Below, in pieces: positions 1-64,000 of a stretch of 64,000 nt of DNA; within the stretch, counting starts at the first letter, position 1; each line of letters starts with the position of its first letter. The position numbers were made by a program, and so were the translations under genes. The notes beneath the pieces were generated by a model, which searched no databases, had not been told where the DNA came from, and saw nothing but the letters and a program-made list of their open reading frames with translations. The DNA is from Candidatus Colivivens caballi (GTDB lineage: Bacteria; Bacteroidota; Bacteroidia; Bacteroidales; Bacteroidaceae). The stretch spans positions 1 to 64,000 of the forward strand of contig JAGHSZ010000007.1 in assembly GCA_018065565.1 (NCBI GenBank), written 5' to 3'.

Positions 1-314
1 GCACCACTTGTTGTGATCTTAGTTGAACGACCACCTTCCATAACTGGGTCATCGTATTCGTCTGTTACGAATTCGAGTCCTTCTGGGAGATAGATGTCAG
101 CTTGAACACCACAGATTGGGTCTTCAGCATTGTTGAGGTCAACATTGAGTGTGAACTCTTGACCTGCTACAACATCGTCAGCAGAGAGTGTGAGGGTAGC
201 TGAACCTTCAGCAGTTGCAGCGAGTTGCTTTACTGGGTTTACATCAAGTGTAGTTTCTGCGTTTGCTCCAAGACCTGCTAAGCAGAGAAGTCCGAGCACA
301 ATTGATTTTTTCAT
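1..314 (-). CDS. secreted cohesin-like domain protein (C-terminus outside window)
   Basis: The first ~104 residues are present; the gene runs off the left edge. The N-terminus is a signal peptide (MKKSIVLGLLCLAGLGANA). The following region has the pattern of cohesin-like beta-sandwiches: a VVAGQEFTLNVDLNN strand pair, then CGVQADIYLPEGLEF. That fold usually mediates protein-protein contacts at the cell surface or in secreted enzymes. A clear Bacteroidetes promoter lies upstream, leaving a leader of about 95 bases. Codons are strongly biased (CTC, GGT, AAC, GAC), as in the ribosomal protein genes here, suggesting high expression. The domain assignment is by pattern only; the missing part could hold other domains. 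Confidence 0.6.
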   Translation of the reverse strand, partial: MKKSIVLGLLCLAGLGANAETTLDVNPVKQLAATAEGSATLTLSADDVVAGQEFTLNVDLNNAEDPICGVQADIYLPEGLEFVTDEYDDPVMEGGRSTKITTSG

Positions 315-415
315 GTGTTAATTGTTTATTTAAATTGTTTGTAATAATTCGATTGAATGTACCGTTTTTATCTCACTATAAGTGTGAAGCGCAGTTAAAT
401 TTTACTATACGGGTG

Positions 416-447
416 CAAAGATAAACAAATCATTTGTAATTGACAAA
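416..447 (-). promoter_or_regulatory. Bacteroidetes promoter of the cohesin-like gene
   Basis: Read on the minus strand, TTTG (447-444), 20 bases, then TATCTTTG (423-416). This matches the Bacteroidetes sigma-ABfr consensus well and gives a leader of roughly 95 bases. Confidence 0.7.
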
Positions 448-512
448 CATTTTTGAAGAAAAATGCAATAAATGTTGTCATTATGATTCGTTTTAAGTAA
501 ATCTGTTGCCGT

Positions 513-1508
513 TTAACTCATAATTGCAAAGTAATCGACGATACCTAACAGTCGGTTTTCTTTGTCGGTAACTATGAGTGAATGAATCTCGTGCTTCTTG
601 AAAATTGATTGAATTTGCATCAGTTTCGCATCCGGACCGATGGTGCGTGGGGTGCGTGTCATGGCATCTTTTACTGCAAGATTGAAAAAGTTGGATTTTG
701 CTCCCTCGACAGCACGGCGTATGTCTCCATCTGTGATGATGCCAATTGGGCACTTGTCTTCATCAAGTATGATGCCAAGTCCTAACTGACCGTTGCTGAT
801 GAGTATGATGGCGTCGATAAGTTTCATGTCGGCATCAACAATCGGCAGGTTGTCGGTGTACATCACATCGCGCACTTTTGTTACCAGTTTCTTACCGAGG
901 GTACCTGCTGGATGAAATTTGGCAAAGTCGCGTGCTTTGAACTTACGCTTGGACATCAATTCGCATGCTATTGCATCACCCATTGCCATGGTTGCTGTTG
1001 TCGATGAAGTCGGAGCGAGTCCTAATGGACATGCCTCCTTTTCGACTGCTACAGATATGTGGTAATCAGAGTGCTTTGCAAGCAATGATTCAGGGTTGCC
1101 TGTCATGGATACAATCTTGTTGTGACGGTCTTCCAAACAAGAGACTATGTGAAGAATCTCATCGGAATTGCCTGAATTCGATATGAGAAGTGCGATGTCG
1201 TCTTCCATAATCATGCCGAGGTCGCCGTGTAGTGCATCAAGTGGGTTTACATAGAATGCGGGTGTTCCTGTTGATGCAAGTGTTGCTGCTATCTTTGCTG
1301 CCACATGACCTGATTTGCCCACGCCGGAAACGACGATGTGTCCTTTGCATTCATACATTAGTTCTATAGCCTTGCTGAATGTTTCACTGGCTTCAATCTG
1401 GGGTATTAGATCGAGAATGGCGTTGGCTTCGTCTTGAAGACACTTGATTGCTGTATCGTTTATGTTATTCATTGCATTTAGAAATTCGTTTGTTGAAAAT
1501 TTCATCAA
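513..1508 (-). CDS. kdsD: arabinose-5-phosphate isomerase (Kdo synthesis)
   Basis: Interconverts ribulose-5-phosphate and arabinose-5-phosphate in the cytoplasm, the first step of Kdo synthesis for lipopolysaccharide. The 331-residue protein has a SIS sugar-isomerase domain at about 40-180 (VVSGVGKSGHVAAKIA; LISNSGNSDEIL) and two CBS domains at about 205-331, the normal KdsD/GutQ architecture and length. kdsA lies 30 bases upstream on the same strand, which supports the Kdo role over GutQ-like sugar catabolism. A downstream start (MNNIND, 13 residues in) is possible; the longer frame is used here. Confidence 0.93.
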   Translation of the reverse strand: MMKFSTNEFLNAMNNINDTAIKCLQDEANAILDLIPQIEASETFSKAIELMYECKGHIVVSGVGKSGHVAAKIAATLASTGTPAFYVNPLDALHGDLGMIMEDDIALLISNSGNSDEILHIVSCLEDRHNKIVSMTGNPESLLAKHSDYHISVAVEKEACPLGLAPTSSTTATMAMGDAIACELMSKRKFKARDFAKFHPAGTLGKKLVTKVRDVMYTDNLPIVDADMKLIDAIILISNGQLGLGIILDEDKCPIGIITDGDIRRAVEGAKSNFFNLAVKDAMTRTPRTIGPDAKLMQIQSIFKKHEIHSLIVTDKENRLLGIVDYFAIMS

Positions 1509-1538
1509 TCGCTGATGTGTGGTGGCGCTGATGATTTC

Positions 1539-2303
1539 TTATGGTATGAGCAATGGCTTAATTGCGCTTTCGAAGTCTTTGAGATATAGCATGTTTGGTC
1601 CGTCGCTCAATGCCTTTTCTGGGTCAGGATGTGTTTCAAAGAAATATCCATTTGCGCCAAAGGCCTTTGCTGCAAGTGCCATGGCTGGCACGAATTCACG
1701 GTTGCCTCCGGTTTTTCCTCCTGCAGCCCCTGGACGCTGAACTGAATGAGTACAGTCCATGATCACAGTCTTTGCATATTTCTTCATGTCTGCAATATTG
1801 CGGAAGTCAACGGCTAAATTGTTGTAACCATAGATGTTACCTCTTTCTGTAAGCCAGACATCGGTATTACCGCTTTCGATGACTTTCTGCACAGGGAACT
1901 GCATGTCGTCACCACTTAGGAATTGTGCTTTTTTGATGTTGACAGTTTTGCCAGTTTTAGCTGCTGCAACAAGCAAATCGGTCTGTCGGCAGAGAAAAGC
2001 CGGAATCTGCAGCACATCGGCTACTTGGCTAGCAGGATTGGCTTGGTAACTTTCGTGTATATCAGTCAGAATGCGAAGGCCATACTTCTGCTTGATGTCA
2101 GCAAGCATCTGCAAACCTTTTTCCAAACCAGGACCTCTGAACGAGCTGATAGAAGTGCGGTTGGCTTTATCGAATGATGCTTTGAAAATGATGTCGATGC
2201 CCAGCGCACGGTTTATTCGCACAAGTTCCTTGGCAACTTCGTCAAGGACATCCATGCTCTCAATGACGCATGGCCCGGCTATGATGACTGTCTTATTGTT
2301 CAT
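1539..2303 (-). CDS. kdsA: 3-deoxy-8-phosphooctulonate synthase
   Basis: Condenses phosphoenolpyruvate with arabinose-5-phosphate to give Kdo-8-phosphate for the lipopolysaccharide inner core. The 254-residue protein opens with the family's IIAGPCVIES motif. It also has FKASFDKANRTS near residue 45 and the C-terminal ETHPDP segment. It is about 30 residues shorter than the E. coli enzyme, as usual in Bacteroidetes. Its start overlaps the end of the phosphopantetheinyl transferase gene by 11 bases, and kdsD follows, so the three genes look translationally linked. Confidence 0.95.
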   Translation of the reverse strand: MNNKTVIIAGPCVIESMDVLDEVAKELVRINRALGIDIIFKASFDKANRTSISSFRGPGLEKGLQMLADIKQKYGLRILTDIHESYQANPASQVADVLQIPAFLCRQTDLLVAAAKTGKTVNIKKAQFLSGDDMQFPVQKVIESGNTDVWLTERGNIYGYNNLAVDFRNIADMKKYAKTVIMDCTHSVQRPGAAGGKTGGNREFVPAMALAAKAFGANGYFFETHPDPEKALSDGPNMLYLKDFESAIKPLLIP

Positions 2304-2931
2304 AATTGGTAAGCGTTAATACAAAATCGTTAAACACCTTATATAATATAATATGTGTGTTGCCATCCTGGGCATTCATCTTGAGATTCCCTTCATAGCA
2401 TAATTCGTCGAATGGCAAGATATGCATGTCGTTCTGAAAATCTGCAACCTCTTTGCCAACCACTTTGAACACGCTTTCTTTTGCCGACCAGTGCAAGAGC
2501 AGACCGATAACTGTGTCAGCTTGTTCGTCGTCAGCCATGAAGCGCGATTTCACTCGCTCCACTCTGGACTCCTTGCCTGCTTCAAGATGCTCTACTTGCT
2601 CAATGTCAATGCCCACTTTGTTCTTGTCAGAAAGTGCTATGGCTACATAACTACCTGTGTGGGAAATACTGATGTGCAGTCCCTCATATTCTGGAAGCAA
2701 AGGGGCACCTTGTTCATTGTATGATATCTGGACCTGGCGTTCAAGCATTGTATACAGTAGGACTCTGACGGAGGTCCATTCGAGTCGTCGCTTTTCACTT
2801 GCAAAGCATGTTTCTGCCTCGCTGCTGATGGATTCGGCATCGGGCAGAATTCCTAACAGTTGCTCGTAGTCTTCTGTGATATGCCAAATTGCAACACGGG
2901 TGTTGCCTATCTGATTTTCGTAATAGAGCAT
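2293..2931 (-). CDS. 4'-phosphopantetheinyl transferase superfamily protein
   Basis: Likely transfers phosphopantetheine from coenzyme A to a carrier-protein serine. The 212-residue protein is Sfp/AcpT-like, with GIDIE near residue 107 and WSAKESVFK near residue 148; these supply the Mg2+-binding acidic residues and the lysine. The start codon shares one base with the ssb stop (TGATG) and the end overlaps kdsA, so it sits inside an operon. No polyketide or peptide synthetase is nearby, so the partner is probably the fatty-acid acyl carrier protein. That is inference. Confidence 0.85.
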   Translation of the reverse strand: MLYYENQIGNTRVAIWHITEDYEQLLGILPDAESISSEAETCFASEKRRLEWTSVRVLLYTMLERQVQISYNEQGAPLLPEYEGLHISISHTGSYVAIALSDKNKVGIDIEQVEHLEAGKESRVERVKSRFMADDEQADTVIGLLLHWSAKESVFKVVGKEVADFQNDMHILPFDELCYEGNLKMNAQDGNTHIILYKVFNDFVLTLTNYEQ

Positions 2932-3359
2932 CAGAATGGAGCCTCTTCTGTGGTTTGGGAAACAGTTGGCTGTACAGGTGTGGGAGCAGCAGATGTGGCT
3001 TGTGGCTTGTCGGTTGTTCCTTGCTGTGGGCGTGAGAGCATTTCCATCTGACTTGCTATGATTTCAGTGACATAGCGTCGGATGCCCTGGCGGTCATCAT
3101 ATTGACGAGACTGTATTTTCCCTTCAACATAAAGTTTGTCACCTTTGTGTACATATTTTTCTACGATTTCGCCGAGTTTATCCCAAAAAATTATTGTATG
3201 CCATTCTGTCTGTTCGGGGACCTGTGTTCCGCTGGCGAGTGTGTAGGCTTTGTCGGTTGTGGCAAGTCGCACTTGTGCTACACACACGCCTGTTGGTGTG
3301 TAGCGTACTGTTGGGTCAACTCCCACATTGCCTATGAGCATAACTTTATTGAGAGACAT
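2931..3359 (-). CDS. ssb: single-stranded DNA-binding protein
   Basis: Coats single-stranded DNA in replication, repair and recombination. The 142-residue protein starts MSLNKVMLIGNVG, with an OB fold over about 1-110 (WHTIIFWDKLGEIVEKYVHKG; YVEGKIQSRQY). A short Pro/Thr/Gln linker leads to the acidic-hydrophobic tip EEAPF, a variant of DDDIPF that recruits partner proteins. It lies 19 bases downstream of aroC and overlaps the phosphopantetheinyl transferase start, so it appears co-transcribed with metabolic genes. Confidence 0.95.
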   Translation of the reverse strand: MSLNKVMLIGNVGVDPTVRYTPTGVCVAQVRLATTDKAYTLASGTQVPEQTEWHTIIFWDKLGEIVEKYVHKGDKLYVEGKIQSRQYDDRQGIRRYVTEIIASQMEMLSRPQQGTTDKPQATSAAPTPVQPTVSQTTEEAPF

Positions 3360-3378
3360 AGATTATCTATATTAGTTC

Positions 3379-4404
3379 TTATATGATTGAGTTTGTTTGT
3401 TTCATAAGCAAATGGTCTGCAATGACCATTGCTGCCATACTTTCTACAACTGGCAATGCACGTTGAAGCACACATGGATCGTGACGCCCTTTTGCAACAA
3501 GGGTGACAGCATCACCGTTGTTGTTTACTGTCTGTTGAGGTTGTGCGATGGTGGCAATCGGTTTGAACGCAACGCGGAAATAAATGTCTTCGCCGTTGCT
3601 GATACCTCCCTGAATGCCTCCGCTGTTGTTGGTGTGAGGATGTATCTTGCCATTTTCACATACGAAAGGGTCATTCTGTTCAGAACCTTTCAGTCCAACG
3701 CCATCGAATCCTCCACCGTAATCGAAACCTTTTGCTGCATTGATGGACAGCATTGCTGATGCCAATGATGCTGATAATTTCCCAAACACAGGTTCGCCCA
3801 GTCCGATAGGACAGCCAGTTATGGTGCATGAGATTATGCCACCGATGGAATCATGTTTCTGACGGACTTCATCAACAATCTTTGCATATTGCTGAAACTG
3901 CTCGTCGTCTGTTCCAGAGAGAATGGTGCTACCGACTTGACTTATTCGTGCTGCAACATGTATCCCTTTTGCCTTGATTAGCATCTTGGCGAATGCTCCT
4001 CCTACAACTCTGCATGCCGTTTCGCGTGCAGAACTGCGTCCACCTCCGCGATGGTCACGGATGCCATACTTCATTTGGTATGTGAAGTCGGCATGTGACG
4101 GACGGAAAACCTCTTTCAACTCGTTGTAGTCAGATGAATGAGCATCAGTGTTCTTGATGATGAATCCGATTGGGCAGCCTGTTGATTTACCGTCGAATAC
4201 GCCTGAAAGCAGTTCTACTTCGTCTTGCTCGTTGCGTTGAGTAGTTAGTAACGATGTGCCAGGACGACGACGGTTCATCTCGCTGCGAATCAAATCAAGG
4301 TCGATGTCTATTCCGGCAGGGAAACCATCTATGATACCTCCGATGGCAGGGCCATGGCTTTCACCGAAAGTTGTAAGGCGGAATATGTTGCCAAATGTGT
4401 TCAT
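3379..4404 (-). CDS. aroC: chorismate synthase
   Basis: Converts 5-enolpyruvylshikimate-3-phosphate to chorismate, the branch point for aromatic amino acids and other aromatics, using reduced FMN. The 341-residue protein shows the family signatures [10 protein letters not shown] near residue 13, RRRPG near 45, [14 protein letters not shown] near 117-130 and [13 protein letters not shown] near 285. Length is slightly short of the 350-360 norm. It lies between the FKBP gene (12 bases upstream) and ssb (19 bases downstream) in a probable minus-strand operon. No other shikimate gene is in the window. Confidence 0.96.
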
Positions 4405-4416
4405 AGAAGTCGATGA

Positions 4417-5046
4417 TTAATGACAGTGTCCGCATCCACATCCATCGTGATGATGGTGGTTCTCACCGCAGTCGCAGTCATCATCTCCACATCCGCATCC
4501 TTCACCGCAATCGCCTCCGCAGTCGTGACATCCACAACCGCATCCTTCGCCACTTAGCATACGAATCATACCAGTGACTTCGTCGTTGGTAGCTTCACGG
4601 TGAGTAATGACTTTGCCAACAAAGTGCAAGTCTTGACCTGCTCTTGGGTGGTTGAGGTCGATGGTCACTGCATCTTCCTTTACTTCGATGACAGTTCCGT
4701 TGAAGCGGTTGCCGTCTTCACCCTGAAGTGGAATCACATTCCCTTCGAAGATGTGTTCCTCGTCGAACTTGCCATTGAGGAAGAATGTGGATTTAGGAAC
4801 ATCAAACATGAGTTCGTCTTCGAAGTCTCCATATGCATCCTTGCATGGGATTACGAAATCGAAAGTATCTCCCTCTTTTAGTGGGTCAAGTTCTTTCTCG
4901 AATGCAGGTAGTACACAGCCGAGATTGCTGATGAACTGGAACGGATGTTCTGCCGATGCCTCTTCTACGAGATCGTCCTCGATGTCTTCGTTGTCGCTTA
5001 CATAGAGTTTGTATGCTACTGTAATGTAATTGTTCGTTGTTGCCAT
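4417..5046 (-). CDS. SlyD-like FKBP-type peptidyl-prolyl isomerase with Cys/His tail
   Basis: A cytoplasmic prolyl isomerase/chaperone of the SlyD type. The start chosen (MATTNNYITV) gives 209 residues; a longer frame adds 28 residues unlike the family. The FKBP half-domain and insert-in-flap domain span about 1-160 (FISNLGCVLPAFEKEL; LNHPRAGQDLHFVGKV, the SlyD hallmark). Residues 165-209 are a Gly/Cys/His/Asp tail with 12 cysteines and 7 histidines, including four consecutive histidines. By analogy with E. coli SlyD the tail probably binds nickel or other metals. It is first in the run towards aroC and has its own promoter. Confidence 0.92.
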   Translation of the reverse strand: MATTNNYITVAYKLYVSDNEDIEDDLVEEASAEHPFQFISNLGCVLPAFEKELDPLKEGDTFDFVIPCKDAYGDFEDELMFDVPKSTFFLNGKFDEEHIFEGNVIPLQGEDGNRFNGTVIEVKEDAVTIDLNHPRAGQDLHFVGKVITHREATNDEVTGMIRMLSGEGCGCGCHDCGGDCGEGCGCGDDDCDCGENHHHHDGCGCGHCH

Positions 5047-5087
5047 TGATTTTATCTTTTTTATGTGTATGAAAGTTATTTTCTTTG

Positions 5088-5095
5088 CAAATATA
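5088..5095 (-). promoter_or_regulatory. -7 element of the FKBP-aroC operon promoter
   Basis: On the minus strand TATATTTG fits TAnnTTTG and sits about 42 bases before the FKBP start. The -33 element is not convincing. It is back to back with the promoter of the plus-strand lipoprotein gene at 5118-5125. Confidence 0.45.
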
Positions 5096-5117
5096 CAAAT
5101 ATTTGGGGAAGAAACGC

Positions 5118-5125
5118 TACCTTTG
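5118..5125 (+). promoter_or_regulatory. -7 element upstream of the GIN-domain lipoprotein
   Basis: TACCTTTG, an exact TAnnTTTG match, 18 bases before the start codon. A partial -33 element (TTTGG near 5102) is closer than usual, so the leader would be very short. Confidence 0.5.
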
Positions 5126-5143
5126 TACAAAATAATCGACTAA

Positions 5144-6025
5144 ATGAATAGAACTTTATTAACAACAGCCGTTAAAAGGGTAGTGTTAGTGGCAATGACC
5201 GCTGCGGTACTTGCTTCGTGCAATAGTGGTTCGACAACCAAAAATGGTGATAATAATGGCGCAAATGTTGACTCGGCCTGTGAAGCACAATCAGAAGATA
5301 AGGTGGAGGTGGTACGCTGCGACATTCCGTTTGCTGGTGAATTCTCTCAAGTGACAAGTATATGTAGTCTGGACATTTACTTTACGCAAGGCGAATGCAG
5401 GATAATGGCAGAAGGACCAAAGTCGCTTGTCCAACTTGTCAAAGTGTCTGTTGATTCGGGTTCTTTGATGATTACTTATAACAGTGAGAACAATCCGTCA
5501 ATCAATATGTTTGATAAAAAGGGGGCAAAAGTTACATTGTATGTCTCTGCTCCAAAGTTAAGAATTGCATCCACATGTGGCACAGGTAATTTCATTGCAA
5601 AGGGAACCATCGAAACCGAAGACTTGTCGCTTGGCACGTTGTCGTCTGGAAATATTGAAATGGATTCAGTGGTTTGTCATGGAGCATTTAGGTATGATGG
5701 CAAAAATGTTGGAAATGCCATGTTCCACTATCTAAAAGTTGATGGTGATGCTGATTTTGTGGCTTCTGGAGACGGCAATATCAATGCAGGAGTTGACATT
5801 GGAGGTCATGTGTTGATAAATCAGAACGGTAGCGGCAGGACTATATTGCAAGGTAAGGCTGATAACACTGAAATACTGGCGTTTGGTAAGTCTGATGTGG
5901 AATTGAATATTGAAACAAACAATGTGGAAGTTTCGGCATATGACGATGCAAATATCGTCCTTGCGGGTAGTTATAAGTCAAGAACCGTAAATCAAGGCAA
6001 AGGTGCAAAAGTTCTGTTTCGCTGA
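5144..6025 (+). CDS. GIN-domain (DUF2807-like) lipoprotein
   Basis: The 293-residue protein begins with a lipoprotein signal ending in the lipobox LASC (Cys26), so it should be anchored in the envelope. A low-complexity Gly/Asn/Ser linker follows. From about residue 65 there are repeated short beta strands (LDIYFTQGECRIMAEGP; LRIASTCGTGNFIAKG; NNVEVSAYDDANIVLAG) typical of the 'putative auto-transporter adhesin, head GIN domain' family, a beta-helix-like fold. Such proteins are abundant in Bacteroidetes and their function is not firmly known. It is transcribed alone, divergently from the FKBP operon. Confidence 0.8.
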   Translation: MNRTLLTTAVKRVVLVAMTAAVLASCNSGSTTKNGDNNGANVDSACEAQSEDKVEVVRCDIPFAGEFSQVTSICSLDIYFTQGECRIMAEGPKSLVQLVKVSVDSGSLMITYNSENNPSINMFDKKGAKVTLYVSAPKLRIASTCGTGNFIAKGTIETEDLSLGTLSSGNIEMDSVVCHGAFRYDGKNVGNAMFHYLKVDGDADFVASGDGNINAGVDIGGHVLINQNGSGRTILQGKADNTEILAFGKSDVELNIETNNVEVSAYDDANIVLAGSYKSRTVNQGKGAKVLFR

Positions 6026-6260
6026 TTGGCAATGATGCAGCACTAACCACTTCTTTAAAGGCTTTATTGTGTTCCATTTTAACCGAGGGAAACAAGATGC
6101 GGATGATAAATAAGTAGTAGGCTAATTAGTATGTTATAGTCTAATGGCCTATTGTGGTTGAATACATGCTTAACAGCATTTTTATGATACTTGGACTTGG
6201 TCTCTGAGCTGTTTGTGCGTGTATTTCATGTAAAAATATGGTAGTTCTGTTTTTTTTTCG

Positions 6261-6268
6261 TAATTTTG
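6261..6268 (+). promoter_or_regulatory. -7 element of the lepA promoter
   Basis: TAATTTTG fits TAnnTTTG, 38 bases before the lepA start. The -33 position is obscured by a T tract. The rest of the 281-base gap from 6026 shows no gene. Confidence 0.4.
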
Positions 6269-6306
6269 TGCCGAATTATAAACATATAACAACAGACACG
6301 AACTAA

Positions 6307-8091
6307 ATGAAGAATATTCGCAACTTTTGTATTATTGCACATATTGATCATGGTAAGTCAACTCTGGCTGACCGATTGCTTGAATATACTAACACCATTA
6401 AGGTTACTGAAGGGCAGATGCTTGACGACATGGATCTTGAAAAGGAACGAGGCATCACCATCAAAAGTCATGCCATTCAGATGGAGTACAAACTTGATGG
6501 TGAAACTTATATACTGAACTTGATTGATACTCCGGGGCATGTTGACTTTTCTTACGAAGTGAGCCGAAGCATTGCTGCTTGTGAGGGAGCTTTGCTGGTT
6601 GTTGATGCCACTCAGGGCGTTCAGGCACAGACAATATCAAACTTATATATGGCTATCGACAACGACTTGGAAATAATTCCTGTCATCAATAAGTGCGATA
6701 TGCCAAATGCTATGCCAGATGAGGTGGCAGACGAGATAATTGACCTTCTTGGCTGCAAGCGCGAAGAGATTATTTTGGCGTCAGGCAAGACTGGTATGGG
6801 AGTCGAGGAAATTCTGCGTGCTGTGGTGGAACGCATACCTCATCCAGAAGGTGACGAATCTGCTCCACTTCAGGCTCTTATCTTTGATTCTGTCTTTAAT
6901 TCGTTCCGCGGCATCATTGCATACTTCAAAGTTGTGAACGGTGTGATGCGTCCTGGTCAAAAGGTGCGTTTCATTAATACAAAGAAAGAATATCAGGCAG
7001 AAGAAATCGGTGTGCTAAAAATGGACATGGTACCTCGAAAGGAACTGCGGACAGGTGATGTTGGTTACATAGTCTCTGGTATTAAGAATGCTGTTGAAGT
7101 AAAAGTGGGTGATACCATTACCACGGTTGCTGATGGCAGTATGGAGGCGATTGAAGGCTTCCAGGAGGTTAAGCCAATGGTCTTCGCCGGTGTGTATCCA
7201 ATCGAGACTGAAGATTATGAGAACCTTCGCACATCACTTGAAAAACTTCAACTTAACGACGCTTCACTTTCTTTCCAACATGAGAGTTCTGCTGCACTGG
7301 GATTTGGTTTCCGCTGTGGTTTCCTCGGACTTTTGCACATGGAAATTGTTCAGGAGCGACTTGACCGTGAGTTCAACATGGATGTGATCACTACTGTGCC
7401 AAATGTGTCTTATATGATATATGACAAGCATGGTGTGGCAACCGAAGTTCACAACCCTTCCTCTATGCCCGACCCAACACTGATTGAGCATGTCGAAGAA
7501 CCTTATATTCATGCAACGATTATTACCACATCCACATATATAGGTCCTATTATGACCTTGTGCCTCAGCAAGCGTGGTGAACTTTTGAAGCAGGAGTTTA
7601 TTGCTGGTAATCGTGTGGAGATACATTTCTTGATGCCACTTGGCGAAATTGTCATTGACTTCTATGACAAGTTGAAGAGTATAAGCCGTGGCTATGCCTC
7701 TTTTGATTACAGCAGTGCTGGCTTCCGCCCATCTAAACTGGTTAAACTCGACATTCTGCTCAATGGCGAAAGTGTCGATGCACTGAGCACACTTACACAT
7801 GTTGACAATGCAGTGACGCTTGGTCGCCGTATGTGTGAACGCTTGAAAGATTTGTTGCCACGCCAACAGTTCGATATTGCAATTCAGGCGGCTATCGGTG
7901 GCAAGATCATTGCTCGTGAAACTGTCAAGCAAGTTCGAAAGGATGTACTTGCAAAGTGTTATGGTGGTGATGTTAGCCGTAAACGCAAACTGTTGGAAAA
8001 GCAGAAGGCTGGTAAAAAGCGAATGAAGCAGATTGGAAATGTGTCGGTTCCTCAGAAAGCTTTCCTTGCAGTGCTGAAACTTGATGATTAG
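6307..8091 (+). CDS. lepA: elongation factor 4 (LepA)
   Basis: A ribosome-associated translational GTPase that acts on stalled or mistranslocated ribosomes. The 594-residue length matches the family. G motifs are intact: AHIDHGKST (11-19), the switch I segment RGITIKS, DTPGH near 77, NKCD near 130. They are followed by EF-G-like domains and the LepA-specific C-terminal domain rich in Lys/Arg ([19 protein letters not shown]), which reaches the peptidyl-transferase region. Flanking genes are unrelated and it appears to be transcribed alone. Confidence 0.98.
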
Positions 8092-8103
8092 TGACATAAG
8101 CTG

Positions 8104-8137
8104 CATTGATTAATGGTAAAAGTTACATTGATTAATG
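8104..8137 (+). repeat. two direct copies of a 12-bp repeat, 22 bp apart
   Basis: CATTGATTAATG occurs at 8104-8115 and 8126-8137, just after the lepA stop. The rest of the 200-base gap to the protease gene shows nothing further and no clear promoter. Confidence 0.55.
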
Positions 8138-8291
8138 ATATAAACTGCTTTAACTACATAAACGGTGTAAACCTTAATAGCAGAGTTTGCTTCTTACAAT
8201 GGTTTGGATGAGCAATTCCGTTTGATACATTCACCATGGAGCTGACTTTACTTGTTTCAGACAACCAACAGACTAATACCCCAATTGTCCT

Positions 8292-11200
8292 ATGATTAAC
8301 TTACGAAACTTCCTTGTGGCACTTTCAGTCGTATGTTTGAACACACTGAATGTCAAAGCTGACCCTATCAATTTGCAGAAGGCACAGACTCTTGCACAAC
8401 CATTTATGAACAATGAGTTCGTAAAACCAGTTCTTGTGACGAAGGCAACGAGAAAAAGCAAGGCAAAGCTTGCACCGAAATATGCCGCATCGTCACCGTA
8501 TTATATTTTCTCTCGTGGTAAAGGACTTGGGTTTGTTGTTGTCAGTGGCGATGACTGCCTGCCTGAAATACTGGGATATACAGAGAACGGTGACTTCGAA
8601 CCCGACAATCTTCCTCCATTCCTTCAGTGGTATCTGGACTATTATGCAACCGCAGTAGAATCTGCACAAGCCGTAAATGCTCCGCGGTTTGTGGAACCAA
8701 AATACGCTACTCCCCGTGTTGATATTGCTCCTCTCATAAAGACTCATTGGCATCAGGATGCTCCGTATAACAATTTCTGTCCTGATCGCAAGGACGGAGG
8801 AGGAAAATGTGTCACAGGATGTGTGGCAACTGCTGCATCGCAAGTTGCATATTATTGGTGGAAGGATCTACCACATGAGACACAGTCGGCTACAAGTAGT
8901 TACACTTATGGTGACAACGCTTATGCTACTACTGCTTTTCCAAAGGGTACACCTTTGATGTGGGAGCTGATGCAGACTCAATACAATGGTTCCGAACCGA
9001 ATGAATATCGCAGTGCTGTGGCAACCCTGCTCGCTGTGGTCGGTGGTGGCGCCCACCTGACTTATGGTTCAAGCACCAGCGGGTACAATGATGACTGCCG
9101 TGCTGTGTATAGTAACATTCTTGGCCTTAATGGTGGACAGGAAAACAGCAAAGACTGGGGAGAAGAATACAATAATTACAGTGATGCCGCATGGTCAACA
9201 TTATTGTACAACGACCTTGTGCAGATGCATCCAGTGCTATACAGTGGTTGCAATGACAAAGGGGAAGGGCATGCTGTCGTAGTTGACGGTTATAGGGCTT
9301 CCAGCGATCTTTTCCACTTTAACCTTGGTTGGGGAAATCCTGGTACATACGACGGGTATTTCACTGTCGCTCGTGGACAGAGCCCATCATGGGGCTTCAA
9401 CAATTCATGGCAGGAATGTGTAACTGGTGTTTATCCCAAGAAACAGAACCTGACTGCGTCTGTTGAACTGCCGATTCATTCATACATGAACCGAACAAAT
9501 ACACTGAAAGTCCGCGTGAAGAACAATGGCACTTTGCCTTATTCCGGTATTTATCTTTTTGTAACTTCTACTGGAGCAAGGCCTACAAACATCAGTTCGG
9601 CAAAAGACCAGAATGTTGATATGGTTATTCCTGTAGATGGCAGTGAGAGTGAGATGAAACTATCTTACAAACCAAACACGAGCCATAACACATATCTGAC
9701 AGTGACTGATAAAAACCTCAATGTACTTGTTCAAGAGGTAATTGTTTCTGAGACTCCACAAAGCGAATTGTCGCTCGTGGATATGTTTGTCGATGGAAGC
9801 AGTGATGTGGAATCTTTCGCAGGCAACGATTATACTGTGGTTTATGGCTCGAAAGCCATGGCACAGATTGAAATCAAGAATTTCAGCAGTGTGCCATATG
9901 AAGGAACCATTCGCATGAATATCTCTGCCAGTGAAGATGGCGGAAATACATTTGCAGCTGTTGGCACTAAGACTGGACGGATTGAAGTTGCTTCGCACAG
10001 TTCAGGCTCCGTTGCCATTACTATGTCTTCTACTGCGGGATGTCCAATTGAGGAAGGAAAACTTTATGTTGCTTCATTTGAAAATCCTGTCAAGACAAAT
10101 GGTATAACCGATGAGGTTGTCATACCTGATGGCAAGAAAAATGAAGTGCGCTTTTTGTTGAAACCAGGTACACTGGCTGTTGAAAGTTTTGAAAACGATT
10201 GCCTGAAGTTTACTGGTAACTGGGATGTCAGTCTATTTACCACCGCAGCGAAGAAGGTTGCATATAAATCTGCTACCAGTTACGACCTTACTGCTGTCAG
10301 TTGTATCGGCAGAATTGCAGAACCGCCAGTTAACCCAAATGCCGTCTTTTATGTTGCCGATGATTGCGATGCAACCGGTTATAATATAATAAATAAAGGT
10401 GTATGTGCAGATATGAAGTTGACACCTGGCTATAATTTCAGTGTTGTAAGTGACTTTACTGCCACCAAGGCGTCAGTTGTTATTATGCAGCAACCTAATC
10501 GCTGGTACTTGCTTACACCTCCATGTGAACTTGATGTGCCTGTTGGAATGACTGCACGTCAGATTGACAACCACAGCTCGACAGGAATCAGTAACAAGAC
10601 CACAAATATCAGTCATCTGCTTGCTGGACGCACATACATGGTAATGACTTCTTCTGAACGCAATCAGACAATGACAGCCAGCGATGCTCATGTCAGCGCT
10701 ACTCTTCTGTCGAATCCTGATTCTGCCCTTGTTGGTACATACACCAATGTCACAACTCCAGAGGGCGCAATGCTTATGGATATGGAAGAAACACAGTACT
10801 TCCAGCCACAAGAGGAAGGAACTGCTGTTGAGGCTCTTCGTGGTTATTTTTGTGCTTCCAACCTTAGGAAAGCATTCCGAGCCAATTCTTCGGTCACACT
10901 TGATCCTGCATACCAGACATTGGGTGAAGCCATCAATTGTGCATGTGAAGCGAAAAGCGAATACGCTGACCTTGTGACAGACGAGGCAAATACAATGATG
11001 GAAGACTCCATAGCATGCGCAGAGAGTATCTTTACTATGCGCGAAACGGCTGTTTCTGGCGTTCGTGCTGCTGCAAATCGTCTCGTTGACTTTATTGAAG
11101 AGTACAAGTCTATGATGATCACTCTTGGCGATAAAGAGATAAATTGCACAGGCAACATACAAAATCCTTCTTTTGAAGAGAGTACAGTGACTGCGAAAGG

Positions 11201-11732
11201 CTGGACCGTCGAAGGAGGCACAGCAAAAATATATAAAGATAACAACTTGTGGCATCGTGCCGTTGGCATGGAAGGTAGTAATTTAGTTGAGACAACATCG
11301 GGTGGGGAATCAACAGTGGTAAGCCAACTGATAAGTGGACTTGTTCCTGGTAAATACAGCCTTATGTCGAAGGTCGGTTCTGACGAAGGCAATGTCATTG
11401 TAATGTTTGCTGGTGTAGATTCTGTTGCAGTGTCAGCTCACCCATTCGGCTGCTATTATCTGGCGGATGCTCGCCTTGATGATGTTGTTGTTGGAACGGA
11501 TGGCCTGCTACGGATTGGTGTCAAGTCTGATTCATGGTTCAAGGCAGATGATTTCCGTCTTGTTCTTACCGAAAAGACTGATGTAACTGAAATCGAAGAT
11601 ATTCAAAACAAATCACCTGAAACCGCAGTGGAAGGAACATTTGACCTCACTGGTCGTCGTTTGGACCCGTCACATGTCAATGCTACAAAGGGACTTCTCA
11701 TCGTAAATGGCAAGAAGGTGCTTGTTAAATAA
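8292..11732 (+). CDS. secreted C10-family (streptopain-like) cysteine protease
   Basis: A large extracellular or surface thiol protease of 1146 residues. A signal peptide (about 1-23) precedes an N-terminal propeptide-like region (SPYYIFSRGKGLGFVVVSGDD near 68-88) typical of the SpeB/prevotellapain family. The catalytic Cys is 177 in TGCVATAASQVAYYW and the catalytic His is 327 in GHAVVVDGYR, followed by FHFNLGWGNPGTYDGYF. Residues ~395-1100 look like several beta-sandwich modules. The C-terminus (FDLTGRR ... GLLIVNGKKVLVK) is the short tail common on secreted Prevotella proteins, perhaps for surface sorting. It is much longer than SpeB (~400 residues). The S41-like lipoprotein follows 43 bases later. 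Confidence 0.93.
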   Translation: MINLRNFLVALSVVCLNTLNVKADPINLQKAQTLAQPFMNNEFVKPVLVTKATRKSKAKLAPKYAASSPYYIFSRGKGLGFVVVSGDDCLPEILGYTENGDFEPDNLPPFLQWYLDYYATAVESAQAVNAPRFVEPKYATPRVDIAPLIKTHWHQDAPYNNFCPDRKDGGGKCVTGCVATAASQVAYYWWKDLPHETQSATSSYTYGDNAYATTAFPKGTPLMWELMQTQYNGSEPNEYRSAVATLLAVVGGGAHLTYGSSTSGYNDDCRAVYSNILGLNGGQENSKDWGEEYNNYSDAAWSTLLYNDLVQMHPVLYSGCNDKGEGHAVVVDGYRASSDLFHFNLGWGNPGTYDGYFTVARGQSPSWGFNNSWQECVTGVYPKKQNLTASVELPIHSYMNRTNTLKVRVKNNGTLPYSGIYLFVTSTGARPTNISSAKDQNVDMVIPVDGSESEMKLSYKPNTSHNTYLTVTDKNLNVLVQEVIVSETPQSELSLVDMFVDGSSDVESFAGNDYTVVYGSKAMAQIEIKNFSSVPYEGTIRMNISASEDGGNTFAAVGTKTGRIEVASHSSGSVAITMSSTAGCPIEEGKLYVASFENPVKTNGITDEVVIPDGKKNEVRFLLKPGTLAVESFENDCLKFTGNWDVSLFTTAAKKVAYKSATSYDLTAVSCIGRIAEPPVNPNAVFYVADDCDATGYNIINKGVCADMKLTPGYNFSVVSDFTATKASVVIMQQPNRWYLLTPPCELDVPVGMTARQIDNHSSTGISNKTTNISHLLAGRTYMVMTSSERNQTMTASDAHVSATLLSNPDSALVGTYTNVTTPEGAMLMDMEETQYFQPQEEGTAVEALRGYFCASNLRKAFRANSSVTLDPAYQTLGEAINCACEAKSEYADLVTDEANTMMEDSIACAESIFTMRETAVSGVRAAANRLVDFIEEYKSMMITLGDKEINCTGNIQNPSFEESTVTAKGWTVEGGTAKIYKDNNLWHRAVGMEGSNLVETTSGGESTVVSQLISGLVPGKYSLMSKVGSDEGNVIVMFAGVDSVAVSAHPFGCYYLADARLDDVVVGTDGLLRIGVKSDSWFKADDFRLVLTEKTDVTEIEDIQNKSPETAVEGTFDLTGRRLDPSHVNATKGLLIVNGKKVLVK

Positions 11733-11775
11733 AACTTGATGAACAATAACTGAACAAACACAAATAGACGAATAG

Positions 11776-13053
11776 TTGAAAATGCAGATGAATAGTGTAA
11801 AATATGTTGATATGCGCTGTCGCCCTTATACTTTTTCTGTGCAATTGGTGCGTATATACTTGATTCTTGTGACACTCGTGTTCTTTACATCGTGTGGCGA
11901 AGACCGAACATACGAATATGAAGAGAAAACGGAACAGTCACACTGGATTCAAGAACTTATGACAGACAAATATCTGTGGGCAGATTCCGTGCGTGACCTT
12001 GAATGGAAAGAATACTTTGCATCACCGACAGACTTCATCAAGAAAGTCTCAAAGTACAGCTCTGTGACAGATAAGTGGTCGTACTGTTCGATTGACACAC
12101 TCGAACAGGATTACCATGAGCGTGGCATGTTCAGCCATGTTAATTCCTATGGACTCGACTTGACACTGATGACCGATCCAACTGGGGAGACCACCAAACA
12201 GTTTGGGCGCATTCTGACCATTTATCCAGGTTCGCCTGCCTCCGAGACTTCACTCTGTCGAGGTGATTTCATTGCATTGATAGATGGAGAAAAAGTCACA
12301 TCGAAGACTTTACAAAATCTGAAAAAGGGTAGGGAGCACACTCTGGTTGTAAATCATCTTGATGTAAATTACGATGATAACTCACTGTTCTGGCAATCGA
12401 CCGATACCGTTAATCTGGCTGCTTCTCGCCAAGTTAATGACCAACCAGTTTGGTGTAGCCAGATGATTCGTCGTGACATTGCTTATATCATGTGTTCAAA
12501 CATGACTGGTAGCCTGGTGACCGATGCCGTATCATCACTTATGGCGAATAATCCCAAAGTCCTGGTCTTTGACCTCCGTCTTTGTAACCAGGGAACAATT
12601 GAAACTGCAAACGACATTGCTTCTATGATTAGTCCTGAAACGGGGGTGTTTGCACAGACTTTGTTCAACAGTGCTCGATCGGCAGAAAATCATACATATA
12701 ATGTTACAAAAGGCCATGATGGACTGACGCTCTGCTTCATCACAGGGCCATATACGCAAGGTGCTGCCGAATGGCTTGTTCATGGTTTGAAAAAACTGAA
12801 TGCTGGTGACAGGGTCAAGGTGTATGGCACAAAGTCCATGGGGCAAAACATCTGGTTAGAGGAATGTCCTTCACCTTATCCATTTACAGTACATCTTGCT
12901 TCCGCATATGTTGCCGACTGTGACGGAGATTATGATTATGCAAGTGGAATCATTCCAGATGAAGTTATTGATGAGTTCTCGTTTGTCCAACTTTATGATT
13001 ATGGTAATACTGACGAGGTAGTACTGAATCATATATTATCAAATTACTATTAA
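11776..13053 (+). CDS. S41-like PDZ lipoprotein, probably catalytically dead
   Basis: The 425-residue protein has an N-terminal hydrophobic segment ending in a lipobox FTSC (Cys40), a PDZ-like region (YGLDLTLM ... IYPGSPASETSLCRGDFIALIDGEKV, about 125-180) and an S41/C-terminal-processing-peptidase-like core from about 225. Where active members have T-A-S-A-S-E it has TQGAAE (327-332), so the catalytic Ser is Gly329. Where they have G-E-x-T-x-G-K it has GTKSMGQ (351-357), so the Lys is Gln357. The DLRxNxGG motif is DLRLCNQG. It is therefore probably a binding protein rather than a protease, if the alignment is right. It lies between the C10 protease and an antiporter. Confidence 0.75.
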   Translation: MKMQMNSVKYVDMRCRPYTFSVQLVRIYLILVTLVFFTSCGEDRTYEYEEKTEQSHWIQELMTDKYLWADSVRDLEWKEYFASPTDFIKKVSKYSSVTDKWSYCSIDTLEQDYHERGMFSHVNSYGLDLTLMTDPTGETTKQFGRILTIYPGSPASETSLCRGDFIALIDGEKVTSKTLQNLKKGREHTLVVNHLDVNYDDNSLFWQSTDTVNLAASRQVNDQPVWCSQMIRRDIAYIMCSNMTGSLVTDAVSSLMANNPKVLVFDLRLCNQGTIETANDIASMISPETGVFAQTLFNSARSAENHTYNVTKGHDGLTLCFITGPYTQGAAEWLVHGLKKLNAGDRVKVYGTKSMGQNIWLEECPSPYPFTVHLASAYVADCDGDYDYASGIIPDEVIDEFSFVQLYDYGNTDEVVLNHILSNYY

Positions 13054-13067
13054 ACCGATAGAATAAA

Positions 13068-14540
13068 ATGGAAAAGACCGAAAATAAAAAGTTGCCATTG
13101 TTTGTCGCTGTAATGCCAGTCATCGTGCTTGTTCTGATGATGGTGCTTTCAGTTATTTTGTTTGGAAGTGATGCATTGCTTGGAGGCAGTCAGGTATCGT
13201 TACTTGCTGCAACTGCGGTTGGCGCATGCATCGCCCTGTTCTGCCGCACTGCCACTTGGGATGAATTAGAAGCAGGGATTGCGAAAAACATCAAGGATTC
13301 AGCTACTTCAATTGTCATCTTGATTCTCATTGGCATGATGTCGGCATCGTGGATGGTGAGTGGCGTTGTTCCGACTTTGATTTATTATGGCGTCAAGATA
13401 ATGTCGCCAATGTTCTATCTCGTGGCATCATGCATCATTTGCTCGGTAGTGTCGCTTATGACAGGGTCCTCATGGACAACAATTGCCACCATTGGTGTTG
13501 CACTTATAGGTATAGGTTCTGCTCTTGGAATCCCTGTCGGTTGGTCGGCAGGTGCTATTATTTCAGGCGCTTATTTCGGAGATAAAATCAGTCCATTAAG
13601 TGATACCACTATCCTTGCCTCGGCTGTGGCTGATGTCAACATCTTCACTCATATCCGTTATATGCTTCGGACCACAACACCAGCTATGTGTGTTGCACTT
13701 ATAGTTTATGCTGTTGCAGGCATTTGCCTCAGTGTCAATGGTGACATCACTGTGGATGCTAACATCGGGGTACTCGCAGACAAATATAATCTGTCACTTT
13801 GGACTATGGTCGTGCCAGTTGTAACTGGTATTCTCATCGCAAAGAAGGTACCTTCACTTATTACTCTATTTGTGTCATCGCTGCTGGCAGGATTTATGGC
13901 GATTGCCATTCAGCCCGACTTACTCCGTGAAATTGCTGGAAACGATTTCTCTGGATGGCAACAACTGGCAAAGGGACTGATTCTCACATTCTCAACCAGT
14001 ACCACAGTTGAAACTGGCGACCCTCTCATCAACGACCTTGTATCTACTGGTGGCATGTATGGGATGATGCCAACCATATGGCTAATACTTTGTGCCATGT
14101 GCTTTGGTGGTGTCATGGTGGCTGGAGGCATGATAAAGACAATAACCGAAGCCATTGTGTCGGGCATCCGGAGCACTGCAAGTCTTGTTGGCTCCACTGT
14201 ACTGTCAGGTCTTGTTGCTAACCTGATTACTTGTGACCAGTATATGAGTATAATCCTGACAACAAGTACCTTTAAGGATGCATACCGTACAAAGGGGTGT
14301 GAGTCACGATTGTTGTCACGAACCACGGAGGACAGTGTTACAGTAACATCTGTGCTGATTCCGTGGAATTCATGTGGTATGACGCAGTCGTCCGTTCTTG
14401 GCGTTGCAACACTGGTATATCTTCCATATTGTGTCTTCAATTATGTGAGTCCGTTGACCTCTATTTTATATGGTATCACTGGATGGGGCATAAAGAAAGC
14501 ATCTGACTCTCCATCCCTTCCTCCAACGGAGAATAGCTGA
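13068..14540 (+). CDS. nhaC: NhaC-family Na+/H+ antiporter
   Basis: A 490-residue inner-membrane protein with about 11-12 hydrophobic helices. Family-like segments are SVVSLMTGSSWTTIATIGVALIGIGSALGIP (about 125-155), AGAIISGAYFGDKISPLSDTTILAS (about 160-185) and the later TCDQYMSIIL. These match NhaC antiporters that exchange Na+ (sometimes malate/lactate) for protons. It starts 14 bases after the S41-like gene, so the two may be co-transcribed. Substrate is not determinable from sequence alone. Confidence 0.88.
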   Translation: MEKTENKKLPLFVAVMPVIVLVLMMVLSVILFGSDALLGGSQVSLLAATAVGACIALFCRTATWDELEAGIAKNIKDSATSIVILILIGMMSASWMVSGVVPTLIYYGVKIMSPMFYLVASCIICSVVSLMTGSSWTTIATIGVALIGIGSALGIPVGWSAGAIISGAYFGDKISPLSDTTILASAVADVNIFTHIRYMLRTTTPAMCVALIVYAVAGICLSVNGDITVDANIGVLADKYNLSLWTMVVPVVTGILIAKKVPSLITLFVSSLLAGFMAIAIQPDLLREIAGNDFSGWQQLAKGLILTFSTSTTVETGDPLINDLVSTGGMYGMMPTIWLILCAMCFGGVMVAGGMIKTITEAIVSGIRSTASLVGSTVLSGLVANLITCDQYMSIILTTSTFKDAYRTKGCESRLLSRTTEDSVTVTSVLIPWNSCGMTQSSVLGVATLVYLPYCVFNYVSPLTSILYGITGWGIKKASDSPSLPPTENS

Positions 14541-14724
14541 GGGTGTAGCGTGCTATAAGTACTAATCCCCAATCTCTCAACACTATTATCTAAACTGTCC
14601 TTGTCCTAAAATGATTATGGGAAAATGACAAGTGAAAATAGTGAAATCAACCACAAAACAGGGAAAAAAGGCTGAATTATTAAAATAATCCGTGTACATA
14701 TGCTTCACTTTCAGCATATTTTTG

Positions 14725-14732
14725 TACCTTTG
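14725..14732 (+). promoter_or_regulatory. -7 element of the rpsP promoter
   Basis: TACCTTTG, an exact TAnnTTTG, 64 bases upstream of the rpsP start; the -33 element is weak. The rest of the 256-base gap from 14541 holds no gene. Confidence 0.55.
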
Positions 14733-14796
14733 CAACCGCTATTACGAGTTAGTAGCACTTCAAATCATTTATAAACAATAAAAAACTTAAAAACAA

Positions 14797-15339
14797 ATGG
14801 CAACTAAAATTAGATTGCAGCGTCACGGTCGCAAGAACTACGCTTTCTATGCTATCGTTATCGCAGATGTTAATGCACCACGAGATGGTCGCTATGTTGA
14901 AAAGATTGGTACTTATAACCCTAACACCAATCCTGCTACTATTGATTTGAAATTTGAGCGTGCTCTTTATTGGGTACAGTGCGGTGCTCAGCCAACTGAC
15001 ACAGTTCGCAACATCCTTTCAAATGAAGGCGTTTACATGATGAAGCACCTCCTCGGTGGTGTCAAGAAGGGCGCATTCGATGAACAGGCAGCTCAGGCTA
15101 AGTTCGATGCTTGGAAGTCAGCAAAGGACAACAAGTCTAATGCATTCGAAGCAAAGAAGGCTGCTGAGAAGAAGGCTGCTTACGATGCACGCATTGCTGC
15201 TGAAAAGAAGGTTAACGACGCAATCGCTCAGAAGGTAGCTGACAAGAAGGCTGCTGCTCTCGCTGCTGCTGAAGCTGCAAAGGCTGAAGAAGCACCTGCA
15301 GAAGAAGCTGCTGCTGAGGAAGCACTTGCAGAAGCATAA
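14797..15339 (+). CDS. rpsP: 30S ribosomal protein S16 with long C-terminal extension
   Basis: Small-subunit assembly protein. Residues 1-~85 are a normal S16 ([48 protein letters not shown]). Residues ~95-180 are an Ala/Lys/Glu-rich, probably helical extension ending in [17 protein letters not shown]. Most bacterial S16 proteins are 80-100 residues; long extended forms are known in Bacteroidetes. It has its own promoter and a strong terminator 31 bases downstream, so it is monocistronic and separated from rimM, trmD and rplS. Confidence 0.97.
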
Positions 15340-15369
15340 ACCTCCTTTTAAGGTACGAATCAACGAAAT

Positions 15370-15406
15370 GCGACCGACTATATTCTTGTAGTTGGTCGCT
15401 TTTTTT
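15370..15406 (+). terminator. intrinsic terminator after rpsP
   Basis: GCGACCGACTA (15370-15380) pairs with TAGTTGGTCGC (15389-15399), with one G-T wobble, followed by seven T residues. Confidence 0.9.
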
Positions 15407-15437
15407 AAGTAGTATATAGTATATCATTTCTCCTCAT

Positions 15438-16481
15438 ATGCAGAATCATTTAGTTATAATGGCAGGTGGTGTTGGAAGCCGTTTTTGGCCAATGAGCACT
15501 ACTGAATGTCCGAAGCAATTTATTGATGTAATGGGCTGTGGACGCACTTTCATCCAGTTGACACTCGACCGTTTTCGTGGAATTGTTCCCGATGAAAATG
15601 TGTGGGTAGTCACCAATGAGAAGTATCGCGACATTGTGATGAAACAACTGCCGCAAGTGCAGCCCCAGCACATACTTTTGGAACCATGCCGCAGAAACAC
15701 GGCTCCTTGCATTGCCTATGTCAGTTGGCGCATAAAGCAGGTGGCTCCAGATGCTAATCTCATTATTACTCCGAGCGACCACATCGTGACTGATGTTATC
15801 GAGTTCCAACGTATCATCCGCCTTGCTCTCGATTTCACTGCTGCCCACGATGCAATTCTTACTTTGGGAATGAAACCAACTCGCCCTGAGACTGGTTATG
15901 GTTATATTGAGCGTGACAAGAGTGGTGATGATGATGTCTATCCAGTTCTTCGTTTTTGTGAAAAGCCAAATCTTGAAACAGCAAAAGAATACATCCGTCA
16001 TTCTGAGTTCTATTGGAATTCAGGTATATTCGTATGGAATGTTCGTACTATTGTCAATCAGTTAAAGATGCATGCACCTGAAGTGACTGCTGTGTTTGAC
16101 AGTTTGAATCCTTATCTTGGAACACCATCGGAGCAGGAAAAGGTGAACGAACTGTTTCCGACTTGTCCGAGCATAAGTATAGACTATGCTGTAATGGAGA
16201 AAGCAAACGACATATTTGTCTGCCCTGCTGATTTTGGATGGAGCGATGTTGGCACCTGGGGTTCACTTATCACATTGTCAGAAAAAGATGCTAACGGCAA
16301 TGCAGCAATTGGTCCTCGCATCGAACTGCATGAATGCAGCAATTGCATAGTTCATACGACAGAGGAGCGCCGTGTTGTCATTCAGGGACTCGATGGCTAC
16401 ATCGTTGCTGAAAAAGATGGCACACTGCTCATTTGCCGATTATCAGAGGAACAGCGAATCAAGGATTTCAGTGCAAAATAA
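15438..16481 (+). CDS. manC: mannose-1-phosphate guanylyltransferase
   Basis: Makes GDP-mannose from mannose-1-phosphate and GTP for surface glycans. The 347-residue protein carries the nucleotidyltransferase signature MAGGVGSRFWPMST..CPKQF (9-29), then TPSDHIV near 113, TGYGYIE near 151 and FCEKP near 172. The length corresponds to the transferase domain plus a short beta-helix tail, without the isomerase domain of bifunctional enzymes. It follows the rpsP terminator; a BadF-type sugar kinase lies ~270 bases downstream. Confidence 0.9.
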   Translation: MQNHLVIMAGGVGSRFWPMSTTECPKQFIDVMGCGRTFIQLTLDRFRGIVPDENVWVVTNEKYRDIVMKQLPQVQPQHILLEPCRRNTAPCIAYVSWRIKQVAPDANLIITPSDHIVTDVIEFQRIIRLALDFTAAHDAILTLGMKPTRPETGYGYIERDKSGDDDVYPVLRFCEKPNLETAKEYIRHSEFYWNSGIFVWNVRTIVNQLKMHAPEVTAVFDSLNPYLGTPSEQEKVNELFPTCPSISIDYAVMEKANDIFVCPADFGWSDVGTWGSLITLSEKDANGNAAIGPRIELHECSNCIVHTTEERRVVIQGLDGYIVAEKDGTLLICRLSEEQRIKDFSAK

Positions 16482-16503
16482 TAAACTTGCTCACCCTATT
16501 CCC

Positions 16504-16692
16504 ATGAAAAAGGGACAATACCCTCATGAAAAATCATGGTATTGCATCATGAAATGATTGTTTCAAGCCACAATATCGTCATTTCATGCCATGATACCAC
16601 CATTTCATGCTGCGATGCATTTACAACATATGTAGTAAAAGCATCATGAAGTATATACGATTGTGCGATAACGCATACTAATTCAAAAGTAA
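16504..16692 (+). repeat. intergenic repeat element, copy A (~189 bp)
   Basis: Closely similar, in the same orientation, to 28400-28585. Long identical blocks include TCATGAAAAATCATGG at the start, GCAATATCGTCATTTCATGCCATGA-type sequence in the middle and TTGTGCGATAACGCATAC at the end. An imperfect inverted repeat (TGCATCATGAAATG near 16542 against CCATTTCATGCTGCGATGCA near 16600-16619) could form a long hairpin. It fills nearly the whole gap between manC and the sugar kinase and has no ORF, resembling a REP/MITE-like non-coding element. Confidence 0.8.
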
Positions 16693-16747
16693 ACCAACCT
16701 AAACAATAATCTTGTAAAACCAAGACTGTTACTAATACCACTAAATA

Positions 16748-17584
16748 ATGATACTAATAGCAGACAGCGGATCGACAAAGACTGAATGGAGTGGGGGATT
16801 GTTCACACAAGGCATCAATCCGTTTCATCAGGATGATGCCACCATACGCAGAATAATAAATGAAGAATTGAAACCGCAGCTATCGGCAACTGTCGATGCA
16901 GTCTATTTCTATGGTTCGGGATGTACTGTGGAGGCATCTCCTCGGTTACAGACCATACTCGAGGATGAACTTCATTGTCGTGCCGAGGTTGGTTCTGACA
17001 TGCTGGGTGCTGCCCGTGCCTTGCTGGGCCATGATGCCGGCATCGCATGCATCCTTGGCACTGGTGCCAACTCATGCTATTATGATGGCAACACTATACT
17101 TATGAACACACCACCGCTTGGCTACATCCTCGGCGATGAGGGCAGTGCCGCCTATATTGGTCGTCGTTTGGTGGGTGATGTCTTTAAGCATCAGTTGTCG
17201 CCAGCCGTTTGTCAGATGTTTGCCGATGAGACTCACCTGACATCAGCCGATGTTGTTAACCGTGTGTATCGTCAGCCTATGGCAAATCGTTTTTTAGGCG
17301 AGGTCAGTCAGTTCTGCCAGCATCATCTCGACAATGCTGAAATCTATTCACTTGTTGCCGACTGTTTCCGTCAGTTCTTCATTCGCAACATCCATCCATA
17401 TTTGTGTCGCCTAAATGCGAACACCGCGAAAATTGATGACATACAGATACCGTGCTCATTCGTGGGTTCTGTGGCATGGGCATATGAGCATGTTATCCGT
17501 GATGTGGCACACGAACTGGGATACAGTGTCGGCACCATTGTTCGGCGTCCAATGGATGGGATGCAAAAATATCATGGCTTATAA
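16748..17584 (+). CDS. BadF/BadG-family ATPase, N-acetylglucosamine kinase-like
   Basis: A 278-residue ASKHA-fold protein, probably an amino-sugar kinase. The N-terminal phosphate-1 loop is MILIADSGSTKTEW, a second ATP-binding segment is ACILGTGANSCYYDG near 98-112, and the adenosine motif is GSVAWAYEHVI near 240. Bacteroidetes have many such small BadF/BcrA-type proteins annotated as N-acetylglucosamine kinase. It converges on the APH-RapZ gene, another sugar-kinase-like protein, 101 bases away. Substrate is inferred only. Confidence 0.8.
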   Translation: MILIADSGSTKTEWSGGLFTQGINPFHQDDATIRRIINEELKPQLSATVDAVYFYGSGCTVEASPRLQTILEDELHCRAEVGSDMLGAARALLGHDAGIACILGTGANSCYYDGNTILMNTPPLGYILGDEGSAAYIGRRLVGDVFKHQLSPAVCQMFADETHLTSADVVNRVYRQPMANRFLGEVSQFCQHHLDNAEIYSLVADCFRQFFIRNIHPYLCRLNANTAKIDDIQIPCSFVGSVAWAYEHVIRDVAHELGYSVGTIVRRPMDGMQKYHGL

Positions 17585-17685
17585 GTCGAGTTGAAGCCAT
17601 CATGAAAAGTTAGGATTGATATGATAGTTGAGTCGCAGTAATCCATACACTTTTCATTTATCAAGATGCTTTACACATGAATTGG

Positions 17686-19242
17686 CTATTCCAATATCTC
17701 ATGTATTCCTTGTTCGCGGTGTGTGAGTTCGATGCGCACACCGTATTTTTTGCGTAGATGTTCAGCGACATGCTGGGCACAATAGACACTGCGGTGTTGT
17801 CCGCCTGTGCATCCGAACGAGATCATCAGGTGTGTGAAACCACGGTTGAGGAAACGGTTGGTGTGGAAATCAACGAGTGGATAGACACTGTCAAGGAATG
17901 TGAGTATCTCTCCGTCTTTTTCAAGGAAGTCGATGACGGGCTGGTCGAGACCTGTCAGTTTCTTGTATTGCTCGTAACGCCCCGGGTTGTTGGTGCTTCG
18001 GCAGTCAAACACATAGCCGCCTCCATTGCCAGAGTTGTCTGTTGGTATTCCTTTTTTGAAGGAGAAAGAAGTAATTTGTACGGTCAGTGTGCTTGGGGTG
18101 GTTGTGCTTGCTTTTGCGTCATTGCGGGATGCTGCATTTTTGGCTGTTGCTGCTTCATCGCAGACCACGGTATTGTTGACACTGTCATGAGAAACTGTGC
18201 TGATTTCATCAGTGCCGGCACTGACAGGGTTGGGCTTTTTGTTTGCTGTACAGAGTGAAATGGCGACTTGCTTCAAATATGGGTATGCATCAATGGTTCC
18301 TTGGTTGACCAACGACATGAGGTTGCTGAGTCCCGCAGGTATGCTGTCGATGAAGTGTGCCTTGCGTTCCCAAAGTCCACGGAAACCATATGCTCCCAAT
18401 ACTTGGAGTGTGCGGAACAGCACGAAGAGCATGAGCCGTGGTTCGAACTGGGAGCGAGTTAAACTACGGTATGGTTGAAGGGCTTCAAGGTAGGTGTCAA
18501 TGAGATGGTCACGCAGTGCGGGACTGTAGTGGGCTGATGCTTGCCAGAGAAAACTTGCAACATCATAGTAGATGGGGCCGCGTCGTCCGCCTTGATAGTC
18601 AATATAACATGGCTTGCCATCGAATACCATGACATTGCGTGCCTGAAAGTCACGATAGAGGAATGTGTCGGAATTCTCGGACAGAATGTCGTGGGTGAGG
18701 TGTTCGAAGTCGTGTTGCAGAAGTACTTCATTGAACTCGATGCCTGTGAGTTTCACATAACAGTACTTGAAATAGTTGAGGTCGAACATCACACTCATTT
18801 CATCGAGTGCCGGAACTGGATAGCACTGGCTGAACACATCGTCGCCTGCTCCAAGAAACTGGAGACGGGGCAAGTCGCGCATCACCTGTTCCAGCATTTT
18901 GATGCCTGGGTTGGGGGGCGCAGGATTGCTACAATCGTAGGAATGGAGATACTGTTGAAGTGTTGTGGTTCCGAGGTTTTGTTGAAGGTAGCATAAGTGG
19001 TCGTCGCTGATGGCATAGACTTTCGGCACTGGCAGGTGACGGTTTGCAAACATCTGTGACAGACGATAGAACGAAAGGTTTTCGTCGGGTGAGGTGCTGG
19101 TCACTCCATACACGCTGCTTCCATTGGCTGCTGTGATTTTGTAGTAGCGGCGACTGCTTCCACCTCCACCAAAGAGATGCTCAATAGCAGCGGGGGCTGT
19201 GCCGAATGTAGATGTGTATAGTGCTATGACTTTCTGTTCCAT
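17686..19242 (-). CDS. APH-type phosphotransferase fused to a RapZ C-terminal domain
   Basis: A 518-residue fusion. Residues ~1-330 are an aminoglycoside-phosphotransferase/choline-kinase fold: a Gly-rich loop GGGGSSRRYYKI (25-36), a Brenner-type motif YRDFQARN with catalytic Asp198 and Asn203, and IDYQGGR at 214-220. Residues ~340-385 are a polar linker. Residues ~387-518 match the RapZ C-terminal domain (DCRSTNNPGRYE; ISFGCTGGQHRSVYC; RIELTHREQG), which in E. coli senses glucosamine-6-phosphate and binds small RNA. Relatives of the kinase half (AmgK) phosphorylate MurNAc/GlcNAc. It is last in a five-gene overlapping operon; a cell-wall-sugar role is inference. Confidence 0.85.
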   Translation of the reverse strand: MEQKVIALYTSTFGTAPAAIEHLFGGGGSSRRYYKITAANGSSVYGVTSTSPDENLSFYRLSQMFANRHLPVPKVYAISDDHLCYLQQNLGTTTLQQYLHSYDCSNPAPPNPGIKMLEQVMRDLPRLQFLGAGDDVFSQCYPVPALDEMSVMFDLNYFKYCYVKLTGIEFNEVLLQHDFEHLTHDILSENSDTFLYRDFQARNVMVFDGKPCYIDYQGGRRGPIYYDVASFLWQASAHYSPALRDHLIDTYLEALQPYRSLTRSQFEPRLMLFVLFRTLQVLGAYGFRGLWERKAHFIDSIPAGLSNLMSLVNQGTIDAYPYLKQVAISLCTANKKPNPVSAGTDEISTVSHDSVNNTVVCDEAATAKNAASRNDAKASTTTPSTLTVQITSFSFKKGIPTDNSGNGGGYVFDCRSTNNPGRYEQYKKLTGLDQPVIDFLEKDGEILTFLDSVYPLVDFHTNRFLNRGFTHLMISFGCTGGQHRSVYCAQHVAEHLRKKYGVRIELTHREQGIHEILE

Positions 19243-20417
19243 ATTGACTTTACCTTGGTATATACTGCTATTATGTTGATAATCGAAACTGCGATGAGGA
19301 TTACCAGGCCGATGACGATTGTGAGACTGATGGCTGGTGATTCAAACTGTGGGAAGAAACTGTGGAACAGTTCGATGTATTGACTGCGAACGATAAGTAC
19401 GATGGCAATGGCGATGATAAACACCACTATGTTGAGTCCGACGGTCAGCAACTGATATGGGCGTGACACACGGCGTGGACTGTAACCTATGAGCAACAGG
19501 TTTTCAAGTTTTGTGTTGTTCTTTTCGACGAGCAGATAGACGCTCAGCATCAAGATGTAGAGTGCCAGTATGCATATGATGATGCCAATGGTCATGACAA
19601 TGGCAACGATGATGCGCAGCATGAATGTCGTCTTGGATGCATCAAGCTTATCTTGGTCAGTCTCATAGTGATTGTCCTGAATGAATGAGGTGAGGCGCTG
19701 GTCGGTTGGGTTGTTCACTTCGATAATCAGACGAGTGGCGGCTGTGCCCTTTCCTGGTGCGTAGTGTTGGTTTGCCCATTCCATGAATGACTGTGGCACG
19801 AGTATGGTGTTAAGGCGGCTGCTGAAACCGACGATTCGTCCTTCGTAGTCGTCGTTCTTGCCATTGCCGCTGATTCTGATTTTCAACTTAATGGCTCCAA
19901 GTATGCCTTCGGATAGTTTTGGCATGTTACGGTTCTGTGCATAGCCAAAGTTGTAGAGGTCGAGATAGTTGCGAGGCAGGATGATAGGTAGTTCATGTGA
20001 CTGCTCGACATATGCCCAGTCGGATGACTTGACATCGACAAACTCATCGGGAACAGACTCAAAGAACATATCGGTTGACATGTTGGTTGATTCATCGAGT
20101 TGGAACGAGGCGTTGACATCGAATGCCGATGAGGTAAACACTCCCATCCGCTCCACAAACTCCTGTTGTTCTACTTCTTTAAGTTCAGACTGGGAGAAAG
20201 CTGTAGATTTGCCGGTGATAGTGTTGACGGTGCTGATTTTCTTATTCAGGATGATGTAGTCGGCCTTCATGAAACTGTCTTCACCCTGATATACTGCCTG
20301 CGTGTCGGTGTAGAACTGAACTCCGAGCAGAATGATGGTCATGCCCACGAGGTTTGCGAGGAAGAAACCGGCAAACTGTGGAATGCTGATGTGTTGGCGT
20401 AGTAGTTTCCAGATCAT
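19224..20417 (-). CDS. FtsX/MacB-like ABC transporter permease
   Basis: A 397-residue inner-membrane protein. One helix lies near residues 16-36, a large periplasmic domain spans about 40-260, and three C-terminal helices lie near 265-295, 318-340 and 362-388. This is the four-helix FtsX/MacB/LolC plan, in which ATP hydrolysis drives movements of the periplasmic domain rather than classical import. It overlaps the ATPase gene by 4 bases and the APH-RapZ gene by 19, so it is translationally coupled to both. The substrate or partner is unknown. Confidence 0.78.
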   Translation of the reverse strand: MIWKLLRQHISIPQFAGFFLANLVGMTIILLGVQFYTDTQAVYQGEDSFMKADYIILNKKISTVNTITGKSTAFSQSELKEVEQQEFVERMGVFTSSAFDVNASFQLDESTNMSTDMFFESVPDEFVDVKSSDWAYVEQSHELPIILPRNYLDLYNFGYAQNRNMPKLSEGILGAIKLKIRISGNGKNDDYEGRIVGFSSRLNTILVPQSFMEWANQHYAPGKGTAATRLIIEVNNPTDQRLTSFIQDNHYETDQDKLDASKTTFMLRIIVAIVMTIGIIICILALYILMLSVYLLVEKNNTKLENLLLIGYSPRRVSRPYQLLTVGLNIVVFIIAIAIVLIVRSQYIELFHSFFPQFESPAISLTIVIGLVILIAVSIINIIAVYTKVKSIWNRKS

Positions 20418-21058
20418 AGTTTCAGTGTCTTGTCGTAGTTGAGTTCAATGTGTTTTCCGATACTTGTGAGGATTACTCCTGCTCCCTGGCGCTTGGCTTC
20501 GGTAGTGAGGATTTCGCCCATGATGCGGCTGTTGTTGTCGTCGAGGTGGCTGATGGGCTCGTCAACGAAAACGAAGTCGAATGGTTGGCACATGGTACGA
20601 ATCATTGCCACTCGCTGCTGCTGTCCGAACGACATGCGGCCGATGCGAGCATCGACCTTGTCGGCTATCCCAAGCATCTCGAACCATTGCAGAATCTGCA
20701 GTCGTGTCTGAAATCCAGTTATCTTGTTCTTGATTTCCACATTCTCCATGGCAGTGAGTTCAGGAAAGAGACGCAATTCCTGCCAAAGCAGTGCGAGTGA
20801 GCGCTGGCGCAGACTTACCCATTGGCTGACACTGAACTGACGGATGTCCTGGTCGTCGAACTTGATAGTGCCCGTGTAATCGTGGCGGTAACCGAATATG
20901 TAGCTGCACAGGGACGACTTGCCTGTGCCTGAGTTGGCTTCTACAAGATAGAGTTTCCCCTTTTCAAAAGTGACATGCTTCTTCCAGACATCGCTGTTGA
21001 TGTCAGTGCGCTGGGCAAACACTTCAGGCAGGGTGTCTGTGAGTGTTATAGTTTCCAT
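20414..21058 (-). CDS. ABC transporter ATP-binding protein
   Basis: A 214-residue ATPase that should energise the adjacent permease. Walker A is SGTGKSS (43-49), the Q-loop region is LLWQELRLFPELT, the signature is MSFGQQQRVAM (a variant of LSGGQ), and Walker B plus catalytic Glu is FVFVDEP, followed by SHLDD. The size and the permease type fit the MacB/LolD/FtsE group. It overlaps the lipoprotein gene upstream by 13 bases and the permease gene downstream by 4. Confidence 0.92.
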   Translation of the reverse strand: METITLTDTLPEVFAQRTDINSDVWKKHVTFEKGKLYLVEANSGTGKSSLCSYIFGYRHDYTGTIKFDDQDIRQFSVSQWVSLRQRSLALLWQELRLFPELTAMENVEIKNKITGFQTRLQILQWFEMLGIADKVDARIGRMSFGQQQRVAMIRTMCQPFDFVFVDEPISHLDDNNSRIMGEILTTEAKRQGAGVILTSIGKHIELNYDKTLKL

Positions 21059-22497
21059 AACTTGATGAGTTGATACAGAATGTTTTGTTTGATGTTAGGT
21101 GTTTGTGCCCTGAGCGACAACTTGCCGCTTTCGTCTGCTGTGACGATGACCTTGTTGATGATTCCGAACTGTGAATGTGGGTCGATATGTACAAACAGGT
21201 TTTTGCCCACAATCTCATCTTTGAGCAGGTTGTCGTGTTTTGCTGTGTTGAAAAGTTCTGGTGTGAACTGTTCTTCACCTATATATAATTGTTTGTCGTT
21301 GACGGCAAAGTAAAAGGTGCGGCCATCTGCTTGAATGCAGTACTGATTATTGCCACATGGGCTGAACTTGATGCCATATTCGCGTGCAGACTCCATCCAG
21401 TAACTGATGTCGTTCATGAAGTTGGTGTTGCCGAGTGTGGCAAGTAGGGTGGTTTTGTCGTCGGTGCTGACCATGACGAGTGCGTCGCCATCGATGGCGC
21501 GTATGATGTTGTCAATGTCGATGCCGAGGTTAATTGCCATCAGCATGTCTTTGATTTTGTCAATCTTCTTCAACTGTGTGATGGCTTGTTCACCATTCAG
21601 CCCCATTGTCATCCACAGTCGTGTGTTGTCGGGCAGAATGTTGATGAAGTCTCCGCTGACCGATTTGAATGAGTGTGTGAAGTCGTCGAGGATGCCCTGT
21701 ACCTTGGGCTTACTGCTGAACAGTTGGATGGCAGCATCGGCTTCTCCATTGTTGAATTCAACTCCGATCACCATCTCGATGTCTTGGTGGCTTATGCCTG
21801 ATGGGATGTAGTCTTTAATCTGGCTGGCGATGACTTCGGGTGCTGCTGCAAGGTTGAAGTATGCTTGCATGTCCTTGTATTCGAGTTTGCTGATGTTTTT
21901 GAACTTGTCCGTTGAGACAATGCTCTCTTCTGTTGGCAACTGCATCAGGGCAAGCATCATGTCGGTAGCCTTTTCGCTTGACATGGAGTTTATGCCGTCG
22001 AACTTTTGCATCATCAGCAGTGTGTTGTCGTCGAATGTGAAGTCGATGTCGTCAAACAGTGCGCTCCATTTCAGTCCGTCGTGTTCCTTGACGGCAGAAC
22101 ACAAGTTCTGACTTGACAGTCCATTAACAAATTCCTCGAATGCTGATGAGTCGTCAATGCGCATTGTGATGCCGACAAAGTGGTTCGGAGTCTGGAAAGC
22201 ATAGACAGGTGCCTTGATGTCGATACCAGTAAGTGACGGGTCGTCGATAATGGCATCAATCTTCTGCTGTGTTTCTTTATCGATTAGCAATTGTGCTGCT
22301 TTCTTTCCCATTGTCAACAGTGGAGAATGAGCAAAATCGCTTTTCTGTGCAAGGCTTTGCAAGTCGATGGCTGCAACTGCTGTGGCATCAGAAGGGATGA
22401 CGCCTATGTAGTCGGGCTGATTGTCCGAACATGATGAGAACCACATTGCGACTATGAGTAGCAATGCAGTCGTGGCATTTCTAAATGATGTATTCAT
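21046..22497 (-). CDS. DUF4836-like lipoprotein
   Basis: A 483-residue protein with a lipoprotein signal ending in SSC (Cys23), so probably anchored in the envelope. The mature part (DYIGVIPSDATAVAAIDLQSL; YAFQTPNHFVGITMRI; LPDNTRLWMTMGLNGE) resembles DUF4836-type Bacteroidetes proteins, whose function is not known. It overlaps the TPR gene by 4 bases and the ABC ATPase by 13, which suggests it works with the ABC machinery, perhaps as a periplasmic partner. That role is inference from context. Confidence 0.65.
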   Translation of the reverse strand: MNTSFRNATTALLLIVAMWFSSCSDNQPDYIGVIPSDATAVAAIDLQSLAQKSDFAHSPLLTMGKKAAQLLIDKETQQKIDAIIDDPSLTGIDIKAPVYAFQTPNHFVGITMRIDDSSAFEEFVNGLSSQNLCSAVKEHDGLKWSALFDDIDFTFDDNTLLMMQKFDGINSMSSEKATDMMLALMQLPTEESIVSTDKFKNISKLEYKDMQAYFNLAAAPEVIASQIKDYIPSGISHQDIEMVIGVEFNNGEADAAIQLFSSKPKVQGILDDFTHSFKSVSGDFINILPDNTRLWMTMGLNGEQAITQLKKIDKIKDMLMAINLGIDIDNIIRAIDGDALVMVSTDDKTTLLATLGNTNFMNDISYWMESAREYGIKFSPCGNNQYCIQADGRTFYFAVNDKQLYIGEEQFTPELFNTAKHDNLLKDEIVGKNLFVHIDPHSQFGIINKVIVTADESGKLSLRAQTPNIKQNILYQLIKLWKL

Positions 22498-23984
22498 CTC
22501 TTTTTAGATAATAAAATTTGCAAGAGGGTGTTGTAATAGTTATCCGGGGCAATTCCGATTAAGTCGTTTTCCCACAACTGGCCAACGACATCGGGTGCAT
22601 ACTGACATGCCTTGTCGAGAAAACTGATGGCAAGTTCGTTCTGACCGAGTTGTGCTGCAATGTGTGTGAGATAAGGATAGACCTTAACATGTTCGGGGTC
22701 ATCCTGTTCTTTCTCTGCCATAAGGAGAAGGAAGACTGCGGCACGGTAGTAGTCGTGCTCCATCAAATCACCTGCTCCCGACATCAGTATGTTGACCTTT
22801 GTGTCGGAATTGATAGCTGCACGTATATATTCTTCAACGGCATCTTCTGCGTTTTCCATTGCCAGGTGGATTCTGGCTTTCTGTATGTGAAAGTCAACAT
22901 CGTCGGGGAATGTACGGATGGCGAGTCGGATGACAGCAAGTGCCTCCTTGAAGAATCCTCCTATGGTCAATGCATCGGCAATGAATCCGCGGTTGTATGC
23001 CTGGGTGGATTTGTCCTTGTTGTTGTGGGTGCAGTATTCGCGTGCCTTGTGCAGCGTCTCCAGTCCTTCCTGTTTGAGTCCGAGTTCCATTTGGCAGCGT
23101 CCGATTGCCATTAGCACGGCATCGTCGCCTGTCTGCTCATAGTAGCGTTGGTAGTCGGGTAGGGCACTGGCAAAGTTGTGCTTGTCAAACAGACCGTGGG
23201 CACGAACTATGAGTGCATGAATGTCGTCGGGGTCAACAGCAAGGGCGTTTTCGGCAGAGTTGATAGAGTCGTCTATCAGTCCCTGCACATGTTGCAGTGA
23301 ACTGAGGTAGGTCCAGCCTTGCGGCATGTAAGGATTGCTATCGAGGCACTGTGAGTAGATGGCTATCTCGTCGTCTGTGAGGTCGGCATCGTGGCAGCAA
23401 CGGGCTATGTCGATGTCTGTGTCGTCGCCGTCGAGGGGAGCAAATGTCTTTTGATACTCATCAATCCAAAAGTGTATGGTTGGCTGTTGGTCGTGGCTGG
23501 TACCTAAGTCGATAAATGAAACAATGATGTGGAAATATGCATCTTTCATTCTTTCGCGGGATTCAGCCCTATTGGTCATCTCCTCGCATTTCGCCTGTTC
23601 ATGTTGAATCCATTGACGAAAGTACTTGTTTGCCTCTTCGTTATTGCCCTTTGTTGCCAGCAACTGCCCTTTGAAGTAATAGTAGTCGTGATCTTTTTCT
23701 GGGTCGATGCTGTGAAGCATCTGGCGTGCCTCATCGAACCGGTGCAGACTGATGAGTGCATTGACTTTGAGCGAAACGAGGTAATCTTCGTCAGGATGCA
23801 GTGCCAGACCGTGCTCTGATGCTTCTAACATCTGATCGAGCTGGTCATTGTCGAGGTAGTATTCTGCGATGTCAATAAATTCGTCAGAGTCAAAATAGCA
23901 CATTTGTCCCTGTTGCTTTGCCTGTTCGTATTTGCGAAGCAACTCCTTAAAGTCTAATGAGTCGTAGAATTCATCGTTGTTCAT
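22494..23984 (-). CDS. tetratricopeptide-repeat protein
   Basis: A 496-residue soluble helical-repeat protein with TPR-like units from about residue 30 to the end (for example YYLDNDQLDQMLEASEHGLALHP and GRCQMELGLKQEGLETLHKAREY). It has no signal peptide and is acidic and Gln/Asp-rich. The start chosen (MNNDEFYDSLDFKELL) makes a sensible N-terminus; the open frame extends 34 codons upstream to 24086, but that part is unlike TPR. It is first of five genes overlapping by 4-19 bases, so it may scaffold the ABC/lipoprotein/kinase set. Function is otherwise unknown. Confidence 0.75.
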   Translation of the reverse strand: MNNDEFYDSLDFKELLRKYEQAKQQGQMCYFDSDEFIDIAEYYLDNDQLDQMLEASEHGLALHPDEDYLVSLKVNALISLHRFDEARQMLHSIDPEKDHDYYYFKGQLLATKGNNEEANKYFRQWIQHEQAKCEEMTNRAESRERMKDAYFHIIVSFIDLGTSHDQQPTIHFWIDEYQKTFAPLDGDDTDIDIARCCHDADLTDDEIAIYSQCLDSNPYMPQGWTYLSSLQHVQGLIDDSINSAENALAVDPDDIHALIVRAHGLFDKHNFASALPDYQRYYEQTGDDAVLMAIGRCQMELGLKQEGLETLHKAREYCTHNNKDKSTQAYNRGFIADALTIGGFFKEALAVIRLAIRTFPDDVDFHIQKARIHLAMENAEDAVEEYIRAAINSDTKVNILMSGAGDLMEHDYYRAAVFLLLMAEKEQDDPEHVKVYPYLTHIAAQLGQNELAISFLDKACQYAPDVVGQLWENDLIGIAPDNYYNTLLQILLSKKR

Positions 23985-24103
23985 ACAATGTCGTTTAGAG
24001 ATCGTAGATACAAAAACCTCAAATCCTCCCGATTGTGGGGACTGGCTATTCAGCTCTTTTGGACTTGACGCGAACTTGCTTGCCATTAAGCTTTATTATG
24101 CAT

Positions 24104-24145
24104 ATCTTTAAGCTTAAACATGCGCATCTTTAAGCTTAAACATGC
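24104..24145 (+). repeat. two perfect 20-bp palindrome-containing repeats, 22-bp period
   Basis: ATCTTTAAGCTTAAACATGC is repeated exactly at 24104-24123 and 24126-24145. Each copy contains the palindrome TTTAAGCTTAAA. Degenerate flanking units (AAGCTTTATTATGCAT before, ATGTTAAAGCATTAATTTGCAT after) extend the pattern over most of the gap between glnS and the TPR gene. A regulatory or repeat-expansion role is possible. Confidence 0.8.
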
Positions 24146-24205
24146 ATATGTTAAAGCATTAATTTGCATACAAGTGGTCTTCGTCTTGCTTATCGTTGTA
24201 CTTCT

Positions 24206-25957
24206 TTATTTGTTTGCCTTTGCCCAACTGTCTTTCAGACCGACTGCGCGGTTGAAGATAAGGTGCTCGGCAGTAGAGTCTTTATCGGGTGTGTAGTAGC
24301 CGATGCGCTGGAACTGAATGTAAGACAGTGGACTGAATTCGGCAGCGTACTTCTCGATGTAAGCGTGTGTGTTAATTTCCAAACTGTTAGGGTTGAGGAA
24401 CGGACGCATGGCTTCGATGCCGCGTACTCCTTCGTGTTCGTCGGAATATTTCTTGATTTCGTCGCGTGGATTCTCCACCTGCCACAGACGGTCGTAGTTA
24501 CGAACTTCAACTGGCAGACTGTGCTGAATGCTGAGCCAGTGGATTGTGCCTTTCACCTTGCGGTTTGCATCTGGCAGACCGCTGCGTGTCAGTGGGTCGT
24601 ATTCGCAGTAGATTTCTTCAATCTCGCCGTTCTCGTCCTTCTTGATGCCTGTGCACTTGATGATGTAGGCATTTTTCAGTCTCACTTCGCGGTCGATGCT
24701 GAGACGGAAGAATTTCTTTGGAGCATCCTCCATGAAGTCATCGCGCTCAATCCAGAGTTCGCGGCTGAATTCGATGGTGTGGTGCTTTGAATTTTCATCC
24801 TCAGGATTGTCGATGGCATCGAGTGTCTCAACTTGACCCTCAGGATAGTTTGTGATGATAAGTTTGACTGGATTGAGCACCGCACTGAGGCGTGTGGCAC
24901 GCTTGTTCAGATCTTCGCGTACGGCAGACTCCAGCATTGCGTATTCGTTGAGCGCATCATACTTTGTGTAACCAATCATCTTGACGAAGTTGCGCAGACT
25001 CTCAGGACTGTAACCACGACGACGCATACCGCAGATGGTCGGCATACGAGGGTCGTCCCAACCGCTGACAACTCCTTCCTGAGTAAGGATGAGTAGGTTG
25101 CGCTTCGACATCAGAGTGTACGAGAGGTTGAGCTTGTTGAATTCAGTCTGGCGAGGGCGGTTGTCCTCGATGTTGTCAGTCTCTCCGCGTGATGTCTTCA
25201 ACCAGTCGATGAACAGATCATACAATGGACGGTGAGGAACAAATTCCAGTGTGCATAGTGAGTGGGTGACCCCCTCAAAGAAGTCTGACTGTCCGTGTGC
25301 AAAGTCGTAGTTTGGATATACATTCCATTTTGAACCAGTGCGATGGTGTGGCATCTTCTTCACACGGTAGATGATAGGGTCGCGGAAGTGCATGTTAGGG
25401 TTTGCCATGTCAATCTTGGCACGGAGTACCATTGCTCCCTCTTCAACTTCGCCAGCCTGCATCTTTTCAAACAGAGCGAGATTTTCATCGATAGGTCGGT
25501 CGCGGAACGGACTTGCAGTACCAGGAATGGTTGGTGTGCCTTTCTGCTCAGCAATCTGCTCAGATGTTTGTTCGTCAATATATGCTTTACCCTCCTTAAT
25601 GAGAGTTATTGCAAAGTCGTAAAGTTGCTGGAAATAGTCAGATGCATAATAGACATTGCCCCAGTTGAATCCGAGCCACTTGATGTCCTCCATAATGGCA
25701 TCGACATATTCCACATCCTCCTTCGCAGGGTTGGTATCATCGAAACGCAGGTTGCACACGCCTCCGTACTTCTCAGCCATGCCAAAGTCCATGCAGATGG
25801 CCTTAGCGTGACCAATGTGCAGATATCCATTTGGCTCTGGTGGGAAACGGGTCTGAATCCGTCCTCCGTTTTTGCCTTCTTCAAGGTCATTTTTGATTAT
25901 CTCTTCCACGAAGCTGAGCGATTCGCTCTTTACCTCTTCATTGTTCTTGATTTCCAT
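24206..25957 (-). CDS. glnS: glutaminyl-tRNA synthetase
   Basis: Charges tRNA-Gln with glutamine, so this organism does not rely only on the transamidation route. The 583-residue class I enzyme has PEPNGYLHIGHAKAI near 41-55 (the HIGH motif), FDDTNP near 73 and the KMSKS-like VMSKRNLLIL equivalent (TLMSKRNL). The C-terminal beta-barrels follow. Length is close to the usual 550-580. It has its own promoter and could read through into the TPR gene 120 bases beyond. Confidence 0.97.
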   Translation of the reverse strand: MEIKNNEEVKSESLSFVEEIIKNDLEEGKNGGRIQTRFPPEPNGYLHIGHAKAICMDFGMAEKYGGVCNLRFDDTNPAKEDVEYVDAIMEDIKWLGFNWGNVYYASDYFQQLYDFAITLIKEGKAYIDEQTSEQIAEQKGTPTIPGTASPFRDRPIDENLALFEKMQAGEVEEGAMVLRAKIDMANPNMHFRDPIIYRVKKMPHHRTGSKWNVYPNYDFAHGQSDFFEGVTHSLCTLEFVPHRPLYDLFIDWLKTSRGETDNIEDNRPRQTEFNKLNLSYTLMSKRNLLILTQEGVVSGWDDPRMPTICGMRRRGYSPESLRNFVKMIGYTKYDALNEYAMLESAVREDLNKRATRLSAVLNPVKLIITNYPEGQVETLDAIDNPEDENSKHHTIEFSRELWIERDDFMEDAPKKFFRLSIDREVRLKNAYIIKCTGIKKDENGEIEEIYCEYDPLTRSGLPDANRKVKGTIHWLSIQHSLPVEVRNYDRLWQVENPRDEIKKYSDEHEGVRGIEAMRPFLNPNSLEINTHAYIEKYAAEFSPLSYIQFQRIGYYTPDKDSTAEHLIFNRAVGLKDSWAKANK

Positions 25958-26008
25958 AATCAGTCAGTGTTTTTATCTTCTTGTTTTTTGTTTGTTTCTA
26001 ATTTCGTG

Positions 26009-26016
26009 CAAAGTTA
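26009..26016 (-). promoter_or_regulatory. -7 element of the glnS promoter
   Basis: On the minus strand TAACTTTG fits TAnnTTTG, 52 bases before the glnS start; the T-rich upstream stretch hides a clear -33 element. Confidence 0.55.
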
Positions 26017-26221
26017 CGAAAAAAACACATACACCGTTGTGCTATTTAATAAAAATGAGATAGAAAACAAACTATATTGTGCGCTATTGTATGTCTTTGC
26101 TCTGAAATACGCATATGCCGACCAATGAGTGTCATAACATTTGCTGCAACATTGATTAGGATACAGACACGCATAGATGATAGTAAAATTCACTGTGTGA
26201 GCAAAAAAATGGCGGAATCGC

Positions 26222-26252
26222 TTTGTCAGTTTTCGAATTTTGCATATCTTTG
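26222..26252 (+). promoter_or_regulatory. promoter of the corA leader
   Basis: TTTG (26222-26225), 19 bases, TATCTTTG (26245-26252): a full match to the Bacteroidetes consensus. It starts a transcript about 330 bases before corA. Confidence 0.8.
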
Positions 26253-26266
26253 CACCCGAAAATAAC

Positions 26267-26350
26267 ATGAGGCTTGTTGTGCAAGCAAGATTTTGGATGA
26301 CTGGCAGTCTATTGCCATCACACCAGACTCCTAAACAGCCGACCTCATAA
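26267..26350 (+). other. structured leader segment / possible 27-codon leader ORF
   Basis: Directly after the promoter, ATGAGG (26267-26272) can pair with CCTCAT (26343-26348), enclosing further short complementary stretches. The same interval is an intact ORF of 27 codons (MRLVVQARFWMTGSLLPSHQ...) whose first and last codons form the closing stem. It could be a leader peptide, a structured RNA, or chance. There is no obvious ribosome-binding site. Confidence 0.35.
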
Positions 26351-26594
26351 AACAAATTTTTATATGGACGATTATCCGGCGAATAACGAACAGAAGCGTT
26401 AGGGTAGAGTCAATTAAGCGAAGAATATGTAACTTTTGACTCCCCGCTGTTGCAAGCAACTGCATAGTGCTTGTGGCATATCATTTTTATTAGAGTTAAA
26501 AGTTTAATAATTTCATTGTACTTTTTTCAGAAGGACAGCATCGGTGTGATGTACCTTCGTTGATGTACATTCATTTATTATATACATATTTTTT
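26351..26594 (+). promoter_or_regulatory. remainder of the long corA 5' leader
   Basis: Two further hairpins are visible. GAGTCAA (26407-26413) pairs with TTGACTC (26436-26442), and GTTGC-AA-GCAAC sits at 26449-26460. An A/T-rich stretch then runs to the corA start. Nothing else gene-like is seen between glnS and corA, so this gap is best read as an untranslated leader. Confidence 0.45.
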
Positions 26595-27521
26595 ATGCTT
26601 GCATACTGGAATTTCAATAAAGGCATCCGTAAGATAGAACAATGGGAACCAGGTTGCTGGATTCAGGTCACTTGCCCCGTAGAGGACGATGTAAAGTATC
26701 TTCTCGAAGACTTGCGTATTCCCGATTATTTCATTGAGGACATTTCGGATGCCGATGAGCGTGCCCGCTATGATTACGATGAAGGTTGGCTGATGATTAT
26801 CCTCCGTATTCCACACTTGAAGACTATCACAAGTCGTAGTCCATACACTACCATTCCACTTGGTATTCTCATCAAGGACGATAAAATAATCACCATCTGC
26901 AATCAGGAGACCAAGATGATGCTTGACTTCATCAACCACCAGATGCGACGGGCAGAAGGGTTTATTGATGCCACCGACCTCGTGTTCCGCCTGTTCCTCT
27001 CCACCAGTGTGTGGTATCTGAAATATCTGAAACAGGTGAACGGACTTATAGAAAAAGCAAAACGACACCTCGACCACAATATCGATAACCGCGACTTGAC
27101 CAGCTTGTCTCGCTTGCAGGACTCGCTCACATATTTTGCTACAAGTATCCGTGGCAACGAAACCTTGTTGTCGAAACTGAAATTCCGTCTCCCGGTCGAT
27201 GACCTTGATGCAGAACTGATTGAAGATGTCAACATCGAGATGAACCAGGCGCGCGAGATGACGCAGATATATGCAAACATCCTCGAATCGACAATGGACA
27301 CATATGCCAACCTCATCAACAACAATATGAACCGAGTGATGCGTCTGCTTACATCGCTCAACATGATAATCATGTTGCCAACTCTCGTTGCGAGTCTGTT
27401 CGGAATGAACCTTGTGAACGGCATGGAGCAGAGTTCATGGGGCTTCCTCATTGCCATCATCATCTCTGTCATCATCACAGTAATCGGCTGGTACTATTTC
27501 AAGAAACGCCAGTGGCTGTAA
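26595..27521 (+). CDS. corA: CorA-family Mg2+/divalent cation transporter
   Basis: A 308-residue pentameric inner-membrane channel for Mg2+ (possibly Co2+, Ni2+ or Zn2+). The cytoplasmic alpha/beta funnel spans about 1-240. Two C-terminal helices follow, with the signature LFGMNLVNG (YGMN variant) between them near 275. The tail KKRQWL is basic, as usual. The start MLAYWNFNKG sits about 340 bases downstream of the nearest good promoter, so regulation in the leader is plausible. Confidence 0.92.
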   Translation: MLAYWNFNKGIRKIEQWEPGCWIQVTCPVEDDVKYLLEDLRIPDYFIEDISDADERARYDYDEGWLMIILRIPHLKTITSRSPYTTIPLGILIKDDKIITICNQETKMMLDFINHQMRRAEGFIDATDLVFRLFLSTSVWYLKYLKQVNGLIEKAKRHLDHNIDNRDLTSLSRLQDSLTYFATSIRGNETLLSKLKFRLPVDDLDAELIEDVNIEMNQAREMTQIYANILESTMDTYANLINNNMNRVMRLLTSLNMIIMLPTLVASLFGMNLVNGMEQSSWGFLIAIIISVIITVIGWYYFKKRQWL

Positions 27522-27551
27522 AATTTCCCCAATAATCAAACAACGAAGCTT

Positions 27552-28331
27552 ATGATATTCTATTTCAGCGGTGTAGGCAATAGCCGATGGGTGGCTCAGC
27601 AGCTGTCGCAGCAACTGGGCGACCAACTTCGGTTCATTCCCGATGAAATATCGACACCGATGTCGTATGAACTGCGCGATGGCGAATGCCTTGGCTTCGT
27701 GTTTCCGTGCTATGGATGGGGAGTGCCGGTGTTTGTAGAACGCTTCATCGAACAGATGCAGGTCAGTGGCGGTGTCAAGTACCTGTACTTTGTCACTACA
27801 TGCGGTGACGACACCGGTATGACTGCTGAGATATTCTGTGCTGATGCCGTGCGCAAGGGATGGGAATGCAAGGCTGGATGGGCTGTGGTTATGCCAGAAT
27901 CCTATATCTGTCTGCCTGGATTTGATGTTGACAACAAGGAGAAGGAAAACGAAAAGATTATGTCTGCCCGTGACCGTGTGAACCGCATCATCGATGACAT
28001 CACAGACCGACGCTGTGGATTCGACACCATACCAGGTCCGATGAAGTGGGCAAAAAGCCATATCGTCCGTCCCTTTTTCAATCGTTTCCTGATAACTCCA
28101 AAGCATTTCAAGACAACAGTAGCATGCACTTCGTGTGGCGCCTGTGTTCGAGCGTGTCCATATTCCAATATTTCAATTTTGTCAGCACAACGCCCTGTTT
28201 GGGGAGATGTCTGTGTTCAGTGTATGCGCTGTTACCACACTTGTCCGCAGCATGCAATAGAGTGGGGACGTTTCACCCGTGGAAAGGGACAATATCTTTT
28301 TCCGCAGCATTTGTTTCCTAAAAAACAATAA
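27552..28331 (+). CDS. EFR1-type flavodoxin-ferredoxin fusion protein
   Basis: A 259-residue electron carrier. The N-terminal flavodoxin-like domain starts MIFYFSGVGNSRWVAQQLS, whose Ser/Asn-rich loop should bind FMN phosphate. The C-terminal part has two 4Fe-4S motifs, CTSCGACVRACP near 194-205 and CVQCMRCYHTCP near 224-235. This matches the EFR1 ferredoxin family of anaerobes. The redox partner is not identifiable here. It lies 30 bases after corA, and a strong terminator follows the downstream repeat. Confidence 0.88.
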   Translation: MIFYFSGVGNSRWVAQQLSQQLGDQLRFIPDEISTPMSYELRDGECLGFVFPCYGWGVPVFVERFIEQMQVSGGVKYLYFVTTCGDDTGMTAEIFCADAVRKGWECKAGWAVVMPESYICLPGFDVDNKEKENEKIMSARDRVNRIIDDITDRRCGFDTIPGPMKWAKSHIVRPFFNRFLITPKHFKTTVACTSCGACVRACPYSNISILSAQRPVWGDVCVQCMRCYHTCPQHAIEWGRFTRGKGQYLFPQHLFPKKQ

Positions 28332-28399
28332 TACTGCCCCTTAAAAAACTTGGTTTCATATGAATGTGTGTGGATAAAAGATTAATCCATATGTTTGTA

Positions 28400-28585
28400 A
28401 TGAAAAGGACGATGCCATCATGAAAAATCATGGTATTGCATCATGAAATGGTCGTATCAAGTCGCAATATCGTCATTTCATGCCATGAAACCACCATTTC
28501 ATGCTGCGATGCATTTACAATGTGTGTGGTATAACATCATGATGAATATACAATTGTGCGATAACGCATACAGATACAAAAGTTA
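28400..28585 (+). repeat. intergenic repeat element, copy B (~186 bp)
   Basis: Second copy of the element at 16504-16692, same orientation, diverged mainly by scattered substitutions and small indels. Its inverted repeat is clearer: TGCATCATGAAATGGTCGT (28437-28455) against ACCACCATTTCATGCTGCGATGCA (28490-28513). With the terminator at 28664 it accounts for most of the 380-base gap between the EFR1 gene and rlmH. Confidence 0.8.
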
Positions 28586-28663
28586 ATTTTTATCCAAACA
28601 ACATATTGTTTAGGCCAATTAGCAATAGAATGCATTAACAGTAAAGACATAGACTGTGAAAAC

Positions 28664-28709
28664 AAGAAGGCTACGCTACTCAGACAGGTTGCTGAGGCGT
28701 AGCCTTCTT
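28664..28709 (+). terminator. bidirectional terminator between the EFR1 gene and rlmH
   Basis: AAGAAGGCTACGC pairs with GCGTAGCCTTCTT, with an inner CTCAG/CTGAG stem. It is flanked by A-rich and T-rich sequence and lies between convergent genes. Confidence 0.85.
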
Positions 28710-28711
28710 TG

Positions 28712-29185
28712 CTATTCGTGATGATATTTTTCACCATTGATAATGGTGTAGGCGCGGTAGAGTTGTTCGGTGAACAGCATGCGGATCATTTGATGAGAGA
28801 ATGTCAGACGCGAGAGTGACAACTGCTCGTTGGCGCGTTGATAAACCGATGGCGAAAACCCAAACGGACCTCCGATGACATACACGAGGTTTCGCATTCC
28901 TGCTGTCTGCTTCTTTTCAATCCATGCCGCCAACTCAATGCTGCGGAACTCTTTACCGTGTTCATCGAGAAGCACAAGATGGTCGGATTCGCGAACTTGA
29001 CGGAGAATGAGTTCGCCCTCCATTTGTTTTTGCTGCTCGGGAGTGAGTGCCTTGGTGTTTTTGAGTTCAGGGATGGTCACAATGGAAAACTGGGTGTAGT
29101 GGCTCAGTCGTTCGACATATTCGTCGATAATCTTCTGAAAGTCTTTGCTTGTGGTCTTGCCCACTTGTATGAGTGTAGTCTTCAT
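28712..29185 (-). CDS. rlmH: 23S rRNA (pseudouridine-1915-N3)-methyltransferase
   Basis: A 157-residue SPOUT methyltransferase that modifies pseudouridine 1915 in helix 69 of assembled 70S ribosomes. Family features are LLDEHGKEFRSIELAAWIE (about 74-92), VIGGPFGFSPSVYQRA (about 104-119, the SAM-binding knot) and the C-terminal LSRLTFSHQMIRMLFTEQLYRAYTI..YHH. Length is normal. It follows the RelA-type gene by 25 bases and is probably co-transcribed with it. Confidence 0.97.
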   Translation of the reverse strand: MKTTLIQVGKTTSKDFQKIIDEYVERLSHYTQFSIVTIPELKNTKALTPEQQKQMEGELILRQVRESDHLVLLDEHGKEFRSIELAAWIEKKQTAGMRNLVYVIGGPFGFSPSVYQRANEQLSLSRLTFSHQMIRMLFTEQLYRAYTIINGEKYHHE

Positions 29186-29210
29186 CAGTTTACATTTATG
29201 AGTGTCGCCG

Positions 29211-31424
29211 TCATCGGCTTACATTTTTAACGCCTTTCACAAGTTTCAGTTTGTTGATGAGCTGTTTCAAGTGTGTGTTGCTGTCAATCATGATTGTGAG
29301 GTTGCCAGTGAACAATCCGTCTTCACTTGAATGGATGTCAATGCCACGCAGAACGATGTCCTTCTCTTTGAGAATGATGCTTGTGATGTTGTTGACAATG
29401 CCTATATCGTCATTCCCGACTATGCGTAAGTTTTGCATGAATTGTCCGTTGGCTTGCTCTGCCCAGCTGACAGGGATGACACGATAGCCCATTCCTTCCT
29501 TCATGTGTTGACAATTAGGGCAGTCAGTACGGTGGATGGTGATGCCACGGCTGATGGTGACGAATCCGGTGATGGGGTCACCATAGATTGGGTTGCAGCA
29601 TCGTGCAAGGTTGTACTCCACACCTTTTATGTCGCCACGTCCAATGAGCAGTACATCGTCACCTCCCTTGTGTATAGATGATTCGACAGTCTGGTCAAAC
29701 TTGAAAGTTGATGCACTCTGTACTTCAGCCGTAGGCAACTCATTGTTTTCACGCTTCTGTTCCTCAATATATGTGTCAATCACGGTGTTGGCATCAATGG
29801 TATCCTCGCCTAATGCTTTGTAGAAGTCGTTGACATATTTGTAGCCGAACCGTTTGATGGTCTTCATCATTACAGATTCGGAATACTCAATCTTGCGGTT
29901 GTGGAACTTGCGGTCGATAGCTTCTTTCGCAAGATTCACAGATTTGAGTTCCTGTTCGTTGATGGCTTGACGGATCTTTGTCTTCGCCTTTGATGTTATT
30001 GCGTAGTTTAGCCAGTCGTGCTTTGGCAATTGGTTCGGGTTGGTGAGGATTTCGACTTGGTCGCCAGTCTGGAGTTTTGTGCGCATCGGCACATTCTTGC
30101 CGTTGACTTTGCCGCCAGAGCAGTGGGCACCAACATTGGTGTGAATGGCGAATGCAAAGTCGAGCACGGTGGCACCTTTGGGCAATTTGTGAAGGTCGCC
30201 CTTTGGAGTGAAGACAAAAACCTCGTCACTGTACAGGTCAACCTTGAACTGGTCCGTAATCTGGTCTTCCGCGGGAAGCTGTGACTCCAGTGCCGTGCGT
30301 ATGTCGGCAAGCCAGTCCTCGAGCTGCATGTTGCTCGATTTCACACCCTTGTAGCGCCAGTGTGCAGCCAGACCATGCTCTGCAATGTCGTCCATTCGCT
30401 CTGTGCGTATCTGTATCTCTACCCATTTGCCCTCTGGACCCATTACTGTGGTGTGCAGACTCTCGTAGCCGTTGCTCTTTGGCACGCTCAGCCAGTCACG
30501 CAGTCGCTTGGGATTTGGCATATACATGTCGGTTACAATGGAATAGGCTTGCCAGCAGTCCTGCTTCTCATGGTCTTCTGCCGAATCAAGAATGATGCGT
30601 ATGGCAAAGAGGTCGTAGATGCCTTCGAACGGGCATTTTTGCTTCTGCATTTTCTGCCAAATGGAGTGTATGCTTTTTGTGCGTCCTTTCACATGGAAAC
30701 GCAGTCCGGCTTCTTGCAGGCGTTGCTCGATAGGGGTGATGAACTGGTGAATGTACTGGTCGCGTGTGCGCTTGGTGGCACTTAACTTGTCTTTTATCAT
30801 GTAAAAGGCATCGTGGTTGAGGTACTTGAGCGACAGGTCCTCCATCTCGGATTTCAGCAGATACAGACCCAGTTTGTGAGCGATTGGTACATACATGAAT
30901 GAAGCTTCGCGTGCAACACGCTTGCGGTCCTCATCTGTGCCAAGTTCCTTGATCTGACGCATCAGGTTTACCCTTTCTGCAATGATGATAAAGATGACGC
31001 GCATGTCCTCTGCCATTGACAGCAACATGTCACGGTAATTGTCGGTCTCGACAGATGGGTTGCTTGCACTGAATTCGTTTATACGGATAAGTCCATGAAT
31101 GATACGGCATACATCCTCTCCGAATGTCTCTTTTACGAAATCGAGCGACACAGTTCCTGATTTCACATGTTGCAACAGTAATAGACTGATGACTATTGGC
31201 CTCGATGGTTCCATCTCATTGATGCAGATCAATGCCGATTGCAAGTGAAAAAGGAACGGTGCTATGTCGAAGGCTTGCAGTTCGCAGTCGTCGCTGCTCT
31301 GGTCGTTGAGCAAGTCTGCCGACAGGCACAAGTCTAACTTTGCCCATTCATCGGTGGGGATGATGCTTGTGGTCCGACTTTTTATTTCGTTTAATATGTT
31401 GGTGGTTTCCTCGTTGCTTTGCAT
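29211..31424 (-). CDS. relA: RelA-type (p)ppGpp synthetase with degenerate HD hydrolase domain
   Basis: A 737-residue long RSH protein that makes (p)ppGpp from ATP and GTP/GDP on starved ribosomes. Domain order: N-terminal HD-like region, synthetase (~230-390), TGS (EVFVFTPKGDLHKLPKGA, about 430-500), helical/zinc-finger region, C-terminal ACT. The synthetase keeps YDLFAIRI, SNGYESLHTTV and EIQIRT. The hydrolase site is ruined: the usual HDVVEDT aligns with QHVKSGT (85-91) and the later ADRLHNM with AERVNLM (149-155). It should therefore be synthetase-only, implying a second RSH for hydrolysis elsewhere in the genome. Confidence 0.9.
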   Translation of the reverse strand: MQSNEETTNILNEIKSRTTSIIPTDEWAKLDLCLSADLLNDQSSDDCELQAFDIAPFLFHLQSALICINEMEPSRPIVISLLLLQHVKSGTVSLDFVKETFGEDVCRIIHGLIRINEFSASNPSVETDNYRDMLLSMAEDMRVIFIIIAERVNLMRQIKELGTDEDRKRVAREASFMYVPIAHKLGLYLLKSEMEDLSLKYLNHDAFYMIKDKLSATKRTRDQYIHQFITPIEQRLQEAGLRFHVKGRTKSIHSIWQKMQKQKCPFEGIYDLFAIRIILDSAEDHEKQDCWQAYSIVTDMYMPNPKRLRDWLSVPKSNGYESLHTTVMGPEGKWVEIQIRTERMDDIAEHGLAAHWRYKGVKSSNMQLEDWLADIRTALESQLPAEDQITDQFKVDLYSDEVFVFTPKGDLHKLPKGATVLDFAFAIHTNVGAHCSGGKVNGKNVPMRTKLQTGDQVEILTNPNQLPKHDWLNYAITSKAKTKIRQAINEQELKSVNLAKEAIDRKFHNRKIEYSESVMMKTIKRFGYKYVNDFYKALGEDTIDANTVIDTYIEEQKRENNELPTAEVQSASTFKFDQTVESSIHKGGDDVLLIGRGDIKGVEYNLARCCNPIYGDPITGFVTISRGITIHRTDCPNCQHMKEGMGYRVIPVSWAEQANGQFMQNLRIVGNDDIGIVNNITSIILKEKDIVLRGIDIHSSEDGLFTGNLTIMIDSNTHLKQLINKLKLVKGVKNVSR

Positions 31425-31480
31425 ATATATGGTGTTATGGAAATTGCATATAGGACTGTGCTATATATAGAAATTGAGTG

Positions 31481-31488
31481 CAAAGTTA
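31481..31488 (-). promoter_or_regulatory. -7 element of the relA promoter
   Basis: On the minus strand TAACTTTG fits TAnnTTTG, 57 bases before the relA start. The 321-base gap from 31425 to 31745 holds this and the divergent rplY promoter; no gene is seen. Confidence 0.6.
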
Positions 31489-31625
31489 CGGATTTTTTAC
31501 AATTTGGCAAGTAGCAATGTAAGGTGGTATGATGAAAATAGGGACAATTTTGCGTAAAATAAGAAAAGTTAAAGGTTTTTATGAAATAATTTCCTTGATG
31601 GAATGGCTGTTTCCCAAATTTTAAC

Positions 31626-31633
31626 TACCTTTG
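31626..31633 (+). promoter_or_regulatory. -7 element of the rplY promoter
   Basis: TACCTTTG, an exact match, giving a leader of about 105 bases; the -33 element is weak. Confidence 0.55.
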
Positions 31634-31745
31634 CACCGCTTTTTAGCACATCAGTACTACTGCTACTGAATATGGATGCAGTAAAGTGTGATGGCGAATT
31701 AAGCAGAAAACTTAATTTATAGTAACACAAAAAACATTTAAGAAC

Positions 31746-32354
31746 ATGAAAGAAATTTCACTCAATGGCCAGGCTCGTACAGCTACAGGCAAGAAGGCAA
31801 GTCGTGAACTTCGCCGTCAGGATTTAGTTCCTTGCGTAATTTATGGTGTTGAAAAGGATGAAAAAGACCTGCCAAAGGCAAAGTCATTCGTAGTTTCACA
31901 GAAGGAACTTGCAAAGTTGCTTTACACTCCAAATGTGTATATCGTTAACCTCAACCTCGATGGCACTATTGTTAAGGCTATCCTCAAGGATCTCCAGACT
32001 GACTTCGTAACTGACCGTCCACTCCATGTTGACTTCTACCAGATTACTGATGACAAGCCAATCGTAATGGAAATCCCTGTAAAGCTCAATGGTCTTGCAG
32101 CAGGTGTTAAGGCCGGTGGTAAGCTCACTACAAGCGTTCGTAAGCTCAAGGTTAAGTCTGTATATTCAAACTTCCCTGATACTCTCGACATCGATGTGAC
32201 TTCACTCGGACTCGGTAAGTCTATCAAGGTAAGCGAACTCAGTTTCGAGAACCTCGAAATCGTTACTAACAAGGAAGTTGTTGTATGTAGCGTTCGTATG
32301 ACTCGTGCTGCTCGTAATGCAGATGCTACTGCTGAAGAAGGTGCTGCAGAATAA
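31746..32354 (+). CDS. rplY: 50S ribosomal protein L25/general stress protein Ctc
   Basis: A 5S-rRNA-binding ribosomal protein. The 202-residue protein is the long (CTC/TL5-type) form: an L25 beta-barrel over 1-~95 (SLNGQARTATGKKASRELRRQDLVPCVIYG; PLHVDFYQI) and a second beta domain to ~185, ending in an Ala/Glu-rich tail. Codon use is strongly biased, as expected. pth starts 25 bases downstream, the common rplY-pth pairing. Confidence 0.97.
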   Translation: MKEISLNGQARTATGKKASRELRRQDLVPCVIYGVEKDEKDLPKAKSFVVSQKELAKLLYTPNVYIVNLNLDGTIVKAILKDLQTDFVTDRPLHVDFYQITDDKPIVMEIPVKLNGLAAGVKAGGKLTTSVRKLKVKSVYSNFPDTLDIDVTSLGLGKSIKVSELSFENLEIVTNKEVVVCSVRMTRAARNADATAEEGAAE

Positions 32355-32379
32355 TTGTAACATCGTTTTATTTGACTAA

Positions 32380-32940
32380 ATGAAGTATTTACTTGTTGGA
32401 CTGGGGAACATCGGTTCAGAATACGATGGAACCCGTCACAATATAGGATTCAGAGTGTTGGATGCTTTTGCCGAAGCATCCAACATTTCGTTTGAAGACA
32501 AGCGTTATGGGTTTGTCGGCAAAGGTCGTGTAAAGAATGCAGAAGTCGTTTTGCTTAAACCTTCCACATACATGAACCTCAGCGGCAATGCTGTGCGCTA
32601 TTGGCTCAACCAAGAGAATGTCTTGCCTGAAAACATGCTCATCATCTGCGATGACATTGCTCTGCCAGTAGGAAAACTCCGTATGAAACCGTCGGGCAGT
32701 GATGGTGGTCACAATGGGCTCAAGCACATTGCATCAGTGCTGTGCTCACAGCAGTTCGCCCGTTTGCGTTTTGGTGTCGGTAACGACTTCCCACGCGGTG
32801 CTCAATGCGACTTCGTGCTGGGACAGTTCAACCCCGAGGACAGCGACTTGCTTAAAGAAAAGGTTGAAAAAGCCTGCGAAGCTGTCAAGGCATTCTGCCT
32901 GTCGGGCATCCAGTTCGCTATGAACCATTATAATGGCTGA
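32380..32940 (+). CDS. pth: peptidyl-tRNA hydrolase
   Basis: Recycles tRNA from prematurely released peptidyl-tRNA. The 186-residue protein has [20 protein letters not shown] with catalytic His21 at the N-terminus, [13 protein letters not shown] near 67-79 and the GGHNGLKHI segment with a conserved His near 115. Length is normal. It is probably in one transcript with rplY; no terminator separates them. Confidence 0.97.
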
Positions 32941-33321
32941 CATCATCATACACATTTCAAAGGTATCATATATTTATTCAAGTTTCGCAAGCTCAACTTG
33001 CACGAAAGACAAAAGACGACGAAGATTGAGTATCTTCGTTTGCGACGACCGAATGACTGAATGTCATGAGGTTTGCGACGACTCGGTGTTTATGCCGACA
33101 AAGGAGTTCCTTCAAAGCGTTTATGCCGACAAAGGAGTTCCCCTACGAATCGATATTTCGCGAGGCTCAATATCTACAAAGATACCTTGTAGGTTCTGAG
33201 TAGGCGAAGAACCGATAAGTAGCGAAGCGATAGGTAACGAAGTGTTTCGTAGCCCGCAAGGGCGATTCGTCAACTGAGCAAGAACTTGCGAGAGTTGAAT
33301 AATCTAATCCAAGAATCAATT
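32941..33321 (+). repeat. gene-free spacer with left flanking repeat of the M13 gene
   Basis: The spacer is made of short reused words. A 23-bp unit (GTTTATGCCGACAAAGGAGTTCC) occurs at 33088-33110 and 33119-33141, and ACGAAGA...TCTTCGT forms a hairpin at 33019-33039. From about 33157 to 33273 the sequence (TTTCGCGAGGCTCAATATCT ... CCTTGTAGGTTCTGAGTA ... GCGAAGAACCGAT) is closely similar to 35361-35478 after the M13 gene. No convincing gene or TAnnTTTG promoter is seen. Confidence 0.75.
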
Positions 33322-35349
33322 ATGAAAGCAAAACAATTAATTTTAACGATTGCAATGGCAGCAACATGCATGGGATGCCAGAACCAACTGGGCATTGGCA
33401 TCAAACTTGAGAACATGAACGACAGTGTGGCTCCTGGTACCGACTTCTACCAGTATGCCTGTGGCGGATGGATTAAGAACAATCCGCTGAAACCTGAATA
33501 TGCTCGTTTCGGCTCGTTCGATGCTGTGGCAGAAAACAACCGCGAACAACTGAAACAACTCATTGAAGAACTTGCCACAACAAAGCAGGAGGCTGGTTCG
33601 GTAGGTCAGAAGATTGGCGACTTCTACAACATGATGATGGACTCTGTACGACTGAACAAGGATGGATTCCAGCCTGCACTTGCTGACCTCAAAACCATTG
33701 ACGAACTGGCAACTCGCGAAGCAGCCATTTCACAGTTCATCAAGAACGATGTGATGGGCGAAGGCTTCATCTTCGGATTCGGCATCGGCGCCGACATGAT
33801 GAACAGTTCGATGAACCTGCTGAGCGTTGGCCAGGCTGGACTGTCACTCGGCAACAAGGACTACTACACAAAGGACGACGAGGCAACTGTGAAGATTCGT
33901 GAGGCATTCAAGAAGCACATCGTCAACATGTTCAAACTCGTAGGTGACGACGAGGCTACTGCTACACGCAAGATGAACAGCGTGATGGACATCGAGATGA
34001 AGGTGGCTCAGGGCAACAAGACCAGTACGGAACTCCGTGACCCTGCAAGCAACTACCACAAGATGTCATACGCCGACATCAAGAGCGAATTCACTGGTTT
34101 CCCTTGGGACGAATTCTGGGCAGCTCACGGCATTGCTGACATCGACTCCATCGACATGGGTCAGCCTGAGGCAATCCGCAATGACATTGCCATCCTCAAT
34201 TCGGTTGAACTCCAACAGTTGAAGGACTGGATGCAGTGGATGATTCTCAACAACAACAGCAGTGTGCTCGGCGACAAGATTTATGCTGAATCGTTCGACT
34301 TCTTTGGCAAGACCATGTCGGGCAAGAAGGAAATGCAACCACGATGGAAGCGTGCCGTTTCGACTGTCGGCTCTGTACTCGGTGAGGCAGTTGGCGAGAT
34401 GTATGTCAAGAAGTATTTCCCTGCTGAAAACAAGGAGCGTATGCTGCAACTCGTGAAGAACCTCCAGGTGGCTCTCGGCGAACGCATCGACCAGCAGGAC
34501 TGGATGAGCGACAGCACCAAGGCTGTTGCCAAGGACAAACTCAATGCCTTCTACATCAAGATTGGTTATCCTGACAAGTGGAAGGATTACAGCAAACTCA
34601 ACATCGACAACTCAAAGACACTCTACGAACTGTCAAAGGACATCACCCGCTGGGCAGAACAGAAGGAAATTGAGGACAAGTACAAGAAACCTGTTGACCG
34701 TGACGAATGGTTCATGACTCCACAGACTGTCAATGCATACTACAACCCTACAACTAACGAAATCTGCTTCCCTGCTGGCATCCTCCAGTATCCATTCTTC
34801 GACATGAGTGCCGATGATGCCTTCAACTATGGTGCCATCGGTGTTGTCATCGGTCATGAGATGACTCACGGATTTGACGACCAGGGCAGCCAGTTCGACA
34901 AGAACGGAAACTTCAACAACTGGTGGACAGAAGGCGATGCTGCCAAGTTCAAGCAGAAGACTCAGCGCATGGTTGACTTCTTCAACGGCATCGAGGTGCT
35001 TCCAGGTCTCAAGGCTAACGGTCAGCTCACTCTCGGCGAGAACATTGCCGACCACGGTGGTCTGAAAATTGCGTTCCAGGCATTCCAGAATGCTACAAAG
35101 GACAATCCACTCCCTGTCATCGACGGATTCACTCCTGAACAGCGTTTCTTCCTTGCTTATGCCGGTGTATGGGCACAGAACATCACAGAGGAGAACATGC
35201 GCCAGCTCACCACTGTCGATCCTCACTCACTCGGTGAATGGCGTGTCAACGGTGCTCTGCCACAGATTGATGCATGGTATGAGGCATTTGGCATTTCTGA
35301 GGACGACCCAATGTTCATTCCAAAGGACAAGCGCGTCAATGTGTGGTAA
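33322..35349 (+). CDS. M13-family metallopeptidase lipoprotein (PepO/neprilysin-like)
   Basis: A zinc endopeptidase of 675 residues acting on oligopeptides in the envelope. The start MKAKQLILTIAMAATCMGC gives a clean lipoprotein signal (Cys19); the open frame begins 12 codons earlier without signal character. The N-terminal M13 domain starts PGTDFYQYACGGWIKNN. The zinc site is HEMTH (512-516) with Glu573 in GENIADHGG, and NAYYNPTTNEICFPAGILQ binds substrate. It is a single transcription unit bracketed by similar intergenic repeats, with a strong terminator after the right-hand one. Confidence 0.95.
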   Translation: MKAKQLILTIAMAATCMGCQNQLGIGIKLENMNDSVAPGTDFYQYACGGWIKNNPLKPEYARFGSFDAVAENNREQLKQLIEELATTKQEAGSVGQKIGDFYNMMMDSVRLNKDGFQPALADLKTIDELATREAAISQFIKNDVMGEGFIFGFGIGADMMNSSMNLLSVGQAGLSLGNKDYYTKDDEATVKIREAFKKHIVNMFKLVGDDEATATRKMNSVMDIEMKVAQGNKTSTELRDPASNYHKMSYADIKSEFTGFPWDEFWAAHGIADIDSIDMGQPEAIRNDIAILNSVELQQLKDWMQWMILNNNSSVLGDKIYAESFDFFGKTMSGKKEMQPRWKRAVSTVGSVLGEAVGEMYVKKYFPAENKERMLQLVKNLQVALGERIDQQDWMSDSTKAVAKDKLNAFYIKIGYPDKWKDYSKLNIDNSKTLYELSKDITRWAEQKEIEDKYKKPVDRDEWFMTPQTVNAYYNPTTNEICFPAGILQYPFFDMSADDAFNYGAIGVVIGHEMTHGFDDQGSQFDKNGNFNNWWTEGDAAKFKQKTQRMVDFFNGIEVLPGLKANGQLTLGENIADHGGLKIAFQAFQNATKDNPLPVIDGFTPEQRFFLAYAGVWAQNITEENMRQLTTVDPHSLGEWRVNGALPQIDAWYEAFGISEDDPMFIPKDKRVNVW

Positions 35350-35360
35350 GGTGAACACAA

Positions 35361-35478
35361 GTTTCGCAAGGCTCAATATCTACCAAAATGCCTTGTAGGT
35401 TCTGAGTATGCGAAGAACCGATTAGTAGCCCGAAAGGGCGATTCGTAACGAAGTGGTTCGTAGCGAAGCGATTAGTTA
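35361..35478 (+). repeat. right flanking repeat of the M13 gene
   Basis: The first ~60 bases closely match 33157-33217. The following modules GTAGCCCGAAAGGGCGATTC, AACGAAGTGGTTCGTAG and GTAGCGAAGCGATTAG recur in the left copy, but with the outer two in swapped order. Confidence 0.75.
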
Positions 35479-35484
35479 ACAAAA

Positions 35485-35516
35485 CAAGCCCTCCCGGAGA
35501 AATCCGAGAGGGCTTG
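35485..35516 (+). terminator. bidirectional terminator between the M13 gene and ftsZ
   Basis: CAAGCCCTC pairs with GAGGGCTTG, and an inner CGGA/TCCG stem is closed by a GAAA tetraloop. It sits between the convergent M13 gene and ftsZ; T tracts are short. Confidence 0.75.
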
Positions 35517-35551
35517 CTCGTTAGTGTTAGTATGTGTGGCGTGTCTGCCGT

Positions 35552-36838
35552 TTAGTTTGCTTTGCTTTCAGCAACAAACGAACGCTCGTCGAACAGACGG
35601 ATGTCTTCGCGGCGGCGCTTGTATGTAGGCGATGATTCCACCATGCTGATGATGTCGTCGTTGTCGAGGTCTTCATCCTTGAAGATATAGGTGTAGGTAG
35701 GGCGGTTTTTGAGGGTGCCGTTGCCTTCGTTGCCGTAGATGCTGATGCGTCGCAGTTCTCTTTCGATTTCCTTGGCGTTGCGCTCGGCTTCGCGTTCCTG
35801 CTCTTCCTCTGTGAGTTTCCGCATACGTTCCTTCATCTCGCTGGAATCGATGTTCTGCACGCCAAAGCCAGTGGCAAGGATTGTGACCTTTACCTTGTCG
35901 CCGAGTGTTGGGTCGTTGCTCAGTCCCCACTTCGTATCGACGATGTCGCTGGTCTGCATCTTGCTCATGAACTCGTAGATTTCGTTCATTTCGTCCATCA
36001 TGAGGCCCTGCTTGCCGTCTTCGCCCCCGTTGAAGGAAAGGTAGAGAAGGAACTTCTTGGAGTTATATACATCGTTGTTGTTGAGCAGTGGCGAATGGAG
36101 CGCGTCGTTGATGGCCTTGGTGATGCGGTAGTCGCCGCTGCCGTAGCCTGTGCTCATGATGGCAACACCACCGTTGGTGAGTACGGTGCACACATCTTTG
36201 AAGTCGAGGTTGATGATGCCGCGCATGGTGATGATTTCAGCGATGCTCCGTGCTGCGTTGCAGAGTGTGTCGTCGGCTTTGGCAAAGGCGTTGAGCAATG
36301 ACAGGTCGGGATAGATTTCGCGAAGACGCTCGTTGTTGATGACAAGCAGTGCATCGACATTCTTGCTCATTTCCTCAACTCCGTCGAGGGCCTTGTCAAT
36401 CTTCCTTATACCTTCAAAGCGGAACGGTATGGTGACGATGCCGACGGTGAGTATGCCCATATCCTTTGCAATCTTTGCCACGACAGGACCTGCGCCGGTT
36501 CCGGTGCCTCCACCCATGCCGGCAGTGATGAATGCCATCCTGGTGCCGTCGCTGAGTGCTTCTTCGATTTTCTGGCGTGACTCCTCGGCTGCGCTGCGTC
36601 CTGCTTCGGGATTGTTGCCAGCGCCGAGGCCGTCGTCCCCAATTTGAAGTTTGTTAGGGACTCTGGAGTCGGTGAGTGCCTTGCTGTCGGTGTTGCATAC
36701 GAGGAAGGTGACATCGTGGATGCCTTTGTCGTACATGCTGTTGACTGCGTTGCAGCCTCCGCCACCTACGCCAATCACTTTGATTATGCTGGAGTTCCCC
36801 TGTGGAAACTTGAACTGTATGTCGTTGTCGTCAAACAT
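35552..36838 (-). CDS. ftsZ: cell division GTPase FtsZ
   Basis: The tubulin-like GTPase that forms the Z-ring. The 428-residue protein has the N-terminal GVGGGGCNAVNSM segment, the tubulin signature GGGTGTGAGPV near 107-117, and the T7-loop NLDFKDV with catalytic Asp near 215. The C-terminal ~110 residues are a charged variable linker (EEEQEREAERNAKEIEREL) and a basic tail. It is the last gene of the dcw cluster, 116 bases after ftsA, with a terminator beyond its stop. Confidence 0.98.
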   Translation of the reverse strand: MFDDNDIQFKFPQGNSSIIKVIGVGGGGCNAVNSMYDKGIHDVTFLVCNTDSKALTDSRVPNKLQIGDDGLGAGNNPEAGRSAAEESRQKIEEALSDGTRMAFITAGMGGGTGTGAGPVVAKIAKDMGILTVGIVTIPFRFEGIRKIDKALDGVEEMSKNVDALLVINNERLREIYPDLSLLNAFAKADDTLCNAARSIAEIITMRGIINLDFKDVCTVLTNGGVAIMSTGYGSGDYRITKAINDALHSPLLNNNDVYNSKKFLLYLSFNGGEDGKQGLMMDEMNEIYEFMSKMQTSDIVDTKWGLSNDPTLGDKVKVTILATGFGVQNIDSSEMKERMRKLTEEEQEREAERNAKEIERELRRISIYGNEGNGTLKNRPTYTYIFKDEDLDNDDIISMVESSPTYKRRREDIRLFDERSFVAESKAN

Positions 36839-36954
36839 ATGTATTGGTCAATTATTTGAATTGAAAACTGTGGACTTCGAAATGTGTATTGAATGATTTG
36901 AGTGTGCTGCTGAACTATGTGCCGTTGCGAATGACAGTGGCGCTGTGTGTGCTC

Positions 36955-38577
36955 TTATTCGTTGTTGAGCAGGTCGTTCAGATAGCGTCCGATGCGTGAA
37001 AGGATGTTGTTGTCCTTCTTCGCCTTCTCGAGTGTGTCGGAGAGTTCCAGACGGATGGCGTCGCGCTTGGCAATGAGTTCGTCGGCTTCGCGTACTGCTT
37101 GCTTGAACTTGTCCTTGCCGGTGAGCAGTGCTGTCTGTGCTTTCAGTTCGTCAGGGTCGATGAGGTTGTCGCATTCGGTGATAAGTTCTTCGGCTGCTGT
37201 CCAGCGGCTCTTGATTGAGCTGTCCTCTTCGATGTTCTTCTTGCTGTGCTGCATTTTCAGGATAATGTTGCGCAGACTCTCTTTGGTGTCTTCGAGCTTT
37301 GCCAGTGCCTCGTCTTCCTCTTTGTGCATCTCGGCAGCCTGTTCCTTGTTGACCTGAATCTGCTTGTCGCGCTCGCGGTCAGAGAAAATGTCAGGACCCG
37401 AGTAGTTGTCGCCAGCGCAGTTTTCGGTGCCTGCGAGCAGGAGTGAAAGCAGGGTGGTGTTGGCTGGACTCTCGATGTTGAGGTTAGTGAGGGTGCTGTT
37501 CTTGATGACTGGTGTGATGACCTTGCGGGCAATGCGCACCTTGTCGATGCCAAGCACGGCGGCACACGACTTGTCGATGTTCTTGATGCTGGCTCCGCTT
37601 CCTGTGACGATGATGCCGCCGATGAGTTGGTCAACAAAGTCATTCTTGTTGAGCTGACTCTTCACATTACGCATGATTTCGTTGAAGCGGGCATATATGA
37701 TGTGGCGAATCATTGGCACTTCGATGTCGAGTCCGTCGGCGGTGTTGTAGATTTCAGGTGTCTCTGAATCGTAGTCAACATCCTCGATGATGGCATTTGC
37801 GTATTTCACGAAGAGCTGTTCTGCCTCGGACTGCTGAATCTGTTCGGAGCAGAGATCCTGTATGATGTTGTTGGTGCCGAGCGGAATGGTGACAACCTGA
37901 CGCACGATGTTGCTTTTCAGCACAACGATTGAGGTGGTGCCTGCTCCGAAGTAAATGAGTGCGCAGCCCGAGCGCTTTTCTGTGTCGGTCAGTACATTGT
38001 TTGCCACTTCAAATGCAGTGAGCTTGTAGTCGGCGATGTTGAGCCCGAGGTTTTCGAATGTGGTGTTGACATTCTGTTTCAGACGGTGGTTGGCCACGAT
38101 GTTGAGGAACTTGCCCTCGATGTTTGTGCCCATAATGCCGACAGGGTCAACCACAGCGGCATTGGTATCGACCACAAAGTCCTGGGTGAAGTAGGCGATG
38201 AGTTCGCTGTCGTCGAGTGTAATTTCGTGGCTTTCATCCGTGATGGAGTCGATGTGCTGCTGGTTGATGTATGTCGGTGTGAGCATGTTGCGCTTCACCA
38301 CGGTGTTGATTGAACGAACAGATTGTCCGCCAAGGCCAATGTACACGCATGTGATGTTCTGCTTGAGGGTGCTTTCCAATTTGCCGATGACATTGCGTAT
38401 GCTCTGCGTGGTCTTCTCAATGTTGTACACGATTCCACGCTTGATGCAGTCGGTGGTGCGGTCTTCGGCATACGCTACAACCTGCATCGTACCGTCCTTC
38501 ATCTTACCGGCAATGCCTGCGATTCGTGACGAACCGAGTTCGATGGCTACGATGATAGATTCTCTGTTCTCGTTCAT
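36955..38577 (-). CDS. ftsA: cell division protein FtsA with long C-terminal coiled-coil-like extension
   Basis: An actin-like protein that tethers FtsZ to the membrane. Residues ~1-390 hold the actin fold with the SHS2 (1C) insertion: IIVAIELGSSRIAGIAG at the start, YFGAGTTSIVVL near 208 and GGIIVTGSGASIKNI near 322. Residues ~395-540 are an extra Lys/Glu/Asp-rich helical region ending in LSRIGRYLNDLLNNE, an amphipathic membrane-binding helix. At 540 residues it is ~120 longer than E. coli FtsA. It lies 25 bases after ftsQ in the cluster. Confidence 0.96.
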   Translation of the reverse strand: MNENRESIIVAIELGSSRIAGIAGKMKDGTMQVVAYAEDRTTDCIKRGIVYNIEKTTQSIRNVIGKLESTLKQNITCVYIGLGGQSVRSINTVVKRNMLTPTYINQQHIDSITDESHEITLDDSELIAYFTQDFVVDTNAAVVDPVGIMGTNIEGKFLNIVANHRLKQNVNTTFENLGLNIADYKLTAFEVANNVLTDTEKRSGCALIYFGAGTTSIVVLKSNIVRQVVTIPLGTNNIIQDLCSEQIQQSEAEQLFVKYANAIIEDVDYDSETPEIYNTADGLDIEVPMIRHIIYARFNEIMRNVKSQLNKNDFVDQLIGGIIVTGSGASIKNIDKSCAAVLGIDKVRIARKVITPVIKNSTLTNLNIESPANTTLLSLLLAGTENCAGDNYSGPDIFSDRERDKQIQVNKEQAAEMHKEEDEALAKLEDTKESLRNIILKMQHSKKNIEEDSSIKSRWTAAEELITECDNLIDPDELKAQTALLTGKDKFKQAVREADELIAKRDAIRLELSDTLEKAKKDNNILSRIGRYLNDLLNNE

Positions 38578-38602
38578 ATTGTATCAATAGATTTATTTCG
38601 AT

Positions 38603-39364
38603 TTATTTCGTTTTCTTGCAAATGACTTGGTTATCGTATTCAAGGTCGATGTGTGAGTACTTGTTCCATCCCACGGAGGTCAGTCCATCCTTGTAGAATG
38701 TTTTCAGCCGTTCAAGTTTCTTGGCATAGTTCTCGATGCTTCCCAGGTGTATCTGCTGCTGGCCAACGCGTGGGACAAGGTCGATGTCGGGTTGCTTGCC
38801 TGGCTCTTTCTTGACATAAATCTGCTCAATCTGGCTGTTAAGGAACTCGTCCTCGACGATGTATGCTCCGATGTAGCACAGGCATTTGGTTGCGAACTGC
38901 TGGTCGATGTTGCCTGTTGCCACTGGCAGGTTGGCAGGGTAGTCGGTGTTGTGGATGATTCCACCGTCGGCATCGACATAGTAGCCTTGTTTGTTGTCGG
39001 GCAGTATGTAGAGCACTGGTGTGCGCTGTGTGACATCAATGACAACTTTGCAGTTTGCAGTCTTGTAGCAGTTTATGGCAGCGATGAACTGGTCCTTCTT
39101 CATTGTGTCAATAATCTTGCGTACTGACACATCTTTCAGATACTGTCCCTTGGGATAGACTCCACCTTGGTGCAGTTCGTCCTCGATGCGCTTGCTGGTG
39201 AGAAATGGCGCATCGTCGGCACCCTGGATGTTGATGACCAGTTCGGTGCATCGCTCGTCGGACTTGCTGCTCTTGGGTGATGCCATTGCATACACAATGT
39301 AGGCTGCAATGGCTATGAACAGCACTGCAACCATGGTTATCTGTATGCTTTTGTTGAATTTCAT
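38603..39364 (-). CDS. ftsQ: cell division protein FtsQ-like
   Basis: A single-pass inner-membrane divisome protein. The 253-residue protein has a short cytoplasmic start, one helix at about 11-28 (MVAVLFIAIAAYIVYAM), and a periplasmic POTRA-like domain followed by a beta domain (YLKDVSVRKIIDTMKK; VDADGGIIHNT; YIDLE-like end). Position between murC and ftsA identifies it more firmly than sequence does. Its start overlaps the murC end by 4 bases. Confidence 0.88.
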   Translation of the reverse strand: MKFNKSIQITMVAVLFIAIAAYIVYAMASPKSSKSDERCTELVINIQGADDAPFLTSKRIEDELHQGGVYPKGQYLKDVSVRKIIDTMKKDQFIAAINCYKTANCKVVIDVTQRTPVLYILPDNKQGYYVDADGGIIHNTDYPANLPVATGNIDQQFATKCLCYIGAYIVEDEFLNSQIEQIYVKKEPGKQPDIDLVPRVGQQQIHLGSIENYAKKLERLKTFYKDGLTSVGWNKYSHIDLEYDNQVICKKTK

Positions 39365-40731
39365 CTTTTAAGTAATTCCTTTGTTATCTGTGGAACATAG
39401 TTCTCCAGGTCGCCGGCACCGAGGGTGATGAGGACATCAAAGTCGCCTGTGCTGACATAGTCCATGACATCGACCTTCTGTATGAGTTTGCGGCTGATGC
39501 CCGGGCGCAGGTTGTCATAGATGAGCTGGCTGGTGACGCCTTCGATTGGCAACTCGCGTGCTGGATAGATTTCGGTGAGCACCACCTCGTCGAGCAGCGA
39601 CAGACTGTTTGCGAAGTCGCGGTAGAAGTCGCGTGTACGAGTGTAGAGGTGTGGCTGGAATATGGCGGCAATCTTCTTGTCCGGGTAGATGTCGCGTATG
39701 CTTCGGACGCTCTGCTCGATTTCGTTTGGATGGTGGGCATAGTCGCTGAGATAGACTATGCGGTCGTTCTTTATCTTGAAGTCGAAACGGCGGTCAACTC
39801 CGCGGAATGTCTTCATGCCTTCGCGCAGTTCTTCTTCTGTCGCACCATTGAGCCATGCCAGTGCCATGGCTGCTATGCCGTTTTCGATGTTGATGCTTAC
39901 TGGCACACCGAGCTGTATGTCGCGGATGACACTGTCAGGTGTGACGAAGTCGAAGATGATTTCACCGCCACCGATGCGTATGTTCTCTGCATGGAAGTCG
40001 CCTTCGTTGCGTGAATATTCGTATGTGCGTACACCTTCCTGCACATCGACTTTCATCTCTAATCCCTTGTGTATGATGAGTGCGCCGCCTGGCTGAATGA
40101 GCGTAGTGTAGTGACGGAACGATTCAAGGTATGCTTCCTTGGTGCCATAGATGTCGAGGTGGTCGGGGTCGGTGGCTGTGATGACACTCATGTATGGGCG
40201 GAGATGGTGGAACGAACGGTCGAACTCGTCGGCTTCAATCACGACGAAGTCGCTCTTCTCTGAAAGGATGTAGTTGGTGCCGTAGTTCTTTGAGATTCCA
40301 CCCAAAAATGCGTTGCAGTCGATGTGTGACTGGTGCAGCAAGTGTGCTGCCATGGTGGATGTGGTGGTCTTGCCATGAGTACCTGCTACGCAAAGGCCCC
40401 TGAGCTGGTTGGTCAGCAGTCCGAGCACCTGTGCACGTTTCTGTATGTCGAAGCCGTTCTGACGGAAATAGCACAGTTCGGTGTGGTCGGCAGGGATGGC
40501 AGGTGTGTAAACAATGAGTGTGGATTCAGCTTGCTTGAAACACTGAGGAATGGTGTCAACATTGTCCTCGTAGTGAATCTGTGCGCCTTCCTTGATAAGT
40601 TGTTCGGTGAGGTCGGATGGTGTACGGTCGTATCCTCCGACATTATATCCTTTTTGCAGGAAATAGCGCAGGATGGCACTCATGCCGATGCCACCGGCTC
40701 CTACAAAATATATTGATTTCAGTTCTTTCAT
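39361..40731 (-). CDS. murC: UDP-N-acetylmuramate--L-alanine ligase
   Basis: Adds L-alanine to UDP-MurNAc, the first amino acid of the peptidoglycan stem. The start MKELKSIYFVGAGGIGMSA gives 456 residues; the open frame extends 9 codons further. The N-terminal nucleotide fold is GAGGIGMSA, the ATP loop is AGTHGKTTTSTM near 110, and the central EADEFDRSFHHL is family-typical. Overlap with ftsQ by 4 bases and a 112-base gap after murG place it in the dcw transcript. Confidence 0.97.
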   Translation of the reverse strand: MKELKSIYFVGAGGIGMSAILRYFLQKGYNVGGYDRTPSDLTEQLIKEGAQIHYEDNVDTIPQCFKQAESTLIVYTPAIPADHTELCYFRQNGFDIQKRAQVLGLLTNQLRGLCVAGTHGKTTTSTMAAHLLHQSHIDCNAFLGGISKNYGTNYILSEKSDFVVIEADEFDRSFHHLRPYMSVITATDPDHLDIYGTKEAYLESFRHYTTLIQPGGALIIHKGLEMKVDVQEGVRTYEYSRNEGDFHAENIRIGGGEIIFDFVTPDSVIRDIQLGVPVSINIENGIAAMALAWLNGATEEELREGMKTFRGVDRRFDFKIKNDRIVYLSDYAHHPNEIEQSVRSIRDIYPDKKIAAIFQPHLYTRTRDFYRDFANSLSLLDEVVLTEIYPARELPIEGVTSQLIYDNLRPGISRKLIQKVDVMDYVSTGDFDVLITLGAGDLENYVPQITKELLKR

Positions 40732-40843
40732 TATGTGTTGTGAGTATGCGGCGAACATGACATCTGATGGACAACTGGTGCGTGTCGGTTTGTACCTGAT
40801 GGATGCATATCAGCACCGTTTAAGTGTCGTTCGCCTTGTGAAA

Positions 40844-41953
40844 TTATTTGTTGTCTGCCAGTTTCAGCACTTCTTCTGCGATGATTCGTGCAGAGTCGGG
40901 CAATGCCAGTTTCTTGATGTTGTGACTGAGTGATGACAGTTTACATTCGTTGTTGACGGTTTCGATGGCAAGGTTGATGAGTGTGTCGCGTGCATCGATG
41001 TCGCGGACGAAGAGTGCGGCATCCTTGCTTGAAAGTGCCATTGCGTTCTTTGTCTGGTGGTCTTCTGCCACATTAGGTGATGGCACCAGTATGCATGGTT
41101 TGCCGAGCAGGCACAGTTCGCTGATGCTGCTTGCTCCGGCGCGTGACACAACGATGTCGGCAGCGGCATAGGCTTCGTCCATGTTGCTGATGAAGTCTGT
41201 GACTTTGAGGTTTGGCACTTTTGGTGCATCAGCGATGGCTGCTTGTATGTTCTTGCTGTAATATTTGCCGGTCTGCCACAGTATCTGCACTTCGCTGTTG
41301 CGGATGTCGTCAAGGTGTGTGAGCACACTTTCGTTGAGGGTGCGTGCGCCAAGACTGCCTCCGATGATGAGGATTACAGGGTGCTGAGGGTCGAAACCGA
41401 ACTTGCGGACTGCTTCGTCGTGGTGAATGTTCTCCGACAGGAGTGACTGACGGACAGGGTTGCCTGTCATCATGATTTTCTCTTTGGGGAAGAACCGTTC
41501 CATGCCTTCGTATGCCACACATATTTTCTGTGCTGAACTTGCCAGCAGCTTGTTGGTGACACCTGCATATGAGTTCTGTTCCTGAATGAGCGTCGGGATG
41601 CCCATCTTTGCTGCAATCTTCAATGTAGGTCCGCTGGCATAGCCGCCTACACCGACAACAGCCTGTGGCTTGAACTCCTTGATTATGCTTTTCGCCATGC
41701 GCTGGCTTTTCAGTATCTTGAACAGTACCTTGATGTTTGCAAATGGGTTCTTGCGGTTGAATCCAGCAATAGGTAAACCTTTGATTTCGTAACCTGCTTC
41801 AGGCACACGGGTCATCTCCATTCGTCCCTGTGCACCGACGAACAGTATCTTTGCATCTGGGCGGATTGCCTTTATGGCATTGGCAATAGATATTGCAGGA
41901 AAGATGTGTCCACCTGTTCCTCCTCCGCTTACTATGATTCTTGTTTGTTCCAT
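40844..41953 (-). CDS. murG: UDP-GlcNAc:lipid I transferase MurG
   Basis: Adds GlcNAc to lipid I at the inner face of the membrane to give lipid II. The 369-residue GT28 enzyme has SGGGTGGHIFPA (9-20), VGGYASGPTLKIA near 101, the GGSLGARTLN loop near 196 and a donor-binding SRAGASSISEL near 272. A promoter-like TAAATTTG ends only 7 bases before the start codon, so an internal promoter with almost no leader is possible. Confidence 0.97.
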   Translation of the reverse strand: MEQTRIIVSGGGTGGHIFPAISIANAIKAIRPDAKILFVGAQGRMEMTRVPEAGYEIKGLPIAGFNRKNPFANIKVLFKILKSQRMAKSIIKEFKPQAVVGVGGYASGPTLKIAAKMGIPTLIQEQNSYAGVTNKLLASSAQKICVAYEGMERFFPKEKIMMTGNPVRQSLLSENIHHDEAVRKFGFDPQHPVILIIGGSLGARTLNESVLTHLDDIRNSEVQILWQTGKYYSKNIQAAIADAPKVPNLKVTDFISNMDEAYAAADIVVSRAGASSISELCLLGKPCILVPSPNVAEDHQTKNAMALSSKDAALFVRDIDARDTLINLAIETVNNECKLSSLSHNIKKLALPDSARIIAEEVLKLADNK

Positions 41954-41960
41954 ATCTGCG

Positions 41961-41968
41961 CAAATTTA
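41961..41968 (-). promoter_or_regulatory. possible internal promoter before murG
   Basis: On the minus strand TAAATTTG (41968-41961), with a CTTG 20 bases upstream, ending 7 bases before the murG start. It would give a very short or absent leader. Confidence 0.45.
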
Positions 41969-42137
41969 CGGTTTTTATTGATTCTATGCAAGCAAATATT
42001 TAGTTTTCTACACATTGCGACCGAAAGTTGACTGTAAACTGCTCGGTTTTTATGTAATGGACTTATGTGTTTAACCCATTGCCGGGTGTTCTTGGACCAT
42101 TGCGTTGTGTATGCTCAGGTCATTGTGCTGTGTATGC

Positions 42138-43436
42138 TTATTCCATTCCCTCGCTGCTGAAATACTCGTCAGTCTCGTTGCTGCTGATGGCTTCGGCTGG
42201 TTCTGCCTTTGTCTCGCTGACCTTGTCGGCATAGCGGCTAATGCTGAGGATGATGCCGAAATAACAGCATGTAATCAGTATGGATGTACCACCACGGCTG
42301 ATGAGTGGCAGTGGTTGTCCAGTGACTGGGAACATGCCGACGGCAACGCCCATGTTGATGAGTGCTTGCAGTACCAGGATGATGGATATGCCCATGACAA
42401 GGAATGCAGGGAAGAACTTGTCGCACTTCTGTGCAATGCGGCTGGCACGGATGAGCAGCACGATGAACAGCAGAATGACCACAATGCCTCCGACGAGCCC
42501 TGTCTCTTCAACGATGATGCAGTAGATGAAGTCCGATTCGGCATGTGACAGGAAGTCGCGCTGAATGCTGTTGCCTGGACCCAGCCCTATGACATTGGAG
42601 TTGGCAATGGCAATTTGTGCGTTGTCCTCTTGCCAGTGGTCTTCGATGCTGTATGTTTTCTCCTCTGCCGCCTCTGCCTCGCTGCCGATGTGGAGTTTGG
42701 CTTCGATGCGGTGCTTCCAAGTCAGTGCACGGCCTCCAAGGTGGCTCACTGCACTCTCAGGGGTGATGATGAGAATGGCGAATGCAATGGCTCCCAATGC
42801 CACGAGAGTCAGCATCATCTTTCCCATGATGTCGCCTGGTATGTTGCCGATGAACATCATGGCTATGGCAACAGTAAACAGGATGGCTGCTGTGGAGAAG
42901 TTTTCTGTAAAAATGAACATAATCATGAAGATGGTCAGTCCCATGCATACCTTAAACGGCAGATAGTGCCCGCCACGCGATGCGGTGACAATGGTCTTGA
43001 TGCCTTTGCGGGTCTTGACTTTGTCCTCGGTCTGCGACTTCGAGAGCACAGCTGCGAGTGTCATGATGAGTGCTCCCTTTGCTATTTCGGATGGCTGGAA
43101 CGACAGCGGACCGAGTTCAATCCATCGGTTGCCGCCGTTGATGCTTGACCCGAAGAACAGCACATACACCAGTAGTATGATTGATATGGGGTAGAGCACA
43201 AACGGGACGAGCATGAAGAGTTTGCACGGAATGCGTGCAATGACCAGTATGAGGATGAGACCCGCGCATAGCAGACCTGCCTGGCGCATCATTGGGTCCC
43301 AGTGGTTGCCTTGTTGATAGGTGAGTGAACTGGAGGCGCTGTAAATTTCGACAAGTGATATCATACAGAGGAAGAAGAACACCATCCATACGACTTTGTC
43401 ACCTTTGAAAAGGTTGTTGCTGATAAGTTTAATCAT
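42138..43436 (-). CDS. ftsW: SEDS-family peptidoglycan polymerase FtsW
   Basis: The division-specific lipid II polymerase. The 432-residue protein has about ten membrane helices; family segments are FQPSEIAKGALIM near 115 (with the SEDS Glu), NSNVIGLGPGNSIQRDFLSHAESDFIYCIIVEE near 280-312, and PLISRGGTSI near 378. A cytoplasmic tail of ~30 residues is Glu/Ser-rich. It is preceded by a 200-base gap after murD containing a strong stem-loop, and followed by a 184-base gap before murG. Confidence 0.96.
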   Translation of the reverse strand: MIKLISNNLFKGDKVVWMVFFFLCMISLVEIYSASSSLTYQQGNHWDPMMRQAGLLCAGLILILVIARIPCKLFMLVPFVLYPISIILLVYVLFFGSSINGGNRWIELGPLSFQPSEIAKGALIMTLAAVLSKSQTEDKVKTRKGIKTIVTASRGGHYLPFKVCMGLTIFMIMFIFTENFSTAAILFTVAIAMMFIGNIPGDIMGKMMLTLVALGAIAFAILIITPESAVSHLGGRALTWKHRIEAKLHIGSEAEAAEEKTYSIEDHWQEDNAQIAIANSNVIGLGPGNSIQRDFLSHAESDFIYCIIVEETGLVGGIVVILLFIVLLIRASRIAQKCDKFFPAFLVMGISIILVLQALINMGVAVGMFPVTGQPLPLISRGGTSILITCCYFGIILSISRYADKVSETKAEPAEAISSNETDEYFSSEGME

Positions 43437-43567
43437 ATTGTGCGAAGTGTTTTGCTAATAGAAGGATAGTTGTTGGGTGTGATTGAATTGCGTTGAAGGA
43501 TATGTATTGCTGTTGTGTGTGAGTCGGTGAGGCGAATGAGTGGAGCGTCGCTGTGAACTGATAAGTG

Positions 43568-43617
43568 GGGCAGTGGCTGTGCGACGGTCTGCAATGTGCC
43601 GTCAGAAGCCACTGCCT
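43568..43617 (-). other. strong stem-loop between murD and ftsW
   Basis: GGCAGTGGCT (43569-43578) pairs with AGCCACTGCC (43607-43616), with an inner GACGG/CCGTC stem. There is no T tract in the direction of transcription, so an mRNA-processing or attenuating element is more likely than a terminator. Confidence 0.6.
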
Positions 43618-43636
43618 CATATTTGTGTTATGGTGT

Positions 43637-44968
43637 TTACAGTTCCTTGACGAATTGCTTGAACTGTTCGCCGCGGTCCTCCATGTTCTTGAAAAGGTCG
43701 AAACTTGCACAGCATGGACTGAGCAGCACTGCTGCACCTGGGCGAGCCATGGCAAAGCATTCTTTCACACAGTCCTTCATGCTGGTCACATCGGCGATTG
43801 GCAGACCGAACGAGTCGAAGTTCTCGTGCAGTTTCTTGTTGTCAACACCGAGGAATACCAGTCCTATGCATTTCTCGCGGACGAGGTCGTAGATTTCGCT
43901 GTAATCGTTGCCTTTGTCGATGCCGCCAAGGATTAGGACTGTTGGCTTGGTCATGCTTTCGAGGGCGTACCAGCAGGCGTTGACATTGGTGGCCTTTGAA
44001 TCGTTGATGAATTCTACATTGCGGATGGTACCAGCCTTTTCGAGTCGGTGCTCCACACCCGCAAACGAACTCAACCCCTTGCGCAGGTCTTCGTCGCTGA
44101 TGCCTGCAAGGTGTGCTGTGATGCCTGCTGCCAGTGAATTGTAGAGGTTGTGCTTGCCGCGGAGCGACAGTGCGTCCTGTTCCATGTTGAACGGAGTCGG
44201 TGCTTCGATGGTGTATTGCCCCTTGTCGGCGTAGGCGATGGCACCGTTGCCCTTGAATTCAGAGAATGGGAACAGCTGTGCTTTCAGGTTGTATTTTTTC
44301 AGTTCTTCGCTGACGATAGGGTCATCGTTCCAGAAGATGAATGCATCCTGCTCGGTCTGGTTCTGGGTGATGCGCATCTTTGCATCGACATAGTTCTGCA
44401 TCTTGAAGTCATAGCGGTCGAGGTGGTCAGGTGTGATGTTCATCAGGATTGCCAGGTCGGCCTTGAACTCGTACATGTTGTCGAGCTGGAAACTGCTGAG
44501 TTCGATGACATAGTAGTCGAAGTGCTCTGTTGCAACCTGCAATGCCAGACTGCGGCCGATGTTGCCGGCAAGTCCTACATTGTAGCCTGCGTTTTTCAGG
44601 ATGTGGAAGATGAGCGAAGTGGTGGTGGTCTTGCCGTTTGAACCCGTGATGCAGATCATCTTGGCATCGGTGTAGCGTCCTGCAAACTCAATCTCTGAAA
44701 TGATTGGTGTGCCCTGTGCCTTCAACTGCTGAATGACTGGTGCTTTGTCGGGAATGCCTGGACTCTTGATGACCTCGTCGGCATTGAGCACCTTTTCCAG
44801 TGTGTGGTCGCCTTCTTCCCATGGAATTTGGTAGTCGTCGAGTTGTTTCTTGTAGTTGTCCTTGATGGCTGACTTGTCAGAGACAAACACATCAAAGCCT
44901 TTCACTTTTGCCAGTACGGCTGCTCCTGCGCCGCTTTCTCCGGCTCCTAATATGACTATTCGTTTCAT
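43637..44968 (-). CDS. murD: UDP-MurNAc-L-alanine--D-glutamate ligase
   Basis: Adds D-glutamate to the peptidoglycan precursor. The 443-residue protein has ILGAGESGAGAA at the N-terminus, the ATP loop ITGSNGKTTTTS near 108-119, NITPDHLDRY near 177 and FINDSKATNVNA near 315, all as expected for MurD. Length is normal. It follows mraY by 98 bases. Confidence 0.97.
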   Translation of the reverse strand: MKRIVILGAGESGAGAAVLAKVKGFDVFVSDKSAIKDNYKKQLDDYQIPWEEGDHTLEKVLNADEVIKSPGIPDKAPVIQQLKAQGTPIISEIEFAGRYTDAKMICITGSNGKTTTTSLIFHILKNAGYNVGLAGNIGRSLALQVATEHFDYYVIELSSFQLDNMYEFKADLAILMNITPDHLDRYDFKMQNYVDAKMRITQNQTEQDAFIFWNDDPIVSEELKKYNLKAQLFPFSEFKGNGAIAYADKGQYTIEAPTPFNMEQDALSLRGKHNLYNSLAAGITAHLAGISDEDLRKGLSSFAGVEHRLEKAGTIRNVEFINDSKATNVNACWYALESMTKPTVLILGGIDKGNDYSEIYDLVREKCIGLVFLGVDNKKLHENFDSFGLPIADVTSMKDCVKECFAMARPGAAVLLSPCCASFDLFKNMEDRGEQFKQFVKEL

Positions 44969-45066
44969 CTTTTATTAACTCACTAATATGTTTTTACTCA
45001 CTAAATGTCTTGATTGTTGTTCTTGTTGGTAGTGTGGCTGCGGCATCAGTCTTGCCGCATGAGCCG

Positions 45067-46335
45067 TTATCTTATTTTCAGCGTGATGATGGTTGCTGCG
45101 GCGAGCAGGATGGTCACAATCCAGAAGCGGATGGTGATGGTGTTCTCGTGCAGAACTGTTGTCGGACGCTTGATGAGGTACTTGATGTCGGGCTGCAACT
45201 GGTTTTGCAGTACACGGAAGTGGTCGTGGATAGGTGCGCGCTTGAATATGCGCTGTTTTACACCCTTCTTGGTTCCCTTCTTTGCATACCACACTTGCAG
45301 CATGACTGACAGACTCTCAACGAGGAAGATGCCGCAGAGGATAGGCATCAGCAGTTCCTTGTGGATGATGACCGCTGTGACCGCGATGACACCTCCGATG
45401 GACAGACTGCCCGTGTCGCCCATGAACACTTTTGCTGGGTATGTGTTGTACCAGAGGAAACCGATGAGTGCCCCGATGAATCCGCATAGGAACACCACCA
45501 CTTCCTGGGTACCAGGCAGGTACATCACATTGAGGTAGGCGGCATAGTGTATGTTACTCGACACATATGCCAGTATGCCCAGAGCCACGCCTATGATGGC
45601 AGAGTTGCCTGCACACATACCGTCCATTCCGTCGTTGAGGTTTGAACCGTTTGACACAGCTGTGATGACGAATGTGGTGACGAGGATGAACAGAATCCAG
45701 CCGCATGCACGGCGTGTCTTTCCGTCCTGAATCCAGCTGAATGCTTCATAGTAGTCGAGATTGTTGTTTTTGAAGAATGGCACGGTTGTGACGGTCGATT
45801 TTCGTGCTTCACTCTTGTGATAGACCACTGTGGATTCTCCCTTTTCCTTCTCGACATTCTCGCTTACAACTGCCTGCGGACTCAGCCACAGTGCCACGCC
45901 GACGAGGATGCCCAGTGCCAGCTGACCGAGAATCTTGATGTGTGGCTTCATGCCGTCCTTGTTGCCGCGGAGCTTGATGAGGTCATCGATGAAACCCAGC
46001 AGACCGAACCACAGGATGGTGATGATGAGCAGGTCCATGTAGATGTTGTCGAGTCGTCCGAGCAACAGTGCAGGGACAACGACCGCCAGCACAATGACAA
46101 TTCCACCCATTGACGGTGTGTCTTTCTTCATCACTCCGTAAGGGTCGATGGCGGCATCGCGTGCCTTTTCGATATGGCGTTTGCGCTTCATGTATGTGAT
46201 GAATCCCTTGCCCACAAACATCATGATGAGCAGTGACAGCATCAGTGCCAGTAGTGAACGGAAGGAAATGTAAGAGAACATTCCTGCTCCAGGGATGTTC
46301 CATTCGTCGAGAAATCTGAACAGATAGTATAACAT
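45067..46335 (-). CDS. mraY: phospho-MurNAc-pentapeptide transferase MraY
   Basis: Transfers phospho-MurNAc-pentapeptide to undecaprenyl phosphate, making lipid I. The 422-residue protein is ~60 residues longer than E. coli MraY. About ten helices are visible; the catalytic/Mg segments are NLNDGMDGMCAGNSAI near 232 and MGDTGSLSIGGVIA near 305, with HHEL-type C-terminal APIHDHFRV. An insertion of ~50 polar residues (about 155-205, including EKEKGESTVVYHKSEARKST) interrupts the usual spacing; comparable insertions are known from Bacteroidetes homologues. Confidence 0.96.
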   Translation of the reverse strand: MLYYLFRFLDEWNIPGAGMFSYISFRSLLALMLSLLIMMFVGKGFITYMKRKRHIEKARDAAIDPYGVMKKDTPSMGGIVIVLAVVVPALLLGRLDNIYMDLLIITILWFGLLGFIDDLIKLRGNKDGMKPHIKILGQLALGILVGVALWLSPQAVVSENVEKEKGESTVVYHKSEARKSTVTTVPFFKNNNLDYYEAFSWIQDGKTRRACGWILFILVTTFVITAVSNGSNLNDGMDGMCAGNSAIIGVALGILAYVSSNIHYAAYLNVMYLPGTQEVVVFLCGFIGALIGFLWYNTYPAKVFMGDTGSLSIGGVIAVTAVIIHKELLMPILCGIFLVESLSVMLQVWYAKKGTKKGVKQRIFKRAPIHDHFRVLQNQLQPDIKYLIKRPTTVLHENTITIRFWIVTILLAAATIITLKIR

Positions 46336-46430
46336 TATATTACTTGAATTTGGTTATTAGATAGGGATGATGCTCTGTCGTGCAGTTGTGCGTCATCGTC
46401 ATGTATTGTGAATCGCCGGTGCCGCTGGCA

Positions 46431-47879
46431 TTAACTGAATGCTTTTGCCACCTCTTCCTTGTCGTCGAAGTGGTGCTTCACACCCTTTATTTCCTGATAG
46501 TCTTCGTGTCCCTTGCCGGCAATGAGTATCACATCACCCTTCTGTGCCATCATGCATGCAGTGCGGATGGCTTCGCGTCGGTCGGTGATGGCGAGCACAT
46601 TGCGTCGCTGCTCGTCGTCGAGTCCGGCAAGCATGTCATTGATGATGTCCTGTGGTTCCTCGAAGCGAGGGTTATCGCTGGTGATGATGACGCGGTCGCT
46701 CTGGCGTACGGCTTCTTGTGCCATCAGTGGTCGCTTGCCCTTGTCGCGGTTGCCGCCTGCACCACAGACTGTGATGACCTGTCCGCGGCCTTCGAGTACT
46801 CCGTGAATGGCTTTGAGCACATTTGCCAGTGCATCAGGTGTGTGGGCATAGTCAACGATGGCTGTGTAGCCCGATGGCGAACGCATTGACTCGAATCGTC
46901 CGCTCACTGGCTTCATCATGCTGAGTGCTACCAGCACATCGTGAGGCCGTTTGCCGAGCATCACTGCACATCCATAGACAGCGAGCAGGTTAGAGACATT
47001 GAACTTGCCGATGAACTGCACGCCCACTTCTTCGCCGTTGATGTCGAGGTACATGCCCTCGAAGTGACATTCTATGATTTTTGCCTTGAAGTCGGCTTGG
47101 CTCTGCATTGAGTAGGTCTTCACCTCTGCCTTGGTGTTCTGTGCCATGACCAGTCCGTTCTTGTCGTCGGCATTGGTCACCATGAATGCGTCGGCAGGCA
47201 GTTGGTCGAAGAACTGCTTCTTGGCTTTCAGATAGTTGTCGAAGGTCTTGTGGTAGTCGAGGTGGTCGCGTGTGATGTTGGTGAACAGGCCACCGGCAAA
47301 TGTCAGTCCACCTATGCGGTTCTGTACGATGGAGTGTGAACTGACTTCCATGAACACATATTCACAGCCGGCATCTGCCATCTGGGCAAGCAATCGGTTG
47401 AGTGTGATTGGGTCGGGAGTGGTGTGCTCGGTCGGTATGGCTTCGCCGTCGATGTAGTTGACCACGGTCGAAAGCAGACCTGCGTGATGTCCCATCTGGC
47501 GGAAGAGGTTGTAGAGCGTGGTGGCAATGGTTGTCTTGCCGTTGGTTCCGGTCACGCCGATGAGGTGGAGTTTCTGTGTAGGATTGCCATAGAATGCGGT
47601 GGCAACCTGTCCGGTGCTGAGTTCAGTGTTGCCAATCTGGACATAAGTGACTTGCGGGTTGATTTCTTCCGGCATGTCCTGGCACAGGATGGCTCTTGCA
47701 CCTTTCTCGATAGCCTTGCCTATGTATGTGTGTCCATCCACCTGTGTGCCTTTCACTGCGATGAACAAGTGACCGTCAGCCACTTGTCGTGAGTCGATGT
47801 TCACACCTGTTATTTCGCACTTGTCATCACCCTTGATGCTGATGATGTTCAGTCCTTTTATGAGTTGGTTGAGTGTCAT
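46431..47879 (-). CDS. murE: UDP-MurNAc-tripeptide synthetase MurE (meso-DAP type)
   Basis: Adds the third stem amino acid. The 482-residue protein has the ATP loop [13 protein letters not shown] near 113, [10 protein letters not shown] near 207 and the substrate-selecting motif SDNPRFEEP near 400. DNPR indicates meso-diaminopimelate rather than lysine, as expected for a Gram-negative. It is 50 bases after the ftsI gene and 95 before mraY. Confidence 0.96.
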
Positions 47880-47929
47880 CTTCTTTTATGTATTGTTTTT
47901 GTTATCTCTGATATATGATGTGTGATTTG

Positions 47930-50152
47930 TCAGTTCAGTTCTATGTTCACCACTTTGCCCTTTGAGACCTTTGCCCCGGCAGCCACCGACTGGCTCTTGA
48001 CCACGCCGCAGCCGCTGACACGGGCTTTCATGCCACATCGCTCGATGAGGTAGATGGCATCGCGTGCTCCCAGTCCGACGAGGTTTGGCATGGTCTTGCT
48101 GCTGACCTTTTGTTTGCTGAACATCACAGATGTGCCGTTGGTCTCTGACCAGCCGAGTTCGTCGCCCTTGTACTTGTCGCCCTTCATCGGAACATTCAGT
48201 GCGCTGAGCACAGTGCGTGCATCGCTGATGAAACCGCGCTTAACTTCTGGCACAAACTGTGAGAGTGAGTCCTTTGCGCGTGACAGGTCGTTGGTGATGT
48301 TCTTGGCATAGACGCTTTCGGCAATCTGCTTGAACACGCGTCCTGATTGCAAACCTCCTGATGCACCGGCCGAATAGTTTCGGATGGTGACCATGCAGGT
48401 GTATTGTGGTGCTTCGTAAGGGAAGTATCCGCAGAAACTGACGAGGTGACCGCCGCCCTTGTAACTTCCGTTCTTGCCTACCAACTGTGCAGTTCCCGTC
48501 TTGCCTGCCACCGTGAAATAAGGACTGCGAGCAGGTTTGCCGACGCCTTCCGACACCACGCGACGCAGCATGTCCTGCACCTGGCTTACTGCCTCTTGGC
48601 GGGCTATCTGCTGCTTCAACACTACCACTGGTATGGTGTCGATGATTTCGCCGTTACGCTGTATTGCCTTCACAAAACGCGGCTTGACCATTGTGCCGTT
48701 GTTGGCAATGGCATTGTAGAATGTACATGTGGAGATTGGAGGAATCTGTGTCTCGTAGCCGATTGACATCCATGCCAGTGCAGTGGCAGACCAGTTGCTG
48801 CGGTCGGCTTTCGGCATACGGATGACAGGCACTGCTGAACCAACGAAAGGCAGATGGAGGTCGGCTCCGATGCCCACGCGTTTCAGTCCTTCGACAAATT
48901 TCTCTGGATTCTTATGATAGTGTGCATCGATGAGTCGGCTCACTCCGATGTTGGACGAATACATCAGTGTGTGTGCCACATCCATGTCGCCGTAGCCGCC
49001 TCTGTACCAGTTGTGGTCCTTCATCATTGCTCCGTACATGTTGTACACACCGCCGTTTCCGCTCACATGGTCGTCGGGAGTGATGACTCCGTCGTCGAGG
49101 GCAACGAGGATGGATGCAGTCTTGAATGTGGAACCAGGTTCCATCAGTGCTGCAAGGGCGAAGTTGCGTGCTTCGTAGAATTCGCCGTCGTCGTATCGGG
49201 CGAGGTTGACCATTGCCTTCACATCGCCGGTCTTGACTTCCATCAGCACCACGACACCCATGTCGGCATCGATGACGGAGAGTTGTTCGCGCAGTGCGCT
49301 TTCGCAGATGTCCTGCATGGTGATGTCGATGGTCGAGACGATGTCGTACCCGTTGACAGGTTGTTTGTCAATGATTGGGATATACTTGTTGCGCACCTTG
49401 CGGCGGTGCTGTATGCCCGGTGTGCCACGGAGTATGGAGTCGTATGCCAGTTCGAGTCCGGAGCGTGCAGAGTCTTTTGCACCGAACATCTCGCCCAGCG
49501 TGCGTCGTGCCAGCGACCCGAACGGCTTCTTGCGGTTGTTGCGTGGCTCGACACTGAGACCTACATAGTACTTGCGCTTGACTGATTCGTTGAAGAATGG
49601 CAGACGCAGCAGTTCGTTGTACTGAATGTAGTTGAGCACCTGCCCCTTGCATATTTCAAAGTAGCGGCGGTGTTCGTTCCATCCCTGTGCTATGTGCTCG
49701 CGGTACTCCTTTGCAGTGCGTGTTGGGCATATTTCCTCTAACCCACGGCAGATGGAGTCGATGATGGCGGCATATGCGTCACCCTTGCCGAGGAACAATG
49801 AGTCCTTAGTGAAATAGATGATGGAGTCCTGACGGGTGAAGAGGTCAGTGTGTACGATGTCCTTCGAATTTTTAGGTACACCCGAACTGATGCCCGACAT
49901 GAAGTCGATATATACCTTGTAGTCGGGCAGGCTGCTTGCCATCAGCTGTCCGTCGTCGGAGAGTATGTTGCCGCGTGTGGGTGGCACGATGAGGCTGTCC
50001 TTCTCGAATGCCACATGCCTGCGGTCTTCCCACATCTGCTTGTCAAAAATCATGGTCTTCACCATGCAAATCACGATGCCCACTGCCATCAGCAGTGCTA
50101 TGGCAACAATGATAGGGAACTTGCCTGTGATGTACTTCTTGTCAAATTTCAT
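47930..50152 (-). CDS. ftsI: division transpeptidase FtsI (PBP3-like) with PASTA domain
   Basis: A class B penicillin-binding protein that cross-links septal peptidoglycan with FtsW. The 740-residue protein has one N-terminal helix (~13-34), a dimerisation domain, and a transpeptidase domain with EPGSTFK (catalytic Ser), YSSN and AGKTGTAQ. Residues ~680-740 form a PASTA domain (MPNLVGLGARDAIYLIERCG). PASTA on the division PBP is unusual in Proteobacteria but common in Bacteroidetes. It follows the ftsL-like gene by 67 bases. Confidence 0.95.
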   Translation of the reverse strand: MKFDKKYITGKFPIIVAIALLMAVGIVICMVKTMIFDKQMWEDRRHVAFEKDSLIVPPTRGNILSDDGQLMASSLPDYKVYIDFMSGISSGVPKNSKDIVHTDLFTRQDSIIYFTKDSLFLGKGDAYAAIIDSICRGLEEICPTRTAKEYREHIAQGWNEHRRYFEICKGQVLNYIQYNELLRLPFFNESVKRKYYVGLSVEPRNNRKKPFGSLARRTLGEMFGAKDSARSGLELAYDSILRGTPGIQHRRKVRNKYIPIIDKQPVNGYDIVSTIDITMQDICESALREQLSVIDADMGVVVLMEVKTGDVKAMVNLARYDDGEFYEARNFALAALMEPGSTFKTASILVALDDGVITPDDHVSGNGGVYNMYGAMMKDHNWYRGGYGDMDVAHTLMYSSNIGVSRLIDAHYHKNPEKFVEGLKRVGIGADLHLPFVGSAVPVIRMPKADRSNWSATALAWMSIGYETQIPPISTCTFYNAIANNGTMVKPRFVKAIQRNGEIIDTIPVVVLKQQIARQEAVSQVQDMLRRVVSEGVGKPARSPYFTVAGKTGTAQLVGKNGSYKGGGHLVSFCGYFPYEAPQYTCMVTIRNYSAGASGGLQSGRVFKQIAESVYAKNITNDLSRAKDSLSQFVPEVKRGFISDARTVLSALNVPMKGDKYKGDELGWSETNGTSVMFSKQKVSSKTMPNLVGLGARDAIYLIERCGMKARVSGCGVVKSQSVAAGAKVSKGKVVNIELN

Positions 50153-50219
50153 TTCGCTCGATTCTTACTTTATTCTCCTTGATTCCGTGTATAATTGTCC
50201 GTATGTAGGTGTCTGTGAC

Positions 50220-50669
50220 TTATTCTTCTTCCTGGTCCTTGATTCCGAACAGAGGTGCGCCAGGTGTGCTGATGAGTGAGTCGCCGTATGATCTCAGTGC
50301 GTCTTCGATCTTTGACTGGCGGCTGAGGTTGAGCAGTTCGCCGTTGATGGTCAGTACATTGTATCGCTGTTCTTGAAGTTCAGTTTTGAGGCTGTCGATG
50401 AGCAGAATCTCCTGCTGGCTGGCATAGCGGTTTCCGGTGTAGAACAGCAGCAGTACGACGACGAAGATGCAGAATCCCACCTGTCGCAGCACAAACTTGC
50501 TTTGGAGGATGTCGCCTCCAAGAATGGTTTTGAGTGTGATTTTTGTTGAGTCGTCGCTGCCATCTTCGTTGTCATCGGTGAACTTCTTGATGGCTTTGAT
50601 GGCTTCGGCCTTGTCCGACTGGTATTGCTGTTCGGCTTGTTGGAGTTCTTGCTCTTTTTCTTCGTTCAT
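50220..50669 (-). CDS. FtsL-like divisome protein
   Basis: A small bitopic protein of 149 residues from MNEEKEQELQQ; an in-frame start 12 codons earlier is possible. The N-terminus is cytoplasmic and acidic/Gln-rich, a single helix lies at about 71-90 (VGFCIFVVVLLLFYTG), and a periplasmic coiled coil follows (EILLIDSLKTELQEQRYNVLTINGELLNLSRQSK). This is the FtsL plan, and its place between rsmH and ftsI is the normal ftsL position. Sequence similarity among FtsL proteins is weak, so the call rests on topology and context. Confidence 0.82.
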   Translation of the reverse strand: MNEEKEQELQQAEQQYQSDKAEAIKAIKKFTDDNEDGSDDSTKITLKTILGGDILQSKFVLRQVGFCIFVVVLLLFYTGNRYASQQEILLIDSLKTELQEQRYNVLTINGELLNLSRQSKIEDALRSYGDSLISTPGAPLFGIKDQEEE

Positions 50670-50911
50670 CGAATGTGGATTGATTTTGTTGAAGTTGAAT
50701 ATCATGCAGTCAGCGTGTGCCCTGAAATGGAGGCTGGCTGTACTGCATGCAACTGCTTGTGGTTTATTAACTCTGAAAAACTGTTGTCTCTACTTTCTCA
50801 ATTTGTTTTTCCCGTGGTGCTTTGCGTGTGCTCCCTCTGCGGATTGGGCAGATGGCAGGAGCACTTTCTCACTAAATTCTCAGATAATTGATTGTCGGAT
50901 GTCGTTTCCTG
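50670..50911 (-). other. spacer between rsmH and the ftsL-like gene, with stem-loops
   Basis: GTGCTCC (50828-50834) pairs with GGAGCAC (50858-50864), with an inner CTGC/GCAG. A second arm pair, ATGCAGT (50704-50710)/ACTGCAT (50742-50748), lies just before the ftsL-like gene. No gene is seen in this 242-base interval. Confidence 0.4.
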
Positions 50912-51892
50912 CTACTGTTGAAGGAGGGCAGCCACACGGAGTTTTGCACTTCGTGACCTTGGGTTGGTCTGCTGCTCCTCGGCTGACGGCAGAATCGGCT
51001 TGCGTGTCACGATGGTGAACGGCGACGATGTGCGTCCGTAGAAGTCTTTCTCTTCGCGCCCTTCGGTGTTGCCGGTCTTCATCAGGTTCTTGACGAGCCT
51101 GTCTTCGAGCGAGTGATAGGTGATGACCACCAGTCGTCCGCCAGGTTTGAGTATCTGGGTGGTTGACTGCAACATTTCGGTCAGTGCCTCCATCTCGTGA
51201 TTGACTTCGATGCGTAGTGCCTGAAATGCTTTTGCCATCTCTTTCTTCTCGCGGTCGCGTGGGAAGAAGGGCTGTAACAGGTTGAGCAGTTCGCCAATCG
51301 TCGCGATTGGGTGTTGCTCACGATTTTTAAGTATTGAGGATGCTATCTGGCGACTTTGGCGCAGTTCTCCGTAGAGGTAGAAAATGTCGGCAAGCCGCTC
51401 TTGTGAATAAGTATTGAGGATGTCTGCCGCCGTAAGGCGTGCCTGACGATTCATTCGCATGTCGAGAGGTGCATCGGGATAGCGGAATGAGAATCCGCGT
51501 GACTCGTCGTCGAAGTGGTGCGACGACACCCCGAGGTCAGCAAGCACTGCATCGACTCCCTCGGTCTCTCCATGATACTGCATGAAGTTCTTGATGAAGC
51601 GGAAGTTGCTTCGCACGAAGGTGAACGGCTTGTTGCTGCCGTTGTTGTATTCGGCTTCGATGGCTTCTGCGTTGGCGATGGCATCAGCGTCCTGGTCGAA
51701 ACTGTACAGGCGTGCCTTGCTGCCGTTGCCAGTTGCATCCGCTGAATCTTCGCACTGGCGTATGCGGCGCAGGATTTCGCGGCTGTGGCCGCCTCCTCCG
51801 AAGGTGACATCCACATAAACGCCGCCTGCGTGGATTTCCATCGCGTCGATACTCTCGTTCAGCAGGACGGGTATGTGGTACTGTGTCTCCAT
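50912..51892 (-). CDS. rsmH: 16S rRNA (cytosine-1402-N4)-methyltransferase
   Basis: Methylates C1402 in the ribosomal P site. The 326-residue protein has HIPVLLNESIDAM at the start, the SAM loop YVDVTFGGGGHSREIL near 26-41, ADLGVSSHHFDDESRGFSFR near 118 and the C-terminal VITYHSLEDRLVK near 256. Its start shares one base with the mraZ stop, the typical mraZ-rsmH pairing that opens dcw clusters. Confidence 0.97.
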   Translation of the reverse strand: METQYHIPVLLNESIDAMEIHAGGVYVDVTFGGGGHSREILRRIRQCEDSADATGNGSKARLYSFDQDADAIANAEAIEAEYNNGSNKPFTFVRSNFRFIKNFMQYHGETEGVDAVLADLGVSSHHFDDESRGFSFRYPDAPLDMRMNRQARLTAADILNTYSQERLADIFYLYGELRQSRQIASSILKNREQHPIATIGELLNLLQPFFPRDREKKEMAKAFQALRIEVNHEMEALTEMLQSTTQILKPGGRLVVITYHSLEDRLVKNLMKTGNTEGREEKDFYGRTSSPFTIVTRKPILPSAEEQQTNPRSRSAKLRVAALLQQ

Positions 51893-52344
51893 CAGATTGT
51901 TCCTCCCATCAGTTGCTGAATGTCACTTCCAAGTGACGGTTCCGATTGTTGCAGGTGCTGTTCCAGAGTCTGTCGGTCCCACAGCTCGATGTGGTCATCG
52001 ACGGCAAGAAACCGTACATCAGTGGTGATGCGTGCAAATTCCATCTTGCGCTTGTTTATCAAGATGCGCCCGTTGCTGTCGGTCTCGACCATTTCGGCGT
52101 CTGCCACAAACTGTCGTTTCACCTGCTGGTGCTGACTGTTCCATCGGTTGAGCCTCGTGTCGAGTTCGTCGAGCATCTCGTGCCACAGACTTGATGGGTA
52201 GAGTACAAGGCATGGCTGAAACAGGTCCTGACGCATCACGAGTGTGGTACACTCTTCTGCTTCGAGCACCTTTCTCAACGGTGCGGGAAGGAACACTCTA
52301 CCCTTCGCATCCGTCTTTGCCGTGTAGTCTCCAATGAAACGCAT
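51892..52344 (-). CDS. mraZ: transcriptional regulator MraZ
   Basis: A ring-forming DNA-binding protein with two AbrB-like (SpoVT-AbrB) domains that represses dcw operons in other bacteria. The 150-residue protein starts MRFIGDYTAKTDAKGRVFLPAPLRK; the second domain contains VETDSNGRILINKRKMEFARI. It is first in the cluster, so autoregulation at the promoter just upstream is likely by analogy. MraZ usually binds direct repeats such as TGGGN; I do not see an obvious array of these here. Confidence 0.95.
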   Translation of the reverse strand: MRFIGDYTAKTDAKGRVFLPAPLRKVLEAEECTTLVMRQDLFQPCLVLYPSSLWHEMLDELDTRLNRWNSQHQQVKRQFVADAEMVETDSNGRILINKRKMEFARITTDVRFLAVDDHIELWDRQTLEQHLQQSEPSLGSDIQQLMGGTI

Positions 52345-52400
52345 CTGCCTTGATTCTTTTACTTAATACCCTGTCTAACTCTGGTTTTCGTTTTCGAGTG

Positions 52401-52408
52401 CAAATTTA
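52401..52408 (-). promoter_or_regulatory. -7 element of the dcw promoter (mraZ)
   Basis: On the minus strand TAAATTTG fits TAnnTTTG, giving a leader of about 50 bases before mraZ. The -33 element is poor. Confidence 0.5.
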
Positions 52409-52616
52409 CTAAAACTTTTTCATACTTTCCCCACATTTCCCCACATTTTTTCAAACTTTTTTTAAGTTTATTTATTGGTGTATATAAACTGCTGATAATC
52501 AAATGGTGCATTGGTGGGGCGAGAAGCGGGTGCAAACTCCGTTTTTACAGTGAAGTCTGTTGGCTGAAACTGTTTTGAAAATGGATTGTCAATCGTCCAT
52601 AGGAAAATGCCTGAAC

Positions 52617-52810
52617 GAGCGCTCGTGTTTTCCTTATCGAGCGCTCATGTTTATGAAAAGGTGTACACCAAAATTCAGAAAGGTGTACACCTTTTCGGAA
52701 TAACCTGTACACCTTTTTTCAGGAAGGTGTACACCTTTTTCAATTATCCACCGCACGATTGACCATTTATGAGCGCTCGCGAGGCAATTTCCGTGCGCTC
52801 GCGAGGCAAT
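52617..52810 (+). repeat. cluster of two palindrome families upstream of the dcw operon
   Basis: The octamer palindrome GAGCGCTC occurs at 52617, 52639 and 52771, and a 16-bp unit GCGCTCGCGAGGCAAT occurs at 52773 and 52795. Between them the decamer palindrome GGTGTACACC occurs at 52660, 52682 and 52726, with a degenerate copy at 52704; these are spaced 22 bases apart throughout. This lies in the 767-base gene-free gap (52345-53111) between divergent mraZ and the beta-barrel gene. The rest of the gap holds only promoters. Confidence 0.8.
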
Positions 52811-52899
52811 CCTTGTCGTGACCTCAATGCAGCGGATACCGATGCGGCGGCGTTTCTACTTGATTTTTCGTTGCAAAATACAAATTTTCCATTCGCTTT

Positions 52900-52930
52900 T
52901 TTGCTGTTTACAAAAAAATGACTACCTTTG
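52900..52930 (+). promoter_or_regulatory. promoter of the outer-membrane beta-barrel gene
   Basis: TTTG (52900-52903), 19 bases, TACCTTTG (52923-52930). The leader to the start codon is about 175 bases. Confidence 0.75.
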
Positions 52931-53111
52931 CCACGGAGTATGTTTCCGCATTGCAGGTCGATGCGGCAGAGTCAATACATATTTTTTCGTCTCCGGTGGC
53001 TCGGAGGCTCTTTACCATCTGACGATGCGTTTCTAACCCGATAGATTGCAATCTCATTTCTTAACAACTGTAATATCATTTTTAACAATAGAATTCTAAC
53101 ACTTGATAATT

Positions 53112-53735
53112 ATGAACAGAAAACATCTATTTATTGTGGCGCTTTTCGCTGCAATGTTCACCGCTCTGCCAATGGGAGCGCAGACAAGTTTTGGTCTGAT
53201 GGCTGGTGTCAACCAGACCAAGGTGTCGCTTGACAACCTTAGTCGCGACTTGCAGGACAAGAACAAACGCGCGGGTTTCTTCGTTGGTCCTACTGTGACA
53301 TTCACCCTGCCAATTGTTGGGCTGGGCATGGATGCATCGGTGCTCTACGACCATAAATCCATTCAGATTGGTGATGAAAATGAGAATGTTGACTATGTGG
53401 ATGTTCCTGTGAATGTGCGTTATACAGTGGGACTCGGCAGTCTGGCGTCGGTGTTCATTAATGCCGGTCCGCAGATTTCGTTTAATGTCACTGGCAAGGA
53501 CGACTTGTTCAAGGACTTCGATATGGCAAGGTCGGAGTTTGAACTCAGCAAGTCGGAGTTCAGTATCAATGTCGGTGGCGGTGTCAAGGTGTGCCGTCAT
53601 ATCCAGGTTTCTTACAACTACAACATGGTTGTTGGCAAGACTGCTGAGTTGACTTTCCGTGACGGTGCCAACAAGGTGATCAACGGCGAAATCAAGAACA
53701 ATACTCACAGGGTAGCAGTTGCCTATCTGTTCTGA
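53112..53735 (+). CDS. outer-membrane beta-barrel protein (porin/PorT-like family)
   Basis: A 207-residue protein with signal peptide MNRKHLFIVALFAAMFTALPMGA, then alternating strands typical of an eight-stranded barrel (SFGLMAGVNQTKVSL; GFFVGPTVTFTLP; VDVPVNVRYTVGLG; FINAGPQISFNVTG; SYNYNMVVGKTAELTF) and a terminal aromatic (VAVAYLF), as needed for BAM insertion. This matches the Bacteroidetes 'porin family/outer membrane beta-barrel' group; cargo and function are unknown. A terminator follows 18 bases later. Confidence 0.85.
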   Translation: MNRKHLFIVALFAAMFTALPMGAQTSFGLMAGVNQTKVSLDNLSRDLQDKNKRAGFFVGPTVTFTLPIVGLGMDASVLYDHKSIQIGDENENVDYVDVPVNVRYTVGLGSLASVFINAGPQISFNVTGKDDLFKDFDMARSEFELSKSEFSINVGGGVKVCRHIQVSYNYNMVVGKTAELTFRDGANKVINGEIKNNTHRVAVAYLF

Positions 53736-53760
53736 CGACAATTTGATAATTATACAAAAA

Positions 53761-53797
53761 AACTCTCTAAGTTTTCGCACGACTTAGAGAGTTTTTT
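53761..53797 (+). terminator. intrinsic terminator after the beta-barrel gene
   Basis: AACTCTCTAAG (53761-53771) pairs with CTTAGAGAGTT (53783-53793), followed by TTTT. The priA -7 element begins 3 bases beyond the T tract. Confidence 0.85.
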
Positions 53798-53799
53798 CA

Positions 53800-53807
53800 T
53801 ACCTTTG
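53800..53807 (+). promoter_or_regulatory. -7 element of the priA promoter
   Basis: TACCTTTG ends 4 bases before the priA ATG, so the transcript would start at or next to the start codon. The -33 region falls inside the terminator hairpin and is not a good TTTG. Confidence 0.55.
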
Positions 53808-53811
53808 CACT

Positions 53812-55848
53812 ATGAAATATGCAGATGTCGCCATACCCGTTCCGTTACAGGACTCCTACACATATTCTGTTCCAAAAGAAATGGAACAGGAGGTCTGTGT
53901 GGGCAGTCTGGTGAATGTCTGCTTTGGCAAGAGCAAGACCTATATAGGTATGGTTGCCCGTCTGCATTCCGTTAAGCCACAGGGCTTTGAGGTAAAACCG
54001 ATAAAAGAGGTGGTGTGCCCTTCTCCAGTTGCCACCCAGCGGCAGATGGAGTTCTGGCAATGGATTTCACACTACTATGCTTGTCCGTTTGGTGAGGTCT
54101 ATAACACCGCCGTACCAGCCAAAATGAAGGCACCGCTGTCGGCTCGTGTCAGCAAGTCGAAACAGTCGCAGATGCTTCGTCCGCTCATCGATGTCTCGGA
54201 TGGCATGATGGACGATGTCTGCCTGTCGCCCCTGTCGCCGGCACAGCAGTCGGCACACGACTCCATCCTCACTTCGTTCAAGGAAAAAGACATCACATTG
54301 CTGCACGGAGTGACTTCGTCGGGAAAGACCGAAATCTACATACACCTTATATATAAATATGTGCGCGAGGGAAAGCAGGTGCTTTATCTCCTTCCTGAAA
54401 TTGCCCTCACCACTCAGATAACCGACCGACTGGCACAAGTGTTTGGCGACGACATGGGTGTATATCATTCGATGTTCACCGATGTTCAGCGTGCAAAGGT
54501 CTATCGTCGGCAGTTGTCGTCCGAACCCTATAAACTGATACTTGGGGTGCGCTCGTCGGTGTTCCTTCCATTTGACAATCTCGGACTGGTAATCGTCGAT
54601 GAGGAGCACGAGACTTCCTACAAGCAGCAGGACCCCGCACCGCGCTATCATGCCCGAGCCGCTGCGGTGATGCTTGCACGGCTCAGTGGCGCAAAGACAT
54701 TGCTTGGCACTGCGACGCCGAGTGTGGAGACCTACCATCTGGCACAGACTGGCCGTTATGGCTATGTCCGTCTGGCAGAACGCTTTGGTGGCGTCAACCT
54801 GCCACAGGTCGAGGTGGTCGATACAGCCCGTCTGCGTTTCCAGCGACGGATGAAAGGAGCGTTTTCGCCTGTGTTGCTCGATGCCATCGGCGATGCCCTC
54901 AGCCAGCATCAGCAGGTCATCCTGTTTCATAATCGCCGTGGTTACAGCAGTCTGGTCGAATGCAAGGCGTGTGGATGGGTTCCACGCTGTGCCCATTGCG
55001 ATGTGTCGCTCACTTATCACAAGTCGAACAATCTGCTGGTGTGCCACTATTGCGGCAAGTCGTACTCGCTGCCGACACAGTGTCCGGCTTGCGAACAACA
55101 TGAGTTTGTGAAGAAGGGCAGCGGCACCGAGCGTGTCGAGGACCAGATTGCCCGTCACTTCCCCGATGCCCGCATCCTGCGAATGGACACTGACACAGCC
55201 CACACCCGTGCTGCCTACGAGCAGATCATCACCGACTTCTCCGAACGCAAGTACGACATCCTCATCGGTACGCAGATGGTGACCAAGGGACTCGACTTCG
55301 GCGGCGTGACCTTGGTGGGAATCCTCGATGCCGATGTGATGCTCAATCAGCCCGACTTCCGCAGTTTCGAACGCACCTTCCACATCCTTACACAAGTGGC
55401 AGGCCGTGCCGGTCGCAAGGACGGACAGGGACGGGTGATTCTGCAAACCAAACGGGCAGACAGCGACATCATCCGCCAGGTGGTCACAGGCGACTACGCA
55501 TCGATGTTTGCTCAGCAGATGGAGGAACGGCGACTGTTCAACTATCCACCGTTTCACCGACTCATCTATGTGTATATGAAGCATCTTGACGCAAGTCGCC
55601 TTGAACCATTGTCGCAGCAGATGGCACAATTGCTCACTGACGCATTCGGCGTTAGTTGCATACTGGGTCCAGCCCGTCCGCCAGTGTCGCGCATTCAGTC
55701 GATGCACATCCGGCAGTTCATCATCAAGGTGGCACCGCGTCTCTCCACTGCTGCTGTGCGTCAGCAACTTGCCACAATCCGCACCCAGATGCTTACAGCA
55801 CCAAGCACTTCGGGACTCATCATCTACTACGATGTCGATCCGATGTGA
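53812..55848 (+). CDS. priA: primosomal protein N' (replication restart helicase)
   Basis: A 3'-5' helicase that reloads the replisome at collapsed forks. The 678-residue protein begins with the DNA-binding domain (YADVAIPVPLQDSYTYSVP). It has Walker A GVTSSGKTEIY near 164-174, the DEEH box VIVDEEHETSYKQQ, and the paired zinc-binding cysteines (CKACGWVPRCAHCD; CHYCG; CPAC) near 384-425. Motifs IV-VI include ILIGTQMVTKGLDF and QVAGRAGR. It is shorter than many Bacteroidetes PriA proteins (~800) but all motifs are present. Confidence 0.97.
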   Translation: MKYADVAIPVPLQDSYTYSVPKEMEQEVCVGSLVNVCFGKSKTYIGMVARLHSVKPQGFEVKPIKEVVCPSPVATQRQMEFWQWISHYYACPFGEVYNTAVPAKMKAPLSARVSKSKQSQMLRPLIDVSDGMMDDVCLSPLSPAQQSAHDSILTSFKEKDITLLHGVTSSGKTEIYIHLIYKYVREGKQVLYLLPEIALTTQITDRLAQVFGDDMGVYHSMFTDVQRAKVYRRQLSSEPYKLILGVRSSVFLPFDNLGLVIVDEEHETSYKQQDPAPRYHARAAAVMLARLSGAKTLLGTATPSVETYHLAQTGRYGYVRLAERFGGVNLPQVEVVDTARLRFQRRMKGAFSPVLLDAIGDALSQHQQVILFHNRRGYSSLVECKACGWVPRCAHCDVSLTYHKSNNLLVCHYCGKSYSLPTQCPACEQHEFVKKGSGTERVEDQIARHFPDARILRMDTDTAHTRAAYEQIITDFSERKYDILIGTQMVTKGLDFGGVTLVGILDADVMLNQPDFRSFERTFHILTQVAGRAGRKDGQGRVILQTKRADSDIIRQVVTGDYASMFAQQMEERRLFNYPPFHRLIYVYMKHLDASRLEPLSQQMAQLLTDAFGVSCILGPARPPVSRIQSMHIRQFIIKVAPRLSTAAVRQQLATIRTQMLTAPSTSGLIIYYDVDPM

Positions 55849-55972
55849 TGTGTGTACCAGTAGTTCTGCCACACCAGTTTCGCTGCATTGAAACCAGCGA
55901 AACAAATACCGCATTATCAGCGATTATTCCAAATAATTACATCTTCATTGCAAAGAATTGTGTTTTTATTCG

Positions 55973-55980
55973 TACCTTTG
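55973..55980 (+). promoter_or_regulatory. -7 element of the ruvB promoter
   Basis: TACCTTTG, 25 bases before the ruvB start; a partial ATTG lies 22 bases upstream. Confidence 0.5.
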
Positions 55981-56005
55981 CCAAAAGTTTGAACAAGAAA
56001 AGCGA

Positions 56006-57046
56006 ATGAACAATTTTGATATACACGAGGAACAATATGTGCAATCGACGAAGGAGAAAGACTTCGAGAACGCACTGCGCCCGTTGCATTTCGATGATTT
56101 CAGTGGTCAGCAGAGCATTGTCGATAACCTGAAAATCTTTGTCGAGGCTGCCAAGTACCGTGGCGAACCACTCGACCACACACTCCTGCACGGCCCTCCG
56201 GGACTGGGCAAGACCACTCTGTCGCAAATCATTGCCAACGAACTCGGAGTGGGCTTCAAGATTACATCCGGACCAGTGCTCGACAAACCTGGCGACCTTG
56301 CCGGCATCCTCACTTCGCTTGAGGACAATGATGTGCTGTTCATCGATGAAATCCACCGACTGAGTCCTGTGGTTGAGGAATACCTCTATTCAGCAATGGA
56401 GGACTATCGCATCGACATCATGATTGACAAAGGTCCGTCGGCACGAAGCATTCAGATTGACCTGAGCCCGTTCACACTTGTAGGTGCCACCACTCGCAGC
56501 GGACTGCTCACTGCTCCTCTGCGTGCCCGTTTCGGCATCAACCTCCATTTGGAATACTATGACAACGATGTGCTGTCGAAGATCATCATGCGTTCTGCCC
56601 GTCTGCTTAATGTGCCTTGCGACACTGACTCGGCATACGAGATTGCAAGTCGCAGCCGTGGTACACCTCGTATTGCCAACGCCCTGCTGCGCCGTGTGCG
56701 CGATTTCGCTCAGGTCCGCGGCAACGGAACCATCGACCTGAGGATTGCACGCATCGCACTTGAAGCACTCAACATCGACCGCTACGGACTTGATGAGATT
56801 GACAACAAGATTCTTACGACCATCATCGACAAGTTCAAGGGCGGACCTGTCGGCATCGGCACCATCGCTACTGCCGTTGGCGAAGATGCGGGTACGGTGG
56901 AGGAAGTCTATGAACCGTTCCTCATCAAAGAGGGTTTCCTCAAACGCACTCCGCGTGGCCGCGAAGTAACTGAATTAGCGTATAAGCATCTCGGTCGTAC
57001 CATCCCAGCAGAGAAGAACTTGGGGATGGGCAACTTATTTGATTGA
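56006..57046 (+). CDS. ruvB: Holliday junction branch-migration ATPase RuvB
   Basis: The hexameric motor that drives Holliday junction branch migration with RuvA. The start [10 protein letters not shown] gives 346 residues; the open frame runs 16 codons further upstream through the promoter, so it is rejected. Walker A is [15 protein letters not shown] near 62-76, Walker B is [11 protein letters not shown] near 112, and sensor/arginine-finger segments are [18 protein letters not shown]. The C-terminal winged helix ends [17 protein letters not shown]. The flippase gene begins 26 bases later. Confidence 0.98.
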
Positions 57047-57072
57047 TAGAATACTATACTTCCTTAATTGTC

Positions 57073-58503
57073 ATGAATTTAAAAGGTTTAGCAAAAGATA
57101 CGGCCATATACGGGCTGAGCAGCATCGTAGGCCGATTCCTTAATTATCTGCTCGTGCCGCTTTATACAGCAGTGATTCCTGCCGACAATGGCGGTTACGG
57201 GGTGGTTACCAATGTCATGGCTCATACGGCTCTGATGCTTGTCATCCTGACATTCGGTATGGAGACCACGTTCTTCCGTTTTGCCAATAAGGGCGAAGAC
57301 GAGCCCGATACGGTATTTGCCACTTCATTCGGTATGGTCTGCGTACTGTCGTTGGCATTTCTTGGCATAGTGTTCGGGTTTATCTCGCCGCTGTCGGGTT
57401 GGCTGGGGTATGCCGAACATCCTGAATACATCGAACTAATGGCAACCGTAGTGGCTCTTGATGCCATCCAGGCCATACCGTTCTGCCTGCTTCGTTATCA
57501 GAAGCGGCCAATCAAGTTTGCATCGCTCAAGATGTTGTTCATCATCATGAACATAGGCTTGAATCTGCTCTATTTCCTCGTGCTCGGAGGTCGTGACATA
57601 CTCTACATATTCATTCTCAACCTTGTATGTACGGCACTTGTCACCTTCTTCTTCATCCCTGAATTCATCCATATCCGCTGGAAATTCTCCATGCCTCTGC
57701 TCCGTCGTATGTTCACATATTCGTGGCCTATACTCGTTTTCGGAATAGCAGGCATCCTCAACCAGACATTTGACAAGCAGGCGTTCCCGCAGATATATGA
57801 TAAGGCAGATGGCGATGTGCAGCTCGGCATTTACGGTGCTTGCGTGAAGATTGCGATGATCATGGCGATGATTACACAGGCATTCCGCTACGCCTACGAG
57901 CCTTTCGTGTTTGGTACTACAAAAGACAAAGACAACAAGGAAACTTACGCTGTGGTGATGAAGTATTTCGTCATTTTCACGCTGCTTGCCTTCCTGTGCG
58001 TCATTGGCTATCTCGACATACTGAAACTCATTCTGGGCAAGGGCTATCATGTAGGACTCAAAGTGGTGCCGATTGTCATGGCTGCCGAGATTATGATGGG
58101 CATCTACTCCAACCTGTCGTTCTGGTACAAACTCATCGACAAAACATATTTCGGTGCCATCTTCTCGGCTATCGGCTGTGCCGTGCTCATTGCCATCAAC
58201 ATCATCTTTGTTCCAAAGTATGGCTACATGGCATGTGCGTGGGGAGGTTTCGCTGGTTACGGCGTGGCAATGGTGCTTTCTTACTTCGTTGGTCAGAAGT
58301 ACTATCCGATTGACTATCCGCTCAAGTCCATCGCGGTGTATGTGCTGATAGCAGGTGCCTTCTATGTCGTAATGGAACTGCTACCGACATCATGGCCGGT
58401 ATGGGTGCGCATCGGCATCAACACCGTCCTTATTCTGGCGTTTGCTGCTCATGTCCTCTATCACGACCTGCCACAGTTGGCTCATCGCTTACGACTGAAA
58501 TAA
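57073..58503 (+). CDS. polysaccharide biosynthesis flippase (Wzx/MATE-like)
   Basis: A 476-residue inner-membrane protein with about 12-14 helices, starting MNLKGLAKDTAIYGLSSIVGRFLNYLLVPLYT, the typical opening of oligosaccharide flippases of the MVF/Wzx superfamily. It probably translocates a lipid-linked glycan. A TTG start 10 codons upstream is possible, but the ATG fits the family better. It lies directly after ruvB and no glycosyltransferase genes are nearby, so the substrate is unknown; it occurs in a housekeeping context rather than a capsule locus. Confidence 0.88.
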   Translation: MNLKGLAKDTAIYGLSSIVGRFLNYLLVPLYTAVIPADNGGYGVVTNVMAHTALMLVILTFGMETTFFRFANKGEDEPDTVFATSFGMVCVLSLAFLGIVFGFISPLSGWLGYAEHPEYIELMATVVALDAIQAIPFCLLRYQKRPIKFASLKMLFIIMNIGLNLLYFLVLGGRDILYIFILNLVCTALVTFFFIPEFIHIRWKFSMPLLRRMFTYSWPILVFGIAGILNQTFDKQAFPQIYDKADGDVQLGIYGACVKIAMIMAMITQAFRYAYEPFVFGTTKDKDNKETYAVVMKYFVIFTLLAFLCVIGYLDILKLILGKGYHVGLKVVPIVMAAEIMMGIYSNLSFWYKLIDKTYFGAIFSAIGCAVLIAINIIFVPKYGYMACAWGGFAGYGVAMVLSYFVGQKYYPIDYPLKSIAVYVLIAGAFYVVMELLPTSWPVWVRIGINTVLILAFAAHVLYHDLPQLAHRLRLK

Positions 58504-58537
58504 ATATCCACATATAGTAATGAAATACAAGTAAACA

Positions 58538-60667
58538 ATGAAACAGATACTAACCATTGCTGCACTTCTTTTCACATCCATCACAGCAGTTGCTGATGAA
58601 GGTATGTGGATGATGGGCAACCTGTCGGCTCGCACTGACAGTGTGATGCAGTCGCTGGGACTGAATCTCACACACAAGCAAGTGTTTAATCCTTATGCCC
58701 CATCGCTCAACGATGCTGTCGTGTCGTTTGGCGGCTATTGCTCGGGCGTGGTGGTCAGTCCTGAGGGACTGGTGTTCACCAATCACCACTGCGGATTCCG
58801 CAGCATTCAGGCAAATTCGTCAACCAAGCACGACTACCTGAAATATGGTTTCTGTGCAAAGACCATGGCTGACGAACTGCCAAACGAAGACCTGTATGTC
58901 GATTTCCACCTCAACACCATCGATGTCACCGACCGAGTGCTTGCTGGAATCACTGACACCACCAGCCTTGAAACACGCAACCGCCTGATTGGCATCGCCG
59001 CAAACGAGATAGAGGAGGAAAACTACGATCCTGACCATAATATATATGGAGAGGTGTCGGCGTACTATAACGGCAGCAAGTTCTACCTCAGCATCTATCA
59101 GCGCTATGAGGATGTGCGCCTCGTGTTTGCTCCACCACAGAGCCTTGGCAAGTTTGGTGGCGACACCGACAACTGGATGTGGCCACGACAGACATGCGAC
59201 TTCTCTGTGTTCCGCATCTATGCTGGCAGGGACAATCAGCCTGCTGAATACAGCAAGGACAATCGCCCTTACAGTCCGAAGAGTTATGCACATGTGTCGG
59301 TCAGCGGCTATCAGCCTGGAACCTACTGCATGACCATCGGTTTCCCTGGCAGCACCGAACGCTACCTCAGCAGTTACGGCATCGAACAGACCATGCGTGC
59401 CGTCAACGATGTGCGATATGAGGTGCGTGGCGTGAAACTGGATGTGCTGAAAGACGCCATGCGTGCCGACGATGCCATCCGCATCAAGTATGCTTCGAAA
59501 TATGCCAGCACATCAAATTACTGGAAGAACGCTCTCGGACAGAACACCGCACTTGAAAACCTGGGCGTGGTCAAGGAGAAGCAAGCGCTCGAGGCTGAAA
59601 TCAATGAATGGGTCAATGCTCAGTTGTCAACCGACAATGATATCCATTCCGGCATCAATGTCGCACCGTATGTCGGACTGCTCGACTCGCTCAAACTGCA
59701 TTATGCCGAGACATTCGACACCGAATACATCTACCGCCTGTACATGGAGTCGTTCTACAATGGCAACGACATACTCTCGTTTGCCATGAAGTCATTCATC
59801 CGCAAGCAGGCCGACGACGAGGCTGCTGCCATCCGCAGTGCAATCGAGAAGACATACAAGGACATCGACATCGATCTCGACCGTCAGGTGTTCGTAGCCC
59901 TGGCAAAGAACTTCCGCAAGATGCTGAAACCTGACATGGTGGCTGAATGGCTTCCAGACTTCTATCATGAGGTTGACAGCGCGTATGGCGGTGATGTCGA
60001 GGCTTATGCCAACCATCTGTACCAGACTTCGTGCCTCTGTCAGAGCGACCGTCTCAATGCCTTGTCCTCTTACGACGAAATTAAGGCGGATCCTATGTAC
60101 GACGTGGCAATGGACATTTACAGCCGTCTGCTTTCCCTTGTGCGAAAGGGTTCGGCAGTTGGTGAACTCGAACGCCGGCTCGGTGATGCGCTCCGGCTGA
60201 TGAATCACGACAAGGAGTACTATCCTGATGCCAATTCCACTATGCGCCTTTCGTTTGGCAGCATCACTCCGCTGAATGGAAACTATCAGACAATGCCGCA
60301 GTCGCTCATCGACAAAAACGAGAGCACACCATCGAACTACGACTATGAACTCTTACCAGAAGTGCAGAAATGGTTGAAGCGTGGTAAGTTTGGCGAACGC
60401 TATGTTGATGCTCTGTCAGGTCAGATGCCGCTGTGCTTCCTTTCTAACAACGACATTACAGGAGGAAATTCCGGCAGTGGCATGTTCGACGGCAATGGTC
60501 ATCTCATTGGTCTGGCATTCGATGGAAACTGGGAGGCAATGAGTGGTGACTTTAAGTTCGACAACAGTTTGCAGCGATGCATCGGAGTTGACATCCGTTA
60601 TGTCCTCAGTGTCATCGACACTTATGGCAAAGGAAAACGCCTTATTAAAGAACTTACCCTCGAATAG
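58538..60667 (+). CDS. S46-family dipeptidyl peptidase, DPP7-type
   Basis: A periplasmic serine exopeptidase that removes dipeptides from oligopeptides, supporting amino-acid use. The 709-residue protein has a signal peptide (~1-19), the catalytic-His segment TNHHCGFRSI (81-90), and GGNSGSG with catalytic Ser645. The residue 18 after the Ser is Gly663 (GLAFDGNWE). In Porphyromonas enzymes Gly at this place (Gly673) marks DPP7, with hydrophobic P1, while Arg marks DPP11, with Asp/Glu at P1. So DPP7-like specificity is predicted. A perfect-stem terminator follows. Confidence 0.93.
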   Translation: MKQILTIAALLFTSITAVADEGMWMMGNLSARTDSVMQSLGLNLTHKQVFNPYAPSLNDAVVSFGGYCSGVVVSPEGLVFTNHHCGFRSIQANSSTKHDYLKYGFCAKTMADELPNEDLYVDFHLNTIDVTDRVLAGITDTTSLETRNRLIGIAANEIEEENYDPDHNIYGEVSAYYNGSKFYLSIYQRYEDVRLVFAPPQSLGKFGGDTDNWMWPRQTCDFSVFRIYAGRDNQPAEYSKDNRPYSPKSYAHVSVSGYQPGTYCMTIGFPGSTERYLSSYGIEQTMRAVNDVRYEVRGVKLDVLKDAMRADDAIRIKYASKYASTSNYWKNALGQNTALENLGVVKEKQALEAEINEWVNAQLSTDNDIHSGINVAPYVGLLDSLKLHYAETFDTEYIYRLYMESFYNGNDILSFAMKSFIRKQADDEAAAIRSAIEKTYKDIDIDLDRQVFVALAKNFRKMLKPDMVAEWLPDFYHEVDSAYGGDVEAYANHLYQTSCLCQSDRLNALSSYDEIKADPMYDVAMDIYSRLLSLVRKGSAVGELERRLGDALRLMNHDKEYYPDANSTMRLSFGSITPLNGNYQTMPQSLIDKNESTPSNYDYELLPEVQKWLKRGKFGERYVDALSGQMPLCFLSNNDITGGNSGSGMFDGNGHLIGLAFDGNWEAMSGDFKFDNSLQRCIGVDIRYVLSVIDTYGKGKRLIKELTLE

Positions 60668-60710
60668 GAATTTTTCTTTCCTTACGCAATTAAGGAAAAT
60701 ATGATAAACG

Positions 60711-60757
60711 GCAACCGCACCGAAGAACTGAATCTTCGGTGCGGTTGCTGTGTTTCA
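60711..60757 (+). terminator. terminator after the S46 peptidase gene
   Basis: A 16-bp perfect stem, GCAACCGCACCGAAGA (60711-60726) with TCTTCGGTGCGGTTGC (60733-60748), with a 6-base loop and a short T-rich tail. The remainder of the 316-base gap (60668-60983) contains only the next promoter. Confidence 0.8.
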
Positions 60758-60866
60758 ATGATTTAGGCGGTATGTACGCATGCCGATGCAAAAGCAACTA
60801 AAAGGTTTAAAGGGGAAAATACCTAAATCAAATAGAGAAAAATCCCTGCGTGTTTAGGTAAAATAC

Positions 60867-60898
60867 ATTGCTCACCTATGGAAATCGCCGTACCTTTG
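60867..60898 (+). promoter_or_regulatory. promoter of the small secreted protein gene
   Basis: ATTG (60867-60870), 20 bases, TACCTTTG (60891-60898); leader about 80 bases. Confidence 0.65.
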
Positions 60899-60983
60899 CA
60901 GCGTCAAAACAAAAGAACAGCAGTTCTGACACCAAATAAACGAATAAACAAAATAATTAAATAACTAAAAAAACTTAAAACTT

Positions 60984-61403
60984 ATGAAAACTAAATTCTT
61001 CGCAACAGCACTCGCACTCGTAATCACATTAGTAGCAAACGCACAGAACCAGGCTATCTACTACACTCCTGTAAACGAAACAATGGAAATTGGTTTCGGC
61101 TACAACCCAGAGACACACAAGTGCATCATCAGTGTCATTGAAGAATCAAAAGAAGATGTTGACTTCAATGTAAGCATCAATACTCCATTCGGCAACGCAA
61201 TGACTAACACATTCGACGGTGGCGACATCACAGTCCTGCCAAAGACTCACAAGGTAAACTACTACGAATGTAACTACGAACTCTCACACTTCGAACTCTC
61301 ACAGCTCATGTTCCTTGCTCAGCACAATGCAAAGGTCAACATCAACGGTGTCGAGATGAGCAGCCAGGAACTCTTGAAGAACCTCTTCAGCACCTTTATG
61401 TAA
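60984..61403 (+). CDS. small secreted protein of unknown function
   Basis: A 139-residue protein with signal peptide MKTKFFATALALVITLVANA. The ~119-residue mature part is acidic with several short predicted strands (IYYTPVNETMEIGFGY; KCIISVIEE; DVDFNVSINTPFG) and a helical end (SQLMFLAQHNAK; SSQELLKNLFSTF). I do not recognise the family. Strong codon bias, its own promoter and its own strong terminator suggest an abundant, independently expressed protein. It lies upstream of xylan-related enzyme genes, but a link is unproven. Confidence 0.8.
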   Translation: MKTKFFATALALVITLVANAQNQAIYYTPVNETMEIGFGYNPETHKCIISVIEESKEDVDFNVSINTPFGNAMTNTFDGGDITVLPKTHKVNYYECNYELSHFELSQLMFLAQHNAKVNINGVEMSSQELLKNLFSTFM

Positions 61404-61454
61404 GACTCAATACTTAGGTAATAACATATATATATTATTGATTGGTTAATGTTC

Positions 61455-61495
61455 GTCCCGGACTGAATCAGGTAAGTTCAGTCCGGGACATTTTT
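61455..61495 (+). terminator. intrinsic terminator after the small secreted protein gene
   Basis: GTCCCGGACTGAA (61455-61467) pairs with TTCAGTCCGGGAC (61477-61489), followed by ATTTTTG. The stem is 13 bp and perfect. Confidence 0.92.
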
Positions 61496-61555
61496 GTTCA
61501 TCGCAGTGTGTGCCCCTGCATATATGATGCATGAACACTAAAAATGATGCATAAG

Positions 61556-61571
61556 GTTGCATTTATGCAAC
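61556..61571 (+). promoter_or_regulatory. palindrome upstream of the esterase promoter, possible operator
   Basis: GTTGCATTTATGCAAC is a 7-bp inverted repeat with a 2-base centre, 26 bases before the -33 element. Two ATGATGCAT words lie just upstream. Operator function is inference. Confidence 0.4.
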
Positions 61572-61597
61572 TATGTCACAATGTACAACGCATATTC

Positions 61598-61629
61598 TTT
61601 GGCAGAATGAATGATTTTTAGTATCTTTG
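61598..61629 (+). promoter_or_regulatory. promoter of the esterase-GH8 genes
   Basis: TTTG (61598-61601), 20 bases, TATCTTTG (61622-61629): a full consensus match, with a leader of about 85 bases. Confidence 0.8.
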
Positions 61630-61712
61630 CAGTCAAAATCTTATAAACAGTCTTTCCAACGACTAAGTAACAAGACAACCAAACTATATTAATTTATTCA
61701 CACTTAAACTAA

Positions 61713-62831
<1,119 letters not shown>

Positions 62832-62840
62832 TTAGTAAAT

Positions 62841-62904
62841 TAGTTGTTTCGTAGATTAGTTGTTTAGAATGTCAGTTGTTTAGCATATCAGCTGTTTAGA
62901 CAAC
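62841..62904 (+). repeat. four tandem 16-bp units between esterase and GH8 genes
   Basis: Units at 62841, 62857, 62873 and 62889 share TYAGYTGTTT. The following ACAACTAA (62901-62908) can pair with TTAGTTGT in the first or second unit, so alternative hairpins are possible in the intercistronic RNA. Confidence 0.7.
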
Positions 62905-62922
62905 TAACCAAACCACCAACAT

Positions 62923-64000
62923 ATGAAGAAATCAGTAATTTTGGCAATTATAGCATTGGGAGTATCTACGGTTACTCTCAATGCCAAGCCACGCAACTAC
63001 TTCAAGGAGCTTGGTTACTCCAAGAAGGAAATTAAGGCAAAGATTGATGCTGCCTTCCACGAAGTGTTCGAAAGCGAGCGCAGCGCATACAAGAATGTGG
63101 GTGACACACTGGGTTATGTATCCGATGTGAAGAACCACGATGTGCGTACCGAAGGCCAGTCATACGGTATGATGGTCGCTGTCCAGATGGACAAGCAGGA
63201 CATCTTCAACCGCATCTGGCGTTGGTCAAAACTCTATATGCAGGTTAAGGAAGGCCCACGCAAGGGACTCTTTGACTGGTCTGTTGCTCCAGACGGAGTT
63301 TCTCGCCGTGCACGCGGTTCTGCCAGCGACGGTGAACTCTATTTCGTGACCGACCTGCTCCTCGCATCACGCCGCTGGGGCAACAACGGTGAAATCAACT
63401 ACTTGAAGGAAGCACAGACACTGCTCAACGACCTTTTCTCAAAGGACGGTTCAAATGGTGTTACAAACATCATCAACATGGAGCACAAACTCATCAACTT
63501 CTGTCCTGACACTCGTTCCAACGAATGGACCGACCCTTCATATCATCTCCCTGCATTCTATGAAATCTGGGCAGAGACTGCGAAGGACGGACGCGAAGAC
63601 CTCTACCGCGAACTTGCCGACAATGCACGCAAGTTCCTCCACACTTGCTGTGACGAACAGTCGGGTATCAACCCTGACCAGTGCGGTTACGACGGTAAGG
63701 TGACATCGACTCGTGGCTTCTTTGGCTACAACATGAGTGCAGAGTTCCACTATGACTCATGGCGTGTTCCTATGAACATCGCTATGGACTTCACTTGGTA
63801 CGGCAAGGACAAGGAATGGCAGAAGCAGTATGCCGACAAGTTCCAGGCTACAATGGCAAGTTACGGCATCAAGGAATTCCCTGACCAGTTCGGACTCGAC
63901 GGTAAGGCTCCACATGCCATCATGGGCGCAGGCGGATTCCAGAAACTCCGCCACTCCATCGGCATCGTCGCAACTACTGCTGCTGCAAGTCTGATGACAG
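62923..64000 (+). CDS. GH8 reducing-end xylose-releasing exo-oligoxylanase-like (C-terminus outside window)
   Basis: The first ~359 residues are present; the gene runs off the right edge. Signal peptide MKKSVILAIIALGVSTVTLNA. The GH8 (alpha/alpha)6 barrel is recognisable: VRTEGQSYGMMVAVQMDKQDIFNRIWRW with the likely acid Glu, FDWSVAPDG, GSASDGELYFVTDLLLAS with the conserved Asp, and later FGYNMSAEFHYDSWRVPMNIAMDF. This pattern fits the Rex subgroup, which releases xylose from the reducing end of xylo-oligosaccharides. Pairing with the upstream esterase supports xylan use. Substrate remains inferred. Confidence 0.88.
   Translation, partial: MKKSVILAIIALGVSTVTLNAKPRNYFKELGYSKKEIKAKIDAAFHEVFESERSAYKNVGDTLGYVSDVKNHDVRTEGQSYGMMVAVQMDKQDIFNRIWRWSKLYMQVKEGPRKGLFDWSVAPDGVSRRARGSASDGELYFVTDLLLASRRWGNNGEINYLKEAQTLLNDLFSKDGSNGVTNIINMEHKLINFCPDTRSNEWTDPSYHLPAFYEIWAETAKDGREDLYRELADNARKFLHTCCDEQSGINPDQCGYDGKVTSTRGFFGYNMSAEFHYDSWRVPMNIAMDFTWYGKDKEWQKQYADKFQATMASYGIKEFPDQFGLDGKAPHAIMGAGGFQKLRHSIGIVATTAAASLMT

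Follow-up and report, generated by a model that had tools for sequence, protein, structure and literature searches.

The gap between mraZ and its right-hand neighbour in the 64,000-nucleotide stretch of Candidatus Colivivens caballi DNA analysed here (the window) contains a phased array of about ten palindromic boxes, one of some 80 such arrays in the genome. The arrays share one geometry, combine conserved boxes with diverged spacers, lie between genes at regular distances, and recur with other letters in other genomes. We give about even credence to the reading that each cluster is a docking array for a putative dimeric, sequence-specific DNA-binding protein, and that the arrays most likely serve chromosome organisation. 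Protein binding, its dimeric and cooperative nature and the chromosome-level role are what we infer from these features.

Layout of the window array and its surroundings

The whole array spans positions 52585-52811 and consists of four central boxes with lower-specificity boxes on both flanks. Within the core, TGTACACC recurs at 52662, 52684, 52706 and 52728, in steps of exactly 22 bp. The original prediction had described four GGTGTACACC-type palindromes 22 bases apart, and these were located at 52660, 52682, 52704 and 52726. Three of them are perfect GGTGTACACC (box 1, 52660-52669; box 2, 52682-52691; box 4, 52726-52735), but box 3 (52704-52713) is the variant CCTGTACACC, an imperfect palindrome whose place is taken by GCTGTACACC in most copies.

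Around the core, the three outer palindromes of the original prediction were also found, as GAGCGCTC at 52617-52624, at 52639-52646 (adjoining the core) and at 52771-52778. Their description as nested clusters did not hold, however. With box centres at 52620.5, 52642.5, 52664.5, 52686.5, 52708.5, 52730.5 and then 52774.5, the GAGCGCTC and GTGTACAC boxes share one 22-bp register and therefore form a single array rather than two nested clusters. Two degenerate units complete the layout: the outermost left unit CGTCCATAGG (52594-52603), recognised by eye from aligned copies and similar to units in copies L010 and L013, and the right outer box ACCGCACG (52750-52757), which adjoins the core in register according to the column profile of the copies. 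The predicted 16-bp duplication is present as two GCGCTCGCGAGGCAAT units starting at 52773 and 52795, 22 bp apart, which together (52773-52810) span both right-hand outer boxes. The array as a whole displays inverted symmetry, its arms at 52616-52648 and 52769-52801 being 73% complementary.

The left neighbour is mraZ (51892-52344, minus strand; PF02381, 1.6e-20), which is no special target. The right neighbour (53103-53735, plus strand) was labelled beta-barrel type in the original prediction and is kept here under that label only; the OMP_b-brl Pfam family matches two unspecified members of the set of 69 array-flanking proteins.

Further 22-bp segments occur in the window. An unrelated array of TTTAAGCTTAAA with ATGCAT 11 bp on occupies 24067-24181, in a gap between two minus-strand genes that read, from their translations alone, like glnS and a TPR gene; a third periodic segment (TTGATTAATG...) lies at 8071-8165. 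These are two of five unrelated 22-bp arrays in a 462-kb sample of the genome, all at least 9.9 kb from main-family copies (P 0.046), the five excluding a weak sixth segment (C17:21791, score 0.61) that adjoins a main array.

Copy number, conservation and chromosomal spacing

The genome is available as a 2.55-Mb draft of 168 contigs (G000), 85% complete. A genome-wide word count, the check proposed with the original prediction, returned 172 forward and 160 reverse matches to TGTACACC-N14-TGTACACC, or 332 with palindromic pairs counted on both strands, against 0 and 0 for the reversed control pattern. Identical 6-bp palindromes in 398 kb of the genome occurred 78 times at spacing 22 and 0 to 4 times at each of 26 other spacings (14 to 40). 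Both results place the array far beyond chance. The pattern for boxes 3 and 4 identified at least 82 loci, the window array among them (75 exact and seven with one or two mismatches), of which a few at contig ends are possibly single loci counted twice. A DNA search yielded 91 matches, and 40 of 95 first-look candidates were scored.

Four exact TGTACACC words at steps of 22, 22 and 22 were present in 39 of the 40 compared copies, window included, the fortieth being cut by a contig end. These 40 (39 plus the window) are best matches and hence biased, so the count was repeated on 462 kb chosen regardless of match quality and made up of the window and 20 stretches from long contigs. There, a profile search returned 21 places, two of which (5 and 3 bits) were discarded as noise; the remaining 19 were array copies, and no decayed copies appeared in this sample. 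Box letters fitted the consensus at 605 of 608 positions in the 19 copies, with three differing as scored; reading the L131 copy on the plus strand leaves one. The 14-nt spacers between boxes are variable within the 22-bp period, and their middle eight letters are only about 51% identical pairwise, an average over all 21 places, including the two noise places. Among the copies compared, no indels were seen in the 22-bp core register. The number of outer boxes differs from copy to copy and conservation fades outward, with no sharp ends seen where boundaries were read from the copies. Box 1 is preceded by an A-run and box 4 followed by a T-run, both near-invariant. We read the combination of near-invariant palindromes, an exact, indel-free spacing of two helical turns, a core of four boxes and spacers that have diverged as the probable mark of selection for a cooperative dimeric binder.

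The original prediction would have been refuted by palindromes occurring frequently in other gaps without the spacing. They are indeed frequent elsewhere, but nearly always with it: only two isolated GTGTACACC were found among loci L009-L047. Periodic segments in the own-genome sample numbered 25 at 22 bp and 15 at 21 bp; those at other spacings are probably mainly coding or simple repeats. In the left flank of the family, periodic power is highest at 22-24 and is also present to some extent at 10.5. Other repeats adjoin certain arrays: the left flanks of L016, L021, L026, L044 and L046 border a G-rich, CCTGAAAGGGAGGGATGGGGAGGG-like repeat, perhaps a REP-type element, with a looser likeness in L037 and L047, and a repeat of the TTAGCCATTTGCCATTAGCCATT kind adjoins the array in the right flanks of L010, L041 and L043.

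Gene calls from a codon-usage model placed none of 51 elements inside a predicted gene; 16 lay near contig ends and had one neighbour only. The 35 with both neighbours comprised 14 in co-directional, 13 in convergent and 8 in divergent gaps, compared with 47, 15 and 18 among 80 gene gaps of at least 200 bp without an element. Four of the 14 co-directional elements were oriented with their genes and ten against. The 69 flanking proteins matched 108 Pfam families, with no family represented by more than two proteins, and thus gave no sign of a regulon. Control of the dcw operon, one of the functions originally proposed, is not borne out: some 80 other loci together with the missing regulon speak against an operator specific to mraZ or dcw, and in the nearest congener by MraZ (G102) no array was seen by eye upstream of mraZ.

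Along the chromosome, the arrays are regularly spaced, with one array for roughly every 24 kb of the sequence sampled. Measured inside contigs whose length is known, the distances from one copy to the next (20 intervals) had a mean of 19.3 kb, a minimum of 7.5 kb and a CV of 0.37, against 0.885 for random placing, an evenness matched by none of 20,000 simulations. With elements less than 400 bp from contig ends (assembly breaks) removed, 15 intervals remained, with a minimum of 12.9 kb and a CV P of 5e-5. When random places were drawn only from gene gaps of at least 150 bp, in fetched stretches of five contigs, 11 intervals gave P values of 0.0026 (minimum) and 0.0004 (CV). The spacing tests rest on this fragmented draft and on one listed part of a second genome (G135, below), and close pairs would likewise be depleted if recombination between neighbouring repeats were selected against. 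Even dispersal throughout the genome, next to unrelated genes, points to a role at the level of the chromosome, and a chromosome-organisation site, another of the functions first proposed, is favoured by the dispersal, the regular spacing, the intergenic position, the lack of a fixed link to gene direction and the near-invariant boxes.

In the mechanism that we propose, the four high-specificity central boxes would nucleate binding, and about three lower-specificity boxes per side would extend it outward. Because box centres stand 22 bp (two helical turns) apart, all bound units would sit on one face of the DNA, in a complex covering about 220 bp. Some 80 arrays of this design would mark the chromosome for domain boundaries, tethering or condensation, rather than control single genes.

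The 22-bp geometry in other genomes

Among the species searched, the exact array seems to occur in this one only. The pair pattern occurred in six of 201 family genomes, own genome included, the other five having one or two matches each, and none of the remaining 16 genomes in the genus, which are 51-94% complete, yielded the exact array. Short matches in G145 and G047 (L069 and L070) look like coding sequence and were rejected as array copies. In 1.34 Mb from four congeners, the best profile match reached 15.6 bits (E 0.0028), compared with at least 117 bits for own copies.

The mraZ gaps of 13 congeners were compared by eye only. In G102, the nearest congener by MraZ (80%), no array was seen upstream of mraZ by eye, the gap being too diverged for a junction to show; G047, which with G102 makes up the two nearest congeners, carries upstream of mraZ three GTACA boxes spaced 22 bp apart. 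Neither G102 (3 pairs) nor G047 (1 pair) has an excess of palindrome pairs at 22 bp, so these two seem to do without the system, which is therefore no requirement across the genus. Absence from all close relatives would have refuted the original prediction; the exact array did not turn up in the 16 congener genomes, but 22-bp arrays written in different letters are present in some congeners and not in others.

In 365 kb of the congener G117, 24 periodic segments were found at spacing 22, one of them inside a predicted gene; a joint scan of its two contigs gave 25 at 22, 8 at 21 and no more than 4 at each remaining spacing. These arrays comprise several box families, and across 365 kb their distances show only partial regularity (minimum 2.6 kb, P 0.013; CV 0.82, P 0.22). 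In 351 kb of the congener G021, between 6 and 8 segments at spacing 22 were counted under different filters, and the looser scan also gave 8 at 14 bp; periodic segments at spacings of 14, 15 and 16 likewise appeared in the looser congener scan. This genome also contains, within about 600 bp (L124:13640-14300), three 22-bp arrays that are each built on a different palindrome (AACATATGTT, GAGTTAACTC and GAATCGATTC).

Three genomes of another genus in the same family, G121, G135 and G163, contain 131, 129 and 124 three-box TGTACA matches per strand with one mismatch, against 11 each for the control. Exact four-box TGTACA matches in G135 number 57 per strand versus 1 in the control. The large contig of this genome, at 4,166,832 bases, is nearly the whole genome, and 49 listed loci (up to 3.64 Mb) have a minimum spacing of 12.75 kb (P 8e-5) and a CV of 0.78 (P 0.04). 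Of 15 arrays read, one has boxes of the ATGTACAT type and 14 have boxes of the TTGTACAA type, which in most cases are followed 11 bp later by a second palindrome; the flanks of these 15 alternate between GC-rich and AT-rich with a period of 22 and hardly any power at 11. A further array, with two boxes intact and two altered by eye, is shared in position by G121, G135 and G163, whose loci are 95.5-95.7% identical there, so that not every array is kept intact.

Other genomes carry the design as well. At up to two mismatches per three boxes, and with controls at 0, Parabacteroides gordonii DSM 23371 has eight four-box loci of CCTGTACAGG/GGTGTACACC type and the Bacteroidales MAG S28M (G207) twelve three-box loci. 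In S28M contigs C5, C120, C170 and C278, the middle box is AGTCTAGACT instead of AGTGTACACT, with the same half-site pattern GTNTANAC; the boxes may resemble GntR/HutC-family operators of the GTNTANAC kind. Within the order, only four of 295 genomes, own genome included, contain the exact TGTACA pattern in its three-box form, the other three as single tandem runs, and this letter set is therefore rare. Longer near-perfect 22-bp tandem runs exist in some other genomes, and a Saprospiraceae MAG (L090:2649-2768) contains GTGTACACC-type units at an 11-bp period.

The same design with different letters in some relatives may represent an undescribed way of organising chromosomes; arrays of this kind were not found described in the open-licence literature searched. 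More tentatively, some Bacteroidales could possess a new organising system in which ten-dimer complexes of about 220 bp form on four-box arrays 8-30 kb or more apart throughout the chromosome, with recognition letters swapped by lineage (GGTGTACACC, TTGTACAA, CCTGTACAGG, AGTGTACACT or AGTCTAGACT, and non-TGTACA elsewhere) on a constant 22-bp geometry. To our knowledge, little has been established about chromosome organisation in Bacteroidota, and we know of no Noc- or SlmA-like site system described for this phylum. Some 80 even, strictly phased arrays offer a direct handle: if a protein binds, the DNA itself can fish it out. Changed box letters on a constant geometry provide a test case for a protein co-evolving with dozens of genomic sites at once, and the eight arrays in the cultured type strain P. 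gordonii DSM 23371 open the question to bench work.

Alternative explanations and known systems

The alternative that survives best, though we consider it unlikely, is a non-autonomous, MITE-like mobile element, in which transposases would bind the boxes and target immunity would account for the even spacing. Transposases of the Tn7/Mu type, the model for this explanation, bind end sites of about 22 bp. Dozens of copies of species-specific sequence, a minimum distance between copies, the mraZ locus of the nearest congener without an array and the inverted symmetry of the whole array are all compatible with such an element. The copies, however, show no sharp ends and vary in outer-box number, and mobility alone does not maintain nearly fixed boxes amid spacers about 51% identical with no decayed copies. 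The array shared in place by G121, G135 and G163 also speaks against mobility, as do the six Pfam families with two flanking proteins each, which are not transposases (among 25 of the 108 families listed). A blastn search of plasmids and phages with one array copy as query gave no match, which further weakens a mobile element and sets back a plasmid or phage origin.

An element acting as RNA, either a bidirectional terminator or REP/BIME-like hairpins at 3′ ends, appears less probable still. The near-invariant A-run and T-run flanking the core would suit it, and so would the strong RNA fold of the window copy (z -9.5), but DNA built of palindromes folds well as RNA anyway. The excess in convergent gaps is mild and borderline (13 of 35 versus 15 of 80, P 0.057; 7 of 16 in the unbiased sample, P 0.047), and 8 of the 35 elements lie between divergent genes, where a terminator or REP element would be expected not at all; the G135 arrays are co-directional in ten of 14 cases, divergent in three and convergent in one. 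Hairpin loops should moreover tolerate indels, of which the core 22-bp register has none in the copies compared. Rfam returned no family at the gathering threshold for 52400-53000 (601 bases), with two weak microRNA-family matches far below it, so no known RNA family is recognised in that interval.

We regard as quite improbable a third explanation, that the arrays are chromosomal, iteron-like sites which bind or titrate plasmid Rep_3 initiators (plasmid immunity) or which derive from plasmid origins. A Ruminococcus MAG and a viral contig do carry tandem TGTACACC repeats about 22 bp apart next to Rep_3 genes, at L091:5166-5395 (Rep_3 gene 6203-7270) and L093:2360-2455 (Rep_3 gene 957-2222), both likely iteron origins. 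Yet these contigs were picked by the very pattern, which tandem 22-bp TGTACACC repeats may match by chance, and titration would not need even spacing. No Rep_3 gene (PF01051) was found in the 85%-complete draft, and a Rep_3 iteron origin in the own genome was rejected on this ground. A neutral minisatellite, the repeat expansion that the original prediction also allowed, is the least credible explanation: variable outer-unit number and the longer tandem runs in other genomes would fit it, but it fails to explain an indel-free four-box core with fixed boxes and diverged spacers, or the same period across unrelated box sequences.

Against this background, docking arrays that organise the chromosome remain our favoured reading, and they resemble several known systems in part. 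Rep_3 iterons are likewise direct repeats about two turns apart, and TGTACACC is shared with the two arrays adjoining Rep_3 genes; they differ in forming one array beside a rep gene, against some 80 chromosomal arrays in a genome where no Rep_3 was found. The end sites of TnsB and MuA are arrayed, about 22 bp long and subject to target immunity, by which nearby copies are avoided, and the arrays here are alike in unit length, arrangement and avoidance of nearby copies. TnsB/MuA sites are not palindromic, however, and bound an element with defined ends, whereas the present boxes are palindromic and no defined ends were seen. REP/BIME elements of enterobacteria are short, palindromic and intergenic, with tens to hundreds of copies, as are the many-copy arrays here; REP elements are stem-loops mainly at 3′ ends, in contrast to arrays that also lie between divergent genes and keep strict helical phase.

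Within the Bacteroidales, the BrickBuilt MITE of Porphyromonas gingivalis is similarly dispersed, intergenic and made of tandem units of comparable length. It comprises 23-nt units without spacers, in 1 to 22.8 repeats with at most 6% indels, and a leader and tail with inverted-repeat ends, in 19 copies (PMC4596501). By comparison, the arrays described here have a 22-bp period in place of the 23-nt spacer-free unit, variable 14-nt spacers, a core of four and palindromic boxes, and no leader or tail was noticed.

A parallel in chromosomal distribution lies with the nucleoid-occlusion systems Noc and SlmA. According to PMC4726725, about 70 palindromic NBS and 24-52 SBS sites are dispersed on the chromosome, several protein molecules per site have been proposed or seen, and the sites are depleted near the terminus. 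Dispersed palindromic chromosomal sites are likewise found in the own genome and in G135. The G135 list shows no evident terminus depletion, with arrays dense at 1.07-1.41 Mb, roughly opposite a parS-like site at 3.23 Mb; the origin is not securely placed, since the parS pattern gave only two one-mismatch sites against one in the control. The boxes are distinct from parS itself, whose TGTTNCACGTGNAACA-type site has other letters and yielded two one-mismatch matches in the own genome versus one in the control. A difference concerns architecture: in PMC4726725, NBS and SBS are described as single palindromes, whereas the sites reported here are four-box arrays built on a 22-bp ruler.
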